Source of the DNA: Rosellinia necatrix
Taxonomy: Eukaryota > Ascomycota > Sordariomycetes > Xylariales > Xylariaceae
Length of the DNA stretch: 64,000 nt
Direction: 5' to 3'
NCBI GenBank assembly: GCA_021209875.1
Contig: JAGYVD010000003.1
Span: forward strand, 310,001 to 374,000
Position numbers and translations under genes: made by a program. Positions 1 to 64,000 of this stretch are shown here, in pieces; position 1 is the stretch's first letter, and each line of letters opens with the position of its first letter. The notes under the pieces were generated by a model that was given only the letters and a program-made list of their open reading frames with translations, was not told the origin of the DNA and made no database searches.

Positions 1-443
1 ATTATTAGCGCGGCAGCCCCCTGGTTGTTCCTCTTGCTTACCTATCGGATACTTGAGGTGGGTATTGGATCTGTGCACTAGTCTACATACGTCGGTATGA
101 TTGGCGTGACGCACAACCCGTATTTGGCATAGTGTATGTAGCTATTGTATGCTGTACCTGTCGCGTCACCTTGAGCATCGGGAATAGCTATTTTGAGCTT
201 CCCCGCAGAAAGAGAGAGGGAGGGAGTGAGAGTGGGATGAAACGGTCGGAGCATCTTTTACTCTGTCCTTCGTCGTCGCCGCTAGACAAGAGCGCCTTGA
301 CAACCTAACAATCAATCGCATTGAATTACCCCATACCCCAACTGGCCGTGGTATTCTTACCTAGGTACATTGATATAAATTATTTACTTGTGCATATGCG
401 TTGACCATCTAGAGGTATACACTGAGATCTTCCTATTTTCTGC

Positions 444-507
444 TTCCCCGGCTTCCCAGCTTCCCAGCTTCCCTGCTTCCCTGCTTCCTTGCTTCCTTGC
501 TTCTTCC
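444..507 (+). repeat. Pyrimidine-rich tandem tract upstream of ERG8
   Basis: Tandem copies of an 8-9 base motif of the form CTTCCCAG or CTTCCTTG run for about 64 bases and end about 160 bases before the ERG8 start codon. CT-rich tracts are common in promoters and 5' leaders of expressed filamentous-fungal genes, so a promoter or leader role is plausible but inferred. Confidence 0.6.
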
Positions 508-665
508 AAGTCGGTGCCCCCTGTCGATCATATCTATCTGAACGAACGGCTGGTCGCATCCAGCCCGCCTGTCATATCGGCTTCGCTCTCCGTTCCTTGT
601 CCAGTTCCGTCCCGTGCGGTCCGACCCGGGTCGCGTGCACGCAACCCACCGAGCATTGCGATACA

Positions 666-2202
666 ATGCCGGACAAGGCCCCTACCGCCATCTCCGCACC
701 GGGCAAGGTGTTCTTGGCAGGCGGATACCTCGTCCTCGACCGAGAGTACACTGCCCTTGTCTTTGGTCTGAGCGCCCGCATCAACGTTGTCGCCCGGGAG
801 ATCAAGACGAGCCCGGGTGTCCAGCTGAGCGAGATCGTAGTGGACAGCCCTCAGTTCCTGGAGGCCCAATGGCGCTATGGTTACCACCTTGCCCCTGAAG
901 ATGGTGGCATTAAGGTGACACAGTTGCATAGGTTAGTTTGATCATCCCATCTCACACGGCCGGCCGGCCGGCCCCGACTGCTCGGATCCGGTTCAGCGGA
1001 CACATTTACCCTGCCGAGGGTGCAATTGACCAAGTTCTCCTACTCATCAATTGTTCCCGGCAGTTGGCTGCCCCCTACCCTCACACAAACTCATACGGAC
1101 ACCGTGAGGCTCAACATATTAACACGATAATAGTGGCGAGAAAGTCGACTCTAATCCTTTTGTTGAAGTCACATTGTGTTATGCGCTCAGCTACATCGCC
1201 AACACGGCATTCCGTAGTTCACCACAGACCTTCGACCCGGCCCAATTCACTATTCTTGCAGACAATGATTATTACTCCCAGCCTCACTCTATGACCGGCA
1301 CGGACAAGAACCCCACTCGCTTCGCCAAATTCCCCACCACATTGAAGGGTGCCAACAAGACCGGGCTTGGCTCATCCGCCGCTCTTGTCACCGCCCTCAC
1401 GGCCGCCCTGCTGACCTATTATATGCCCCAGGCCGACTTCGACATCACCACCACAGAAGGCAAACGGATACTGCACAACCTTGCCCAGGCGGCCCACTGT
1501 GCGGCCCAAGGGAAGGTCGGCTCGGGCTTCGACATTGCTGCCGCTGTCTACGGTAGCTGCCTGTACCGGCGGTTTTCTCCGTCCGTTCTGAAGGCCATTC
1601 CCGAGGCCAACGCACCAACGTTCGGACCCGCACTCACCAAGCTCATCAACGGGTCATCATGGGACGTCGAGGTCGTCAAGGAGGGTGTCAGCGTGCCCCC
1701 AGGAACAGTCCTGCGCATGTGCGACGTGGATTGCGGCAGCCAGACCGTCGGTATGGTAAAGAAGGTCCTGGCATGGCGCACAGCCAACCCCGACGTCTCG
1801 AAGAAGCTGTGCGATGAACTCCAGTCGCGCAATGTCAAACTCGGCAGCATCCTCAGCGAGGGCAAGCTCGACGAGATCAGACCCGCCGTCGCGGGCATCC
1901 GCGAGCTCCTCCGCTCCCTGGGCACCCAGAGCGATGTCCCCATCGAGCCCGAGAGCCAGACGGCCCTCCTGGACGCCTTGATGGGCATCGAGGGCGTCTA
2001 CAACGGCGTCGTTCCCGGGGCCGGAGGCTACGACGCGGTCGCGTTGCTGATGAAGGACGATGAGGCGACCGAAAAGCGCGTCAAGGACTTCGTCGCCAAC
2101 TGGAGTAAGGAGAAGGGCGGACAGGTCAGGCTCTTGGGTGTCAAGGGCGAAATGGAGGGCGCCAGGAGAGAGGACACGAAGGAATACGACGGGTGGGTTT
2201 AG
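666..2202 (+). CDS. ERG8: Phosphomevalonate kinase
   Basis: GHMP-family kinase that phosphorylates mevalonate 5-phosphate to mevalonate 5-diphosphate in the isoprenoid/ergosterol pathway. The model has two exons, 666-931 and 1134-2202, with an intron at 932-1133 (GTTAGT donor, TAG acceptor). Splicing restores the conserved run SGEKVDSNPFVEVTLCYALS and gives 444 residues. The N-terminus carries the family start ISAPGKVFLAGGYLVL. The GHMP ATP-binding loop GLGSSAA lies near residues 166-172, followed by GSGFDIAAAVYGS. The C-terminus has the GVVPGAGGYDA motif. The length is close to that of other fungal phosphomevalonate kinases. The ATG at 666 was chosen because it places the APGKVFL motif at the expected distance from the N-terminus. 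The gene appears intact and single-copy housekeeping. Confidence 0.95.
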
Positions 2203-4827
2203 TGGTCCGAAAGTGATCTGGTAGACATATGTTATTATCTATGAAGGTAGTGCCGTGTGTTTGTTATGTTGCTGAACAGTTGGAAACCCCAATCTAGAAT
2301 TCATTTAAGATTATCCTTGAAAAAAAAAAAACCCTCGTTCTGTGTAGCATTACTGTGCCCTTGGGCCCTAGGTTGCCGACACATCGATGGGCAAGCGAAT
2401 ATGAATATAGTTACCGTACGACGCGATAGGTATAGTAAGATGTGAAGATAAAACGGAACACTTCCGCCTTTTTGGTATATTGGTATATGTGCAAACAACT
2501 CCATGACAGATAATTTAAGGAGCTACATAACGTCTACTGATGCTTTTGACTGTGGCAATTAGTTTCGGTTAAGCTTAGATGGAAATAATTGAAGTATAGG
2601 ATAGTGGACCGACTAGATACTATCAAGTTGATGCTGGAGATTGAACATTTGATGTGGTTTTGCAACGTAGATAAGAAGAGTAATTAGTGAATGAAGTTGC
2701 CAGGGTGGGTACCTCCTAAGGTGGTAATGGTAACATGATCTAGGTGCCTTATGTACCTACCCACTTCGAAGTGCCCGGGACCAAGTAGGTAACTAACAAA
2801 GACGTAGCGTGAGTGGCTAGGGGTTGCGGTTATGGCAAATAATCGGTACAGTAGCTGACGCCTTCCGTAGGTAATGGCCGCCACCTGATATACCTACTTT
2901 ACCGCTACCGCCTTCCAAGCAGTCTTCGTTGGATTGTCTGTCTAGTTCTCTGGTTAAGGTGGTGTTCTGATATATCCAGTGCCTCTTCTCCGTCTCGAAA
3001 GTAAGCGGGTTCGAGTGGAGGGGTTGGTGGCGGGTCTGCGACTTTTTTTTTCTTTTCCATATTTTATGCCTTTCTCCCCTTCTCACTGGCTTGGTATGTC
3101 AATACCTAAACACATCGATGACTTTCATTTTATTCCAAGCTAAGGCGACTTCATGTCCTCCAAATTAACCGGCTACTTGGTTCATGCCGTGTGTTGACTT
3201 GTCTTCACCTGTCTCTTATTCCCGTCACCACTAAGGATTATTGACAAATGCTCTACCTATTATTTTTCTATACAGTATCCTCATATAGACAAAAGCGTTG
3301 TTTTTAACATTACGGTGTTTGAATGTAGTTCTATCGGCAACTCAAATAAAATTCGCAGAGTTATAGAACCCCTTGCCGTTAGACTAAAGTTACCTAGAAA
3401 CCCCCTATCTTCCCCCTATTCTTACCAACAGTTGCAAACGTCCCATGATTTCTGAGGTAAAAACCGCAAAACATTTAAAATAGCATTAAATTCAACTAGG
3501 ATGACTAAGTTATCTCGTTTTTATCGTTGGCTTTGTAATGGTGTCTTGGTCCGACTCATCCCCTGCGTGCGTCTATACCAATCAGTAAAGGGGGAAGTAA
3601 GTCAATAGTTCACCGGATATCCAACGCTGGACATCGTCCATGTATACATCAACGTGGATACAGCCGGGCTTTCTCTCGTTACTACTTCTTCCTGCCGACT
3701 ATCTACACTGACCCCTTTCCTACCATAACCCCCAAAATATCGTTCAGGATGTCTCCTCCCAACAATTGTGCGCCCCCGACTCACCCGAACCCTCCACCAC
3801 GAAGGCGCCATGACTACTAATGTAGCGCTGGGTCGAGCGGGGCCCGACCTCTCTCGACACGACCCTTCTCCACTCTCTTCCCTGTCCTCCCCCGGCGTAG
3901 ATGACGGACGTAGAGGCACCTGTAAAACGCGGACATACGGCGGCGGCGGCCCGCTTCGCTTCGACGTGGCGCGCGCCGGGTGTCGTCGTTGCCATCGCCA
4001 GGGGCCTCATGCGCGCTAGGAAGCCCGGCGGCGCATTCCGCCGCACGAGGACGAGGAAGGGGGGGGGGAGGTGGAGGAGGGATGAGAGGGGTGTGGTGCG
4101 ATGATGACTATGACGATGGGGATGACGGCGATGGCGATGGCGATGGTCATGGTGGTGATAATTATCATGATGGCGACGACGACGACGACGACGACGACGA
4201 TGATAATTGTGGTTACGACGACGGTTAGTATCTCGTCTTCTGGAGGGACCTCCACACCCGCTTCAAGGCCACCTGGGTTTTCGACTTCATGTCCGGCAAT
4301 ATCGTTAGCCGTTGCATCAGCTTTAGCCGGAGCGGCCGGCGCGCGCCGTGGACTACTGGTTCTGCCTCGCCCGCAGGCACATGGGCGCTTGGCCTCCTTG
4401 GCCCCCTGGAACACCCCTTAGACCGGTAATTTTTTCCCATCGAGTCTTTTCGGGCCTAGTAGTTTTCGTATTTTACGGCACATTCCTTAGTTGGTAATAT
4501 GTCGGGGAGAAGTGAAGGCGACGGCGAGATGCAGAGGTTGGTGCTTGGTAGTCGCCTCGATTGCGACGGTCGGCGGGATACATTAGTGTAATAGCCCACC
4601 CCTTATCAATCTGGGTCTTTTTGGGATCATATCATACCTGCTGTCGATGTTCTCGGCGCCCTCATGTCATGGGCATCGTCGACCTCTTGAGTCTTAGAAG
4701 CCACCCAAGAGACTTCATTCGTAATGCCCACGTCTCGTCACCGGAGTCTGACGGTGCAAACTTGCCTTTCAGGGCGATATATCTGTCGGAAACCGACCCG
4801 AACGGGCCCTCGCCCACCAGAGTACAT
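2203..4827. other. Long intergenic stretch, no gene recognised
   Basis: From 2203 to about 3750 the DNA is moderately AT-rich with A/T homopolymers, and the short open frames show no family resemblance. From 3750 to 4440 it becomes GC-rich and low in complexity, including a GAY-type triplet repeat described separately. I cannot support a coding gene here. Confidence 0.5.
4101..4205 (+). repeat. GAT/GAC/GGC triplet repeat (imperfect microsatellite)
   Basis: About 105 bases of imperfect GAY and GGY triplets end in an uninterrupted run of GAC repeats at roughly 4174-4200. The plus frame would read as mostly Asp and Gly, and the minus frame as Val and Ile. There is no flanking conserved protein sequence, so I treat it as non-coding simple sequence. 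Confidence 0.75.
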
Positions 4828-6020
4828 TTAGCCTCGAGCACCCCGACGCAGTCGATACCGACCGTCCTGGCAGCCCGGCTGATGTCCTAAACCTTCCCAT
4901 CCAGGGAAGCCCACGACCACGAGGGCGGGCGATAGCGGCCGGGCTTCGTCTGGAGATTCCGTCGTCGCCCACGTCAACGCATCTGGCAGCTGCGACTCCC
5001 ATATCCCGGCGAGGTACTTTGCCCCGTTGCGCGGGGAGGCGAACCGCCTCGCGAGCCCGGCCAGGGCGACCAGCTTGTTGGACGGGACGGCGAGGCCCCC
5101 TGGCGGCGGTAGTTCTCGACCACGAGCGTCCAGGCGATGCCGAGGTCCCTCGCGAACCGGCTCTTCAGGCTGAGTCCCGCGCCGTCGCCACTCCCACACG
5201 GGCTCCGCGGCGACACGGTGTAGTGGACGACGATGCGCGCAGCCGGTACGTTTCCCGCGGGCGACGGGCTCCCCGTGGCGGCGATGACGAAGGCATGTGT
5301 TCCCCGTGGATGAGGTGCATGCGGCGCGGCTCGGACGCCCAGTCGCGCGTGTCTCCCGTTGGACGATGCACGGGGCGTCGATCTCTGTGGCAGATGATGT
5401 GCGTGTTAACACGCGCGCGCGCGCGCGTGATGTGACGCCCGCCGCCAGTCGTGGTGGCACCGTCGTGGTGGCCCCGTCGCACGTACCTGGAGATATCGGC
5501 AGCTTGCCTTGCGCGTGATCGTCACGGCGTCGTGAAGCGTTGGCGGGAGTGGCTCGGCGCGTATACCCTTCAGGTGCTCGGCGTAAGTCTCAGCTGTCGT
5601 TGTGAAGTGCAGAGCTGGATCGCGGTCCCAGCAGTAGCTCAGGGCGTAATACTTGATCACTTCGCTCCGATGAAGCCACCACTCGACTAGTTTAAGACTC
5701 GCATCCTTGTCGAGGAGACCGGTATCCACCAATCGTCTTGGGCCTTTGCTTGATGACTTTGTCGGAACTGAGAGGCTTCTGATATGCTTTATGCTTAGCT
5801 GAGCACTCTTCGATCTAGCTACGGACCTTGTCAAAGCACTGGGGGCTGTTGGAATGCTCGAACATGGGTGTCGCTGGCCTGATGCCAAGCCGAGCGAGGT
5901 CTTGTCTAGGGAGGGTGACAATCTCCATTGAGGGGGTCGCATCGTCGGGTCCTTCACAAGCTGCCCGCCATTGTCATCGTAATTGGCAGTCTTGAATACA
6001 TCTTGAGCTCGTCGATGCAA
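4828..6020 (-). pseudogene. Frameshifted HET-domain (heterokaryon incompatibility) gene
   Basis: HET-domain proteins act in fungal non-self recognition and cell death. Reading on the minus strand, the frame at about 5730-5510 contains YYALSYCWD and LPPTLHDAVTITR, which match the start of the HET domain. The following expected blocks appear in different frames: an IDAPCIVQ-like piece near 5370, DWASEPRRMHLIHGEH near 5320-5280, then RFARDLGIAWTLVVENYR near 5150-5100, and SNKLVALAGLARRF near 5080-5030 with AKYLAGIWES and DALTW downstream. These jump among all three frames without plausible introns. The most upstream frame has no ATG before an in-frame stop. An alternating CG tract (5411-5428) interrupts the middle of the domain. 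I read this as a decayed gene. Exact ends are uncertain. Confidence 0.8.
5411..5428. repeat. Alternating CG tract
   Basis: Eighteen bases of almost perfect alternating C and G lie inside the broken HET-domain gene, at the point where its reading frame is lost. Such alternating purine-pyrimidine runs are prone to slippage. Confidence 0.8.
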
Positions 6021-8694
6021 ACGGCATAGCTCATAGGAATGTGGCTAGACTAGCGCCGTGCCGTCCCCCTCATCGCCTTTACACGGGGCATGGTGGTTAC
6101 GAGGCGGAATGGCCAGAACATGAGCGCCATCGCAAACGGCGGAATCATTAACAACCAACGTGCTGCTTCGTACGGCGCGCAGAGAATCGAGCGCAAGAGA
6201 GACGGCATGGCGTATAGCCGCGAGCTTCATGAATATACTCTCCCACTCCCTATTGATACATGATCTTATGCTTATTTTAGTTCCTCGTGTGCCTTTTCGG
6301 CGGTTGTTTGCCAAGTTCACTTCATGCCCAAAGGTTAGGTTGGTATCCTATACTACGCTCCGCATGTCCTGCGGTTAACTGCTAGGAGGGTGAAATGCGC
6401 GCGTCATGTAAGGACGTAGGCACGAACAAGATGTAGGATTTCGTTTTTGCTGAAATGGGTGGCTGCGAAGATACCGAGTTTTGCTTTTTATAGGACTCTA
6501 CTGTGGAAACTACTGTGGAAATTATGACCAGTCACTTTTTGAAGCTGTTTTCTAAGCAATTTCACCACGTCCCATCCCCCTCCCTCTCCCCCGTGCCGTC
6601 TCAGTGCATCCTCCGATCTCGCGCGTGATGCTCTCCTGAGCCCATCCATAACGACAGCGACAGCGACAGCGACACATCGACCTCACAACACTCGCTTCAC
6701 GCCGTGCTAGCCCGCGACAAGACCTTATGGCCCCGACCGATCAAATGGACGAGAGCCCACCTATTGGCGTTGGGTGTTCGACACAGCCACCGTCGCAGGC
6801 GTTACGGTGATGAAGAGGAGAACAGCAGCGACTCCGAGCAGGAAGGCGACTGCGACAGGAACGACGGTGACGACGAGGAAACCCACGGTAGCCTGTCAAG
6901 CGCCGTTGTGATCGAATCCGTTCGTTCGAGCCCTTCATTACCGCCGTCTTTATGAACCGTGCCTAGTCGCCATTCCCGCCACCATGCCCGCCATCATGCC
7001 CGAACCGCACCGAAACCGAGGACAAGAATACGGAGAGCAATACAGACGCGAATCAACCCATCATGGTAGGAAGAACCGTATCCTAGGTTGAGCTAGGCCA
7101 ACCTATTCTTTCAGACCTGGCTTCTGTTCACAAGTCGCGACGAGAATAAATACATGCACGTCTATACCTCACACATCTCCCACGCCCTGCTCGACCGTTT
7201 CCGACACCCCAGCCAGCCCCGTCTACCGACCCCCTAATACGATTAGACCACCGCCGCATACCCTACGAGCCCCCAAACATATTCAGACAACGCCTTTTAG
7301 CTGCCGTCTCAATCACTACCATCGTCAAGATCACCGCAGCCCCTAGCGGAAAAAGGCCGCCGGCGCCCGACGGCTGCGCGGATACTGTCGAACGACTTCG
7401 TCTGTCAGACCACCCCCACCATCTCCTCTGCGGGTTAGACGTGAATCTTGAGCGTAATTCGTGCCCCCCGTGACCGGTTCCGCGCACGATATCCGAAGCA
7501 ACGGAGTGCGGAGTGGGAGCAGCCCCGCTGAGCATCAAGGCCCGACGCGCGCATTCTGCCCTCTGGGCGCTCCATCCGTTACAGCTGCAGGACATGCGGG
7601 GTGTAGGACGTGACGCGTGACGCATGACGCCGTGAGGTTGGCCAGATGGAGGATGCAGGCGCGAGGGTAGCGAAGGAAGAGTCACACCCGCGGTAAGTAC
7701 TGAGGTTCGTGCGCCCGATTGTTAGCCGGCGATACCTGTTGTCGGCCTGGCTAGCCGCTCTGCACTAATGTAATAGACAACGTCCTCCAGTAGGCGCTAT
7801 TGTCATCGACACGGCCGGGGAAGGGGATGTGCAAGGCTTACGAGTCCTCGATCCAACAAGTTCGTGCGTGCATGGGCTCTGGGCCTCTCCTCTCCCCTAG
7901 GGGAGAGGTTGCCGTAAGTATCGTCACTAACATTTTATTGACGCCGTTTTTAATCAATGCTGGGTATAGTATGGGGCTTTCAGATTATTTCAAAGGGATG
8001 ATTACACTATTTGTTGCACGATGTGATGCCTGTGGCCATGCCGGCTTGATACCTTCAAGCATTGGTAGTGCCTGGCGCCAAGTCTGACAATAAACTTGGC
8101 AATTGGAGTTGGTGAATCGTTGATCTATCTATTGGTGAGTTTCATAAGCTACTTGAGTCGGTAGAAGTACAGTGTAAACATCTGGGGTAGATCTGGGACG
8201 CTTTCCTTTTCTTGAAGTGTTTTTGAATGATAACTCTAAGAGCGACAATATATCGATGAATAGGTAGTCGAGGTCGGGATGAAATTGGGTAGGCTTCCTG
8301 TGGCGTTGGGCTTTTTGGGTTTCCGTGGCCCGCGGAGGCCATGTATGGGCTCTTGGCAAAGCCCAATGGGCACCCAGGCCCAATTTGGGCTTGGCATTTG
8401 GGTTGGGTGGGGTTGGGCTCGACAACTCTTCAAGATCGTTGATTTCCATAGAGCACTGATCTTCGCCCCAAGGGGAAATAAATATACTGCTACGCTGTTA
8501 CTCCGACGGGCCAGTCGATGGTCTATGCCATTTGTACAGACTGCGTAACGACTTCGTCAAATTGATGTTATATTACTCGCAGTGGTTCGATTCAGCTGCC
8601 TAGTCTCGAGACTAACTAGTAAGTCCGTCTCACGTCGTCCCGTTAATTCATCATTATCATCAGCTCCCTGCACATCTCCCTGGGAAATACTAAC
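6021..8694. other. Intergenic region before the HET-ankyrin gene
   Basis: I see no supportable gene. The region contains a short GACAGC repeat near 6653-6673, C-rich stretches at 6570-6600, and a TTGGGC/GCCCAA-rich block near 8306-8432. The open frames are short, start at non-ATG codons, and lack any family motif. The last 200 bases should contain the promoter of the HET-ankyrin gene. Confidence 0.45.
8306..8432. repeat. TTGGGC/GCCCAA-rich block
   Basis: At least six copies of TTGGGC or its complement GCCCAA occur within about 125 bases, in both orientations, so parts can pair with each other. The composition differs sharply from the flanking AT-rich DNA. Its origin is unknown. It could be a terminal fragment of a mobile element. 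Confidence 0.5.
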
Positions 8695-11628
8695 ATGGAA
8701 TACGCAGTGAGGTTAATCAACGTTGCCACGAAAACTCTCGAGGAGTTCCACGACCATACTCAACCAATCCCTGCGTACTCGATTCTATCCCATACCTGGG
8801 GGAATGAATCAGAAGAGATATCATTCCAAGAACTGGAAAAGGGACAGATCAAGCAGGGTATCGGGCAGTATAAGCTTGAGCGGTGCTGCTTTCAGGCAGC
8901 CCGTGATGGTCTCTCTTACGCCTGGATTGATACCTGCTGCATAGACAAAAAGAACCCGACTGAATTGGGCGAAGCGATTAACAGCATGTTCCGCTGGTAT
9001 AGGAATGCCAGGGTTTGTTACGCCTACCTTCAGGATGTCAAAGCCGGCGAAAAGCCCCAGAAACCGCAGTCAAGCTTTTGGAAGAGTCGATGGTTTTGCC
9101 GGGGCTGGACTCTGCAAGAACTTATCGCGCCCGAAACATTATACTTTTACGATACCAGTTGGAATCAGCTAGGATCGAAACGCAATCTTGCATCTACACT
9201 CGAGCGTATCACGAAGATTCCTCGAGGGTTCTTGTTAGGAACTTTTCCATTAAAGGATGCCAGTGTTGCACAGCGCATGTCCTGGGCGGCTAACCGTGCT
9301 ACGAAACGCAAAGAAGACCTGGCATATTGCTTGCTAGGAATCTTTGGGATTCATATGTCCATGTCATATGGGGAGGGTGACGGCGTCTTTATTCGCTTGC
9401 AGGAAGAGATTATAAAGCAGATAAATGATGATTCTATCTTGGCTTGGAATTTTGTCGGAGATGGTTCAACCACCGAATCCTCAACCATCGTCACGGGAGG
9501 TGCATTGGCCCCCAGCCCGTCGGAATTTTCCGAGAGTGGCCGTATCGTCGTCCCCAGCACCCCTAGTAGCTCTGTGCAGCCACTAAATACCCTTGGTGGC
9601 AGCTTACGGGCTGAGCGCCGCTTGCACACAGACTCCTCGGGACAGTGCTTTGTTATTCTTCAATGCCATACCAATGATCGACTAGATCAGGCCATTGGAA
9701 TCCCAGTGGCAGCTCGAACTGAAGGATACGATAATTATATAAGGCTACTAGGACGTTCTTCCATTTGGTTGCAACCAAGCGTCTCACAGGCCAACCTGCA
9801 GGACATCCGCATTCCAATCAGACACTCCAATGTTCAAGAGGAAACAAGCCAACGATTTGGTTTCTTCATTGATAATGGCTTGGGGGAAGACCTGCAATTA
9901 TCAGAGGTAATCCCTCAACGGAATTTGGTGAGAAACGACATCCTTATTACCAACGACGACACAAGGTCCGGCAGATTGCACCGTCTCTGGGTAATGTTTC
10001 GACAAGAACAGAAGGAATCTGACAATTTTGTGCTTGTCCTGGAACGTGACTGTCACGAACCACAGCCTCAGGCCTGGTATCACCTAGTGACGTGCGACAA
10101 AGCTATAACATTAGAGGAGATAAAGAATAATTTTGGAAAGGTTAGCACGAAAGATCGCAACAAGCATTCTGCTAGCAACGGCACAATTGAGTTACAAGTC
10201 ACGGTTTCATTAGAGAGACCTGGAAAGCAACCAATGTTTGTCGTGAAATTGCTTCCTGCGGAAGAGAGAGCCGACACCTACAACATCACGAACATGTTGC
10301 AGCAGCATAAACAAGAGACACAAGTCGCGAACGCGTTCCGCACATACTATCAAGTAGTTGATAAGGCCGAAAATTTACAGAAATCCGTCAAGGGTAAGGA
10401 ATTGGAGCTCGACCGAACATCGGGGCAACTTGCCGAAATTGAGGAACAAATGATAATACTCGCGAATGAGCGATCCAAGTTACGCAAAGTGGAGGAAGAT
10501 GCGACTGCCGATCTCGCGAAGCTCAGAGCTGAATCCAGCGAACTCGAGAGATCATCCGCCGCGTATCTAGACAGAGCAAAAACGCTACAACACCGCTTCG
10601 GCATTCAGCATGGACCTATGACAGTTTCAAAGAACGAATTTGAAGACTGGACCGACGAGGTAATGGAGGAGATGCTTGAAAAATTGAGCCCAGAATTGCA
10701 TGAACGTTACCTATCGATATCCGACCTGTCTCATAGGTTTTTACTACTTGCTGCTACAACTGGTCATGAACCACCATTCCAAGGACTTGCTGAGGGGAGA
10801 ATTCGCATCGACATTGCAGCTCGGGATGGCAGTAGCCTCATCCATCTCGCAGCAGGTGGTGGCCATAGGCGCATTGTTCAAACCCTGCTTATCTTAGGTG
10901 CCGATATTGAGACAATGAATAATGACGGCTGGTCACCGTTAATATTGTCGTGTCATTATGGACATACTAACGTGGCCAGACTATTACTGGACAGCGGAGC
11001 CAATATTGAGGCAACTAGTAATATCGGCTGGTCACCGTTAATGTATTCTTGTTGTTATGGACATACTAATATAGCCAGACTATTACTGGACAACGGGGCC
11101 AATATTGAGGGAACTAGTAATATCGGCTGGTCGCCGTTAATGTATTCTTGTTGTTATGGACATACTAATATAGCCAGACTGTTACTGGGCAACGGGGCCA
11201 ATATTGAAGGAACTGATATTGACGGCTGGTCACCGTTAATATTGTCGTGTCATTATGGACATACTAACGTGGCCAGACTATTACTGGACAGCGGAGCCAA
11301 TATTGAGGCAACTAGTAATATCAACTGGTCACCGTTAATGTATTCTTGTCGTTATGGACATACTGATATTGTCGGGCTGTTATTGGATAAAGGCGCTGTT
11401 ATGGATTATTATCCCCAAAGTCAAAGGAATCCGGGAAGGCAGGTTGCATTGATCCACGCGGCAGGCCGCGGTCATAAAGAAACCGTCCAGCTTCTTCTTT
11501 GCAGAGGTGCAAACAAGGATTTGACTGATGAAGGGGGCTCAACAGCGAAAGATTGGGCGACAAAGAAAGGTCATCGTCAAATCTCTGACGTTCTGGGTGC
11601 ATGGGGTACTAAAGGGGCCGAGAGTTAG
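8695..11628 (+). CDS. HET domain / coiled-coil / ankyrin-repeat protein
   Basis: A single-exon gene of 977 residues with a clear ATG at 8695. The N-terminus is a HET domain of the HET-E/HET-D type: YSILSHTWG at residues 28-36, YAWIDTCCIDK from residue 75, and a CRGWTLQELIAP block near residues 134-145. A central region of about residues 240-550 is unassigned. A heptad-rich stretch at about 556-640 should form a coiled coil. The C-terminus (about 700-970) is ankyrin repeats, five of which are nearly identical 33-residue units. Family knowledge: HET domains trigger cell death when a repeat-type sensor recognises non-self. Here the usual NACHT/NB-ARC module between effector and sensor is absent and a coiled coil takes its place. 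Likely cytosolic. The frame is fully open and there is no sign of RIP. Confidence 0.93.
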   Translation: MEYAVRLINVATKTLEEFHDHTQPIPAYSILSHTWGNESEEISFQELEKGQIKQGIGQYKLERCCFQAARDGLSYAWIDTCCIDKKNPTELGEAINSMFRWYRNARVCYAYLQDVKAGEKPQKPQSSFWKSRWFCRGWTLQELIAPETLYFYDTSWNQLGSKRNLASTLERITKIPRGFLLGTFPLKDASVAQRMSWAANRATKRKEDLAYCLLGIFGIHMSMSYGEGDGVFIRLQEEIIKQINDDSILAWNFVGDGSTTESSTIVTGGALAPSPSEFSESGRIVVPSTPSSSVQPLNTLGGSLRAERRLHTDSSGQCFVILQCHTNDRLDQAIGIPVAARTEGYDNYIRLLGRSSIWLQPSVSQANLQDIRIPIRHSNVQEETSQRFGFFIDNGLGEDLQLSEVIPQRNLVRNDILITNDDTRSGRLHRLWVMFRQEQKESDNFVLVLERDCHEPQPQAWYHLVTCDKAITLEEIKNNFGKVSTKDRNKHSASNGTIELQVTVSLERPGKQPMFVVKLLPAEERADTYNITNMLQQHKQETQVANAFRTYYQVVDKAENLQKSVKGKELELDRTSGQLAEIEEQMIILANERSKLRKVEEDATADLAKLRAESSELERSSAAYLDRAKTLQHRFGIQHGPMTVSKNEFEDWTDEVMEEMLEKLSPELHERYLSISDLSHRFLLLAATTGHEPPFQGLAEGRIRIDIAARDGSSLIHLAAGGGHRRIVQTLLILGADIETMNNDGWSPLILSCHYGHTNVARLLLDSGANIEATSNIGWSPLMYSCCYGHTNIARLLLDNGANIEGTSNIGWSPLMYSCCYGHTNIARLLLGNGANIEGTDIDGWSPLILSCHYGHTNVARLLLDSGANIEATSNINWSPLMYSCRYGHTDIVGLLLDKGAVMDYYPQSQRNPGRQVALIHAAGRGHKETVQLLLCRGANKDLTDEGGSTAKDWATKKGHRQISDVLGAWGTKGAES
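10924..11400 (+). repeat. Five near-identical 99-bp ankyrin units
   Basis: Units begin at 10927, 11026, 11125, 11224 and 11323, each exactly 99 bases (33 residues). The 102 bases at 10924-11025 are identical to 11221-11322. Units 2 and 3 differ from each other at only a few positions. The flanking ankyrin repeats on both sides are much more diverged, which indicates recent internal duplication or gene conversion. Confidence 0.95.
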
Positions 11629-12346
11629 GATATCTTTGGCAGCAGCAGTAAACAGACATTACGCCTCCTGCGCTCGACATTTAAGACAAAAACACCAGCA
11701 GAATACAAAGAAAAACGGGGCAATAGTTTGACTTCAAGCTGACGGGCATGCAAGTTGGTTATCTAAACAGTATGGACTGATAGGAAAAAGTTTGTATTCT
11801 ACTGGTTTCCTTCTCTCACTTTGTATACAATATGAATCTCCAGGTAATAAAATTACACACCTTTATGGCCGATAACATGTTTTGCCTCATTCATAACAGA
11901 GATTGTGCAATTTGGTTCATTATCGATCTACTACCTAGACGTAGTGGTGGTTCTCTAACCCTCTTATGAAAGATGACGACGAAAGGTACCAGTTTACATG
12001 GGTAATGACGACTTGATAATTACGAGTTTCTTCTATGTATAGCTACTGAAGTTGACTATGGTGATAAAAACAAGTTGATAGGTGGATATAGAGGACTATT
12101 CGATTGGACTAGCATCTCGCAGACTTCATTACTTATGCATATTATTCCTTCATCTGTAAAATTCGACAGCGAATTATTGCATTGGCCTATTAGGTCCCCT
12201 CGTTATATTCTAAATCTGCGGTTGAAAGGTCCCATGTTATCCCCAAGGGAACCTCTATTGTTCCCTGAAACGGGTAGTTTGCTTCATCACGCTTTATCTA
12301 CAGCTTCGAGCCGGGATCACCACCATCCTTATCCATCCCTTAGCCA
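11629..12346. other. Intergenic, tail-to-tail
   Basis: This AT-rich stretch lies between the converging HET-ankyrin and ISG12-like genes and should hold both 3' ends. No gene or conserved motif was seen. Confidence 0.5.
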
Positions 12347-12980
12347 TCATTCCCCCCCCTGGCCGTCCTCGCGCGTAACCTGCCCCTTATCTTCATCCCC
12401 CGTTGCACTTTCATCTTCCTGGCCCCTCGTGCCCCTGAAAAGCGATGCGAGCCCAGCGGAAGCAACCGCCACGCCGCCCATGCCCTGAACGGCGCCCGAG
12501 ACCATAGCGACGCCGTACCCGCCCGCCCCGGCGCTCTGCAGCGCCGCGAATAGGGATGGGGCCAGGACGCTGCCGATGCTGCTATGGGCGCCCGCGGCGA
12601 TGGATCCTGCCGAGCCATGTCCTGCGTCAGCTGATTACGATCATGGTGGGGGAGGGGGGGGAGGGAGGAGGCTCTGTCGGTGATGAATCCGGTCGGCGGA
12701 AGTAAATAATGCAGGTAGGAATCGTCCACGTACCAGCTACGATGCCATTCGCGCCGAACCCGACGGCCGCTAGCGCCGGTGCCGCCACTAGCATCGGCGC
12801 AGCAGCCAGCACCGTGCCGGCGCCCACCGCGGCCGCCTTCGCCGGATTTGTTGCTGCCCAGTCCATTGCCTGCTTGCCCTTGGTCGCGGCTAGGGACCGC
12901 GCTGCCGAGACGGCGCCGCTGGGCTGGTTGATGGACGCTGCCAGATTGGCGGTCACGCTTTTGAAGGCGGTAGAGAACAT
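12347..12980 (-). CDS. ISG12/IFI6-IFI27-like small membrane protein
   Basis: Two exons on the minus strand, 12980-12734 and 12606-12347, with an intron at 12733-12607 (GTACGT donor, CAG acceptor), give 168 residues. The start MFSTAFKSVT was chosen because it begins the conserved part. The protein has a hydrophobic Ala/Gly-rich core: KAAAVGAGTVLAAAPMLVAA, then the junction GFGANGIVAGSIAAGAHSS, then GSVLAPSLFAALQSAGAGG. The GIVAGSIAAG pattern with a downstream LQSAGAGG is the hallmark of the interferon-induced 6-16/ISG12 family, which is widespread in fungi but of unknown function there. In animals these are mitochondrial or ER membrane proteins affecting apoptosis. The C-terminus is charged (Glu, Asp, Lys). 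The exact N-terminus could be about 24 residues earlier, but that extension looks like leader sequence. Confidence 0.82.
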
Positions 12981-15043
12981 GGTTGGCTGCTGTGTGGCGT
13001 TGTGTGGCCAAGAGGGAGTGGGCGGACGAGCGAGCGAGCGAGCGAGCAGCACCCCGAGGATAAAAGATGTTCGTCCTGCGTGTTGGACGTGAGTAAGTCT
13101 GGCTGGTATGATTGACGGGTTTCTTGCGATGGAGGGAGGTAGGTGATTGTCGGGAAAAGTGCTGGGTGCTGGAGCTGAGCCCCATTTTAGGCCGACTTGG
13201 CTGACCAGGTTGGCGGCCCAGGTTGGCGGCCTATTTATTTATGCATGCATTGAGCACACAGCACGCACGAGCCAATGGGAGTAACGGTTTTTGTGTATGG
13301 CGTGTCCATGGATTCAGGTACGTGTAAGACGCAATGACGGGTCACTACATCTCGGTCGCGCAAACGACAGCGCTTACTCCCCCGTTTTGTCTTTTTTTTG
13401 TCTCCTCCGCTCCCCCTTACCCTTATCCACATTCTGTCTCCCGCTTTCAGAGGCGTGTGCAGTCGTGTGTAGTCTGCACCGTTTGACCAAATCTCAAGCA
13501 AACGCAAAGGAAGTGAGTCAGATAGTATATAGTTGTATTATATCCCTACGTCATGCCATCCCCCTGACCAAAGTAAGCCCCGACTGTGGCTGAGAGCGTT
13601 CTAGAGCGCTTGGCTAAAGGGCAGGTCGCTGAACGTGTTAATTGACAACCCCTCGCCAACGCAACAAGTAATGGGATAGACTGTTAAGATACAGGAGTAC
13701 AGATTGAGATACGGGAGCACAGCTTCACCTTACGGACCCACAGGACCCACAGGGTCCCTTGGGCCCTTACTTACGAACTGCTATATCATTAGCTTCACCT
13801 TCTTTCTTACTTACTAAGTTAATTCAAGTCGCATATTAGTCCCAATTTGGAATCTTTGTCGTATTCACTGTAGCCAGCAATACAATACTATTATTTTGCG
13901 TGCCGCTGGCCCTTACATAGACCGTACGGGTAGCCAAACTGTTTACATCCATACAATGGGCATTTCGCAGTGTGTTTAATCACTGCATGGTCAAATGCGG
14001 CTCTCGGATTAGCTATGGTGTATATAGCCTGGATATAAGGCACTCAGGGGTAGCTGGCCAAGGTGCCCTGGAACATCCAACACCTTGTAAGCTCGTCACT
14101 GATTGATGACTATAGTGATGTTCTTTACCGTTAAGCGTCAGAATTGGTATCTAATTTCACTTTGCACTGCCTTAATCCCCCTGTCCCCCCCATCCTAGTC
14201 CCCCATGAAATGCAAATTAATCCTCAATACCCTAGGTAATCGCCAACCGAGGCTCTCGCCTGATAGCGCGGCCTATGTGAGGAGACAGCTCTGGAAGCTT
14301 CCTCCTGCGGTCCCAGTTGAAGTGGCCAAGGGCTGGGTCATACATGCCAAACGGGGGCTATTCCCTTCATCTGATCGCTGCGTCGCGGTTCCTAGTAGTT
14401 CAGAGAGAGTGGTGAGGGCTGCACATCCAGGGAACTGGCTCCCAAGGGTCTCCTTCGTTACCAGCAACAGCGCAGATCTACCCCGCTGTGGCTGATCAGT
14501 GCACCGTGCATCCTCGTGTACCTGTCGGTCGGAAAGGTGCGCATAACCCTCCTCCCAATATTGAGGGGAGGATAGCCTGTGTTTCCCACACAAACGGCGC
14601 CGTGGTTGCTACTTTGTGAGACTCCCCCAGACGCTATTTCAGGCAGTGCCGTGATCTATTGGAAAGTTGACATGTCGCCGTCCGGTATCCTAAGGAGTGT
14701 TGTCAACTACAAGCACAGGGGTTGGTTGATACGTCTAGTGTACGAGCTAATATGCCATCGCGGGGTAGCCAGCCACTTCTAAGGATCCCTGTGTAATCTA
14801 GACGAGATCATCGATTTAAGGCATTGTCGCAAGCTTGTCCTCATACAAAGCTACTAAAAGAGAGTTGCGGTGACATATAACAATACAAGTCGAAGGCTAT
14901 CGTCTCCTCGATTCATGGTTTTCTTGAAAAGGGCATCTGACCATGGATCTTCCATGCAGACACCTGTCATCCACTACTCTTCACCCTGATCCACACATAC
15001 ACAGGGACAGGGGCATCATGGCTATCTTATAACGAATGTTTGT
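12981..15043. other. Intergenic with a dispersed-repeat copy
   Basis: No gene is supported. The segment contains a repeat copy (about 13838-13924) also found near 44060, and short open frames without family motifs. Confidence 0.5.
13838..13924 (+). repeat. Dispersed repeat family, copy A
   Basis: Shares GTCCCAATTTGGAATCTTTG-like and GTGCCGCTGGCCCTTACATA-like blocks, in the same order and spacing, with 44063-44144 (copy B). Differences are largely transitions, as expected of RIP-mutated repeats. Confidence 0.7.
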
Positions 15044-15622
15044 TTACTCCCTTCCATCTAGGACTAAGGGGATTTGGGGCTCCTTCTCGTATTCTATTCC
15101 TTTCGCTCTTGGTCGGAAGTTAAATCGCTTTGGTGCGAGAAACCTCATGTTGATACCTGCCTCCTCGAGCATACCATCAAATTTTGCCTCATCTTCTGCC
15201 CGGGTCTCTCTGGCTTCGAATTCGGGGAGGCCCTCGTAAACATCATGGGGTAGGGCGTAAGAGATATCAAAGTCGACAAGCCACCCGTCCCTGAAATTTT
15301 CCGCCCGCACATCTCTGTTGTAGATCACTAGTCGGTTCAGCAGCCAGATATTCCTAAACATTTTTCGGATCTGCTGCGGGGTTCGCGTATTGAGGCTCGG
15401 ACCTGCGATTTCAAAATCATTTACAATAGCACGAGGTTTCCCGGCTCCTCCTATGATAGGGAGCAACTCGTCGTTAAGGTTTTCGGTTCCCAAGTTAATG
15501 CCTTGATCTTCTAGCCATCTTTGGTCTTTGGCACCGAGGAAAATATATCCGTGATACTTCGTCGCGATTCTCCCCGCGATTTCTCCCTTATCGGTGGCTT
15601 CCTTGGTTCGGCCACACCCCTA
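15044..15622 (-). pseudogene. FTA2 / protein-kinase-like fragment
   Basis: The minus frame is open from about 15622 to the stop at 15044. It reads GYIFLGAKDQRWLEDQGINL followed by a kinase-like segment with YNRDVRAENFRDGWLVDFD, resembling the catalytic loop and metal motif (H/N-x-D-x-R-x-E-N, then VDF) of the fungal kinetochore Sim4 subunit FTA2-like family. The C-terminus is basic. The exon appears to start after a TATAG acceptor at about 15623, but I cannot identify an upstream exon carrying the N-terminal half and an ATG. It may be a truncated gene or the last exon of a gene whose 5' part I cannot read. These families are highly expanded in filamentous fungi and often degenerate. Confidence 0.5.
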
Positions 15623-15873
15623 TAATTAGTCAACGGAAACTTTCGTGCCGAGTGCGCAATCCTGACTGCAGACCAGAGGCGAAATGAAAAGAACTATTGA
15701 GTACCAAGGGCTAGCCATAGTGGCCATGCTGGTTCGTAATGACACATTATCTTTGTTTAGACAATAGGTCATGTATCGTTGAGTTTAGTATTTTCTTTAA
15801 ATAAAATCTGGGATGTACAGTTCTAGGTATTGTAAAGCATTGCACACCAAGGATAAATAATCGACAAACACCC

Positions 15874-17873
15874 TCAAGACCCCGTGACCTCCGTAGATTC
15901 AAGCCTCATCTCGTGCACCTTTGTGGGATAGGCGCTGATGTCAGGCTTGCTGATCTGGTCCAGGCGAGAAAAGTTAGAGAAGCCGCCTTGTATGCTGTCC
16001 GCTGTGAACCCCTTCGCCCTCAGCACACTTGTGGCCACCCTGGAGGTGTCGCCGTCGTAGCAAATTACCAAAACCCTCTTGCCTTGAAGGACACTTAATA
16101 GATCTGCGTCAAGAGAACTGAATGTCTCTTCTAACTGTGTCCATACAGTCGTCATGACGGCCGGATCCGAGAAAGGGCTCGGGTTCGAAGGGAGCGCGAT
16201 CGGTAGATTCGTAGATTCCGGTACCTGGTACGTGTGGAAGTCTGAAGGCTGGCGAAGATCAACAACAGAGACATCGGTCTTGGGAATGAGGATGTCCTGA
16301 AGTGATAGGTTGATAGAGGACCGGATGCTGTGTAGCAAGTTGAACATATTTGGGACCTCGAAGAAGTCTTGGAGTACGTCGAAGCAATCCCGCTCCCAAG
16401 CTTCATCATAACGATACTTGTCGACTTTCGTAAGTTCCTTGCAGCATGTCAGCAGCCTTCATAGTATATAACGCCGAGCAGTTTGGAACTTTAGCATACC
16501 TGATTCTTTATGGCCGGGAATCGTGCCTCTTCTAACTTGTCGTAATATTCATCAATGTATTGGTAAGGTAGATCGCAGCACAGGAAGACGCAGTGGATGC
16601 CCCCATCGGGGCCGGAAAGGCTGCTCAGCGACCCTTTTGCCTTGCATTTTTCGAGATATTGGAAGAGCCCCTTCAGGTTGAAGCCGGATGACGGGCCGCA
16701 GATGATTCCCTGGCGGCACAGGTCTAGTGATAGGGAGAAGGAGTCATAAGATCCCACATGCTCAACGTGGTCGGTTGCGTCCTTCCACGGGAACTTGATA
16801 GGAGCTAGCAGTGCGTATGAACGCGGGCCGGGAACGCGATCGCCAGCAGTCGTGACGACGCTATGCAGGTCAGCCCGAGTCCTTCAATGAGTAGATGCCA
16901 GCACGAGATTCACTTACCCTAACCGGAATACTGAGGGCTTAGCAGTTTTGAAATATGTGCCAAGACCAGTGATCGTGCCTATTGTCAGAGGTCAACATCA
17001 ATGCTTACATAAACAATAAATATAGAGTAGCTCACCGGATGTCCCCATGCCAGCGCAAATCAGAGTGATCTCGGGTAACTGTCGTAACACGGCATTAGCA
17101 GACGAATAGATGAGCCAGAGGCGACTATGGTCCAAGATTAAGTGCTGACCTGCTTTAAGATTTGAGGGCCAGTCCATCTGACATGTGATTTCCAGTTCTA
17201 AACAGATCGAATCAGCTATACGTACTAGCGATTAGATGTATGTAAGTGTCTCACGTTATCGCTTTCGTATTGATTTGGGTTTATGATATCCTCAGTCTTC
17301 TCAGCCAACTTTTCAGCTGCGCGGATTCCTCCACGGTCATCGACAGGTTCCGGCTGCGACGGCCCGCCGAAAAGAGTCCTGATAAGTGAGATTAGTGTAG
17401 AGATCACGTAACCACCGGCGTTAGGGTCTCACAAGTTAAGGCCAAAAAACCTCATTAGCTTGAGTTTGGCATCACTTGTCTTGTTGGAGAGAAAAGCCCG
17501 GACATCTGTTATGTCGTGGATGGCCCGGGCGACCATCGACATGGAGATGACTGTCGAGCCGGAGCTGTACTCAACGACGGTCTTGGTTTTACCAGGTATC
17601 ACTGCCTTCTCGAGTAACTCCATGGCTGAAAAGGAGTGTAAATAGTAAGCTTAAGATGGTTGATGAACCGTCGCACTTACCTGGCATGCATTTGACGTTG
17701 TTTGCCGCGTGTGCGCCCATTAATTTAGCATAGATATGCACACCATCTTGGTAATATGGGTTGAGACATGGCGGTATCTCTACAAGTGGTAGAGGAGGTG
17801 TTGAGTCGGGGTCAAAATATTGCTTGACTGCATCCTGACCCCTATAAACGTTGAGGAAATTACTTTCTGCCAT
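15874..17873 (-). CDS. Cysteine-synthase-fold PLP enzyme fused to rhodanese
   Basis: Eight exons on the minus strand: 17873-17681, 17625-17433, 17378-17255, 17197-17150, 17078-17036, 16978-16918, 16860-16500 and 16437-15874. All introns are GT-AG and the frame sums to 528 residues. Residues about 25-340 are a fold-type II PLP domain: the likely Schiff-base Lys61 in NNVKCMP, the substrate loop YSSGSTV, and the phosphate-binding loop GMGTSGTITGLG. The family includes cysteine synthase, beta-cyanoalanine synthase and cystathionine beta-synthase. Residues about 385-510 are a rhodanese domain with Cys467 in the active-site loop CYDGDTSR. The start ATG is the first in frame after a stop. The gene is divergent from the MFS gene. 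Sulfur transfer or cyanide/sulfide handling is an inference. The exact substrate is unknown. Confidence 0.88.
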
Positions 17874-19280
17874 GTCTGGGGATCCGTGTATGAGTTCAGT
17901 GATGATGGTGACCGTTGGAAGACGATGGGCGAGACAAAAGGAACTCAAAAAGAGAGCATATCCTAACGGATATATAGGGAATTACGGATACATAGGAGAA
18001 GATCAACATAGTTTCGATTATAGCGGAGATGGTTTGCCTGTCACTCTAGGAGCTGATCCAGAGCCTGTCAGTTCTACGCTGTTACGTTATGCGGAATCGC
18101 TCAACCGAAGCACAAATTGGCTTATTGCCTAACGACCCATCCAGTTGACACATACTACCGCCCTCCTTGTTTGCCTGATTTCATTCGCTTCGAAACGGCC
18201 GGACTGGTCGGTTTCGATGCCCATTCCGCCCGGCCATCGGCGAGTAGCCCAGCTCGCATCCTCGGGTTGGTAAGGCTCTCAGTTGTATCTAGCAGTCGGT
18301 CGAATCCCATCGCTTACTGTGTATGATCTAGCCAGCCCAAGACTCCACGATGAGAAATGCGCACGTTTTCTGCATGCAGATCGAACAACCCGCTCAGATA
18401 GTTACGAATTCTAAATACTTTGAGATGCTCCATACGTTTTGCCCAGGCCCTAGACTGGGGTGTTGGCCCAGGATCCTGGGTAAGGTCGGAGTGAGGATAT
18501 TGATTTATCGGGATGTACCGTCACATCACAAATATGGCAGGGGTGTAGAACTTTCCCTCTTGCCAGCACCTTTTGATAGTACGATTTTAGTTGAACAGCT
18601 AAGCCAATGATCGCGGGGATTTGAAGGAGATTGCACTCCGGTCGACGGGTGGAGGAGCTGTGATAGACCCTCGACCGACCTTACCCCGGCTAGCTTCGTA
18701 TCTTGGTAATTATCTACAAGACTAAATACATACCTCTTCGTCATCAGAGTCTTGGCAGTTGAGGCGGTATTGTTGGGCTTCGCCAGTGGTCCTTGTTACT
18801 ATCTGTTCGATACGACTATCGCACCACCCGTTTCGCCGGGCCTCGAAGAAGTACCACATACTCGCTGGTAAAACCTTTCAGTCGCCGTTCGTTAAACGTT
18901 ACATCGTTAGTTTTATTATCCCAATTCCCGCGTGATGGAGTACTGGGTTTCAATTGCTTTCTCGGGCTTAGTCCCATCTTTTTACAATATCATTGCTGGG
19001 GGTTCAGTTTATGGTGTGGACGGAAGTCAGGGTCGCTAAATCCATTCAAGCCGAAGTAGCCCGCACAGTAAACCAGGCCCGTATTCATTTGGAGGGAGGT
19101 AGACTTGTGCTATGAACGGTTTTCTTTCTACTTTTATTTGGGGAAAAAATCGGTTGCTACACCTACACTCGAATCAACCAACTCGTGTTGACGAACACCA
19201 AGCCGAAGCATCTGCTTGGACAACCTGAGCAGCCCCCTTGCGGAAATCTTTTCTCAAGCTCCCTTATCTCCTATATTCTG
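17874..19280. promoter_or_regulatory. Shared divergent intergenic region
   Basis: About 1.4 kb lies between the start codons of the synthase-rhodanese gene (minus) and the MFS transporter gene (plus), so it must contain both promoters. I see no gene in it and cannot name specific operator sites by eye. Confidence 0.55.
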
Positions 19281-21539
19281 ATGGAAAAACTTGCAGGCGA
19301 GGGCCATCCCTCGCCCCCAATTAGTACCACTGATGCTGAACCTGCAGCATCCGCAGACGCACTCAAATCAGCTGAGATTTATCAATTCAATGAACAAACT
19401 AACTATGTCCCCGTAAAGACAATCATCACAGTGAGTCAGCACCGCTCCATTTTCTGTAAACGGCAGCCGAGATTAACTGTTTGAATAGATTTTTCTCGCA
19501 TGTGCCAGCGTCGACTTGATAGCGCTCATCGACCAAACTACCCTTGCCGCCAGTTTATACATTGTAGCCGACGCTCTTGGTGGCGGCAATCAAGCTGCGT
19601 GGATAGCTAATGGATTTTTCATGTAAGTGCACATTACACAGAGTTCATTTGAGATATTAATCATCCCTAGCACCTCAACGGTGGGCCAGCTCTTATACGG
19701 TCGGCTATCTGACATCTGGTCTCGTAAGGTGATCTTGTTGATTGGTCTCGCCATCTTCTTCATCGGATCATTGGCATCGTCCTTGGCGAACACTGTCACA
19801 CAACTCATCGCGTTCCGTGCTCTCACCGGTATCGGTGGCGGAGGTTTAATGACGGTTGCGCAGCTTATTGTCAGTGATGTTGTTCCTCTACGTGAAAGGG
19901 GAAAGTATCAGGGCATTCTTGTAAGTCACCTCTTTATTATTCCAAGGATCGCACCTGGACGTAGATACATATTAATCCTTTTTTTCCTACAGGGTGCTGT
20001 CGTTGCTATTGCAAACGGTATCGGTCCCGTTATCGGTGGTGCGCTATCAGCAACCTCAAAGGATGGCTGGCGAAATATTTTCCGGTTGAGCTTGCCCCTT
20101 ACTGTTTTGACGACACTCTGTGTCGTATTCTTCATGCCACTCAAGAAAGTGGAGGGCGACTGGAAATTGTAAGTCGGCGAGCAAGCAAACCGGTAGACTT
20201 TTGGAATTTGTCAAAACTCAGTATTGCTAATGGTCCTCTTCATAGGAAACTCAAAGCTGTGGATTTCATTGGCATAGCTCTCACATTGGCAGGTACGACA
20301 ATATTTCTGCTAGGGCTCACTTGGGGCGGAGTTGATTACCCATGGAACTCTGCACACGTGATCGCAACTTTGGTTGTCGGATTCGCCTTAAGTGTAGCTT
20401 TCGTTCTCTGGCAATGGAAGGGCGCGAAATATCCCCTGATACCCCGTGAGTCTCATGCCCGCCTCAAATGCCTACGAACGTACCACGTGAGCTGAAAAAC
20501 AAGAATTTTCATCACTGACGCTCCTATATCTAGTCCATGTCTTCAAGTCGCGGATCGTTAACGGCGCCTGTTTGACTATGGCTATCAACGGCTGGAACTT
20601 CGTTGTTCAAGTATACTACATCCCTACTTTCTACCAGCTTGCATACGGTTACTCGGCGACACAAGCTGGAGCCCTCCTTTTGCCGATTACCTTATTACAG
20701 ACCGCTAGCAGCACACTCTCCGGGCTCATTGTTCACTGGGTTGGTCGGTATCGTGAGTGTGTTCTATTTGGGTGGCTGGCGTGGGCCATCGGGCTCGGTC
20801 TCATGTCGACGCTCGATGAGAATTCTGGTCTTGGGAAGCAGGTGGGATATAGTCTTTTAATAGGTGTAGGCGTTGGTAACACACTACAGCCGTAAGTTTC
20901 GCCATCATCATTCGACTGCCAACAGATAAGTTACTAACTAGATGTTATTCCCTGCAGCGCACTCATTGCAGTGCAAGCTGGCGTTGAGAGATGGGATATG
21001 GCCGTCGTGACATCCTTTCGAAAGTGAGTATCCAATAACTAGCCCTAGCTTGCGAAGACGTACTAACATGATTGTGCGCATGGCAGCTTTGTGAGGAATC
21101 TCGGGGCCACTCTTGGTCTAGCAATTTGTGGAACGCTGTTGTAAGTCTTCCCTCGCACCCACTCATAAAAATAATTAATCATAATAACCCTCTCCTAAGA
21201 AATAATATCGTCGCAAATACACTCTCTACACTCTCTCTTAGCGACGAAGCCGCGAACAGCCTCCTAGCTAGCCCTCAAAGTTATCTCAGCTCTCTTCCTG
21301 CAGATGAAGCCGAACATATACGCAGTGTCTTGATCCCTGCATATAGGCATGCATTCCGGGTGATATTCCTCCTTGGAGCCGCACTAGCAGCATTCTCATT
21401 TGTGCTTGCATTCGTTCTCATGCCTCAAGTCGAACTTTCAAGACCTGATGACGGAAAGCTTAAAGAGGAAGGCAGGAAGCTGCATCTAAAACAAGAGGAA
21501 AAGGAGACCGGCGTGGTGGCAGCATCACCTCGGGTTTGA
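19281..21539 (+). CDS. DHA2-type MFS drug/toxin transporter (14 TM)
   Basis: Nine exons: 19281-19430, 19489-19622, 19671-19920, 19993-20168, 20246-20445, 20534-20891, 20958-21023, 21087-21140 and 21200-21539. The introns are short GT-AG and the spliced frame gives 575 residues. Motifs: LIDQTTLAASLYIVADAL in TM1 (motif D1), GRLSDIWSRK after TM2 (motif A), and GPVIGGALS with GWRNIF (antiporter motif C) in TM5. The C-terminal half has further hydrophobic segments, as expected for 14-TM plasma-membrane proton antiporters that export toxins or metabolites. The N-terminal 50 residues are hydrophilic and cytosolic. It lies head-to-head with the synthase-rhodanese gene, which suggests co-regulation. 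No defect was seen. Confidence 0.93.
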
Positions 21540-22361
21540 TCCTTCAAGCCCACAGTGGCACATTACATACCCAGAATAATCTCATCTAAAGATTGAAGAG
21601 AATAGCATAGACTAGATAGATTGATGATATAAAGAATACGCTTAACATTATACATAATAATATGATCTACAAGCCTCATTAGAGTACGCCGGGGGGGGGG
21701 GGCATTGATGAGGCGTAATTGTGAATATCTTCAGCTTACTCCCATGTTTTCACCTCAGTCTCACTTTCATTTTCCGAATCTGTGTTGCATTGATCTGTAC
21801 GCCTATTCTAGAAAGTGGATTAAAGATGTGACAGCTAATCTCGTCTTGTAAAATCTTAGTGTATCCCTTCTTCTTCGAGGGGGGCCATCCCAACCCCCAT
21901 AACCGGGCTAGGAAAACGACCGGCTAGTTCCCGACGTCCCACATACATCCGCTCATGGCCGCACGTGCCGGGGGTGATCATCTTACTCCATCGTCCAACT
22001 TTGTAGTTAAATTGAATTTGCTGACATGCCTAATCAGAATCGTTGGGACATGTATTCATAAACGGCGCCCGAAAAGCTCCGAGGTATCTGAGACAATATC
22101 ATGTTCATTTATAAGAATTCAAATTTCATCTACTAGGGAACGGCTATGTTAAACTTATACATGCATGACCTAAGCATACCTACGCGACGACAGTCTTTAG
22201 TCGCCTAACTGAAATGGGACCAATAAACGCTCAGCGTCAGTGGTAAGGTGTACGGTAGCATATAAATATGTAGAGATTTAATCGGCCGCACATTACCGAA
22301 GGGCTTAACCAGTTGGGAATCTTTTTAAGATTCATAGTCCAGGAATAATAACAGTTGAGAC
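21540..22361. other. Intergenic
   Basis: AT-rich, with a run of 12 G near 21691. No gene seen. The last part should hold the promoter of the downstream kinase-like gene. Confidence 0.5.
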
Positions 22362-23494
22362 ATGGGGAGACAGGATATCAAGGTCTCCGTGACCAAAATA
22401 ATAAGCCCAGACTCTGTGAAACTAAAACTCGACCTTGCCGTGAATCAACGTGAGCTACTCCCTGAAAATATCACTTCCCGGAAAAAGGCTAACGTTCCAA
22501 TTGTAGTTTTCCAACCAAACGAAGAAATTATCACTGTCGTTCCATATGGCAATGCCAACTGGGCTACTACAGCAAAGATCACGACCCGAACACCAGATTA
22601 TACTATCAAGGAGTACTTCCTCAAGATTGTAAAAGGGGATCTAGCAGAAGAGCGGGTTCTGGGGGAATACAGCTGCATGTCCGAGCTGTACCGCACCGTG
22701 CCGTCGATCGTACCAATGCCATATAGCGCTGGTAATTGCTTGGACAATAAAGGCTGCTTTTTTCTGAGCGAATTCGTCCCTATTGTTCATCGAGAGCCTG
22801 ATGCAGTGTAATTAGGTGAACAGATTGCTAAGCTTCACCGAGATAGCATCTCTCCGACGGGTAAATTCGGCTTCTCGACTACCCCTTATGACGGAAAACT
22901 TTCGCTAGTGGTGGACTGGGACTCCAGCTGGATGTCGTTCTATGGAAAATTGCTCTATGGCGTCTATCTACTGGACAGCAAGTTCAATGACAAGGTAACC
23001 GGATTCTAAATGGGAATTGCCCCCGCTGGAACACCCAGAAGCTAATATTAGAACAGTGGCAAGCGCTGGAGGAAGCCATGATAGTCACTCTCGATCGAGC
23101 GATTCCGCGACTTGTAGGGGCTCTTGAGGAGGAAGGCCGGATAATTAAACCCTGTCTAATTCACGGCGACCTATGGGAAGATAACATCGGCACGGATCTA
23201 CGGACGGGCGGCATTTTTATCTTCGACTGCTGCGCTTATTATGCTCATCATGAGATGGGGGTAGCTATGTGGCGGGTGAAGCACCATAAGATGAACGCGC
23301 CTGAGTATAGAGCGGAGTACTTCAAGAACTACCCTCCTGACGAGCCCGTGGCCGAATGCGACGACAGAAATAGGCTGTACAGCATAAAGGAGAACCTCAT
23401 GTATTCAGCGCTGAAGCCAGGGCATATTGCCAGAGCACAAGCGTTGGCAGATATGAAATATCTGATTTGTAAATATACGGACGTCGCAGAATAG
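22362..23494 (+). pseudogene. Fructosamine-3-kinase-like gene with one nonsense codon
   Basis: Family role: ATP-dependent phosphorylation of ketoamines on glycated proteins (protein-ribulosamine/fructosamine 3-kinase), a deglycation repair step. The model has two exons, 22362-22994 and 23057-23494 (intron 22995-23056), for 357 codons including the final stop. The N-terminal part has VVPYGNANWATTAKI and the lysine-bearing FLKIVKGD. The C-terminal part has the catalytic motif LIHGDLWEDN and then FDCCAYYAHHEMGVAMW, typical of the family. A single in-frame TAA at 22809-22811 falls between PDAV and LGEQIAKLHRD, a conserved junction. The frame is otherwise fully open with good splice sites. A CAA-to-TAA change (RIP-type CpA to TpA) would explain it. 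It is either a very recent pseudogene, readthrough, or a sequencing error. Confidence 0.85.
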
Positions 23495-24499
23495 ACACGC
23501 CGACACTATTACGTCGGAATGAATACTTTACATTCGCTGTTCTGTTGCGGTTAAAACACGAAACTAACTTCCCATTTCGTTGAGTTTTCAGACCGAGGCC
23601 CTAATGTCATAGCGCTGGTCAATGTGTTCACGAACCGCATGCGACGCGATGCTCTGTATGTTTCGTGTAGAGCTCATGGGGTCGCATATCATACGCGGAA
23701 ATATGTTAGTAACTTGGAGTTAGGCGGCGTTGCCGGGACCCGAACCAGTTGCCTTGACGGCTTGGCATCGAAGTGTCATACATGTGTAGGTTTGTACTGT
23801 ATGCACAATTCTGGTGGTAGTAGCCTAACTCATATTCTACCCTTTTTAAAACGGTTTCCCCAGTCCGCATACGACACTAGGTACCCGAGGGCTAACCTCG
23901 CTTTGAGAGAAACGTGGTTATTCCTATATCGCGATGTATCTCGACTCATTAGTCTCTGACCGTTGCTCCAAGGAGGCTGGAAAGGGGGCAAAACTTCGCC
24001 CCGGTGCTGAGCTAGCTTATGTATCGGAGAATTAACACCAATAGGATCACATCTCTATAGTCTTGGCGTCTGGGACTTACACCGGGCCAAGCCGCCAACT
24101 AACCCGGAGCTAACCATTCTCACAATAATTCCTAATTTTCCTGCCTTTGAGACCTACCTATTCAGGGAGGAGGCGGCTTTGTACTGTATAAGCTTTCAGT
24201 CCCGCAAAACCATGTCTTGGAATTTCCTTAGCTAGCTTGTGGGGAATGGCTGTTCCTGACGAGATCTGCGCGATCGCACGGAGGCTGTAGACCTCCGTAT
24301 GCCCGCTTAGTCATCCAGCTCTCGGTGATATGACCTCGCACGTTCTCATCAGGCTCAGCTCACCTCCACTATCTACACCATGGTTAAGTCTGTGGTGCCA
24401 TACGACACATTTGGAAGGGGCCCCAAATAAGTCATTTCCAGCCACGCGGAGCCTTTCGGGTTCTGATACCATTAGCTCCCAGTTTAACCTTGTCGCATC
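23495..24499. other. Intergenic
   Basis: About 1 kb without a supportable gene. It separates the kinase-like gene from the Zn2Cys6 regulator and should contain the regulator's promoter. Confidence 0.5.
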
Positions 24500-26822
24500 A
24501 TGGTAGGAGGCCGACGAGATTCAACGGCGAGACCGGACAAGGCCATAATTCGGAAACGTGCATGTGACATATGCTACAGAAGAAAAGTGCGGCTGGTTAT
24601 CGAACACCGCTTCATTCGGGGGCATCTGCTAATATTGCTCAATATTCAAGATCCAATGCTCCATCCCAAGTCCGGACTCCCCATGCGAATGGTGCAACGA
24701 CCATTCCCTCTCTTGTACGTTTAACAGAGAAGCACAGAAGAGAAATAGGAAAAGGTAAGTTCCTCTTTACGCCGAGCCCAATTTTGGTACTATTCCACAA
24801 TGTGTCATTCACTCTCTGATGCGAGATTGTCTAATTGATTTTGGTAGGCTAAGATTGAGCGACTTAGAAGGTTTATTCAGTCGGGTTGAAAAACTAGAAA
24901 ATACTCTTGCTAAAAGTCGTACCAATCGTCTATCGATCCGCCCAGTCCTTCTTGAGGTCGAAAGTCTGGTATCTCCTTCGCTCGATAATGGAGATGACGA
25001 TATCCTTGAATCCGAACCCTCGGCCAGTCCCTGTATCACGCCCAGCGCGACGGAATCAATCGCGTCTCCCCTTACCTCCGTACCCATTGATGCTCAACCT
25101 ACCTACCTCTCTCTCGGGCAAAATGCCGCTGCCGGCATGCCCCTCGCACACTACTGGTACTCAAGAGGAATCCCCCTTCTGTCCGACCGAGGTCACCGAT
25201 ATATCTATGCGAAGACAAGTCAAGATGTTGCCATCGAGAAGCTCCGAGTCGCTAGTTTCCGGTTTACCATACAGCGTCTAGCTCTACCAGAATTTCGTCT
25301 CAATCGAGAGTTGTGGGAGCTGCCTCCGAAAGAGACTGTTCAGGAAATAGCTTCAATATTTATTGGATCGCCCTTACAGAGAATATTTCCTGTCCTGGAC
25401 GATTCGCTATTCAAGGAGACAATTGAGGAGGCATACGGTTTAGCTGATGAGACACCTTCACCATTCCAAGCACAATCAATCGCCTGCGTCTTTGCCGTGC
25501 TTTCGATCTTCGATTGTCTAAGGTCATCAAAATCTCTGACTATTCAAGACAAAGACACATACGCTATCAAGGCGCAGTGCATTCTTGGATACACAATGAC
25601 TGCTGAAGCTAGTGTAGCCGGCCTTCAAGCAGCTCTTGCGCTTGTAGGCCTGGCTATGTTTTACTGCATGTTTTTGGTCTGGATTATCACTAACTAGATA
25701 TTAGGAACGATACTATACACTGAATTCTCAGACACAAAGTGCTACCGTATTACACGCTATCGCGTGTCGTATGGTTTGCGCGCTGGGTGGACATACCTAT
25801 AAACCAGCAAGGCGTGCCAGTTCTGAACTCACTTGGGCGGAACATCAAGGGCATCATTTGCGGACGCTGTTCTGGTTATGCTATACCTCCGACAAAGACA
25901 TCACCCTCCGTTCGGGGCAGCCTCCTCTACTCATCGAAGAGTATTGTGATTTGGCGATCCCCAAAAATTTTACCGACTACTATACTCAACTCCAGGGATC
26001 CGGTGGGGTGGTAACTGGCGACGAGTACTATCTCTACCTTCGGGGAAACTCAGATCTCTATCTCCTCAAAGAAAAGATTCACCGCCTCTTATTCTCCGCT
26101 CGTGCATTTAAGCTTAGCGATGGGGAACTCGTCCTGCGCATTCGCCAATTGGACGACGACCTCGAAAGCTGGCGGCTATCTATACCGCCGGAAATCCGGC
26201 CCAAACTCTCTATCCCCCCATCTCAGATAGCACCAGTTCAAGATCCATCCATGATACCGGACATTAGGTCTTCCCACATTCAACTAGAGTATCACCACCT
26301 AGTTATCGCTATACATACAACTGTTAGAAGATGTGGCTCCGATAACCCAGACCATAAGGATTTGCCGGAGGATCTCCACAGCGTTATTCACTCCAGCTGC
26401 GATCTTTCTTTGGAGGCTAGCCGTTCAACAATCACATTTTTAAAGAGCTCTGCAACTAGGTTAGCGGAACAAGAATTCAGGTAAGGCAATGACCTCATTC
26501 CCCCTCCCCCCCCCAAAAAAGGGGGGCTTCTTGACTAAGTTGAACCTGTAGTGACATCATCTTCTATGCCACCCTTGCAGTGGTTTCGCTATTTATCGAT
26601 ATTCTTGCGCATCCTCAAAATCCACAATCTCACACCGCACTTGAATACCTTTCATATGCAGTAAGTATCATTCAGAGTTTATCTACGCCCACATCTGCAC
26701 CAGGTCGGCTCAAGTGCATACAAGAGACAAATCGCTTTATAACGGAGCTTATACGCCTGGGTAGCTGTGCCATCGCGAAGGCGGAAAGAGACACTACGAA
26801 GACAGATGTCGTACCATCTTAA
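24500..26822 (+). CDS. Zn2Cys6 fungal-specific transcription factor
   Basis: Five exons: 24500-24586, 24651-24754, 24848-25643, 25705-26480 and 26552-26822, giving 677 residues. Splicing intron 1 (GTGCGG donor, TTCAAG acceptor) joins ACDICYRRK to IQCSIPSPDSPCEWCNDH, producing the full zinc cluster C-x2-C-x6-C-x8-C-x2-C-x6-C at about residues 22-50. A basic linker (REAQKRNRKR) and a short coiled coil (LEGLFSRVEKLENTL) follow, as in homodimeric Gal4-type factors. The middle homology region (about 180-600) is the fungal-specific transcription factor domain, with HAIACRMVCALGGHTY and LRTLFWLCYTSDKD. Intron 3 (25644-25704) was preferred because it has an ACTAAC branch site and restores frame. It probably regulates the adjacent MFS and synthase-rhodanese genes. 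That is inferred from position only. Confidence 0.92.
26502..26526. repeat. Homopolymer C-A-G inverted repeat inside an intron
   Basis: A run of C is followed by six A and then six G within intron 4 of the Zn2Cys6 gene. C-run and G-run can pair into a hairpin with an A loop. It lies between donor and acceptor and does not interrupt coding sequence. Confidence 0.8.
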
Positions 26823-27533
26823 TTTCTATTATATTCTTCAATAGATAGACGTGGTGTAAATGGATGTTAAAGCCTGGTGATGTAGCTGAGACGTGTAGAG
26901 TGGTCCATGTGTTACTCACTTATAGGGGGAAGGGCCTTATCCACGGCTCTCACTTTCTCCTGAATACAATAATTCCTTCCTAGAAACAATATTTCGTACT
27001 CGCAACTAAAATATACAGCTCGCTATTCTTCATACCTCTGGTCATGGAAATAATACACAACGGAGCCATATTGGGATTCACTTTAATGGTTAATATGGGT
27101 AATTTGTGAGCAAACCAAGCCGAACCGTAGAAGTCGGTTTTGGGGCTTCTATCACAGGTGTAAGTACCATAACATAACATTTCTTGGATTGAAAGGGAAT
27201 TAAGTAACAGAGTTCAGAGGTAGTAAGGGTGAATCTGGTTGAATCGATTGTTCTTGGCGGTCGATTGTTAAAGCTTTATGCTTATATATTTTGTGTTCAT
27301 ACATCCAACGCCATATGTCTACCGTGTTTATTGTGGCTACTTTGTTAAATTAATAATTCGCTAGCTATATAGCCCGTGAGAAGAATCGGGCAAAGATTCA
27401 TTGGCCTGGCTGCTAAACTAAGGTCCAAATCTTAACCTACCAGTTTAGTCCCAACCTGCCATATCAGTTCCAACCTATCAATTCAATTCCAACCTGCCGG
27501 TTCCAATTCCAATTTAGGCCCCTTCTAAACATG
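26823..27533. other. Tail-to-tail intergenic region with short pyrimidine-rich repeats
   Basis: Between two converging genes. At 27432-27502, three or four imperfect copies of a roughly 22-base motif containing CCAACCTGCC or CCAACCTATC lie just downstream of the C2H2 gene's stop codon, in its likely 3' UTR. No gene seen. Confidence 0.55.
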
Positions 27534-28259
27534 TCATACGTGTCCATACCGGTTATGGCGCTTGATGCAACGCTGAGCTTCTTCCTTACGGTTGAATCTC
27601 TTGATACAGCCAGGCCACGGGCAGGTTGTAGGATTGCTACCAGCCCTAATGCATTCTTCATGGTGTGCCACAAAGTGTCGCAGCAACTCAGCTTCGGTGA
27701 TAGTGGTGAGTTCACATCCGGGCCAGCCACACACCACGCCGGGGTGTTTGTCGAGGATATGTCGGTTGATGTATCTTACGTGCGACATAATCTTGCCACA
27801 GTGTGGGCAGGAAGGACGAACAGGATGATTGGCGTTGTCGTTATTGCCTCGTCTAGGTCGCCGTTCGTTGTTCTGCGGCATGTCGACAGCTTCAGCAGGT
27901 TCTTCGTACTTCCCCCCGCCTTCGTAGTCGATAAATTCGTCGAAGTTGACATTGTCTTCGTAGTTGGTACTGTTTTCGTAGTTGATACCTCCTTCGTAGT
28001 TGATACCGCCTGCGTAGTTGATACCGCCATCGTAGTTGATACCTCCTTCGTAGCTGATACCGCCTGCGTAGTTGATACCGCCTTCGTAGCTGATACCGCC
28101 TGCATAATTGATGCCGTCGTAGTAGTTGTTGTTGTTATTGTTCTCGTTCTCCATCCTGAAATACGGCTCCATTATTCTAATACCATTCGACGAATAGGCC
28201 TCGTGTTCTTCCTCAGCTCGGAGTTGGGCCATGGTGGTCTCCTCTTCGTTATACGCCAT
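27534..28259 (-). CDS. C2H2 zinc-finger protein with GGINY repeats
   Basis: A single-exon minus-strand gene of 241 residues with ATG at 28259. The N-terminus is acidic, followed by a poly-Asn patch (about residues 40-46), then nine tandem six-residue units of the GGI(N/S)Y(A/E/D) type (about 47-100). A basic linker (RRPRRGNND) precedes three zinc-finger-like elements: CPHCGKIMSH...HILDKH, CGWPGCELTT...HFVAHH, and CPWPGCIKRF...HNRYGH. The fingers are of the kind seen in uncharacterised filamentous-fungal C2H2 proteins and are probably DNA-binding and nuclear (inference). The long antisense frame across the repeats is a shadow. I do not recognise an ortholog name. Confidence 0.85.
   Translation of the reverse strand: MAYNEEETTMAQLRAEEEHEAYSSNGIRIMEPYFRMENENNNNNNYYDGINYAGGISYEGGINYAGGISYEGGINYDGGINYAGGINYEGGINYENSTNYEDNVNFDEFIDYEGGGKYEEPAEAVDMPQNNERRPRRGNNDNANHPVRPSCPHCGKIMSHVRYINRHILDKHPGVVCGWPGCELTTITEAELLRHFVAHHEECIRAGSNPTTCPWPGCIKRFNRKEEAQRCIKRHNRYGHV
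27959..28120 (-). repeat. 18-bp coding minisatellite, nine units
   Basis: Nine head-to-tail units exactly 18 bases apart, starting at 27959, 27977, 27995, 28013, 28031, 28049, 28067, 28085 and 28103. Each encodes one GGINYx hexapeptide of the C2H2 protein. Units alternate between Asn/Ser and Ala/Glu/Asp variants in a higher-order pattern. Confidence 0.95.
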
Positions 28260-30135
28260 TGAGAAGCAGTTGTTGACTTGAGCTTACAACAATGTTAGCA
28301 ACGGTGATGAAATACATCTTTTGAATACTTACACGAGCGTGTGAGAGTTCTTTATAGTGAACGAGTTACAATTTGTTCAGTAAAGGGATGGATTTGGACG
28401 ACTGTGTAGAGCAGCGTGTATGACGGCAAAAGAACGGTGGATGAGAAAGAACAGAAAGTGAACAATACAACTGAAGAGGTGCCGATATTTGTATGAACAT
28501 ATTTGGGAAAACCTCTTTGGGACAGAAACTTCGCTTGAACTGTGATTTCAGCATGTTTCGGGAAGGACTGGAGTGAATATGTATCTGCACGAAATATCTA
28601 TGTTGTCTACCCAATAGAGACCTTCAAAATCGACGAGGGGCAAAGTAAATACTCAAGGCACTCAAGGTACTGAAACTATCGAGCCTACTCGAGTTACTCA
28701 AGTCACTCAAGTAAAGTACTGAAGGTGCTCAATCAAGGTATGATGATTTATTCCCTTGCTACTAGAAGTTTGCATCTTCTATGTAGTGATCTGTTGTGGG
28801 ACAATGCATCGAGGTAATATGTTGAGTGCCACAAAGGTGTCTCATCTACCGAACTTCGGCTATGAAGTTAGAAAATGTTGTTAAACAACTCGCACAAGTA
28901 TAGTAACTACTCGGTATGAAACGATTGCTAGTGTTATGACCAAATATACCTTGAATCAGAAACTAAGGAACTATTGTTTGGTGGCGTTGAATTTGTTGCC
29001 TAAGCTTTTCGAACAACCGAATTGCCTTAATTCAGAGTTAAGTGCATAGAGAAAATCGAGTGGAAATATTCATTTTCAAAGTGACAGGTTATTATATGCA
29101 AGAATGGGAGGGAATCAAACTTCCTAGTAGCAGCCCTTCATCTAACATAAGAGATAGTGGCAGAGAGTGAAGTGAGCCGCCTTTTAGTGTAGGTAACAAT
29201 TGCGGTTCAGTCATCCTTACGCTTTCAACTGTTTAAATTTTCGTTTACAAAGGGAACTAGATGATCAGAGGCAAAAGTAATTGAATAGTTCAAAATAACA
29301 ACAAATGCCGAAATTCTGATGTTGTAAAATCACACGAGTGGCGAAGGAACCCTTATTACCAACCTAATCGATTCAGTCCTGTATACCTAGTTTCCTATCT
29401 AGTTACCCATGTTGCTGTCTCCGCCTTAATAGAGGTAATGGTAATGTTGATATGATTGCAAAAAGGCCGTCACTATAAGGCATATACAACGAAACGGTTC
29501 TCTACGTAGGGATTTTTGCCCCGGTCACGAGACACAACGAAGAAGACAAACGGGAGGTTCTCGAACCCATCCCCTGTACGCGAAATGTGCATAGCATCGA
29601 TGATATTTTCCTTGGTTCATCATCTACCCGATCCAGCCGTATCCGACCACCTGCAACGCCACAGTATGAAAGACGCCAAACGTCCAGAAACAAGATGGGG
29701 GGAAGAGAAAAAAAAAATTCTGACACACACATACACGAAGAACACACCACAAGGCCCCTCCTCGACCGAAACCTATCGCAATGGGCGATAGGGGCGGATC
29801 GCAGTCGGGGGCAGTGCTTTCAAGGATTGGTATAATAATCGAGGAAGCTTGACGCCGGGGAATGATGGCGATTCGTAGTCGGTCGCCAGATAAAGAAGGG
29901 GAAGTTGAAAAAAAGGGAAGCAATGGCTAGAGTACATGGGAGAGGTCGTGCTGCGCAAGATAGTATCATTGGTCCTGCTCAATATCTCCTTATCTGCATA
30001 TCGACGGGTTTGTGTGCATATGGTGTATGCCACAGTAGCCATTATGGCGTCCGTCTCTCCGTTACCAGACATCAGCGCGACGATAGAATGCGTGGCGATA
30101 AGTGCTACCCGCAACAGCGCCGAGAACATTCCATC
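28260..30135. other. Intergenic
   Basis: No gene supported. At 28643-28740, ACTCAAGG-like octamers recur about ten times with small changes (simple tandem sequence). The rest is AT-rich until 29500 and then purine-rich. A frame at 30129-29773 begins with ATG but reads like untranslated 3' sequence of the next gene. Confidence 0.45.
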
Positions 30136-31375
30136 TTATAGCAAGAGCCACCCTGACGCGAGTCTAGATGACGTTGCTGCTGGGCGGCAGGGGTGTGCCG
30201 GGTGTAACCTGTACGAGTCGGGGGTATTAGGGCCTGGACGGCAATCTTCGAGCAATAGATCAGAGGGCTATTTGAAACGGGGAATCGATATCGCGACTTG
30301 GGGGCCAGGAGGAGAGGGGATGATGAAATTAAACGGTGGGGGGAAGGAAAAAAAAAAAAGGAAATCTCAATGTAACGAAATAATGAACCCCTGCCTTGTA
30401 AAGGTTGGGATTTGGGGGAACGTACCGTGACGACGGGAGACATGTTTCGGACGGGCGAATGTGGGGCCCGGGGGGCCTTGCGGGGGCTGGAGAAGGCGGA
30501 CGGGGCGTCGTTGTCGTTGGCGCTGGCGATGCTGCCGAGACGGGAAGCGGCAGCCTTCTCCTTCAGGTGGGCGATGCTACAACGACGAAAGGTCGAAACG
30601 TTAGTCGCGGCGAGAAAAAAAAAAAAAAACATTTGATATTAATTTCTCATGCTGGCGGGGGAGGAAATGGGAGGGGGCGGAAAGAGGATTCAAACAATAA
30701 ATAAATCGACGTATAGGGGATTGCTTTGGGCTGAAACGTGACAAATGACAAATCCGCGGAGCGAAACAGCCTGGGGCCAGGCGGCGTCGAGATGGCGCCG
30801 TTCAGGATCGGAGAGGAGAGGGGGAGGCGCACGGCATATAGATAGATTTGTGTGTGTGTGTGTGTATGTGTGTGTACATGAACATGTGTGTACATGTATG
30901 TATATGTGTATGTGTATGTATGCGTGTAGATGGGTAGAGTAGGATATACGTCGGAGAATTGCTGATCGTGATGACGATGGTGATGCTGATGAGAGATGAA
31001 GGACTTACTCGTCTTCGGACAGGCCGGGCAGACTGATGCTCTCGTGCTTGAAGTTGAACGGCGCAGACTGTAAGAGGAAGATGCTGTCAGCGTAAAGTAC
31101 TCTAAAAGTCCCCTACTGCAAGGCCCGGTCTTGGCGAATTCGAGGTCGGGGTAAGCAGCCATAGCAGAGCCCAGGACAAGATGGCAGCGCGATGGCGCGC
31201 GCGAAAAAAAGGGGAGACAAGATAAAAAAAAAAAAAAAAAAAACAGAGAGAAACGTACGATTTGGATGACATGTGAATTGCGCTTCTCGTTCGCCGCGGC
31301 GGCAGCGGCTTTCGACTTCAGGCCAATGAGACGCTGTAGTCTCGCGGTGACGGCGTTGAACGATATGCAGGCCAT
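30136..31375 (-). CDS. Small spliced protein of unknown function
   Basis: Modelled exons on the minus strand: 31375-31259, 31067-31009, 30576-30426 and a less certain last exon 30267-30136, about 152 residues. Exon 1 gives MACISFNAVTARLQRLIGLK, a short basic amphipathic start, then an Ala run. Splicing joins HVIQI to SAPFNFKHESISLPGLSEDD and then IAHLKEKAAASRLGSIAS. The first three junctions keep frame with good GTACGT/GTAAGT donors and CAG/TAG acceptors. This layout resembles short conserved fungal proteins of unknown function, but I cannot name the family. The remainder is Ser/Pro/Arg-rich and probably disordered. The C-terminal exon is a guess, since an alternative frame would end about 30 bases further downstream. 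Confidence 0.58.
30849..30927 (+). repeat. TG-rich microsatellite in an intron
   Basis: TG/TATG alternating repeats of about 80 bases lie within the second intron of the small unidentified minus-strand gene. Confidence 0.85.
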
Positions 31376-33038
31376 GGTTGTTATGGTGTGGGAGGGAGGT
31401 GGCTAGCCGAGGGCCGGGGCGTGGAAGTGGTGGGATGCACCGAGTACAAAAGCTGGGCAGTGAAAGACAAGTCGGCAAAACGGAGGGGCAGCCTCAGGCT
31501 GCGGGCCGGGATGCGAAGGTAATTGGCGAGTGCCGAGGTGAAAGAGGGCGACCGGTCCAACAGCGCTGTCGGGTCGGGAGGTCCGTGAACAAAGGTGCTT
31601 GTTGGGAGAGGTAGGGAATGGAATGGGGCGGGTTGGTGGACTGGGGCAGTCAAGGGGATGAGTTAGCACAGGTAGGTTAGGTGGGAAAGCTAGTTAACGA
31701 CTCGGACCAAATGGCAGGAATCATTAGCTTGATAAGTACCTCTTATATAGTGAATGTTTCAAGCCGCTGTAGATACCACGCTCTGTTTGCTGCAATTCGG
31801 GGGCGCGAGTCCATACACAACTCGGCGCACGCAATAAATAGTTGGGGTCGAAAATCGTGGTGACCAGTTCGGGCAACCAGCTGAACCAGATATTAGAGAG
31901 TGCAGAGTGCGTGTCGGCTTGTGTTAGGCCTGGGTAAGCACCTGAGCAGGATTGATTGTCAAACCACAGGCGTTCAGTGGTTGTGGTTGGTGCGCCTCGA
32001 TGGAATGACCGCGACCACAGTGGTAAGTGCAAGTTTCAAGGCGTTGTCGATTGCCTTGGGGGTGCGCACCTGGCGTTGCTATTTAAACAGGATAGCCAGA
32101 TGTGGAGCGAGAGTTGGTGGTTGGAAGCGGAATAGGTACCAGATTCAATCAACAGATTGAATCAACTACAAGGTCGCCTGGAGGTGAAAGGAGCGGGTCT
32201 CTTCTTAGAAGATCGGGCTGAGCGAGCTCGTCAGCGGGAATATGTAGCTGGCTTATAAGGGTATATATCCCGCCAAGACCATGCGGCGAGATGGCGAACG
32301 AATAATCTTTACGATGTGAACCCGGCTTCCAAAAGAGTGCTTACGTCCGTTGGTTGGTATCTCACCCAAAGAATCGGTTTCGGCCAAAGTTAAGGGTTAA
32401 GGGTGCTCGTCGGACTCGGGGGGCACTTGGCTTGCACTGAAGGGCAACCAACAAAAGCGAAGCAACACAAAGGAGTGGCGATCGACGCGGAGAGGGGGGA
32501 AAGGGATAAATAACAGCGTAGAGCTAGAGCTTAAGCGATTTAGGGACAGCCCGGACTGCCGGGGTAAATGCGTCTCACAAAGGGCCAAAGATCTTCTGCG
32601 CATCGCCCTAGCGAGGCTTGAAAGAAGCTCTGGAGCTAAAAACCGGCGGCACGGAAAGCGAGGCTATGCATGACGGCGCGTACTACGGAATGTAACCGAC
32701 CCCAAAGAAACAATAATACATTGATGGCCTGCCTAGGCAAAATTACCAAGATAGGAAATAGCATCAATCCCACCCAAAGGAAACGGAATGGTGGCAGCCT
32801 GTCAAGGTATGAGCTGTTTTCCATCATGTCAAAGATACCCCGCTAAACTCGGTATGCCAGGGGCCAGTGAGACACTGCTCTCTTGTAAGGCTAAATTTAC
32901 CGAATCACGTCACTTTTTTCCTTGGGTGTTCCATTCCCTCGGGACGCCCTCACGACAAAGAAGTGTAATCCACATTCCACATTCCACATTCGTCCCTATA
33001 CCCCTGTCTCGACCTGGAAATATCCCCGCGCCTCCATG
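31376..33038. other. Intergenic
   Basis: No gene supported. The first part should contain the promoter of the small spliced gene, and the far end the 3' region of the aldehyde dehydrogenase gene. Open frames are short and lack motifs. Confidence 0.5.
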
Positions 33039-34558
33039 CTATTTGGGGTAGTCCTTCAAATGGAAGCTCTTCAGCTTGACGAACTGATCAAACCCATATC
33101 TGCTTAGCGTAACACCCTTTCCTGAGTTCTTCCAGCCGGTCCAGGCAAGATCTGGGCTTGGGAAATCGGCGCGGTTAACAAAGACGGTACCCGCCTCGAC
33201 TCGTTGCGCAAGCTCATACCCTTCCCCCGTGTCTTTCGTCCAGATACTAGCCGTCAACCCGAACTCGCTATCATTCATCAATCGGATCGCCTCATCGTCG
33301 TCTTTGACCTTCATAACAGAGATGACCGGCCCGAATGTTTCCTCCGTCATGACCGTCATGCTGTGATTTACATCAATCAGAAGCGTAGGCTTGACAAAAT
33401 TGCCTCGGGAAGGGAGGTTGCTGAATGTCGCATTCTCGGGTGTCGCATCTTTAGCGCCTTTATCCAAGGCGTCCTTGATATGGGCCTCGATGGTCTCTTT
33501 AGATCGCTTCGAAATGACCGGCCCGATATGAGTTTCCTTGTCGAAGGGATCGCCGACCTTGTAGCCCCTCAAGACCTTTTGCGCAGCTTCGATAAAGCCG
33601 TCATAGATCTTCTCGTCAACATATACTCTCTCAATGGCGCAGCAACTTTGGCCGGAATTGAAAACAGAACCGTCAACAATTTCGGCTGCCGCCCAATCCA
33701 GGTCCACATCACCCCTGACATACGCAGGGTCCTTACCGCCAAGCTCCAACCCGACATTGACAATCCTATCAGATGCGGCCTTCTGCACCGCGAGGCCGCC
33801 AGCGACGGAGCCGGTGAAGCATATCAGTGAGATACTGGCATCCCGTACTACGGATTCCATAATAAGCGGGGAGCCACAGTGAAAGTATTGCAGAACACCA
33901 GCGGGCAGGCCAGCTTCGGCAAACATCTTGGTAACGTGCTCGGCAATAGTAGGCGTCTGGGGTGATGGCTTCAAGATGACGGTGTTGCCAGCAAGAAGAG
34001 CCGGGATAAGAGAGTTGACTAAGATCAAATACGGATACTAAGAGCGTCAGTTTCCAACAGCCACACCCCGGTTCTACAACAGGAGCCTCTTACGTTCCAT
34101 GCGAAGATGACCAAGACTGGGCCTACTGGAACCTTGCGGATGAAGCGCTTGAACCCTTTCTCAGCTTCACCGTCGGTATCTTTCAACGTCTCTTCACTGA
34201 TCTTCAGCAAGTAGTTGGCACGCTTGATAGCGGTGCTGACTGGTCACCCGTTAACCAAAAGATCAACACAATGAGTGGGTGGCAGGCAGACAATCATACT
34301 TTCGCCCCCGGTATAAGCGATAGGACGTCCCATCTGCACTGTAAGTTCCTCGGCGAGCTGGTCCTTCTGCTTCTCCAAAAGCCCCAGGGCCTTCTTGACG
34401 ATGATTGTGCGGTCGGTCAGGGAAGTCTCCCTCCACGTCTTGAAGGCCTCTGCGGAAACCCTAGGGATCTCCTGTAGCTCCAGTGTGCTGACCCCATGGC
34501 GCGTCAGGATCGGCTCGTTGGTTGTAGGCGAGATGGTCGTGATGGTTTCAACAGACAT
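33039..34558 (-). CDS. Aldehyde dehydrogenase (NAD(P)-dependent)
   Basis: Three exons on the minus strand: 34558-34300, 34239-34094 and 34037-33039, giving 467 residues. Splicing restores AYTGGEISTAIKRANYLL and VLVIFAWNYPYLILVNSLIP. Cofactor and active-site motifs are present: LLAGNTVILKPSPQTP, CFTGSVAGG, the catalytic Glu in VGLELGGKDPAYV, the nucleophile Cys267 in NSGQSCC, and TEETFGPV near the C-terminus. It oxidises an aldehyde to the acid. The sequence style is closest to fungal succinate-semialdehyde or aliphatic aldehyde dehydrogenases, but the substrate cannot be set from sequence. No mitochondrial presequence is evident, so it is probably cytosolic. It is transcribed divergently from ESF2 and no defect was seen. 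Confidence 0.94.
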
Positions 34559-34977
34559 TTTGGCTTTGAGGAAAGGGAAAGAGAAGGAAATATCTACGTA
34601 GTTGGGCACACCAGGAGGGAGGGGAGGTTTTCGGTTCTCAGTTCGAGGAATGCTATTAATAATGTTGAGCCGAGTTCTTTGCGCTAACGTCACCGATCAA
34701 TATTCAGGTCGCGCATGGAGGGGCAATAACTACCTAATCCTCTATGCCCATTACGACCCCACTATTCCGTCTTCTTGCTGGACCCCGCCAAATACCCTTA
34801 TAAATGAATAAACCCCGCAATATCCCTATCACTTCCTATCCAAGTTTCCAAAGGGTCTTGGAAACTTTAATCCTCGTCATTTCCGGCCATTTGCTGGTAG
34901 CCCGATTTATACTTGTTAACACAACGTCGGCCTCAAGTTTGCTGCAGGTCTACTCTGGCCCGCCCGTGAAATTCGCC
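34559..34977. promoter_or_regulatory. Divergent promoter between ALDH and ESF2
   Basis: Only 419 bases separate the two start codons, so both promoters share this interval. An in-frame ATG at 34804 would extend ESF2 by 58 hydrophobic residues and was rejected as a start because the extension does not fit the family. Confidence 0.65.
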
Positions 34978-36244
34978 ATGCCCCCCGAGAAGCGAAACCA
35001 TTTTCTCGATATCGATGAGAGCGACGACGACGGCAGCCAAGGCTATAATTCAGATGTCGAACAGCTACGAAAAGGCGCGTCAAAGCGTCGCAAACTCAAT
35101 CAAGATGACGGTACCGACGAAGAGGAGCCCTTAAGTGCCGGTGAGGATTCGCAGGGCGATGGCGATGATAGCGACCAAGAGGACGAGCTAGTAGAAGGGC
35201 TAGCGGAGGAAGGCGAACAGTCGACAAACCCCGAAAAACCAAGCTCTACGGACTCTTCAGATCTGCTAAAGACACCGCGACAATTGATGAAGAAGAATCT
35301 GGTAGCGACTGAAAAAGAAGTCAAAAAAAGTGGCGTAATCTACATTTCTCGTATACCACCCTTCAGTACGTCGTTGTCACGCTCCCACCCTCGGCACCCC
35401 AGGCTCTTCGGGTGTCCCGTCGCACTCCCGAGCGCGCGCTGATTGCAACGCCTACAGTGAAACCCGGCACGGTACGGTCCATCTTCGAGCGATTTGGGAA
35501 GATAAATAGAGTGTATTTGAGCCCCGAAGACACACAAGTACGCGCTCGCAGACTCAAGCAGGGCCAGAACCGGAAGAAAAACTTCAACGAAGGGTGGTTA
35601 GAGTTTATACGGAAATCTGACGCCAAGACCGCGGTCGCGTTGCTCAACGGCACAACACTGGCCGCCATAGGCATGGCGAAGAAGCGGGGCTATTACCGCG
35701 ACGATATCTGGAGGTGAGGACCACGGCTCACCATATCTTCTTGTCGCGGCCAAGCTCTAACTGATCTGTTGCTAGTCTACGGTACTTGAATGGGTTCAAG
35801 TGGCGTAAGTATTCCCATCAACTTCCTTTGGACTTCCTTCGGTATCACATATTAGCGGACGATACCTGGAGAGGCAAAAATTTTACACTCGTTTGGAACA
35901 ATAGCAAACTAACGGTCCCCTTTTTGTGTTCAGATAACCTTACCGAGCAGATCGCGTCAGAGACGGCAGAGAGGCAGTCAAGAATACACGCCGAGATTGG
36001 TAAAGCAACGAGAGAAAACAAGGAGTTTGTACGGAACATACAAAAGTCGAAAGAACTCGAAGGCATACAATCTAAAGCGGCGGCAAAGAAGATAACGGAT
36101 ACCGAAGAGGCGGAACCGGCTGCTGTGACTGATTCGAAACCCGACGTAAGGAGCCTCCGCAAGTTTAAACAGGCATCCACCGGCAAGAAAGAGCCAGCGA
36201 AGGCCTCGGAATCCGCCACGAGAGTTCTTCATCAACTATTTTAA
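34978..36244 (+). CDS. ESF2: Pre-rRNA processing factor ESF2 (ABT1-like RRM protein)
   Basis: Acts in the nucleolus in 18S rRNA maturation as part of the small-subunit processome, where it binds RNA and stimulates helicase Dbp8. Four exons, 34978-35365, 35458-35713, 35776-35804 and 35934-36244, give 327 residues. The N-terminal 115 residues are highly acidic (Asp/Glu/Ser). The RRM-like core begins at GVIYISRIPPFMKPGTVRSI and contains FGKINRVYLSPED and WLEFIRKSDAKTAVALLNGT. After IWSLRYLNGFKWHNLTEQIA, splicing of a 129-nt intron restores the typical ESF2 ending LTEQIASETAERQSR, then a lysine-rich coil with ENKEFVRNIQKSKE. The tiny 29-nt exon 3 is supported by frame and family sequence. Intact housekeeping gene. 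Confidence 0.94.
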
Positions 36245-37014
36245 TGCATTTCTGGCAATGATACCCCTATTTATGACGAAAAAGGCCTTTAGATATACTG
36301 GCTGGCAGCGCATATGACAACATTATATTTCGCGTGAAATGCGAATAACTTGGACAGAGGAATTAGCTTAATAGGCAGCGCCATCGCTTATCTCTGTAAC
36401 GTTATTTTGTCGTTCACTAATCTTGAAGAAGATGCCCTCACCTGCATCGACAAAATATGGGGGACTCAGGTTTGGAGAGCTGATTAGGAACCTACGATAC
36501 TGGCAGACCCCCCACAGCGCTATCCCTGCGACCTGTCGTTCCAGCTGTAGCCCGGCAACCCTGCCGTCACCTCCTAAAGCAATAAGGCAGGCAATCGTCG
36601 GTGGTGGCATTCTAGGCCTCGCCCCGAGTAATGCACCTTCATATCGCGATAAATAGACCAATATTATATAAAGAGCCTTCAAAGGGTGGGAGATGGCTTA
36701 CTTAGTATTGTAAAAGTAGTAGAGCGGCCCATCCAATAACACTATTCACTTTATTGTTGCCATTACTCTAGGTTATCACTGACAGTACCATTGAACGCTC
36801 TCCAAGCGCACGCTTATCCACGATCCGATCAAAGAGCAGGCTATCATTGGCGTTCGCTGAAGCTGAGCTGGAGGTTTTAGCATCGGAAATAGGAATCTCT
36901 CATACCACCGTGTGGATTCTGTTACATTGTCGCACAATGCTGTGCGTTCAGCGAAGATAGAATGCGGGCAGGCCGCTACCAAGTCAAAGCGAATGAGTAA
37001 GGTCTCAGCACTAT
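36245..37014. other. Tail-to-tail intergenic region
   Basis: Between the converging ESF2 and Fig1 genes. No gene or motif seen. Confidence 0.5.
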
Positions 37015-37954
37015 CTATTCCCCTGCCAGCTCCGTGAGAATCTTTGCCGACAGATATATAGACACAGCGCCAGATGTTACGACGGCATTGATGGTAACCG
37101 CAATCCAGCCGAGGGCGACACTCGTTGGACCAACCTGGGCTTCCACCAAGTCATAGGTCAGGAGCCTCGTGAGGGTGGAAGCCCCAGCGCCGCTGATATG
37201 TTGCCAGAGAGCGGACGCCAGTCCAGCGAGCGTGGCCAAGGTGCTTATGGATATGATATACCGTAACAACAGCGGAGAAGGAAAAAGCCTGATCTCGGTC
37301 GAACTATCCTCACTCCCTCGTTCCCAACCGGGAAAACTGCTAAAAAGACATACGCAGATGAGCGTAAGCACCAGACTGATGATACTGGAGAGACCTCAGG
37401 TCAGCGTCGGCGTCATGCTATGAGGTATTGGGGTGGATCGGTGGCCTGACATCAACGCGTAAAAGAAGGTATCCGTGCGGACTTTTTCGGCAAGACGCAG
37501 CAAGTTCAAGGGGTCTCCATTTCCGTCAGACACGAGAGCCACGAGCTCTTGTACGTTGGTGCCACAAGACCAGGCACCCGACTCAAATGTGACACACAAG
37601 GCTAGATAGCCAACCCGGACCCCCCGGATGATGTTTGCGCTTGCGGAGATCTGGCCTTGCAGAGCTTGCGTGATGTTTCCGTTGACAAGCAACGGGTCCA
37701 TGGGTGCTAGAGCTGGGCCCTTCCTGTAGGAAAGCGCAAAGAGATAGACGTTTCTAAGGCCGTTAGACGATGCGCACCCCGCAAGTATGAAAGCTAGAAG
37801 ACGTTAACCAACTCATGCTGATCACCTCGCGCATATAGATGGATATAGATATCCCGTCGCACAGCCACTTACACCAGAAAAAGATGGATATTACACTGAA
37901 AATTATGAGTAGGTGATGAAACTCGGGACACGGAATGAACCTAGAGGCACACAT
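37015..37954 (-). CDS. Fig1-family membrane protein
   Basis: Fig1 proteins are four-TM, claudin-like plasma-membrane proteins needed for calcium influx and membrane fusion in mating and hyphal fusion. Three exons on the minus strand, 37954-37873, 37793-37451 and 37384-37015, give 264 residues. TM1 is followed by FILAGCASSNGLRNVYLFAL, the expected Cys-bearing start of the extracellular loop. That loop holds the claudin/Fig1 signature GYLALC...WSC in VRVGYLALCVTFESGAWSC. Further TMs are FFYALIIISLVLTLICVCLF, the LLLRYIISISTLATLAGLAS segment, and ALGWIAVTINAVVTSGAVSI. Splicing at both introns restores hydrophobic segments in frame. The N-terminal first exon (27 residues) is short but keeps the TM intact. 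No damage seen. Confidence 0.88.
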
Positions 37955-38589
37955 ATTTGAAGGCTAGAGTGGCGCGTTTGAGGTGAATGTGCACGAAATC
38001 TAGTAACGAGTCTAAGTGGCAGGGAGGAGAACAAGGTGGGATAAATCTGCCGGGGCCAATGAGATGTTGGAGAATACGACCCAAGAGATCTACACCCCTG
38101 TATGCTGATAGGTGTCTCGGTCAACCTGCTCTTAGCTAATGCAAGGTCAGCTTCTCTCGCATCCGTTCGCTCGGTTCCAGTTGGCCTTTCTTTGGCCTGG
38201 GAATCAACAGTGATGACGATGCTTTATTTGCCGATGGCTCAGGCAACGGGATCACGGGAGACCAGCCCGCGCAGCGAAGTCATGACGGCGCGGGGCGTCG
38301 AAAGCGGCACTCTTCCGGCGAGATTCTCCGGGGAAATGGATGACCCTCAAGTGCAGCCACCGGCTCAGAGTTTAACGGATAGCGACTTTCCACTGAAAAA
38401 CGCGCACGCGGGTCAATGTAAAGCATATAAACCCCCACGCAGGACGCGCTTAGGGGACGACAAACGTGATGCAAGAGACCTAGAAGTTGAGGATGCTTAG
38501 GAGCCTACCGATACGAGCCCTAAACAATCCCAACGGTATCCGTCGCACGAAGCAGCAGAGGATGCCATTTCCGGTTAATATATCAACTT
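37955..38589. other. Intergenic, with one unsupported ORF
   Basis: A plus-strand ATG frame (38102-38500, 132 codons) has no recognisable motif and may be chance. Nothing else is seen. Confidence 0.4.
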
Positions 38590-41500
38590 TTAGAAGATGG
38601 CGGAGGCCTTGAGCAGCCAACTAAAACAGGCTTTAAGCCATTATATTTAGCTACCGAATTAGACTCTCTAGATATTGTTGCACTTCTCCTACCAGCTGGT
38701 GTCCATGTTGAATCATTCAATCCTGATGCTGCGGTGTGTTCGACAGCGCTTCAACTAGCCGTTGACCGTAACCGAATGGGGGTATCCAAGCGTCTTCTAC
38801 AGCATGGAGCCGGTGTTAACCCGATAAGTCGAAGTGGTAGGACGACCCTTCAGATAGCTATTAGGAATCATACTCCTTAAATGGTCGCATTTCTTCTGCG
38901 ATATGGCCCCGATAAAGAAGTCCCGGATCGGTCGGGAGCGACGCCTGTCAAGTTAGTCCAGGGCTCGGAGCAGATCACCGCCCTGTTTCGGGAGCCCCAA
39001 CTGCTCCAAGGCCCTATGCCTGTAAATAGGAAAGCCCCTCAAAATCGCTCACGGTTCGTCATGGGTGCTCGCGCCCTAAGAGATAGCAGGGATAGAGTGA
39101 TTGCTCTGCATGGCTTCCGAGCAACTGTTGTCGACTTCTTCATTGCCGGTAATTTCGAGAGCAGACTGGAACAGTCCATGTCTGTCTACCAACTTCTCCA
39201 CGGATCTCAAAAGGTCATGGAAACTCCTCAGGGCGGTACCATAACAGGAAAAAGGAGAGATGTCAGGTGGTACCATCTAGCCGCTAATAATGTGAGTATT
39301 GCGCCGCGCTTTTTTAGGTATGAAATATGGAAAATGCTAACATGTGTTCCAGATAGAATAGGCTGAGGGAAGCGTACCTCGTTGTTAGGAATCCCGTCGA
39401 CGTCTACCAGCAAGCGACTCTGGGATCTTATTCAAAACCGGGTACTTGAGTCCCATACACTCTCCAGGGATTTCAAGGCAGCTGCTGGCTTGCCGGAAGC
39501 CGTGATAGGCATCACTTTACGACAACGACCCCTTGCGCCCATAAGCGGCCTACGAACTTTTCTTTCAATGTTGGTAATCAATGGCGATGCCCCTCCGCTG
39601 TAGCTAACAAGACATTATTAACTAGATATCTCCTAGTGGTGAGGAAGTAGGGTAAGGCCGGATTGCAGCATTTGTGCGAAGGACTCGATTAATATTTGGT
39701 TCAACGTCTTGCCGATCGGCACTCTATTTGCATTTTGAGACACAGTCTACGTTCAACGATCTGTTAGCTTCCATTAATAGGATCCTGTAAACAGGAGCAA
39801 GGAAGCTGGAGCAAAAGCCGAAGACAGACACGGTGAACATGCCCGATCAGAGCGACCCAACGCAGTTCAGCGCTATTTGATCCCCAAGTCACTAGGTAAA
39901 TCTGACGCTCTTCAAACTCGCCGTTGACTTGATCAATACTTCTATACTCATCTAAATACTGCGGAACGCGACACAGACCAAGTTGTTTACAGATACACGC
40001 GTGGTGTTATTCGTTCACAAGACCCCCATGCTTATTATGGTTGACCAGTTATGGATTTGGGTTATTGGCCAAGGTACGGCACTCCATACCAACAGAAAAG
40101 CGACACTTGGCTTATCTACTTCTGCAGACACGATCGTTAGCTGTTTGCTAGCTAACAAGCATAGATAATGTTGACATGGACGATGCATCCATCAAGCGCG
40201 CTCGACAAGATCGGGCTTATTCAACAAATTCTCAGGGAATTCGTGGTGCTCGTGTCACCCGGGACCCCCATAGATTTGCAAGAGCATTGCGGCCAAATAA
40301 GTGAACGAACCAGTAGATAAATCAGCTCTCATTTGCTCCCCCAACTGAGAGCAGTCGACCCTACAAGATAACCTAGCATGGTTGCGCGGTGAGGGGGAGC
40401 GAGATTAACAGAATGAGTATGATGGTTCCAAAATTAACCACAGGCCCCTCAATATCCAGAAAAGCATCTGCGCCGGGCTACCCGAGCTTAGATCAAATCA
40501 CCGCATGGGCTAGCGAACCTCATAGTGAACCACTACGTCAGCATCCTCGCTAACCATGATATCCCGGCTGACTACCTCTTTGACTTCTTCGAGCGATCCA
40601 TCGGTAGAGTGGTGGGTGCACACGTACGTCTCAATTTAAAGCCTCTACCATGTTCAAGTGACCTTCTGATGTGAGAACAGTCGGACCGTGTAGCCCGTTC
40701 ATTGAAGTTGTTCCAAAGAGCTACCCACGCAAACTTTCACGACGTGGAACCTCAGCTTAAGATCCAGGAGGGAGCCAAGCTCCTTGTCAAAATCGAGGAT
40801 ATACACGACGAACTGATCATTTTGAGGATGGTGCTCAAGGACCAAGACACTGTGACGACGGAACTCGACAGGTTCTTGGATCCGCCTAGATCGGATCAAA
40901 ACCAACAGGCAAAGCCCTACGCTAGACACCTGTCGGTGAAGGGGGACAGGCTATTGAGAAATCATCTGCAGAGAATTGACAACATGGAGAAAATGACGCA
41001 AAGACCGCCAAAACCATGCGTTTACCTCATCTGATAACCGCCAACTACTACAAACAGGAGTGTGTCTAGCGAAGGTCACTACTTGATCTTAAGCAGGAAC
41101 AAGCAAGCATATCCGAGGCGCTTGCTTCGGTCAGTTACGCAAGCAGAGGAAACAGCTCGGCAAGGCCGCACATTGACTCTATCTACAGTTATGACAGCCA
41201 TTTTCGTCAGTTTACCTACTAGTATCGCCCCCCCCCTTAAAAAAATAATTACTTACACCAAAGCTCCCTCTATCATTCTTGGCAGCACCCTTCGCCATCG
41301 GTATTGACGTCTTCCCCGTCGACGCCAACGGGAAGCTCAGTCCCGACTACGTACTCAAATACCTACGTAACGCCCAACGCCGCTCATCTCTGCAGGGGAA
41401 GTCGCTAATTCGCAAACAGTCGGTATATCGGCGGGACTTTCGGTTCCGTTCATACTCATCGCCTTCAACTAGGACCGATTTGCAGGTTGGATAGCGCTCG

Positions 41501-41700
41501 TCAAGCTCCAAGCGGGCGTTTCCTTGACCGTCCTCACGCTCCTGCTCTTGGCGGTACCGCTGATCGTTGTGTTTGACGTCCCCGTTGGACTCCATAGTCA
41601 GGGTCAGGGCAGCTGTCGGGACCGCCTTAGGCGGCCTCTTCGTGGTTATTGCTGTCGGCATTATTAGACTCGCGCATGTAGTTAGGAAACCCAGCTCTGC
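38590..41700 (+). pseudogene. Ankyrin-repeat / CorA-like transporter pseudogene
   Basis: Conserved blocks of a known fungal architecture (ankyrin repeats followed by a CorA-like metal-transporter region) occur in the correct order but in shifting frames with stops. Ankyrin part (38600-39000): PLYLATELDSLDIVALLLPA, STALQLAVDRNRMGVSKRLL, then an in-frame TAA at 38878. Middle: FRATVVDFFIAGNFESRLEQ and RWYHLAANN (39110-39290), then a TRRxLDQYFYTHLNTAERD region with a TGA near 39930, and PMLIMVDQLWIWVIG near 40030-40070. Later: LFDFFERSIGRVV (about 40580), LVKIEDIHDELIILRMVLKD (40785-40845), KQEQASISEALASV (about 41095), IGIDVFPVDANGKLSPDYVL and GISVPFILIAF at the membrane end (41295-41470). The gene is thoroughly decayed. 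Both ends are approximate. Confidence 0.85.
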
Positions 41701-42479
41701 TCGAACCACTGCCGGCTCATCGTCAGATGCTGCGGGTTGATCGGAGCGCGACAGAGCCGGCTCGGGATTATTCCAGAAACCCAAGCCACTATCTCGCCTA
41801 TGGCTGAGAAAGTGTCAGATACAAGCGACGACATGCAGTTAGTTGTATTCAGTGCAGCATTCATGTTGTTGTTATGTTAGAATGACACGCTCCCCCAGCC
41901 AAAATGTACTAAAGCCCCGGTCTTCCAGGTAAGCTACGGAAGCTCCGATATAGAGCCTCCATATACATAATTAATGTACCAAATAATCTCATATTCTTTA
42001 TATTGGACAGAGAGTCGTAGAGACGAATTGGAAATAAGGTTGATGTGTACGTTTTAAGAATAAACAAAATAGAAGTGTTTACTACTGTCACGTTTGGTGT
42101 TCTTTACAGAGAGAAGGCAAAATGGAGAACAGAAGAAACTGTCTGGGTAGAAATGGACGAGAAACAGCGTAGCTTGTCGGCTTTGGGTACTTCAGGCAAA
42201 CAACACGGCGGGAACCCCGACACAGCAGCAGAAGACACTACTATGGCAGGGCCACATAACGGAAGACCTAACAACAGTTGGCGAGAGCCAATCACTTTAA
42301 CTAGGATCCAGACATTCATTCCCTAAGGCCCTCATTTGAGGATTTGGAAAAGTTCTGGGGCGCCAAGAAGTCCCTTGAAGTGCACTTCAGTGCATATCAC
42401 CCAATTGGCGATCGTTTCTGGTTCGATCGTCTTAAAGAGTTCCATGGGCACCTTGGAGACCCTTCTTCATTCCTATTTC
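41701..42479. other. Intergenic or unidentified remnant
   Basis: A plus frame near 42340-42480 reads EKFWGAKKSLEVHFSAYHPI and FWFDRLKEFHGHLG, which looks protein-like, but I cannot assign it to a family. It may be a remnant of another gene adjoining the ferroportin relic. Confidence 0.35.
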
Positions 42480-43010
42480 AGGGAGAGGACCAGCACCCAA
42501 ACATGGAAGTCGCCAACCCGACGAGTACACCGTTAGATGTGGACACCACAGACCACTGGATTCGTCTCGGAGAGCACCACAGCCGATGCTGTCCAAGGCA
42601 TTTCGAGCTGCGCTCGTACCTGTCGCACTTCCTCTCAACATGGAACCCGCGCGTCTTTGAGCTCGCTGCAACCCTTTTTCCTGGCCGCCGTGTACCCTAA
42701 CACCCTGCTCTAGGTATCTGTCTACGCGCTGGTGCGCGGCGCTGCCGCCATCATTTTCTCCCGGGCCCTGCGCTTGCTGATCGACCACGGCGACCGCCTT
42801 GCCGTCGTTCGGCTGTCCATTGTCGGTCGCGGCCTCGGCCATTTCAAGCATTGAAAGCCCGCATGCGTCGCGCTGATCTGATCTGCAAGCTCCTGGGTCC
42901 GCTGGCCATTTCTTCTATCGCCATAGCTTCTACCCTTGTGGCTATATATGTCACTCTTGCCATGAGCATTTTGTCGGTTCCCATTGAGTACATATGTATT
43001 TCCAATGTAA
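42480..43010 (+). pseudogene. Ferroportin (SLC40-type iron exporter) remnant
   Basis: Ferroportins export Fe(II) across membranes. Blocks in family order: LSHFLSTWNPRVFEL (about 42615-42660), AAVYPNTLL then a TAG and VSVYALVRGAAAIIF (42684-42760), LIDHGDRLAVVRLSIVG (42775-42828), then after a deletion LKARMRRADLICKLLGPLAI (42851-42910) and SVPIEYICIS (about 42975-43005). The reading frame shifts at the T run near 42675 and returns by 42851. About 100 residues expected between LSIVG and LKARMRR are missing, as is the C-terminal part. The relic stops where the ferric-reductase remnant begins. Confidence 0.78.
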
Positions 43011-43866
43011 ATCCCTACTTACGCATTACACCGTTTTCGCACTCGTCTCAACTGACAATGATTCGTCTTCCACACATATCCTGCTCTGCCCACTTCGGTT
43101 TCGATTACGGCTACCAAGCATGGCTTTATCTCGCATTTGCATTCCGGTCTGCAGATCGGTTGGCAAGATTCGTTCGTCTCGCCTACTACAACCACTTTGG
43201 CTCCTCCAAGGTAATTGTAGAAGCCGTTCCGGGCTGTGAAATTTTCCATATCACAGTTCTTCCGCGAAAATGGGTATTTCGCCCTGGTCAACACACTTTC
43301 CTTTACACCCCTTGGATTGGGGCGGGAAAATTCTGGGAAAATCACCCCTTTAGCATCGCCAAACGGACACACGCAGAAGACGACATTATGTTGGACCATT
43401 CCTCGATCGACTTGTTGTCACGGACATCGGACACACAGAAAATAGCTTCGTCTGTAGAGACATGGCAAGCAAGCTCGGTCGGTCCGCGAAACCACAAACG
43501 CGCATCAATTCAGTTTCTGGTCCGTGGGCATGCTGGCATGACGGTTGCTCTTCGAGAGCACATTGCTGATACGGTCTTGTGTATTGTATCACTTATGCCC
43601 TAGGATTCATACAAGAATTCGTAAACGCTAATTCCCATCGGGATACACAATCAGGGAGCAGATCAAATGTGATTGGGAAGGCGAAAATCACAGCGGGCAG
43701 AATGGACGTCGCGTCCGTGATCCGAAATTCGGTCGAACTTGGGCATCAGACTACCGTTTTATCATGCGGCCCTGGTGGTATGGCGGATAAGGCAAGACGG
43801 CAGGTCATTAATTGTGTGAGAGATGGCTTCAACATAGATCTAATCGAGGGGGCATTTTGTTGGTAA
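43011..43866 (+). pseudogene. Ferric reductase (FRE) remnant, FAD/NAD half
   Basis: Ferric reductases pass electrons from NADPH via FAD and heme to reduce extracellular Fe(III). This relic keeps the region after the heme-binding TMs. GYQAWLYLAFAFRSADRLAR and the FAD-binding motif FRPGQHTFLYTPW with WENHPFSIA (about 43260-43360) are in frame. Next come FLVRGHAGMTVAL (about 43520-43560) and, after a one-base frame loss near 43585, ITYALGFIQEFVNANSHRDT (43588-43640). The NAD-site ending TVLSCGPGGMADKARRQVIN and IEGAFCW close the protein at 43866. The heme-domain N-terminus is absent and some intervening sequence is lost. It is clearly non-functional as read. Confidence 0.82.
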
Positions 43867-44655
43867 TCAGCTTGATTAGCTAGCTTGACTATTGCTACGC
43901 TACAATTCGGGCCTTTACTGCCCTAGTCTGGCGTCTATACAATGTACTTCTTCCCGCCCTCCCGTTCATAAGTGGATGCGATTGTACATGTAGAACGAGA
44001 CACTGTTTCTGATAGTAGTCGCAATGGACTTGCGACGACCGAACCTACTTGGTATGCTTGGTCCCAATCTGAAGTCTTTGTCGTATTTGATATGACCACA
44101 CACTAAATGCTTATTTCTCTACGTGCCGCTAGTCCTTACATAGTAACTAGCGATTGTTCTGCTCAATTATCCCTGTTCATGCAGCTTAGATTAACCGCCG
44201 GATGGCACAAGCCGACTCTTTCGTACCTGTAGTACATACTATATCCTTAGACAATGGGCGACCTTTTCTTCGCCGAGCCCTTTGGATGCCTAGAGCAGGT
44301 ATCGGCAACATTTATTCAACTGTTTGTAGGGGCCACCTGGACGCAGGGTATACGGCGACTATCCGGTGTTGGCACTTGGCTTGAGCATATTATGACGCGA
44401 CTTCTCGCCCCCTCCAAAGCAATAGAGTAGAGGGAAATTCATCTTAACAACACACAAGAGAAGACTCTCCCTCGCCTTGCTGATAACAACCGTAATCACG
44501 TAGACTTGATGTATCACATTGTCCGCAACAACGAAGTAAAGCGAGCACTCACGGAGACAGAGATATTCTTGAGCGTGGCTGAATTCATCAGTGCTGATCG
44601 GACATAATTCGTATGCATTCATCCTATTATGCTTAAGCGTTTGGTATACGGAATC
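43867..44655. other. Intergenic with dispersed-repeat copy B
   Basis: No gene supported. The repeat at about 44063-44235 shares its left part with copy A (13838-13924) and its right part with copy C (51190-51262). Confidence 0.5.
44063..44235 (+). repeat. Dispersed repeat family, copy B
   Basis: The left blocks match copy A. The right blocks, CTTAGATTAACCGCCGGATG followed by GCACAAGCCG, match copy C apart from transitions. It is therefore the most complete of the three copies seen. Confidence 0.75.
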
Positions 44656-45140
44656 AGAACAGCGTTGACAAAAGGGGTAGATATCAGATGGGAGAAAGTC
44701 AGGGGACTTCGATATCTAGATGCGATATTACAAGAAGCAATACGATTATTCCCATCACCACCAGCGAGTTAACAACGCATAGCTCTACCGGGCAGTGCGA
44801 CCATCGACGATTATTATATATTAGGAAGAAAGACTGTTGCCGTAGCCACCTGGGTTTCGATACGTTCTAACCTGAATTTCCACGAGCTCGAGGCTTTCCA
44901 TCCAGAGTGCTGACCGGGCGAGGGTGATAGATTTTCCAATGATCATCTCCAAGCTTCTCTACCGTTTGGCACTGGTCCTCGAACTTGTATCGCGAAGAAC
45001 CTAACATGGATAGAGATACTGCTTATAGCAGCCCATATACTGTTGAACTTTGATCTAGAGCTAGATAGAAAGACACACGCGGATGGGAACGACGTGTGGG
45101 GTCTTAACAGTAGGCTAAAGCCCATGAAGGTATTTGATTC
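44656..45140 (+). pseudogene. Cytochrome P450 C-terminal relic
   Basis: One frame retains the P450 C-terminal order: YLDAILQEAIRLFPSPPAS (K-helix ExxR, here E-A-I-R), VAVATWVSIRSNLNFHEL, FHPEC at the PERF position, then the heme-binding loop FGTGPRTCIAKNLTWIE and LLNFDLELD. In-frame stops occur shortly after PPAS (TAA near 44770) and after FHPEC (TGA). The residue after the heme Cys is changed from the usual Gly region (C-I-A). The N-terminal half is not recognisable. It is unrelated to the intact P450 at 52.4 kb in detailed sequence. Confidence 0.82.
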
Positions 45141-48100
45141 TATGACAAACCCCGAGTTGTGGGTTAACTACAGAAGAGTTCGATAGTGAAGGTAAAATTG
45201 AAGAAATGTGGGCGTCAACTTTTAATATGTTGATGCGAATGGTATGAGAAACTTACGTGATCGCACAGCAACCCTTCGAGGTACACTAAGATTACTATGT
45301 TGCGCGACCCCGAGACCCCAGTCATTGGCAAATTGAGGCAAGAAACTCTTACATGTGCAACAGTTCTCAAAGTCTTAGCTTTGTAGCGCGCGATGCTTGG
45401 CGCCGAAAGGTGTCTAGAGTCTTAGACGATTAGTCGCCCTCTTATCATAGGGTCTCCTACTGCAGCTGCATGCGGGATACGCCGCAAATTCTAGATTTGC
45501 AGAGTCAGGGCATCACTCGTAATACTGTATACTTGCATATGAGAAAACTACCTCAAAATCTCTCATCTCCCTAGTCAATATTCTTGGCGCGCTACTCGCT
45601 CCCAGCAGCACGGACGCCGTTATCCATGTCTCTTGCGGGGTACTAGGATTGCCCATGCAGAGGTCCATGAATAAAGGTCCACGTGGAAATTGACATTGGC
45701 TTATAGTGTAAATAATAAATCATCATACGGCTTTGCCTGCTAAGGTAAGCCAGCTTAACCTTGTAGCACTCCGTTTTTTGCTTAAAAGCTTAAGCTTTAT
45801 GAGTATTTGTTGATTTTTTATCTCTATAGTTATTACAATAGTAGAAAAATTCGGTATTAGCACGCGTATTCAAGCCTTAACCATTCACTTAGAACGCTAT
45901 TCGCGGAGGTCCGAAAATTACATAGGTGGTGGTGATATGCCCCCTTTTATGCTACGCGGGCTAATTTAGCCCCTAATATCCACTTCCCTAGCAGCTTAGT
46001 CACAATACTCTTTTTCGCCAGCTAGAGTTCGATTGCACTATGATTGGGTTCTACTAGGGTCAGGGCTCCACCACCCAACTTCCCCTTCTACAACCCCAAC
46101 TTTCAGGCACATTGGGCTCGAAATAGCCCCGAATTCGTCCCACCCACCACCCGATGGCAACAGGCCACCAGAGAAGGATTAGGTTTTTTCCAGTCGGTAG
46201 ATAGCATATATAGCGTAGGGCACTTTTCCGGCTAGCTTTCTAGGCCCGACTACGTACCAAATTCGACGCTAAAGGATAAGCATACGTTTGCTACACCTTT
46301 AGCTGCGGCCTCGTACCGAAAGCGACCCGTATTAGGCTCACGCTCCCCCCCAGAATACATGCTATTTACACTGCGCGGTGTGTCCTGTTGGTGATGTAGA
46401 TCACGGTGACTTACGAACCTCTCCACCTGTTCTTGTCGGCTTAGGCTGCCGGTATCCCTCTATGTGGGCAACAGGCCTTGACTCAAGGTGTTGTATGACT
46501 GATTGCGTCTCTGTATGAGCCTTCGAGCTCCATGCTTTACTCTCGCAAGCTGTACGCATGTACATATGATGAAAATAACTAATAAGAGCCATCTGTCGTT
46601 TATTGCCCCTAATACTAGGACTTGGGTTGTTTAAGCCTCCGTATCCTCCCAGGTCGTGCACAAAGTGCTATGCATCCTGATGGGTTGGGTGTACCTCTAC
46701 GAGTAGTTTGGGTCTTCGTATCGGGAATTGGTGTGTCTTCTTAATGTCTTATATCCCATGTTCCCATCCGACGCCGTAAAGATCGTAAGCCCCCCTCTGA
46801 GTTGGGTTTGAAAGAATTCTGTGAGCGGTGCCCAGAAGGCCATCGCGCTTGACCCTGATCGCCTTTGGAATCCTATGATAGGTATTGTAACGCTATGTGT
46901 CCGGGTGATAGACCATAGCCAACTTGCAGAATTGCCATTTGTCATATGGTGCCTTCATTTCCTGTCTCGATATGCTGTACGGCGTGAACGTTTTGGTCTG
47001 AGGCCATCGCGTAAGGTCTTGGATAGAAGGTCGGTCGATTGTATTGACGGGGCGTCTATTCGGACCCGTCGTGCTTCCCCTGCGCAGGTATGTGAGCTTC
47101 CACCATAGCGTTTAACGAGACACGTTTATATGTGCACATCAAGAAGGCGCAACGTGTTGAAGATAAAGACAAAATCGGGCGACAGAAAAACGACATGAGG
47201 CGTAGCCTACCTCTCAACGTTCAAGGTTTTTTTAATAACCTTCTATGCATTAGCATTCATGTGAAGAATACGCAGACGCTGCGAACGTTTCCCATCTATA
47301 CCTGAGTTTAACTTGCCTCTCGGCTCTAGTATAGTTGATATGTTAGGACGGATTGAAGCTTTCGTCGGATGTGGAACAGACAGCGTCGCATCTATCATAC
47401 CCCCCATCTGGAATTCTATACAATCACTATTCTCCACAGATAAACCGAGAAGCTTAATGCAAGCCAGCTAAGGACTTGCTCTATCGAAGGAACCATCCGT
47501 ACGCTATCTACACTGTGTTTTCGATGTCAAGCCAATGTCACCTGATCCTGCAACAACATAACTACGAAACTTGCTCATATTAGCGCACCTCGGCACCTGT
47601 AGCGGATGATGGAGGTTGAACTGTCGCATAGAGAATGAAGGGAGGCCAGATAACCCCTCTTCAGATGTTTATGTTACATTACTCTTCATCTCCTGATAAG
47701 ACACATAGCATCGCAGGCCCATTGTTAGAGGTTTAAACGGGGTGGGGGAAGGTGAAGCTTGCGCAGTCAATACAGACTCTGCCCACTCATATAAACAACA
47801 TCAGATTAGTCCCACACCGGTTAGATATAATTCGAGAGATCCAAAGGAATACGATAGTATAGGTAGAGCTCTGAGTAAGCTGATTCATTAAACTATGAAC
47901 TGGTATGCTGAGCATGATGTGTCTCAGGATTTAAGATACGTGCAATCTTGTCTGCTATGTAACCCCGCTTATATCATTCTTTTAGCATCACTACGGTTCG
48001 GTACATGTGCTTATTCGAAGTCTATATCTGTAATTCTACTGTGTAGTGACGACTTACGAAAGCCTATTGGCGGCGGCTTAGCCGTCTTGAACGTCTCACT

Positions 48101-48961
48101 GCTACGCAACTCCCTCTCAGACTTACTGATGACATTAGTGTCATAGGTTGGAGAATATGGCGACGGATGCGTAACGCTTAGGAACTTGGGGCTGAAGGTG
48201 TCATCGGGTATAGATCTTGGCAGACCATACAATTGTCAGTGTTTTTCTACCATCTTAGCACAACCGACGTGTTGGGCCTTCCATCTTGGTAAAACAAACT
48301 CAATCCTGCTCATGCCCGCTGCTCTTCATACAATCACTCCCTTACAGCGAACCAGTACCCATCAAGTACCCCAACGTCTTGGGAAGGTATATTGCAGTTG
48401 ACACTTGGCAACTGCCCCAATTTGGGAACTCAATGAGGCTTATCTGACCCCATCTCCGCGACTTGTTGGATACATGATCGGCAAGTAGTATGCAGCTGTA
48501 GCCGAAATGGTTCCCGCCATGATAGGTAATATGAAGGCTGTAGTAGCTGGCATAAGTCGAATGTGCTCAGACCCCCTCCTCCGCGACCTCAGGGGATAAC
48601 ACGAGAATAGATTTTGTGACATATGTCATCGAAAGTGTCTCGAATGGGCAACTCGGAAGGGCTAACGTGCCACCGTTATGATCATTCAGCCTGTCGACAG
48701 ATCCCTTCTCGTGGACACGAGACCTATCTGTTGGCGCCACTATTAGGGGCACTGCCCATGATGTCCGTTAAACTGGGGCCCTATGGTCATTATCCAACAC
48801 ATGATTACGCTACTAATCGTAGCCCTAGAGCCGCCACCTGCCAGATATTTGATACGTAGGAAGGAACGTATGATTCATTTCACGTAGTCTCTTTATCCAA
48901 TAAATGAAACGACCAATTGTTTATAGTGTCAAATCACCCGAGTCTAAAGTTGTTTTTCATA
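45141..48961. other. Long AT-rich tract with decayed repeats
   Basis: Nearly 4 kb without a supportable gene. It contains a repeat (46050-46171) with an inverted copy at 52296-52376, and many stop-filled short frames. Composition and stop density are as expected of RIP-degraded mobile-element DNA. I could not identify a transposase or reverse transcriptase. Confidence 0.5.
46050..46171 (+). repeat. Repeat, inverted partner at 52296-52376
   Basis: The reverse complement of 52296-52376 matches this segment over its whole length except for an extra block of about 35 bases here (roughly 46059-46095), flanked by short TTCTAC repeats, and a small difference near 46120. Shared core: TTCAGGCACATTGGGC and ATTCGTCCCACCCACCACCC (written with one mismatch between copies). 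Confidence 0.85.
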
Positions 48962-49650
48962 ATGGCTATAACAAGTTGGATTCGAAAACGGGCTGTGCAC
49001 CATCCTATCGACCCCTTACAGATCATCAACATTACGATAGAATTTGTGCTCGCCTGTACCTCTCTTGGGCTTCTCTTAACTGTGTATCCTGAGAGCTTCC
49101 GAGAGACTCTATGGCTGATCGGTGGAGAGGCGGGGTGGAATTCAAATCCAAGGCTACGGATATACTTTTATGCAAATTACAAGGAGCCGCCCGAAATTGC
49201 TTTTATCTGGACACACAGGTAACCTCGACTCAACACCTCGTATTTCCACCTAAATTCGGGACGTCGCTAACCAAAGGTCTTTTTATTAGCCTCGATGTCG
49301 TTAACATTGGTGCCTCGATCACTTCTCTCGCCGTAGCTCTAACGAGAATCTTCTTTGCTTATTTCCATATGACGGCTCGAGCCTCGAATGCATTTTACGA
49401 TTTGCTACTATTAGCATTATGGACCTACAGTGTCTCCATCCAACTATCTGGGGACTATAGTGACCCCGAACACTTGAGCCATAGACCGTGGTATCTAGAA
49501 AAGAGCTGTGGCCAGATAACGCCAGGATATGTTAAATTCTGCCACCTATCTAAGGCTGCGTTTGCTCTTTGTGTTCTCTCAGCGTGCGTTACCCCTGGAA
49601 TTTCTTTACGGCTCCTGTCTCTTCCAAGGTCAATCCTCCTCTTTCTTTAG
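48962..49650 (+). CDS. Predicted four-TM membrane protein, unknown function
   Basis: Two exons, 48962-49218 and 49290-49650 (intron 49219-49289, donor GTAACC, acceptor TTAG), give 205 residues from MAITSWIRKRAVHHPIDPLQ. Hydrophobic segments: INITIEFVLACTSLGLLL (about 22-39), VVNIGASITSLAVALTRIFF (about 90-109), AFYDLLLLALWTYSVS (about 121-136) and LSKAAFALCVLSACV (about 170-184). Between TM3 and the last segment comes SDPEHLSHRPWYLEKSC, a pattern I associate with small fungal four-TM proteins of unknown role. It is the only apparently intact gene between 38.6 and 52.3 kb. A further intron near the C-terminus is possible. Function not assigned. Confidence 0.62.
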
Positions 49651-50214
49651 ATAATGAAACATAGCACTCATTAACCCATAATGCGAACCTGCAGCATCTT
49701 TTACTGCTCGCGTGTAGTATTTTTGGCTCTTCGTGTCGCCTACGGATGCGGCAAGTTGGATATATTTGAAGGCGGGGCAGAGCACGCATATCGCAGACTG
49801 GTACTATCCGAACATGAAAACCTCTAAGTCACAAATAAAATGACCTTCATCGCTAGCCCAACAGGAAACGGAGATATGTTGCCATTAAATACCGCTTTGT
49901 GTCTCTCTTAGCGACCACTTCTACCCGACTAATAACTGCTGTGTATGCGTAGTGGAGAGGGTGTATGTGCCCCTAGGGAATAGGAATTGAAAGTACTCCT
50001 CGAAAGTCTGTCCCAACTTGTATTAATAATACTTATTTTGATAATGCGGACCGAATGTCGTGACATGAGGTTCCACAGCTGTGTTGCTAACGATGGCGAT
50101 TTTCAGGGGTATGTAGACTCATCTTTCATGGAAAGTTCATAGCTCGATAGGTGGTTGGCTAAAAAAAAAAGGAAAAAGTATGTCTTCCTATAGCCGAGAG
50201 ATGATCTACGGCAC
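49651..50214. other. Intergenic
   Basis: AT-rich, including a run of 10 A near 50162. Nothing else seen. Confidence 0.5.
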
Positions 50215-50997
50215 TCAAGTCTTGATAGCTATGGTGACTAGAAGTTCCATGTCCATTTGAATTCCATCCTCCGTCATAAGTTTGTCCCATTCGCGTATCA
50301 TTTCTTCTCTTGCCCTTGGCCGCAGTTCGAGTGGGATGCCACCATAAGTCTTTCCTGAAGAGCTGGTATCTAACCAGTTGAGCATTGCATCCGAGTTTTC
50401 GGCCGACTTGACAATTATCCTTCTGATAATTTCCCGTTCCTGAAACCCCGCCTCATCGAGAAGAGTCTCCAATTCAGCCACCTTGAGAAATTTCGGTGGG
50501 CTCTGCTCAGCATAGATGCAATAAGGGTATCTCGATAGCACATCCGCCTTGATCTTCTCGTGCGCAGCAACAAAGTCTCCGGATCCGCCAGAGATTCCGA
50601 GACGGCTTCCTGGACGCAAGACGTGGCTAAACTCCTTGACTGCTGTACGTTAGTCCTGCACCTAGTGTAGAGTCGAGTTCACAAATATAGCGTCGAAGCT
50701 CTGGGAGAGAAATTGTGAAAGATCTTGGGCTTTCCCTTGATGGAATGATACATTCGGCTGCGCCCTTTCCTTGACCGCAATATAGATCCGTTCCTTGCTC
50801 GGGTCGATGCCTACGACCTCTCCTTTATGTCCCACAAGCTCAGCTATTCGGACAGTGATGTCACCAGGTCCGCAGCTGACATCATGGACCCGCATGCCGG
50901 GAGTGATGTTAAATTTTTGAAGAAGAAATCTTGTTGTGTCTTTTTGTGTTTGATTCGCAAAGGTGTAACCTCTCGCAAACTCTTTGATGTCCGCCAT
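50215..50997 (-). pseudogene. SAM-dependent methyltransferase with two nonsense codons
   Basis: Class I (UbiE/COQ5-type) methyltransferase frame of 260 residues on the minus strand, ATG at 50997. Motif I is VHDVSCGPGDITVRIAEL with the acidic motif VVGIDPS after it. FDAIFVNSTLH leads to motif-III-type VLRPGSRLGISGGSGDF. The end contains FLKVAELETLLDEAGFQERE and NWLDTSSSGKTYGGIPLELR, typical of a family common in fungal secondary-metabolite and core genomes. The frame is continuous except for TAG at 50664-50662 and TAA at 50652-50650. Family sequence suggests these were Trp (after NSTLH) and Gln. No intron can remove both. Both changes fit CpA-to-TpA mutation. Confidence 0.9.
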
Positions 50998-52295
50998 AAT
51001 TAGTCAAGGTCTTCGGGTGTTCACTATCAGGCGTTTGATAGAATGACAGACAGCTAACCTCAGCGACATATTCCAGTTCAAGAGCAATTATAAGTTCGAC
51101 ATTGTTAGCTTTTACTAGTTCACGATGATACAGTGGTCATATAACATGGAGCAAGTTTAGTCGTCTCCAACAAATCCCGCCTACCTGCTCGATTATTCTT
51201 GTTCGTATAGCCTAGATTAACCGCCAGATGGCATAAGCCGTCTTTTTCATACTTAATACGAAGGTCTGGGTGGCAATTTATCTACCATTCCTGGCAACAG
51301 CCTATAGTGCAGACCCATACCAAACACTGCTTCAAACGTTTGATTAGATGCTGTATTTTGGGGCCGAGTTTGGTACGTATTGTTGCGGCGTTTTGGTTTT
51401 AGCTTTAGGGAGTAGATGACCGAAGCTATTCGCTATTGTCAGGAGGATAAATCACACAACGAGGTACCAGCTACCCTATGGTGTAGCTCTAGAGATATAT
51501 TTGTGTATGTAAGGACTGAATGCCTCCCACCTAGATGGTAGTCCCAGGAATCAATAATATTGAGCCCTACCCCTATACTTGGCTATCTACCTGCTACCCA
51601 GCTGCTACCTCATAGTGACTAGACCCCACTCTGGGCATTCTAAACATGACAGCTATACAGCCCGTTTTTTTAAACTATCTGGCCTTAGATTCAGTCGACA
51701 CTTTTTGGTCTCATTGAATTTTACTGATTTTCCCTTAATACGTTTTATTGCTTCATAGTGCCTTAATCAACTAGCTCCCCAACAGTACAATCAATGCAGA
51801 TAACAGTCAGAAGCGTAAGGACGACTTATCTCCAACGGAACCGCTATTGTGCCTCACTAATACAGGTGGTTCACTTAACTGGCGCATAAAAAAGTGAACT
51901 AGCTAGACCGCGGGTTTGATCAATATGCCAGATACGGCCGGCGATTGGATGTCAATACGTGTTTGCTCACTACCAGAAGACTGTGAACTGCAAACCTCAC
52001 CGCATGCTGTTTGATAGATAGCTATCGGCGGATATCGAGTGACTTGCTTAATTATCGATATCATATTACCAACAAGGCGTACCGCGCAGTATAAAATAGC
52101 ATGTATTTTTATGGAGGAGCGTACGCCTGTCTTGGTTCAATTTTAACAAAACGCCGCTGGTAGAGGTGCAGCAGAAGCATGCTTGTTTTAGTATTAAATA
52201 TAGTACGCAGTAAGGCCTAAAAAGCTAGCCGAAAATGCCCATACGTTATGAATGCTATCTACCAGCTGAAGTAACCAGTTCTAACTGTTCTTTTA
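50998..52295. other. AT-rich intergenic with dispersed-repeat copy C
   Basis: No gene supported. Includes repeat copy C near 51190-51262. The rest is AT-rich and stop-filled. Confidence 0.5.
51190..51262 (+). repeat. Dispersed repeat family, copy C
   Basis: The blocks CCTAGATTAACCGCCAGATG and GCATAAGCCG match 44188-44222 (copy B) with mostly transition differences. It keeps only the right part of the element. Confidence 0.75.
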
Positions 52296-52376
52296 CTAGT
52301 GGCCTAATGCCATTGGGTGGTGGGTGGGACGAATTTAGGGCCCAATGTGCCTGAATGTTGGGGTAGAACCCGATCA
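52296..52376 (-). repeat. Inverted repeat copy immediately upstream of P450
   Basis: Reverse-complement partner of 46050-46171 (see that entry). It ends seven bases before the ATG chosen for the P450, so the P450 promoter or 5' leader lies inside or just across a repeat boundary. An upstream in-frame ATG at 52317 lies inside the repeat and would add 22 unrelated residues. Confidence 0.85.
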
Positions 52377-52382
52377 GTATTT

Positions 52383-54195
52383 ATGAGCCTGCCGTCTTTA
52401 CAGCACTTAATCACCTTTGCCACAGACCCAAATTTCTCGTCATATGGCCGAGAAATCCTCGCAAACATGCCTTTCTTGTCAGAAACACTCTCAGCAGCAG
52501 ATTGTGTTCCCTTAGCTCTGGGCAGCTTCTTGTTATGGTATCTAATCTCATCAGTCTTCACTTGGTACAGACTGCGACATGTTCCGGGGCCGTTCTTGGC
52601 GAGGTTCTCGTATTTCTGGCTCGCTCGGATAGGACAGAAGGGGCAGCTCTATTACGTCCACCGTGACCTGTGCAAAAAATACGGCCCGCTCGTCCGTGTC
52701 GGCCCAAATACGTTGACCACGGACGATCCGGAGATCTGGAGACGAGCCAGTGCTGTTAGGAGCTCCTATGGCAAGGACCCGTGGTATCATGGGGCAAGGT
52801 TCAATCCGTATCACGATATCATGTTTACCACTCTAGATGTGCCAGCACACGACAAGATGAAGGCTCTTGTGGGGGGTGCCTTTGGTGGGCGCGAGGTTCC
52901 TCTTCTCGAGTCCGGCGTCGACGAGCAAGTGACGGCACTGATCGATAATATCCGGCAAAACCTTTCGGATGATGCCGGCAATAACTCTAGTGCTCTCCTC
53001 GATATGGCGCCCCTAATGAGCTATTTTACCATGGATGTGGTCACGAAAGTGGCGTTCGGTCGAGAATATGGATATCTAAAAGCCAACGAAGACCTGTACA
53101 GCTTTCTCGGAGAAGTCCAACAAAATTGGCCAAAAGCCTCATTGATAGCCGACTTCCCCCCGGTGCGGAATATTGTCCTGTCCCCGTTGTTTCTGAAGCT
53201 TCTCGGCCCGTCGGCGACAGACGCAAAAGGGATGGGCAAGCTGATGGGGTGAGTCATACATGTTAGCTTTGAGGCGCGCATTTGCTAACAATACTCATAG
53301 AGTGGCGAAGGAGTATGTTGGCAAGAGGTATTATCCGGATGCGAAGCCCCAGAGAGATCTTCTAGTATGCCGTGAATGTCTTCAATGATTAAATGTTTTC
53401 TAATGAGTGTTAAGGGCTCATGGATTCGCAATGGTCTGACCCAAGAGCAAGCTGAGATGGAGGGTCTGTTCATGATCGTGGCAGGGTCCGATACGACAGC
53501 CTCGGCTCTCCGTATTACCCTGCTTCATGTTATGACCTGTCCCCGAGTCTATAATAAGCTTAAGCAAGAAATACGCGACGCCTTAATTAGCGGCGGAGTT
53601 TCCAGTCCTATTAAATTCGAAGAAGCAAAGCGGCTGCCGTATCTCCAGGTGTGTTTATCAAACGCGCGCGCATAAAACAATGTTGATCCATCTATAGGCT
53701 ATCGTATATGAGGGTCTTCGCATGCGTCCGCCGGCACCTAGCCTCTTCCCCAAGATAGTCCCGCCAGAAGGTGATGTGATTCACGGGAAGTTCATCCCAG
53801 GCGGTACGGCGATCGGGATGAACACTGCGTCCCTCTTCGCATCGACTACCCATTTTGGCGATGATGCGGACCTTTTCCGCCCAGAGCGTTTCACCGAAGC
53901 TAGTGAGCAGAAACGGGCTGAGATGGAAAGATTAGTAGAACTTGGATTTGGCTACGGTAGATTCCTATGTGCAGGGAAGCCAGTTGCATTCATGGAGCTG
54001 AATAAGGTGTATTTTGAGGTACGCGCGTGTATCACCAGAGCTTTCTACGATTTGACTAAATCAGATGTTCAGTTACTGCGCACTTTCGACTTTCAATTGG
54101 CCAACCCGGCGAATCCGTGGAAATCTTGGAGCTATGTCATTTTTATGGAGGAGGACATGTGGGTAAAGGTCTCGGAAGCAGAGACGATTGGTTAA
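52383..54195 (+). CDS. Cytochrome P450 monooxygenase (pisatin-demethylase-like)
   Basis: Five exons, 52383-53248, 53301-53364, 53415-53648, 53698-54018 and 54073-54195, give 535 residues. The start MSLPSLQHLITF was preferred over an upstream ATG inside the repeat. A membrane anchor (VPLALGSFLLWYLISSVFTW) is followed by the proline hinge LRHVPGPFLARF. Other motifs: I-helix IVAGSDTTASAL, K-helix EGLR in AIVYEGLRMRPP, FRPERF, and the heme loop FGYGRFLCAGKPVA with the thiolate Cys near residue 479. The last intron (54019-54072) joins KVYFE to LLRTFDFQLANP, as in the pisatin-demethylase/CYP57-like group, known for detoxifying plant compounds or tailoring metabolites. ER-bound. The substrate is unknown. 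It is intact despite sitting next to the pseudogenised methyltransferase. Confidence 0.92.
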
Positions 54196-57145
54196 GCCGC
54201 CACGGGAGTGCAATTTGCAGTACCCAGATTCAATCTGTAGGATTACTTTAATGACAAGATGGGGGGAATATCAACACTTGAAATCCAAAGATAACTCCTT
54301 TGACAGTCCACCAACTATCCCAGCCGAGCTGGGCCTATTGATGAATTAGTCATTTCCGGTTACACCAAGTCACATAGCCATCGTTGCATTAGCATTCACA
54401 CTATCTCTCAAAGACCAGAAAACGTCACTCAAGGGGTTCGGGTTCCAGGAACACGGCCGGGCGGGTACGATTGTCACAGCCCACAGCCACGACCGCCCAG
54501 CCCGACTGTGACTATGAGGGGCTAATGGAATCTTTAGAGCCAGTGGCGGCTACAAGCTTCCATCTCTCCTTAACTCGGCGGGAAATGTTGTACATACAAG
54601 AGGAAAATACCAGGAGAATTCCCGATATATTCATATACGTTTAGCCGAATAAGTCGACGACGAGGGGCCCCCGCAGAGGCTTGAGGGAAGGGACCTTCAA
54701 TCTAGTAGTACCGACGGCTTTAGAGGGCAGTGTCAGATTTTAGTAGCGCAAGCTGGTAAAAAGAAAATAATGGCGTTGATTCAAATAGAATGGGGGGGCC
54801 ACAGCTGGAAGCTCTATTACCTAGATATAATTATGACTAAGTAACAACAGTCCCTGAGTAATTCAATTATCTCAGCAATTTTGACCATCTCTACAACCGG
54901 CTGAGTCGTAACGAGGATATTAGGCAAGGTGCGAGAAGATATAAAATCTGACGTACAACATTCACCCCTATCCGGACCAGGCGATCGCCTCCCTCCAGCA
55001 CCATACATAATCAATTCGTAGGGTGTTATTATCGACGGCTGCGAATATGATAGCACGGATCCTACGCACAATCCATGCTGGGACAGGGATAACCGCCAAC
55101 ACCCGAACACGGATCAACATCCCGGCTACAAAAGATGCAATGTGCCCACGCCGCATGATGACCTGTCACGCATGCTCCGCGAGTGACGGTTTTGTGGTGG
55201 AAATACAACTGTGTGCGAGACTAGTAGCTGTAGAAGCTCTCGGACCGAGCTAATCAGATTAATTGACTATAGTAAATATGGAAATGAACCGAAAAGGTAT
55301 GGATATGTAGAAAGAACCTATTGGGACGGCCTGTAATGATTCATCAATACAAAACGCAGGTTGACCTTGTGACTAACGCCATCCTCGTTGGGGAGAAACC
55401 ACCAACATTACCATCGTCTCAAATTCCATCAAGGGGGTCTATGGGTCTATTTATAAGTAAATACCACGCTTCTGACCGGTTATCTACTTTATTCTGGCCT
55501 TGGCACGTATTTTATTTACCGCGGCCTCTCCACGGGCTGTGTTATTAAGTTATGATACTTAGGCTCCGACGAAAACATATATAACAACTTCCTCTATATT
55601 TGAAGATACATCTTAAAGCTTTATATCGATTATGTGTCTGTTTTTTCTCTCTTGATCTATCGGTTTCAGATCCTAGTGGTATTGTCATTTCCTAAGGACG
55701 TCGGTCTATGTCCAGGATCAAGAAACGTAGGCTGACCAACCACCACCTCACACGACCCCCCGAGCGTTGCCCTTCCCTCAGTTTTGACAGGTCATCATGC
55801 GCCACGAATATTGACACCTCTATACTAGCCCTCTTTGCGCAGTTCTCTAGATGTGCCCGTTTCCAAAAATCTTGCCATCAGACTGCTATGGCTCCGGCGG
55901 CGGAGTAGGCGGAGTAGCAGGTCGTGGGGGTCTCGGTACTGGGGTTGCTGGAGGGCTGTCCGGTGGAGGGGTGGGGGCATTCATAGTGTCCTCGATACTA
56001 ACGATGTTACTGAGTGTGTAATGCCGAGGGAGCGGGAGATAGATGCAAAAGGTAATAACATACTGTAGTGATATATTGGCTCTCTTTTAGCAGTCGGCGG
56101 TACGCTCTTGACGACGAATTGTCTTGAAGATGGGTATTGTCAGACACAGGAATCCAATGGAGGATGATAGAACCTGACCTGATATATAGTATTTACCTCG
56201 GCCTTATAAACACCCTGATATACGGTGGGGCTGGCTACGCCCGAGGAAATTGTTTGAAATGTAATGTCGATGCGGCTATCTATTATTAAGCACATGGTTT
56301 AAGCGACAGCCTTTTGAGTAAGAAACAGCACCTTCAACAACTGATTCGCGGAAGGCCACACGCTGGCTGCAGTCATCATTGACTTTGCGAGCGTTTCATT
56401 CGTTTAGAATCCCGACAGGGCAAGGAAGATCTGTAAAGGCCAAGGAAAGCGCGACAAGTGATTGGAAGCAACGAAAATGAGGCATAAAAATGAGGCCACT
56501 AATCTTACTCTTGTGTACCACGAGCGGTGGCCCAATGATGGCAGATTCCGCGTGGGATTCGTGCTAAATATAAACTGAAGGTAGCCACCCCTTTTCGGCG
56601 AGTACTAAAATTAAAGTTAACCCTATCGCTAACTAATTGTAACCATCCTATTTCCACAACATCTTGAGTACGCTCGTATATGTATATGCGATGCCAATGT
56701 TACCGCCTCCTTCCGAGCTAGAAAGTATGCAGGAGAGCAAGGGGGAAAGAGGGACCAAAACCCCCGGATCTGTTCAGGTGCTCCTGAATAATATAGCGAC
56801 GCCAGGGAAGTCTCTCATGATCTTGTAGAAGGACCACACTGCCGCCTGGGAGATTTATGGACAAGATAGTAGAGCGCAATCAATGAGGGCCGCAAGAGCT
56901 CCCATTATGCGTTGCTATACTACGGCCCGTTACAACATAACCTGCACAGCATCTCCCAACACCTTGGACTCAGTCAAGCAGGTCTAACGTCAACACCCTC
57001 GCAGCTTTACACGGTCTCTCAAACTAGATAAATATGTATTCAAGGTATGCAGCATTTGCCCCCTAGAAACAGGGGATGCCGCCTATGCATGTATGCTATA
57101 CTGCGGGACCACAGCTAACGATCCCGCGTGCTATCCCACAGACAT
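54196..57145. other. Long intergenic region
   Basis: Almost 3 kb with no supportable gene. A short minus frame at 55984-55887 is proline-rich (APTPPPDSPPATPVPRPPRP) and could be the tail of an unread gene, but I cannot find its upstream exons. GC content rises abruptly after 57200. Confidence 0.4.
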
Positions 57146-58735
57146 ATGCTACCAAAGACGGGGGTATCGCGTGTGACCGGGACGCGTGTATTCCACCCCC
57201 TCACACCCCCCCGGTCAATCCCACGGAGCCAGGGAAGACCATTCTCCTCGTGGCAAGACCCCCCTCCAACATCAAACTACGGCAGAGCGGCGAGATACAC
57301 CGCGTTCGGCGGCGTCCCGGCCGCCGCCCTGTTGTACTACTGGTGGCGAGCGGGGCCGCCCCCGCACGACCGGGTCCCGCACCTCGACGCCCCGCCGACG
57401 GCACGCCTGGCCGCCCCGCTGGGCCCGTCGCGCGCCCAGGTGACGGACATGCTCCTCAAGGACGCGTACTCGGTGCAGGTGCGCGGCGTGCCGGGGGTGG
57501 TGCGCTACGACGGCACCGGGCTGGCGACGAGCAGCCCGCGGCGGGGGCGGTGGACGCACGGGTCGTTCGACTCGCCGCGGGGCGACGGCGGCCGCTGGAT
57601 GGCGTGGGGCCTCTTCGACGGGGTCCGGGGCTGGCAGGCGGCGGAGCTGCTGTCGCGGCGGCTCGTGCCCTTCGTGCGCCACGCCCTGGACCAGGCCGCC
57701 GTGGCGGGCGACGACGACGACGGGACTGCCGCGTTCGACGACGGGACTGCCACGTTCGACGAGGCTGCCGCGCTCGACGGGACCATGCCAGACAACCTCG
57801 ACGAGACCATGTCAGACAGCCAGGTGCAGCGCGCCGTCCGGGACGCGTTCGCCGGCCTCGACGACGCGATCATGGGGGCGGGCCTGGGCGTCGGCCTCGA
57901 CGAGGACACCGCCGAGGAGGAGCCGCTGCAGGACAAGCTGAAGCGGCTGGAGCCCTGCTACACCGGGTCGTGTGCGCTGCTGTCTCTCTACGACCCCGCC
58001 GCGCGCAAGCTGCACGTCGCGTGCGCCGGCAACTCGAGGGCCGTGCTCGCGCAGCTGGGCCCGGACCACCGCTGGCACGCGTCCCTGCTGTCCGCCGACC
58101 CGGCCGACGCCGACCCGGAGGAGGCCGCCAGGCGGCGGGCCGAGGCGCGCACCCCGGCGAGGAGTGGCTGGTCAAGGACGGGCGGGCGGTCACGCCGGAG
58201 CCGCCGCGGGCGTTCGGCGACGGCCGGTGGAAGTGGCCCATGGACGCGCAGCTGGGGCTGATGCGGCGGTTCGCCGGCCCGCCGCCCCTGGCGCCGCGGT
58301 CGGCGGAGGCGTTCCGGACGCCGCCGTACGTGACGGCCGACCCGGTCGTCACGAGCACCGAGATCGACCCGGGCAGGCCGTCCTTCCTGATCATGGCGTC
58401 GGCCGGCCTGTGGAGGCTCCTCACGTGCGAGGGCGCCGTCGAGCTGGTGGCCGCGTGGGTGGAGGCGCCGCCCGCGAAGCTGCGGGCGGACAGGATGGCC
58501 CCCCGGCCCGGAGTACGCGCCGCTGGTCGACATCAAGGGGTTGGTACAATCGCTCCGGTGGGACCCGCGCCGGAGGACGACGGTCCAGGACGACAATGCC
58601 GCCGCGCACCTGGTGCGCAACGCCCTCGGCGGCAACCATCATGAGATGGTCGCCACGCTGCTCGCCTTCGATATTCCGCTTTCCCAAGTTCTACGACGGG
58701 ACATGGCCGTGCAGGTGGTCTTCTTCAACTCATAA
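57146..58735 (+). pseudogene. PP2C / pyruvate dehydrogenase phosphatase-like gene, frameshifted
   Basis: Mitochondrial PP2C-type phosphatases dephosphorylate targets such as pyruvate dehydrogenase. From the ATG at 57146 the frame has an RPFSSWQ-containing presequence, one hydrophobic segment (PAAALLYYWW), and the PP2C core. The conserved RAFGDGRWKWPMD is one frame away: a base appears lost near 58150, and a base gained in the C run near 58499-58512 returns to the first frame for DDNAAAHLVRNALGGNHHEM to the stop at 58735. Catalytic motifs are degraded: FDGVRGW for FDGHxGW, AGNSRAV for AGDSRAV, and ASAGLWR for ASDGLWD. An Asp-rich insert with internal repeats (57712-57775) is unusual. The region is extremely GC-rich. 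It is either a decayed pseudophosphatase paralog or partly a sequencing artefact. Confidence 0.8.
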
Positions 58736-59344
58736 CGGTTGGAACTATGCCATCTTAAGTGCCACAGCATTAGGGGGGGGGGCTGATCCCACCTCGTGAT
58801 CACCTTCTGCTCCCTGCTTTTCGTTTACCCCCAACGCAACATTTGTAATTGGTGTTTTGTTTTTTGTTGTTTTTTTTTCGGCATGTTCCTTACCCTTCAA
58901 GCGCAACGGAGCTAAGAGCCCAAAGGCAGGGAAACTCGGCGCACCCTGGTCTGGGATCTCGGTTTACGAACACTGCTCATAAAGCCGGTGCTTGAAGATG
59001 CGGTGACTGAGTGATTGTCTGTCTGTTTAGCTTCTAGCGGGTTGTTGTACTAGCTTAGGTAGGTTAAATGGAAAAGTTCAATTAGGTAAAGCGTTCGGGT
59101 GACTCATAAATCCTAGGGTGGTGCCTGGTTCAATCTTATCAATCTGATCTTATCAGATCCTTTCTCCTCGTATTGAGCATGTCCTCCTTGTCGGCGCCGA
59201 CGGCCGGCGGAGACCGAAATGCCCGGATGTAAGAGGGTTGAGCATAAAAAAGCCGGTAGTGTGGCTCTTATTAACATAGAGAACTCGCTACGATCATGAA
59301 ACCATTCCGATTCTCTACGTGAATCACCCCCCTATCCTGTAACG
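58736..59344. other. Intergenic
   Basis: Includes G-rich and T-rich homopolymers (58771-58781 and about 58857-58878). No gene seen. It should contain the GNAT gene's promoter. Confidence 0.5.
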
Positions 59345-60043
59345 ATGTCCCAGCCCAAGATGAGCACCATGGTAGACGCCATCGCGTCCGCCTTCCGCTC
59401 CGAGAGGCTCACATACCGCGCCATCGAAGACAACGAAGCGGACAAGGACTTCGTGTTCGCGCACCTCTCGGACCCGGTGACGTTCGCCTTGTCAAACCCG
59501 GCGATGCACCGCCCCGTCAGCAAGAAGGCCAGCGACGAGAAGACGGCGACAGGGATCCGCGACGCCCTGCTCGCAGTGATGATGTGCGTCGCGGACGACT
59601 CCCCCGGCGCGCACCCCGAGCCCATCGGGTGCCTGTGGATTAGGGAGGCACCGGTGTACCAGCGCCGCGGCATCCTCAGCATCCAGGTCTCGCCGGCGCA
59701 TCAGGTCCGTAGTAATTCTCCTGTCTCGCCCCTCTGACCTTCATTCATAATGCGGAAGTAGAATGGATTGCTAACACGGGGTGGCGCGGAACAGAACAAG
59801 GGCTACGGCTTCGAGGCCGTCAACTGGGCCATGGACTGGGCATTCAAATGGGGCGGGCTCCACAGCCTGGCGTTGGGCGCGTCCTTGTATAACGAGCGGG
59901 CCGTGGCTGTGTATAAGAAAGCCGGGTTCAAGCAGGAGGGCGTCAGTAGGGAGGCTGTGTACAGGGATCGGAAGTGGCTTGACACGGTTCAGTTGGCGAT
60001 TCTTGAGCATGAGTGGGAAGCATTAAGGGGCATCAACCAGTAA
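59345..60043 (+). CDS. GNAT-family N-acetyltransferase
   Basis: Transfers an acetyl group from acetyl-CoA to an amine. Two exons, 59345-59704 and 59795-60043, give 202 residues (intron 59705-59794, donor GTCCGT, acceptor CAG). Splicing joins SIQVSPAHQ to NKGYGFEAVNWAMDWAF, creating the acetyl-CoA pyrophosphate loop Q-N-K-G-Y-G and the following helix. SLYNERAVAVYKKAGFKQEG is the typical RimJ/RimL-like motif 'N-x-x-A-x-x-x-Y-x-K-x-G-F'. The early segment RLTYRAIEDNEADKDFVFAH fits the same subfamily. The substrate cannot be set. The gene looks intact, GC-rich in exon 1 like its PP2C-like neighbour. Confidence 0.9.
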
Positions 60044-62567
60044 CTGAACGTGGCTTTGAAATGATCATGCTGGGCTCGGAGGCGGGGTTATGGTAGCAAG
60101 ATGTGAGTGCAAAAGGTAATGTCGTGGGCGCGAGGTGAGATGACAAATCAGGAGATTGATTAGGATGAGAGAAGAGCTCGTTTATGGGACTTGGTCGACA
60201 CATCTCCCATAAACAAACTGAATACATCTCGCTTATACGCGGGTTCACACGATGCGTTATACTTTGGTCTGGCGTGCCACGACTCTTCCCGAACTTACTC
60301 TACATTTTGAACTAGGCCGCTATGACCGTTCTTCAAATTCTGTGGGGTATGGGGCAGCAAGTGATAGTCATGGACAAGCTTGGCGATCATCGTGAATGCC
60401 TCGGGACCGCTTCCCTGACACATTGCAGAACGTAACATAGCGAAGGTGAGTTGCAAGTGACCAGAGACGATTCTGCGAAGTGGATACAAGACCCGGAAAG
60501 AATAGAACACGAACACGAATGCAACAGAATGGGGCCGCGTAGTCACAGGAAGAAAATTTTGCCTTGGGTAATCCGAGATGGGACGTTGGTATCTTGAAGA
60601 GCCTCATGATGTAACGAAGTACTAATTTAAATCAAGGGGCATAAGCCGGTCCAGCGGTTAGTTGGCTCTCTAGCGCCGGGTGCGCCTTTCTCTCCTCCTC
60701 CTCCTCATCATCATGCCTTCGCCACACCGTATTTCCTCTCGTGGTGCCTCTCGTGGCTCGCATGGGTCCTGCATGGGTTTATGCAAGAGCGCTTCCTAGA
60801 TGAATGGGAGGCATCTTTGCAGGGATCCCATCATTAGACCGAGCAATGGAAGGCAGTTTCTTGCGAGACGCTCAGGCTTGCAGGGTGGAGAACTGAAGTC
60901 TCTCGGGTGTAGAATGCGGTTTATTTCCGATAAGGCTGAGATTGGGGGACAAACATATGTGTGTGTGTGTGGATGTGTGGATGTATGTGTCTATAACCAA
61001 TGTACATTGGTTGGTGGGTGGAGGCGTTATCCTCCCCTTGACCCTAGTGTTCATCTCGTTTTGACCCCTAGTAACCTAGTTGATCAAGCAGGGAATAGGT
61101 ATCTAGTCCTGCGTCACATTCACATCTTGGGCCAATCGGCTACAATGTGGTCAGATACTCAGGCAGCATTGCCAAAATTAAGGCTTGTAAACGGCGTGGC
61201 TTGATGACCAAAACGGTTGATCAATTCCTAAACCGTGTAAGATATACCAAAGCACAAAATCCTGCCGAGCTTCTAGTTATTATATGTGGAGCTAGCGAAA
61301 GATCGAAAATGGTTCGCAAATGCGCCGCAAGTATGCCGCTTGAGACCAAACATACATTAAGCATAAGTTACATGTTTTATGTCGTGCACTAGCAGAGAAA
61401 CAGGTTGCACCAGTGATCAACACCTTCATGCATATTATATGCATATTATATGCATATCATCAAGGAACGTTCTATTCATTGGCTAGCGACAAGTAGGGTA
61501 ACCTGTAGCTGTACATAAGTGTGCATTTAGCCAATCCTACCCCAAGAAACGTGGTATCTACAATCATGCCACGCCTGTGTCTTGGTCACCAGGTGACAGT
61601 TTCCAAAACTCCAAAACGGTCATAGTGGTTCTCTGTGGTCAGACCAGAGCTAGACTAAACTTCCATATGGACATCAGATGTAATTCCTCCTCGCTCTACT
61701 GGGCTAGTCTAGACCGCGTCGATACACGTGTGCTCCAGCTCGCTACCAACAATTTGTCTCCCCGGCTGGCGAAGTGGATGTCTTGACAACAGTCGGTGTA
61801 TCGATTGGGTTTAGACGACTTGCGACGCCTTGCCCAATAGAGCAACAGCAATTCGGCTGTTTGCTCAGAATGTCGAGACATGTCGAGACATGTCACGTTG
61901 TTTTAAGGGTATGTCCGACCACAATCATAAGCGCATAGCTGCAGATGACATACACAGGTAGGTACCCGGTTGACAACCTTTTGAACGTGATGCGACAGTG
62001 CTGTTGTTCTAGTCCACGATAGGGTGTGGGGTTCTTATTCTTGCCTCGGTCTTATTCCAGTATATCTGCAGGCTGTGATGTCCGAGCCTCCAATGGTTAT
62101 TACCAAGCCGCCGTCTCAGCAAGGGACCAGCATCATGCTAGATCAATCATTCGTGAGATGCCAGAAAAGCTGGGTAAGAAAATAAGGCAATGCGCTACGT
62201 CTCGTTGCTTGCGGAGGGAAGGCTTAAGGCATTGAACCACGATCCATGTTCATCATTCGAATCCTGTTAATCATAATCATTTGTTGGGGGCTGAAAATGA
62301 AGATGCGGGTCACTGGGCTCCAAGATCAGAACATGAGTCACGACTGGCTGTACACAGAACGGCCGAGATATCTCTATGATACGGTGCAAGGGTGAGAAAG
62401 TCCAAACATTAAATCACGTTAGCAGAACATTCCGCGCAGGTTTTATCAAATGGTTTTTTCCGCGTCCTATTCAATAATATAAATACATATAATTTGCTTT
62501 AGGGAACACCTCTCGTGGCCGACTGTGGTGTGACGATAGAGCCACACGGCGATAGACACGTTCTGCG
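60044..62567. other. Intergenic
   Basis: No supportable gene. Contains TG-rich (60958-60990) and TCCTCC-type simple repeats (about 60690-60715), and a three-unit repeat of ATATTATATGC near 61427-61461. A short plus frame at 61147-61392 lacks recognisable motifs. Confidence 0.45.
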
Positions 62568-64000
62568 ATGGCCTCTCCTGGTTTCTCGCCCGACCCCCAA
62601 CAGGGAAATCAACCTCAACCGGAAAGGGGTACATGGAGGTGGCCATGGGAGAAAAACAAGGCCAGCCTTGCCAAAAATTTGGCAAAACAGTTCGACGGCC
62701 AGCGCGGAATGAATCCTGAGCTCAATTATTTTTACAGACCAACCAAACCTACAGACGCCGAACAAGGTCTCCCGACGCACGACAATCTTGACCACTATGG
62801 CGGCTCAGTTACACTCAACGCTGACGGGAGTTATATGTTCCGAGATGCTTTCGGCCAGGAGCACATGAAATATAGTGACGTCGCAGTATATTTGTCGCCT
62901 ACCACTTTCCGGCCCAGGAGACTCGTTGTCCAGTCGGCGGACTATGTGCTCCAGAATAGGCTTTCCGCCGGCGGTGATTGGCGCAGGACGGCGATGAATG
63001 CTGATGTCGCGACAGCCCTCCGTCTTGCCGAATGGGCCCTGAGGCCGTGCCCTAGGTCGCGGATATGGTCCCTAATTATCTGCCCAGCAAAGCTTGTGTC
63101 GGCGTCGCTGGCCATCCAAGTTCTGCTCGCCCTCCCACTCACGTCATCGTGGAACGACGACCCTATCGCGGAGAAATACACCGATTTCCCCGGCTACCAT
63201 TGGCAATGGCCCAAACATACCATCAACCCACTAGACAAGAGCCCTAACTCTATAATAAAGACTGCGGACTCGGAGACGCGCCCTTCGAACCGAACGAGAA
63301 TCATACGCCCACGAAAGCTATACGTCCTTCAACCCGACGGAAACTGGAAGGTCGTCGACAACCCGCCGAACAACCTTCAGTACGTATTCATCAGTTATGC
63401 TGCGGGGTCGTTCAGGGTGGGCGATGACAAGGGACATGACCTTGTGCGGACCATGGCTCAAGAAGCAACCCTGCGAGCAAACTGCACTGCCTGCTGGATG
63501 GATACCGACTGCATCGACCAAAACAACGGATACCAAAAAGACGCTGACATTTACCGCATGTGCGATGTGATCCGCGGCAGCAAGAAGGTCGTCGTCATTC
63601 TCCCCGACGACCGCGCCGAGACAAGAAAGTTCTGGGGGTCGCGGATGTGGACTCTTCCGGAAGCGCTGCTGGGGCCCGGGCTGATGATCGACTTCCTATC
63701 ACGAGACGGGGGTCAGTACAGGGAGAGGACGCTCTCGCTCGTCGAAATGACGGGCGAGATATGGGACGACCGCGAATACTCGGAAGTCAGCGGGACGCCG
63801 ACGCGGCTGCTCGCGGAGCACTTCGCCGGCGAGCTGACGCTAAGCCGCATCGAGCTCTTCGTGACGGCGGTGGAGGCGTGCTACTACCGGTCGCAGCGGT
63901 CGATGCACTACACCATGTTCACGCCGAACGACGTGACGCTGGCGGTGATGGGGCTGCTGCACCACCGGCTCGACCGCGACGACGACGACACGGCCTTCCA
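62568..64000 (+). CDS. HET-like domain protein, partial (runs off the window)
   Basis: The frame is open from ATG 62568 (with an in-frame TAG at 62553-62555 upstream) to the window end, at least 477 residues, so the stop and possible further exons lie outside. The N-terminal 250 residues are hydrophilic with no family match. From about residue 275 a HET-like domain appears: NLQYVFISYAAGSFR (in place of YxxLSYxWG), CTACWMDTDCIDQNN, DIYRMCDVIRGSKKVVVILP and FWGSRMWTLPEALL (in place of RGWTLQE). It belongs to the divergent HET branch found in fungal non-self-recognition proteins. It is GC-rich toward the end, with no stops or frameshifts seen. It is the third HET-type gene in this window. Confidence 0.85.
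   Translation, partial: MASPGFSPDPQQGNQPQPERGTWRWPWEKNKASLAKNLAKQFDGQRGMNPELNYFYRPTKPTDAEQGLPTHDNLDHYGGSVTLNADGSYMFRDAFGQEHMKYSDVAVYLSPTTFRPRRLVVQSADYVLQNRLSAGGDWRRTAMNADVATALRLAEWALRPCPRSRIWSLIICPAKLVSASLAIQVLLALPLTSSWNDDPIAEKYTDFPGYHWQWPKHTINPLDKSPNSIIKTADSETRPSNRTRIIRPRKLYVLQPDGNWKVVDNPPNNLQYVFISYAAGSFRVGDDKGHDLVRTMAQEATLRANCTACWMDTDCIDQNNGYQKDADIYRMCDVIRGSKKVVVILPDDRAETRKFWGSRMWTLPEALLGPGLMIDFLSRDGGQYRERTLSLVEMTGEIWDDREYSEVSGTPTRLLAEHFAGELTLSRIELFVTAVEACYYRSQRSMHYTMFTPNDVTLAVMGLLHHRLDRDDDDTAF

Follow-up and report, generated by a model that had tools for sequence, protein, structure and literature searches.

The window, a stretch of 64,000 nucleotides of the Rosellinia necatrix genome to which all coordinates below refer, contains a gene whose product is, in our judgment, rather probably a receptor-like HET protein, lacking NACHT, that takes part in non-self recognition. 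In favor of this reading come the layout of its domains, the identity of ankyrin units 1 and 4, the turnover of the units, and the comparison with a second R. necatrix protein, P0001, which matches this gene one to one and is 81% identical to its product, against 98.9% for a neighboring kinase. On the other side stand the small basis of two sequences, a gap in P0001, dN/dS values below 1, a weak enrichment of variable positions at binding sites, and the point that incompatibility genes are a minority among HET genes. That the role is strain incompatibility itself is a proposal we make only tentatively, the sensing of other organisms being the alternative target.

Layout of the gene and its surroundings

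The gene occupies one open frame that starts with ATG, ends with TAG and has no internal stop, which confirms the original prediction of an intact frame of about 2.9 kb carrying 99-bp ankyrin units. Apart from the array, described below, its parts are the following.

8695..11628, + strand: whole gene, 977 aa, intronless single open frame (list of open reading frames; homologs align from the first residues)
8695..9444, + strand: HET domain, residues 1-250 in the model; the Pfam HET match (PF06985) covers residues 28-119, i.e. 8776-9051
9490..9819, + strand: beta-rich segment, residues 266-375 (AlphaFold2 models), where BH (het-B, Podospora anserina) has its HAD domain
9844..10260, + strand: fruit-body-lectin-like domain, residues about 384-522
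10288..10608, + strand: two long helices, residues 532-582 and 590-638, forming a coiled-coil-like hairpin (model; weak Pfam match)
11419..11625, + strand: C-terminal ankyrin cap, residues 909-977 (model helices 918-969; 81% identical to P0001)

The Pfam scan recognizes the HET domain with 48 bits, the cut-off of PF06985 being 22.5, and places ankyrin families in the C-terminal third, where the helix pairs of the modelled array run to the C-terminus; together with the long-helix segment of the model, these are the three parts that had been announced for the protein. The AlphaFold2 model (66 aligned sequences, mean pLDDT 84.7) has a pTM of 0.46, so that the relative placement of its domains is unreliable. 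The best 50 rows of a fold search with the whole model were all ankyrin proteins, some of them designed, or complexes of these; as this search was silent on the middle of the protein, the middle was modelled separately. A second beta domain is predicted at residues 390-521, with two short helices at 473-488. The beta-rich segment that precedes it is likened to HAD by position alone; the fold comparison barely covered it. Rod_CreS, a coiled-coil-like Pfam family, matches residues 539-635 weakly, below its cut-off.

No NACHT, NB-ARC or other NTPase family was found in the Pfam scan of the gene, which by this measure is not an NLR (STAND). The original prediction had a coiled coil replacing NACHT. 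This idea is not supported: the HET domain is followed by the beta-rich segment and the lectin-like domain, and numerous filamentous ascomycetes (among them Xylaria, Ustulina, Colletotrichum and Trichoderma) have proteins of this long layout, so that nothing was swapped in the window gene. Many of the 120 listed homologs (P0001-P0120) align over 88-99% at 33-58% identity, and an NTPase domain is present in at least one of them (P0071). Two 33-aa stretches alike at 29 positions or more occur in 33 of 121 proteins, that of the window included; in 6 of the 121 the stretches are identical. Besides, the relatives P0050 and P0073 carry in one chain HET, an ankyrin array and, behind it, WD40 repeats, which makes two repeat sensors in succession.

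A second HET fragment lies at 5406-6044 on the - strand, facing away from the main gene; this open piece of 212 aa matches the first 56 of the 146 HET positions (29.2 bits) up to a frame break, and may represent either a decayed copy or one exon of a gene with introns. Downstream, the next gene (about 12340-12980, - strand), with about 1 kb between its end and that of the HET gene, resembles, when its two exons are joined, the interferon-induced 6-16 family, PF06140, with 23.5 bits, below the cut-off of 29.1. Further on the - strand, the ranges 15263-15613 and 15967-16281 give matches to an FTA2-type kinase-like family (PF13095, 44.7 bits) and a rhodanese-like family (PF00581, 24 bits). The frame at 27534-28283 (- strand) has no Pfam match and contains about ten 18-bp repeats (27916-28128) that encode a GGINYE-like motif.

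The ankyrin array

The consecutive 99-bp units of the array start at 10924, 11023, 11122, 11221 and 11320, and follow the order A-B-B'-A-C behind a diverged unit.

10825..10923, + strand: ankyrin unit 0, diverged (13/33 aa in common with unit 1; 26/33 with the same-place unit of P0001)
10924..11022, + strand: ankyrin unit 1, type A (identical to unit 4)
11023..11121, + strand: ankyrin unit 2, type B (85/99 bp against unit 1; 92/99 against unit 3)
11122..11220, + strand: ankyrin unit 3, type B' (92/99 bp against unit 2)
11221..11319, + strand: ankyrin unit 4, type A (99/99 bp against unit 1)
11320..11418, + strand: ankyrin unit 5, type C, half alike, then cap (71/99 bp against unit 2; 27/33 aa against the last unit of P0001)

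Tandem Repeats Finder reports the array at 10900-11369 with a period of 99, 4.7 copies and 84% matches. Of the five near-identical units first described, all five are there as consecutive 99-bp units, but the likeness holds for four only: units 1 and 3 still share 78/99 bp, whereas unit 5 departs from unit 2 by 3 mismatches in its first 45 bp and continues as a diverged cap. The identity between units 1 and 4 extends over an exact tract of 103 bp (10923-11025 = 11220-11322), one base above the 102 previously counted, with 3 mismatches across the following 42 bp. Such an exact repeat exceeds the chance expectation, and the absence of any synonymous difference between units 1 and 4 means either a recent copy or a converted one. 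A single unequal exchange where unit 3 adjoins unit 4 could produce the order A-B-B'-A-C. Taken together, units 1-4 have a mean pairwise identity of 81% over 132 aa, below the high internal conservation defined by Dyrka 2014 (identity above 85% across at least 100 aa); the pair of units 1 and 4 alone is 100% identical at the protein level.

The differences among units 1-3 are mostly transitions (9/14, 15/21 and 6/7), and their dN/dS values of 0.85, 0.61 and 0.36, drawn from about 22 synonymous sites, are all below 1, which does not support positive selection among these units. RIP was also rejected as their source: by dinucleotide indices, the TA/AT ratio of the array (0.88) is not distinct from that of the window (0.84). 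Exchange with other genes fares no better, the DNA of the array matching only itself in its own genome in a search that skips very common words. Variable positions are weakly enriched at the binding positions, which we take to be those of DARPins, when both R. necatrix sequences are used (p = 0.04 and 0.01); for the window gene alone the values are p = 0.25 and 0.10.

How unusual such a repeat is can be judged from exact direct repeats counted at 60-2000 bp spacing elsewhere in the genome. In 25 other HET loci (L001-L008, L011-L026, L028), each extended about 1.5 kb beyond the match so that a far C-terminus can be missed, the longest is 22 bp. Two further open frames that combine HET with ankyrins, L011 and L016, have in the sequence examined no exact repeat longer than 12 and 10 bp, respectively, and L031, which covers more of the array of L011, has 13 bp. 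The ankyrin control comprised 40 of at least 73 places (contigs 1-5 plus one of contig 7): repeats of at least 45 bp occur in four of the 40, L037 (125 bp), L049 (124 bp), L039 (52 bp) and L042 (45 bp; the same place as L027), and NLR-type domains are found in three of these four, L039 having ankyrins only. Outside this count, L029 has an exact repeat of 73 bp and L032, a NACHT locus, one of 116 bp. Near-identical repeats elsewhere in this genome are thus mostly in NLR-type genes. The internal repeats of 116-125 bp in L032 and in the NLR-type ankyrin genes L037 and L049 make these loci turnover candidates in their own right.

A diverged second sequence from R. necatrix

The best homolog of the window protein is P0001, also from R. 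necatrix, with 75% identity over the best local stretch and 657/814 identical residues (81%) in a global alignment. Conversely, the best place of P0001 in the genome studied here is the window gene (80%), the next one reaching 43%. P0001 and the kinase P0121 both stand on contigs of 41,932 bp; read as one contig, they would form one locus, and P0001 and the window gene probably come from the same one. P0001 carries three ankyrin units against five here. The flanking units match by position (26/33 for the unit before the array, 27/33 for the last) and the internal ones do not; among the latter, units 1 and 4 are the nearest to the middle unit of P0001 (28/33), followed by unit 2 (26/33) and unit 3 (24/33). 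Three versus five units at what is probably one locus indicate that the array turns over, which supports the active evolution originally proposed for the gene.

The count of units could be wrong in the window array, or in the shorter one of P0001, through an assembly error. Short-read assemblies often get near-identical repeats wrong (PMC12222747), the R. necatrix W97 draft comes from short reads (PMC10796067), and P0001 may derive from such reads. Nevertheless the frame is open through the array of the window, and the window genome fits the long-read R18 assembly (PMC10796067), the identity of the strain being only likely. Moreover adjacent units of P0001 share only 25/33 and 15/33 residues, and this dissimilarity makes a collapse of its array less likely, if still possible. 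On the whole we consider an erroneous unit number very improbable, and retain a true turnover of the units.

The divergence from P0001 is distributed over the entire protein, beyond the repeats: identity is 86% in the HET part, 78% in the beta-rich segment, 83% in the lectin-like domain, 82% in the hairpin and 72% in the linker, and 73-87% in the ankyrin units, where only two residues of unit 3 and none of unit 4 are aligned. P0001 lacks the first 97 residues, which may point to an error in its gene model or to a copy that is not active. This breadth of divergence does not sit well with an ordinary fast-evolving HET-ankyrin gene, whose units would exchange by themselves in a housekeeping, stress or developmental role foreign to recognition; nor does the finding that such repeats are otherwise mostly in NLR-type genes in this genome. 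Such a gene would agree with the dN/dS below 1 among units, with the weak enrichment at binding positions and with the role of most HET genes being described as unknown (PMC10890737). We hold this explanation to be unlikely, and a part in non-self recognition to be the better account of the gene. Against a part in incompatibility count that in Podospora 4 of 132 HET genes are incompatibility genes (PMC10890737), that the majority of HET genes are considered to serve other ends (PMC12881547), and that in A. oryzae incompatibility did not result from most of the HET alleles assayed (PMC11138114).

The extent of the divergence can be weighed against a conserved neighbor, 6.5 kb upstream of the HET gene.

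1123..2202, + strand: phosphomevalonate kinase, open frame of the 3' part, used as yardstick against R. necatrix P0121

This kinase and P0121 are identical at 353 of 357 residues (98.9%) in a local alignment, and a global alignment gives 98.3% over 359. The HET gene diverges by about 19% where the kinase diverges by about 1%; nothing else points as strongly to allorecognition as this contrast, which is drawn from two sequences and a single conserved yardstick. A second yardstick was sought in a fungal transcription-factor gene at 24759-26484 (+ strand; PF04082, 24 bits), whose best listed relatives are from Xylaria, at 65% at most; R. necatrix is absent among the 53 proteins listed.

The same contrast could arise without balanced alleles, if the two sequences came from R. 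necatrix lineages that parted long ago, or from sister species, and the gene were simply fast-evolving. The strains of R. necatrix are grouped in two clusters, and between R18 and other strains the effectors show up to 26% SNPs (PMC10796067), so that the background divergence may exceed 1% and the kinase may understate it; furthermore HET homologs of other genera share 45-60% in residues 98-711, and the kinase there 74-84%, which is what a fast-evolving gene would give. On the other hand the kinase, 98.9% identical here, falls to 84-85% against Nemania, the next genus, and scaling by the ratio of the two genes predicts about 3% divergence for the HET gene instead of the 19% observed—an estimate, the proteins of other genera being possibly paralogs. 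Separated lineages are thus a possibility that we take seriously while doubting it.

Proposed function and comparison with known systems

HET induces cell death (PMC10890737), and C-terminal repeats or lectin folds are tied to recognition (PMC10890737, PMC12222747, PMC4986451). By analogy, recognition in the window protein would be ensured by the array, perhaps with the lectin-like domain, and death would be driven by HET. By Pfam and the models, the core consists of an N-terminal HET, a TIR-related death effector, of the beta-rich segment and of the lectin-like domain, laid out as in BH; the helical hairpin may mediate self-association. Units would be copied and reordered through unequal exchange within the array; the ankyrin surface, possibly together with the lectin-like domain, would bind a partner from another strain or organism, and this binding would gather the HET domains and start cell death. 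Divergent alleles may persist as rare recognition types are favored. The complete picture, an allorecognition receptor of R. necatrix free of NACHT, with a het-B-type lectin-like domain, a shuffling ankyrin array and old divergent alleles, is put forward as a speculative one. If true, this receptor would join both known modes of HET recognition, the lectin fold of BH and the near-identical repeats of the HNWD NLRs; and if the gene acts in incompatibility, the shuffling of repeats for recognition variety would need no NLR, a HET-lectin core being sufficient. For strain rejection in R. necatrix, of which nine long-read strain assemblies are described (PMC10796067), the gene is a candidate that can be put to a direct test; incompatibility restricts the passage of mycoviruses between fungal isolates (PMC10890737).

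The closest parallel is BH, to which the window protein is likened by layout and models. Like BH, the window gene is a single exon with HET first, a beta-rich segment next and then an actinoporin-related, lectin-like domain (PMC10890737 for BH), so that in the models a predicted lectin fold stands behind the HET and HAD positions. Its second sequence is also strongly diverged, 81% between the window gene and P0001 compared with 69% between BH1 and BH2. At the opposite, BH stops after the lectin fold (622-638 residues), whereas the window protein continues with the helical hairpin and the ankyrin array. Fungal PII-like genes contain an intron, and some BH orthologs have no PII-like partner; here 3.8-8.6 kb and 11.6-16.4 kb, translated in all six frames, gave no Pfam match to such a partner, a search that an intron-bearing gene may escape. 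In Podospora the lectin-like domain of BH sets the specificity, and the het-B alleles share 69% (PMC10890737).

With the HNWD proteins HET-E, HET-D and HET-R (HET-NACHT-WD40) the window gene has in common the HET domain placed first and near-identical C-terminal repeats in variable number (PMC4986451, PMC12222747); it differs by the lack of NACHT/NB-ARC, by ankyrin rather than WD40 repeats, and by the fact that exchange between genes is not seen in its own genome. PNP_UDP/NACHT/ANK and other fungal ANK NLRs have near-identical ankyrin units and repeat-number polymorphism too (PMC4986451), while the window gene has no NTPase and a different effector. Conserved ANK repeats, polymorphism of their number and diversifying selection are published for fungal NLRs (PMC4986451), so that near-identical repeats are not new by themselves; what appears new, from the sequence, is the combination of these repeats with a het-B-like core and the candidate allorecognition locus in R. 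necatrix. As judged from titles and the openings of abstracts, a HET-lectin-ankyrin combination was not found described in the papers listed by the literature searches. Finally, the HET and ankyrin proteins P0001-P0120 have the long layout in common with the window gene and differ from it by the sequences and numbers of their units.
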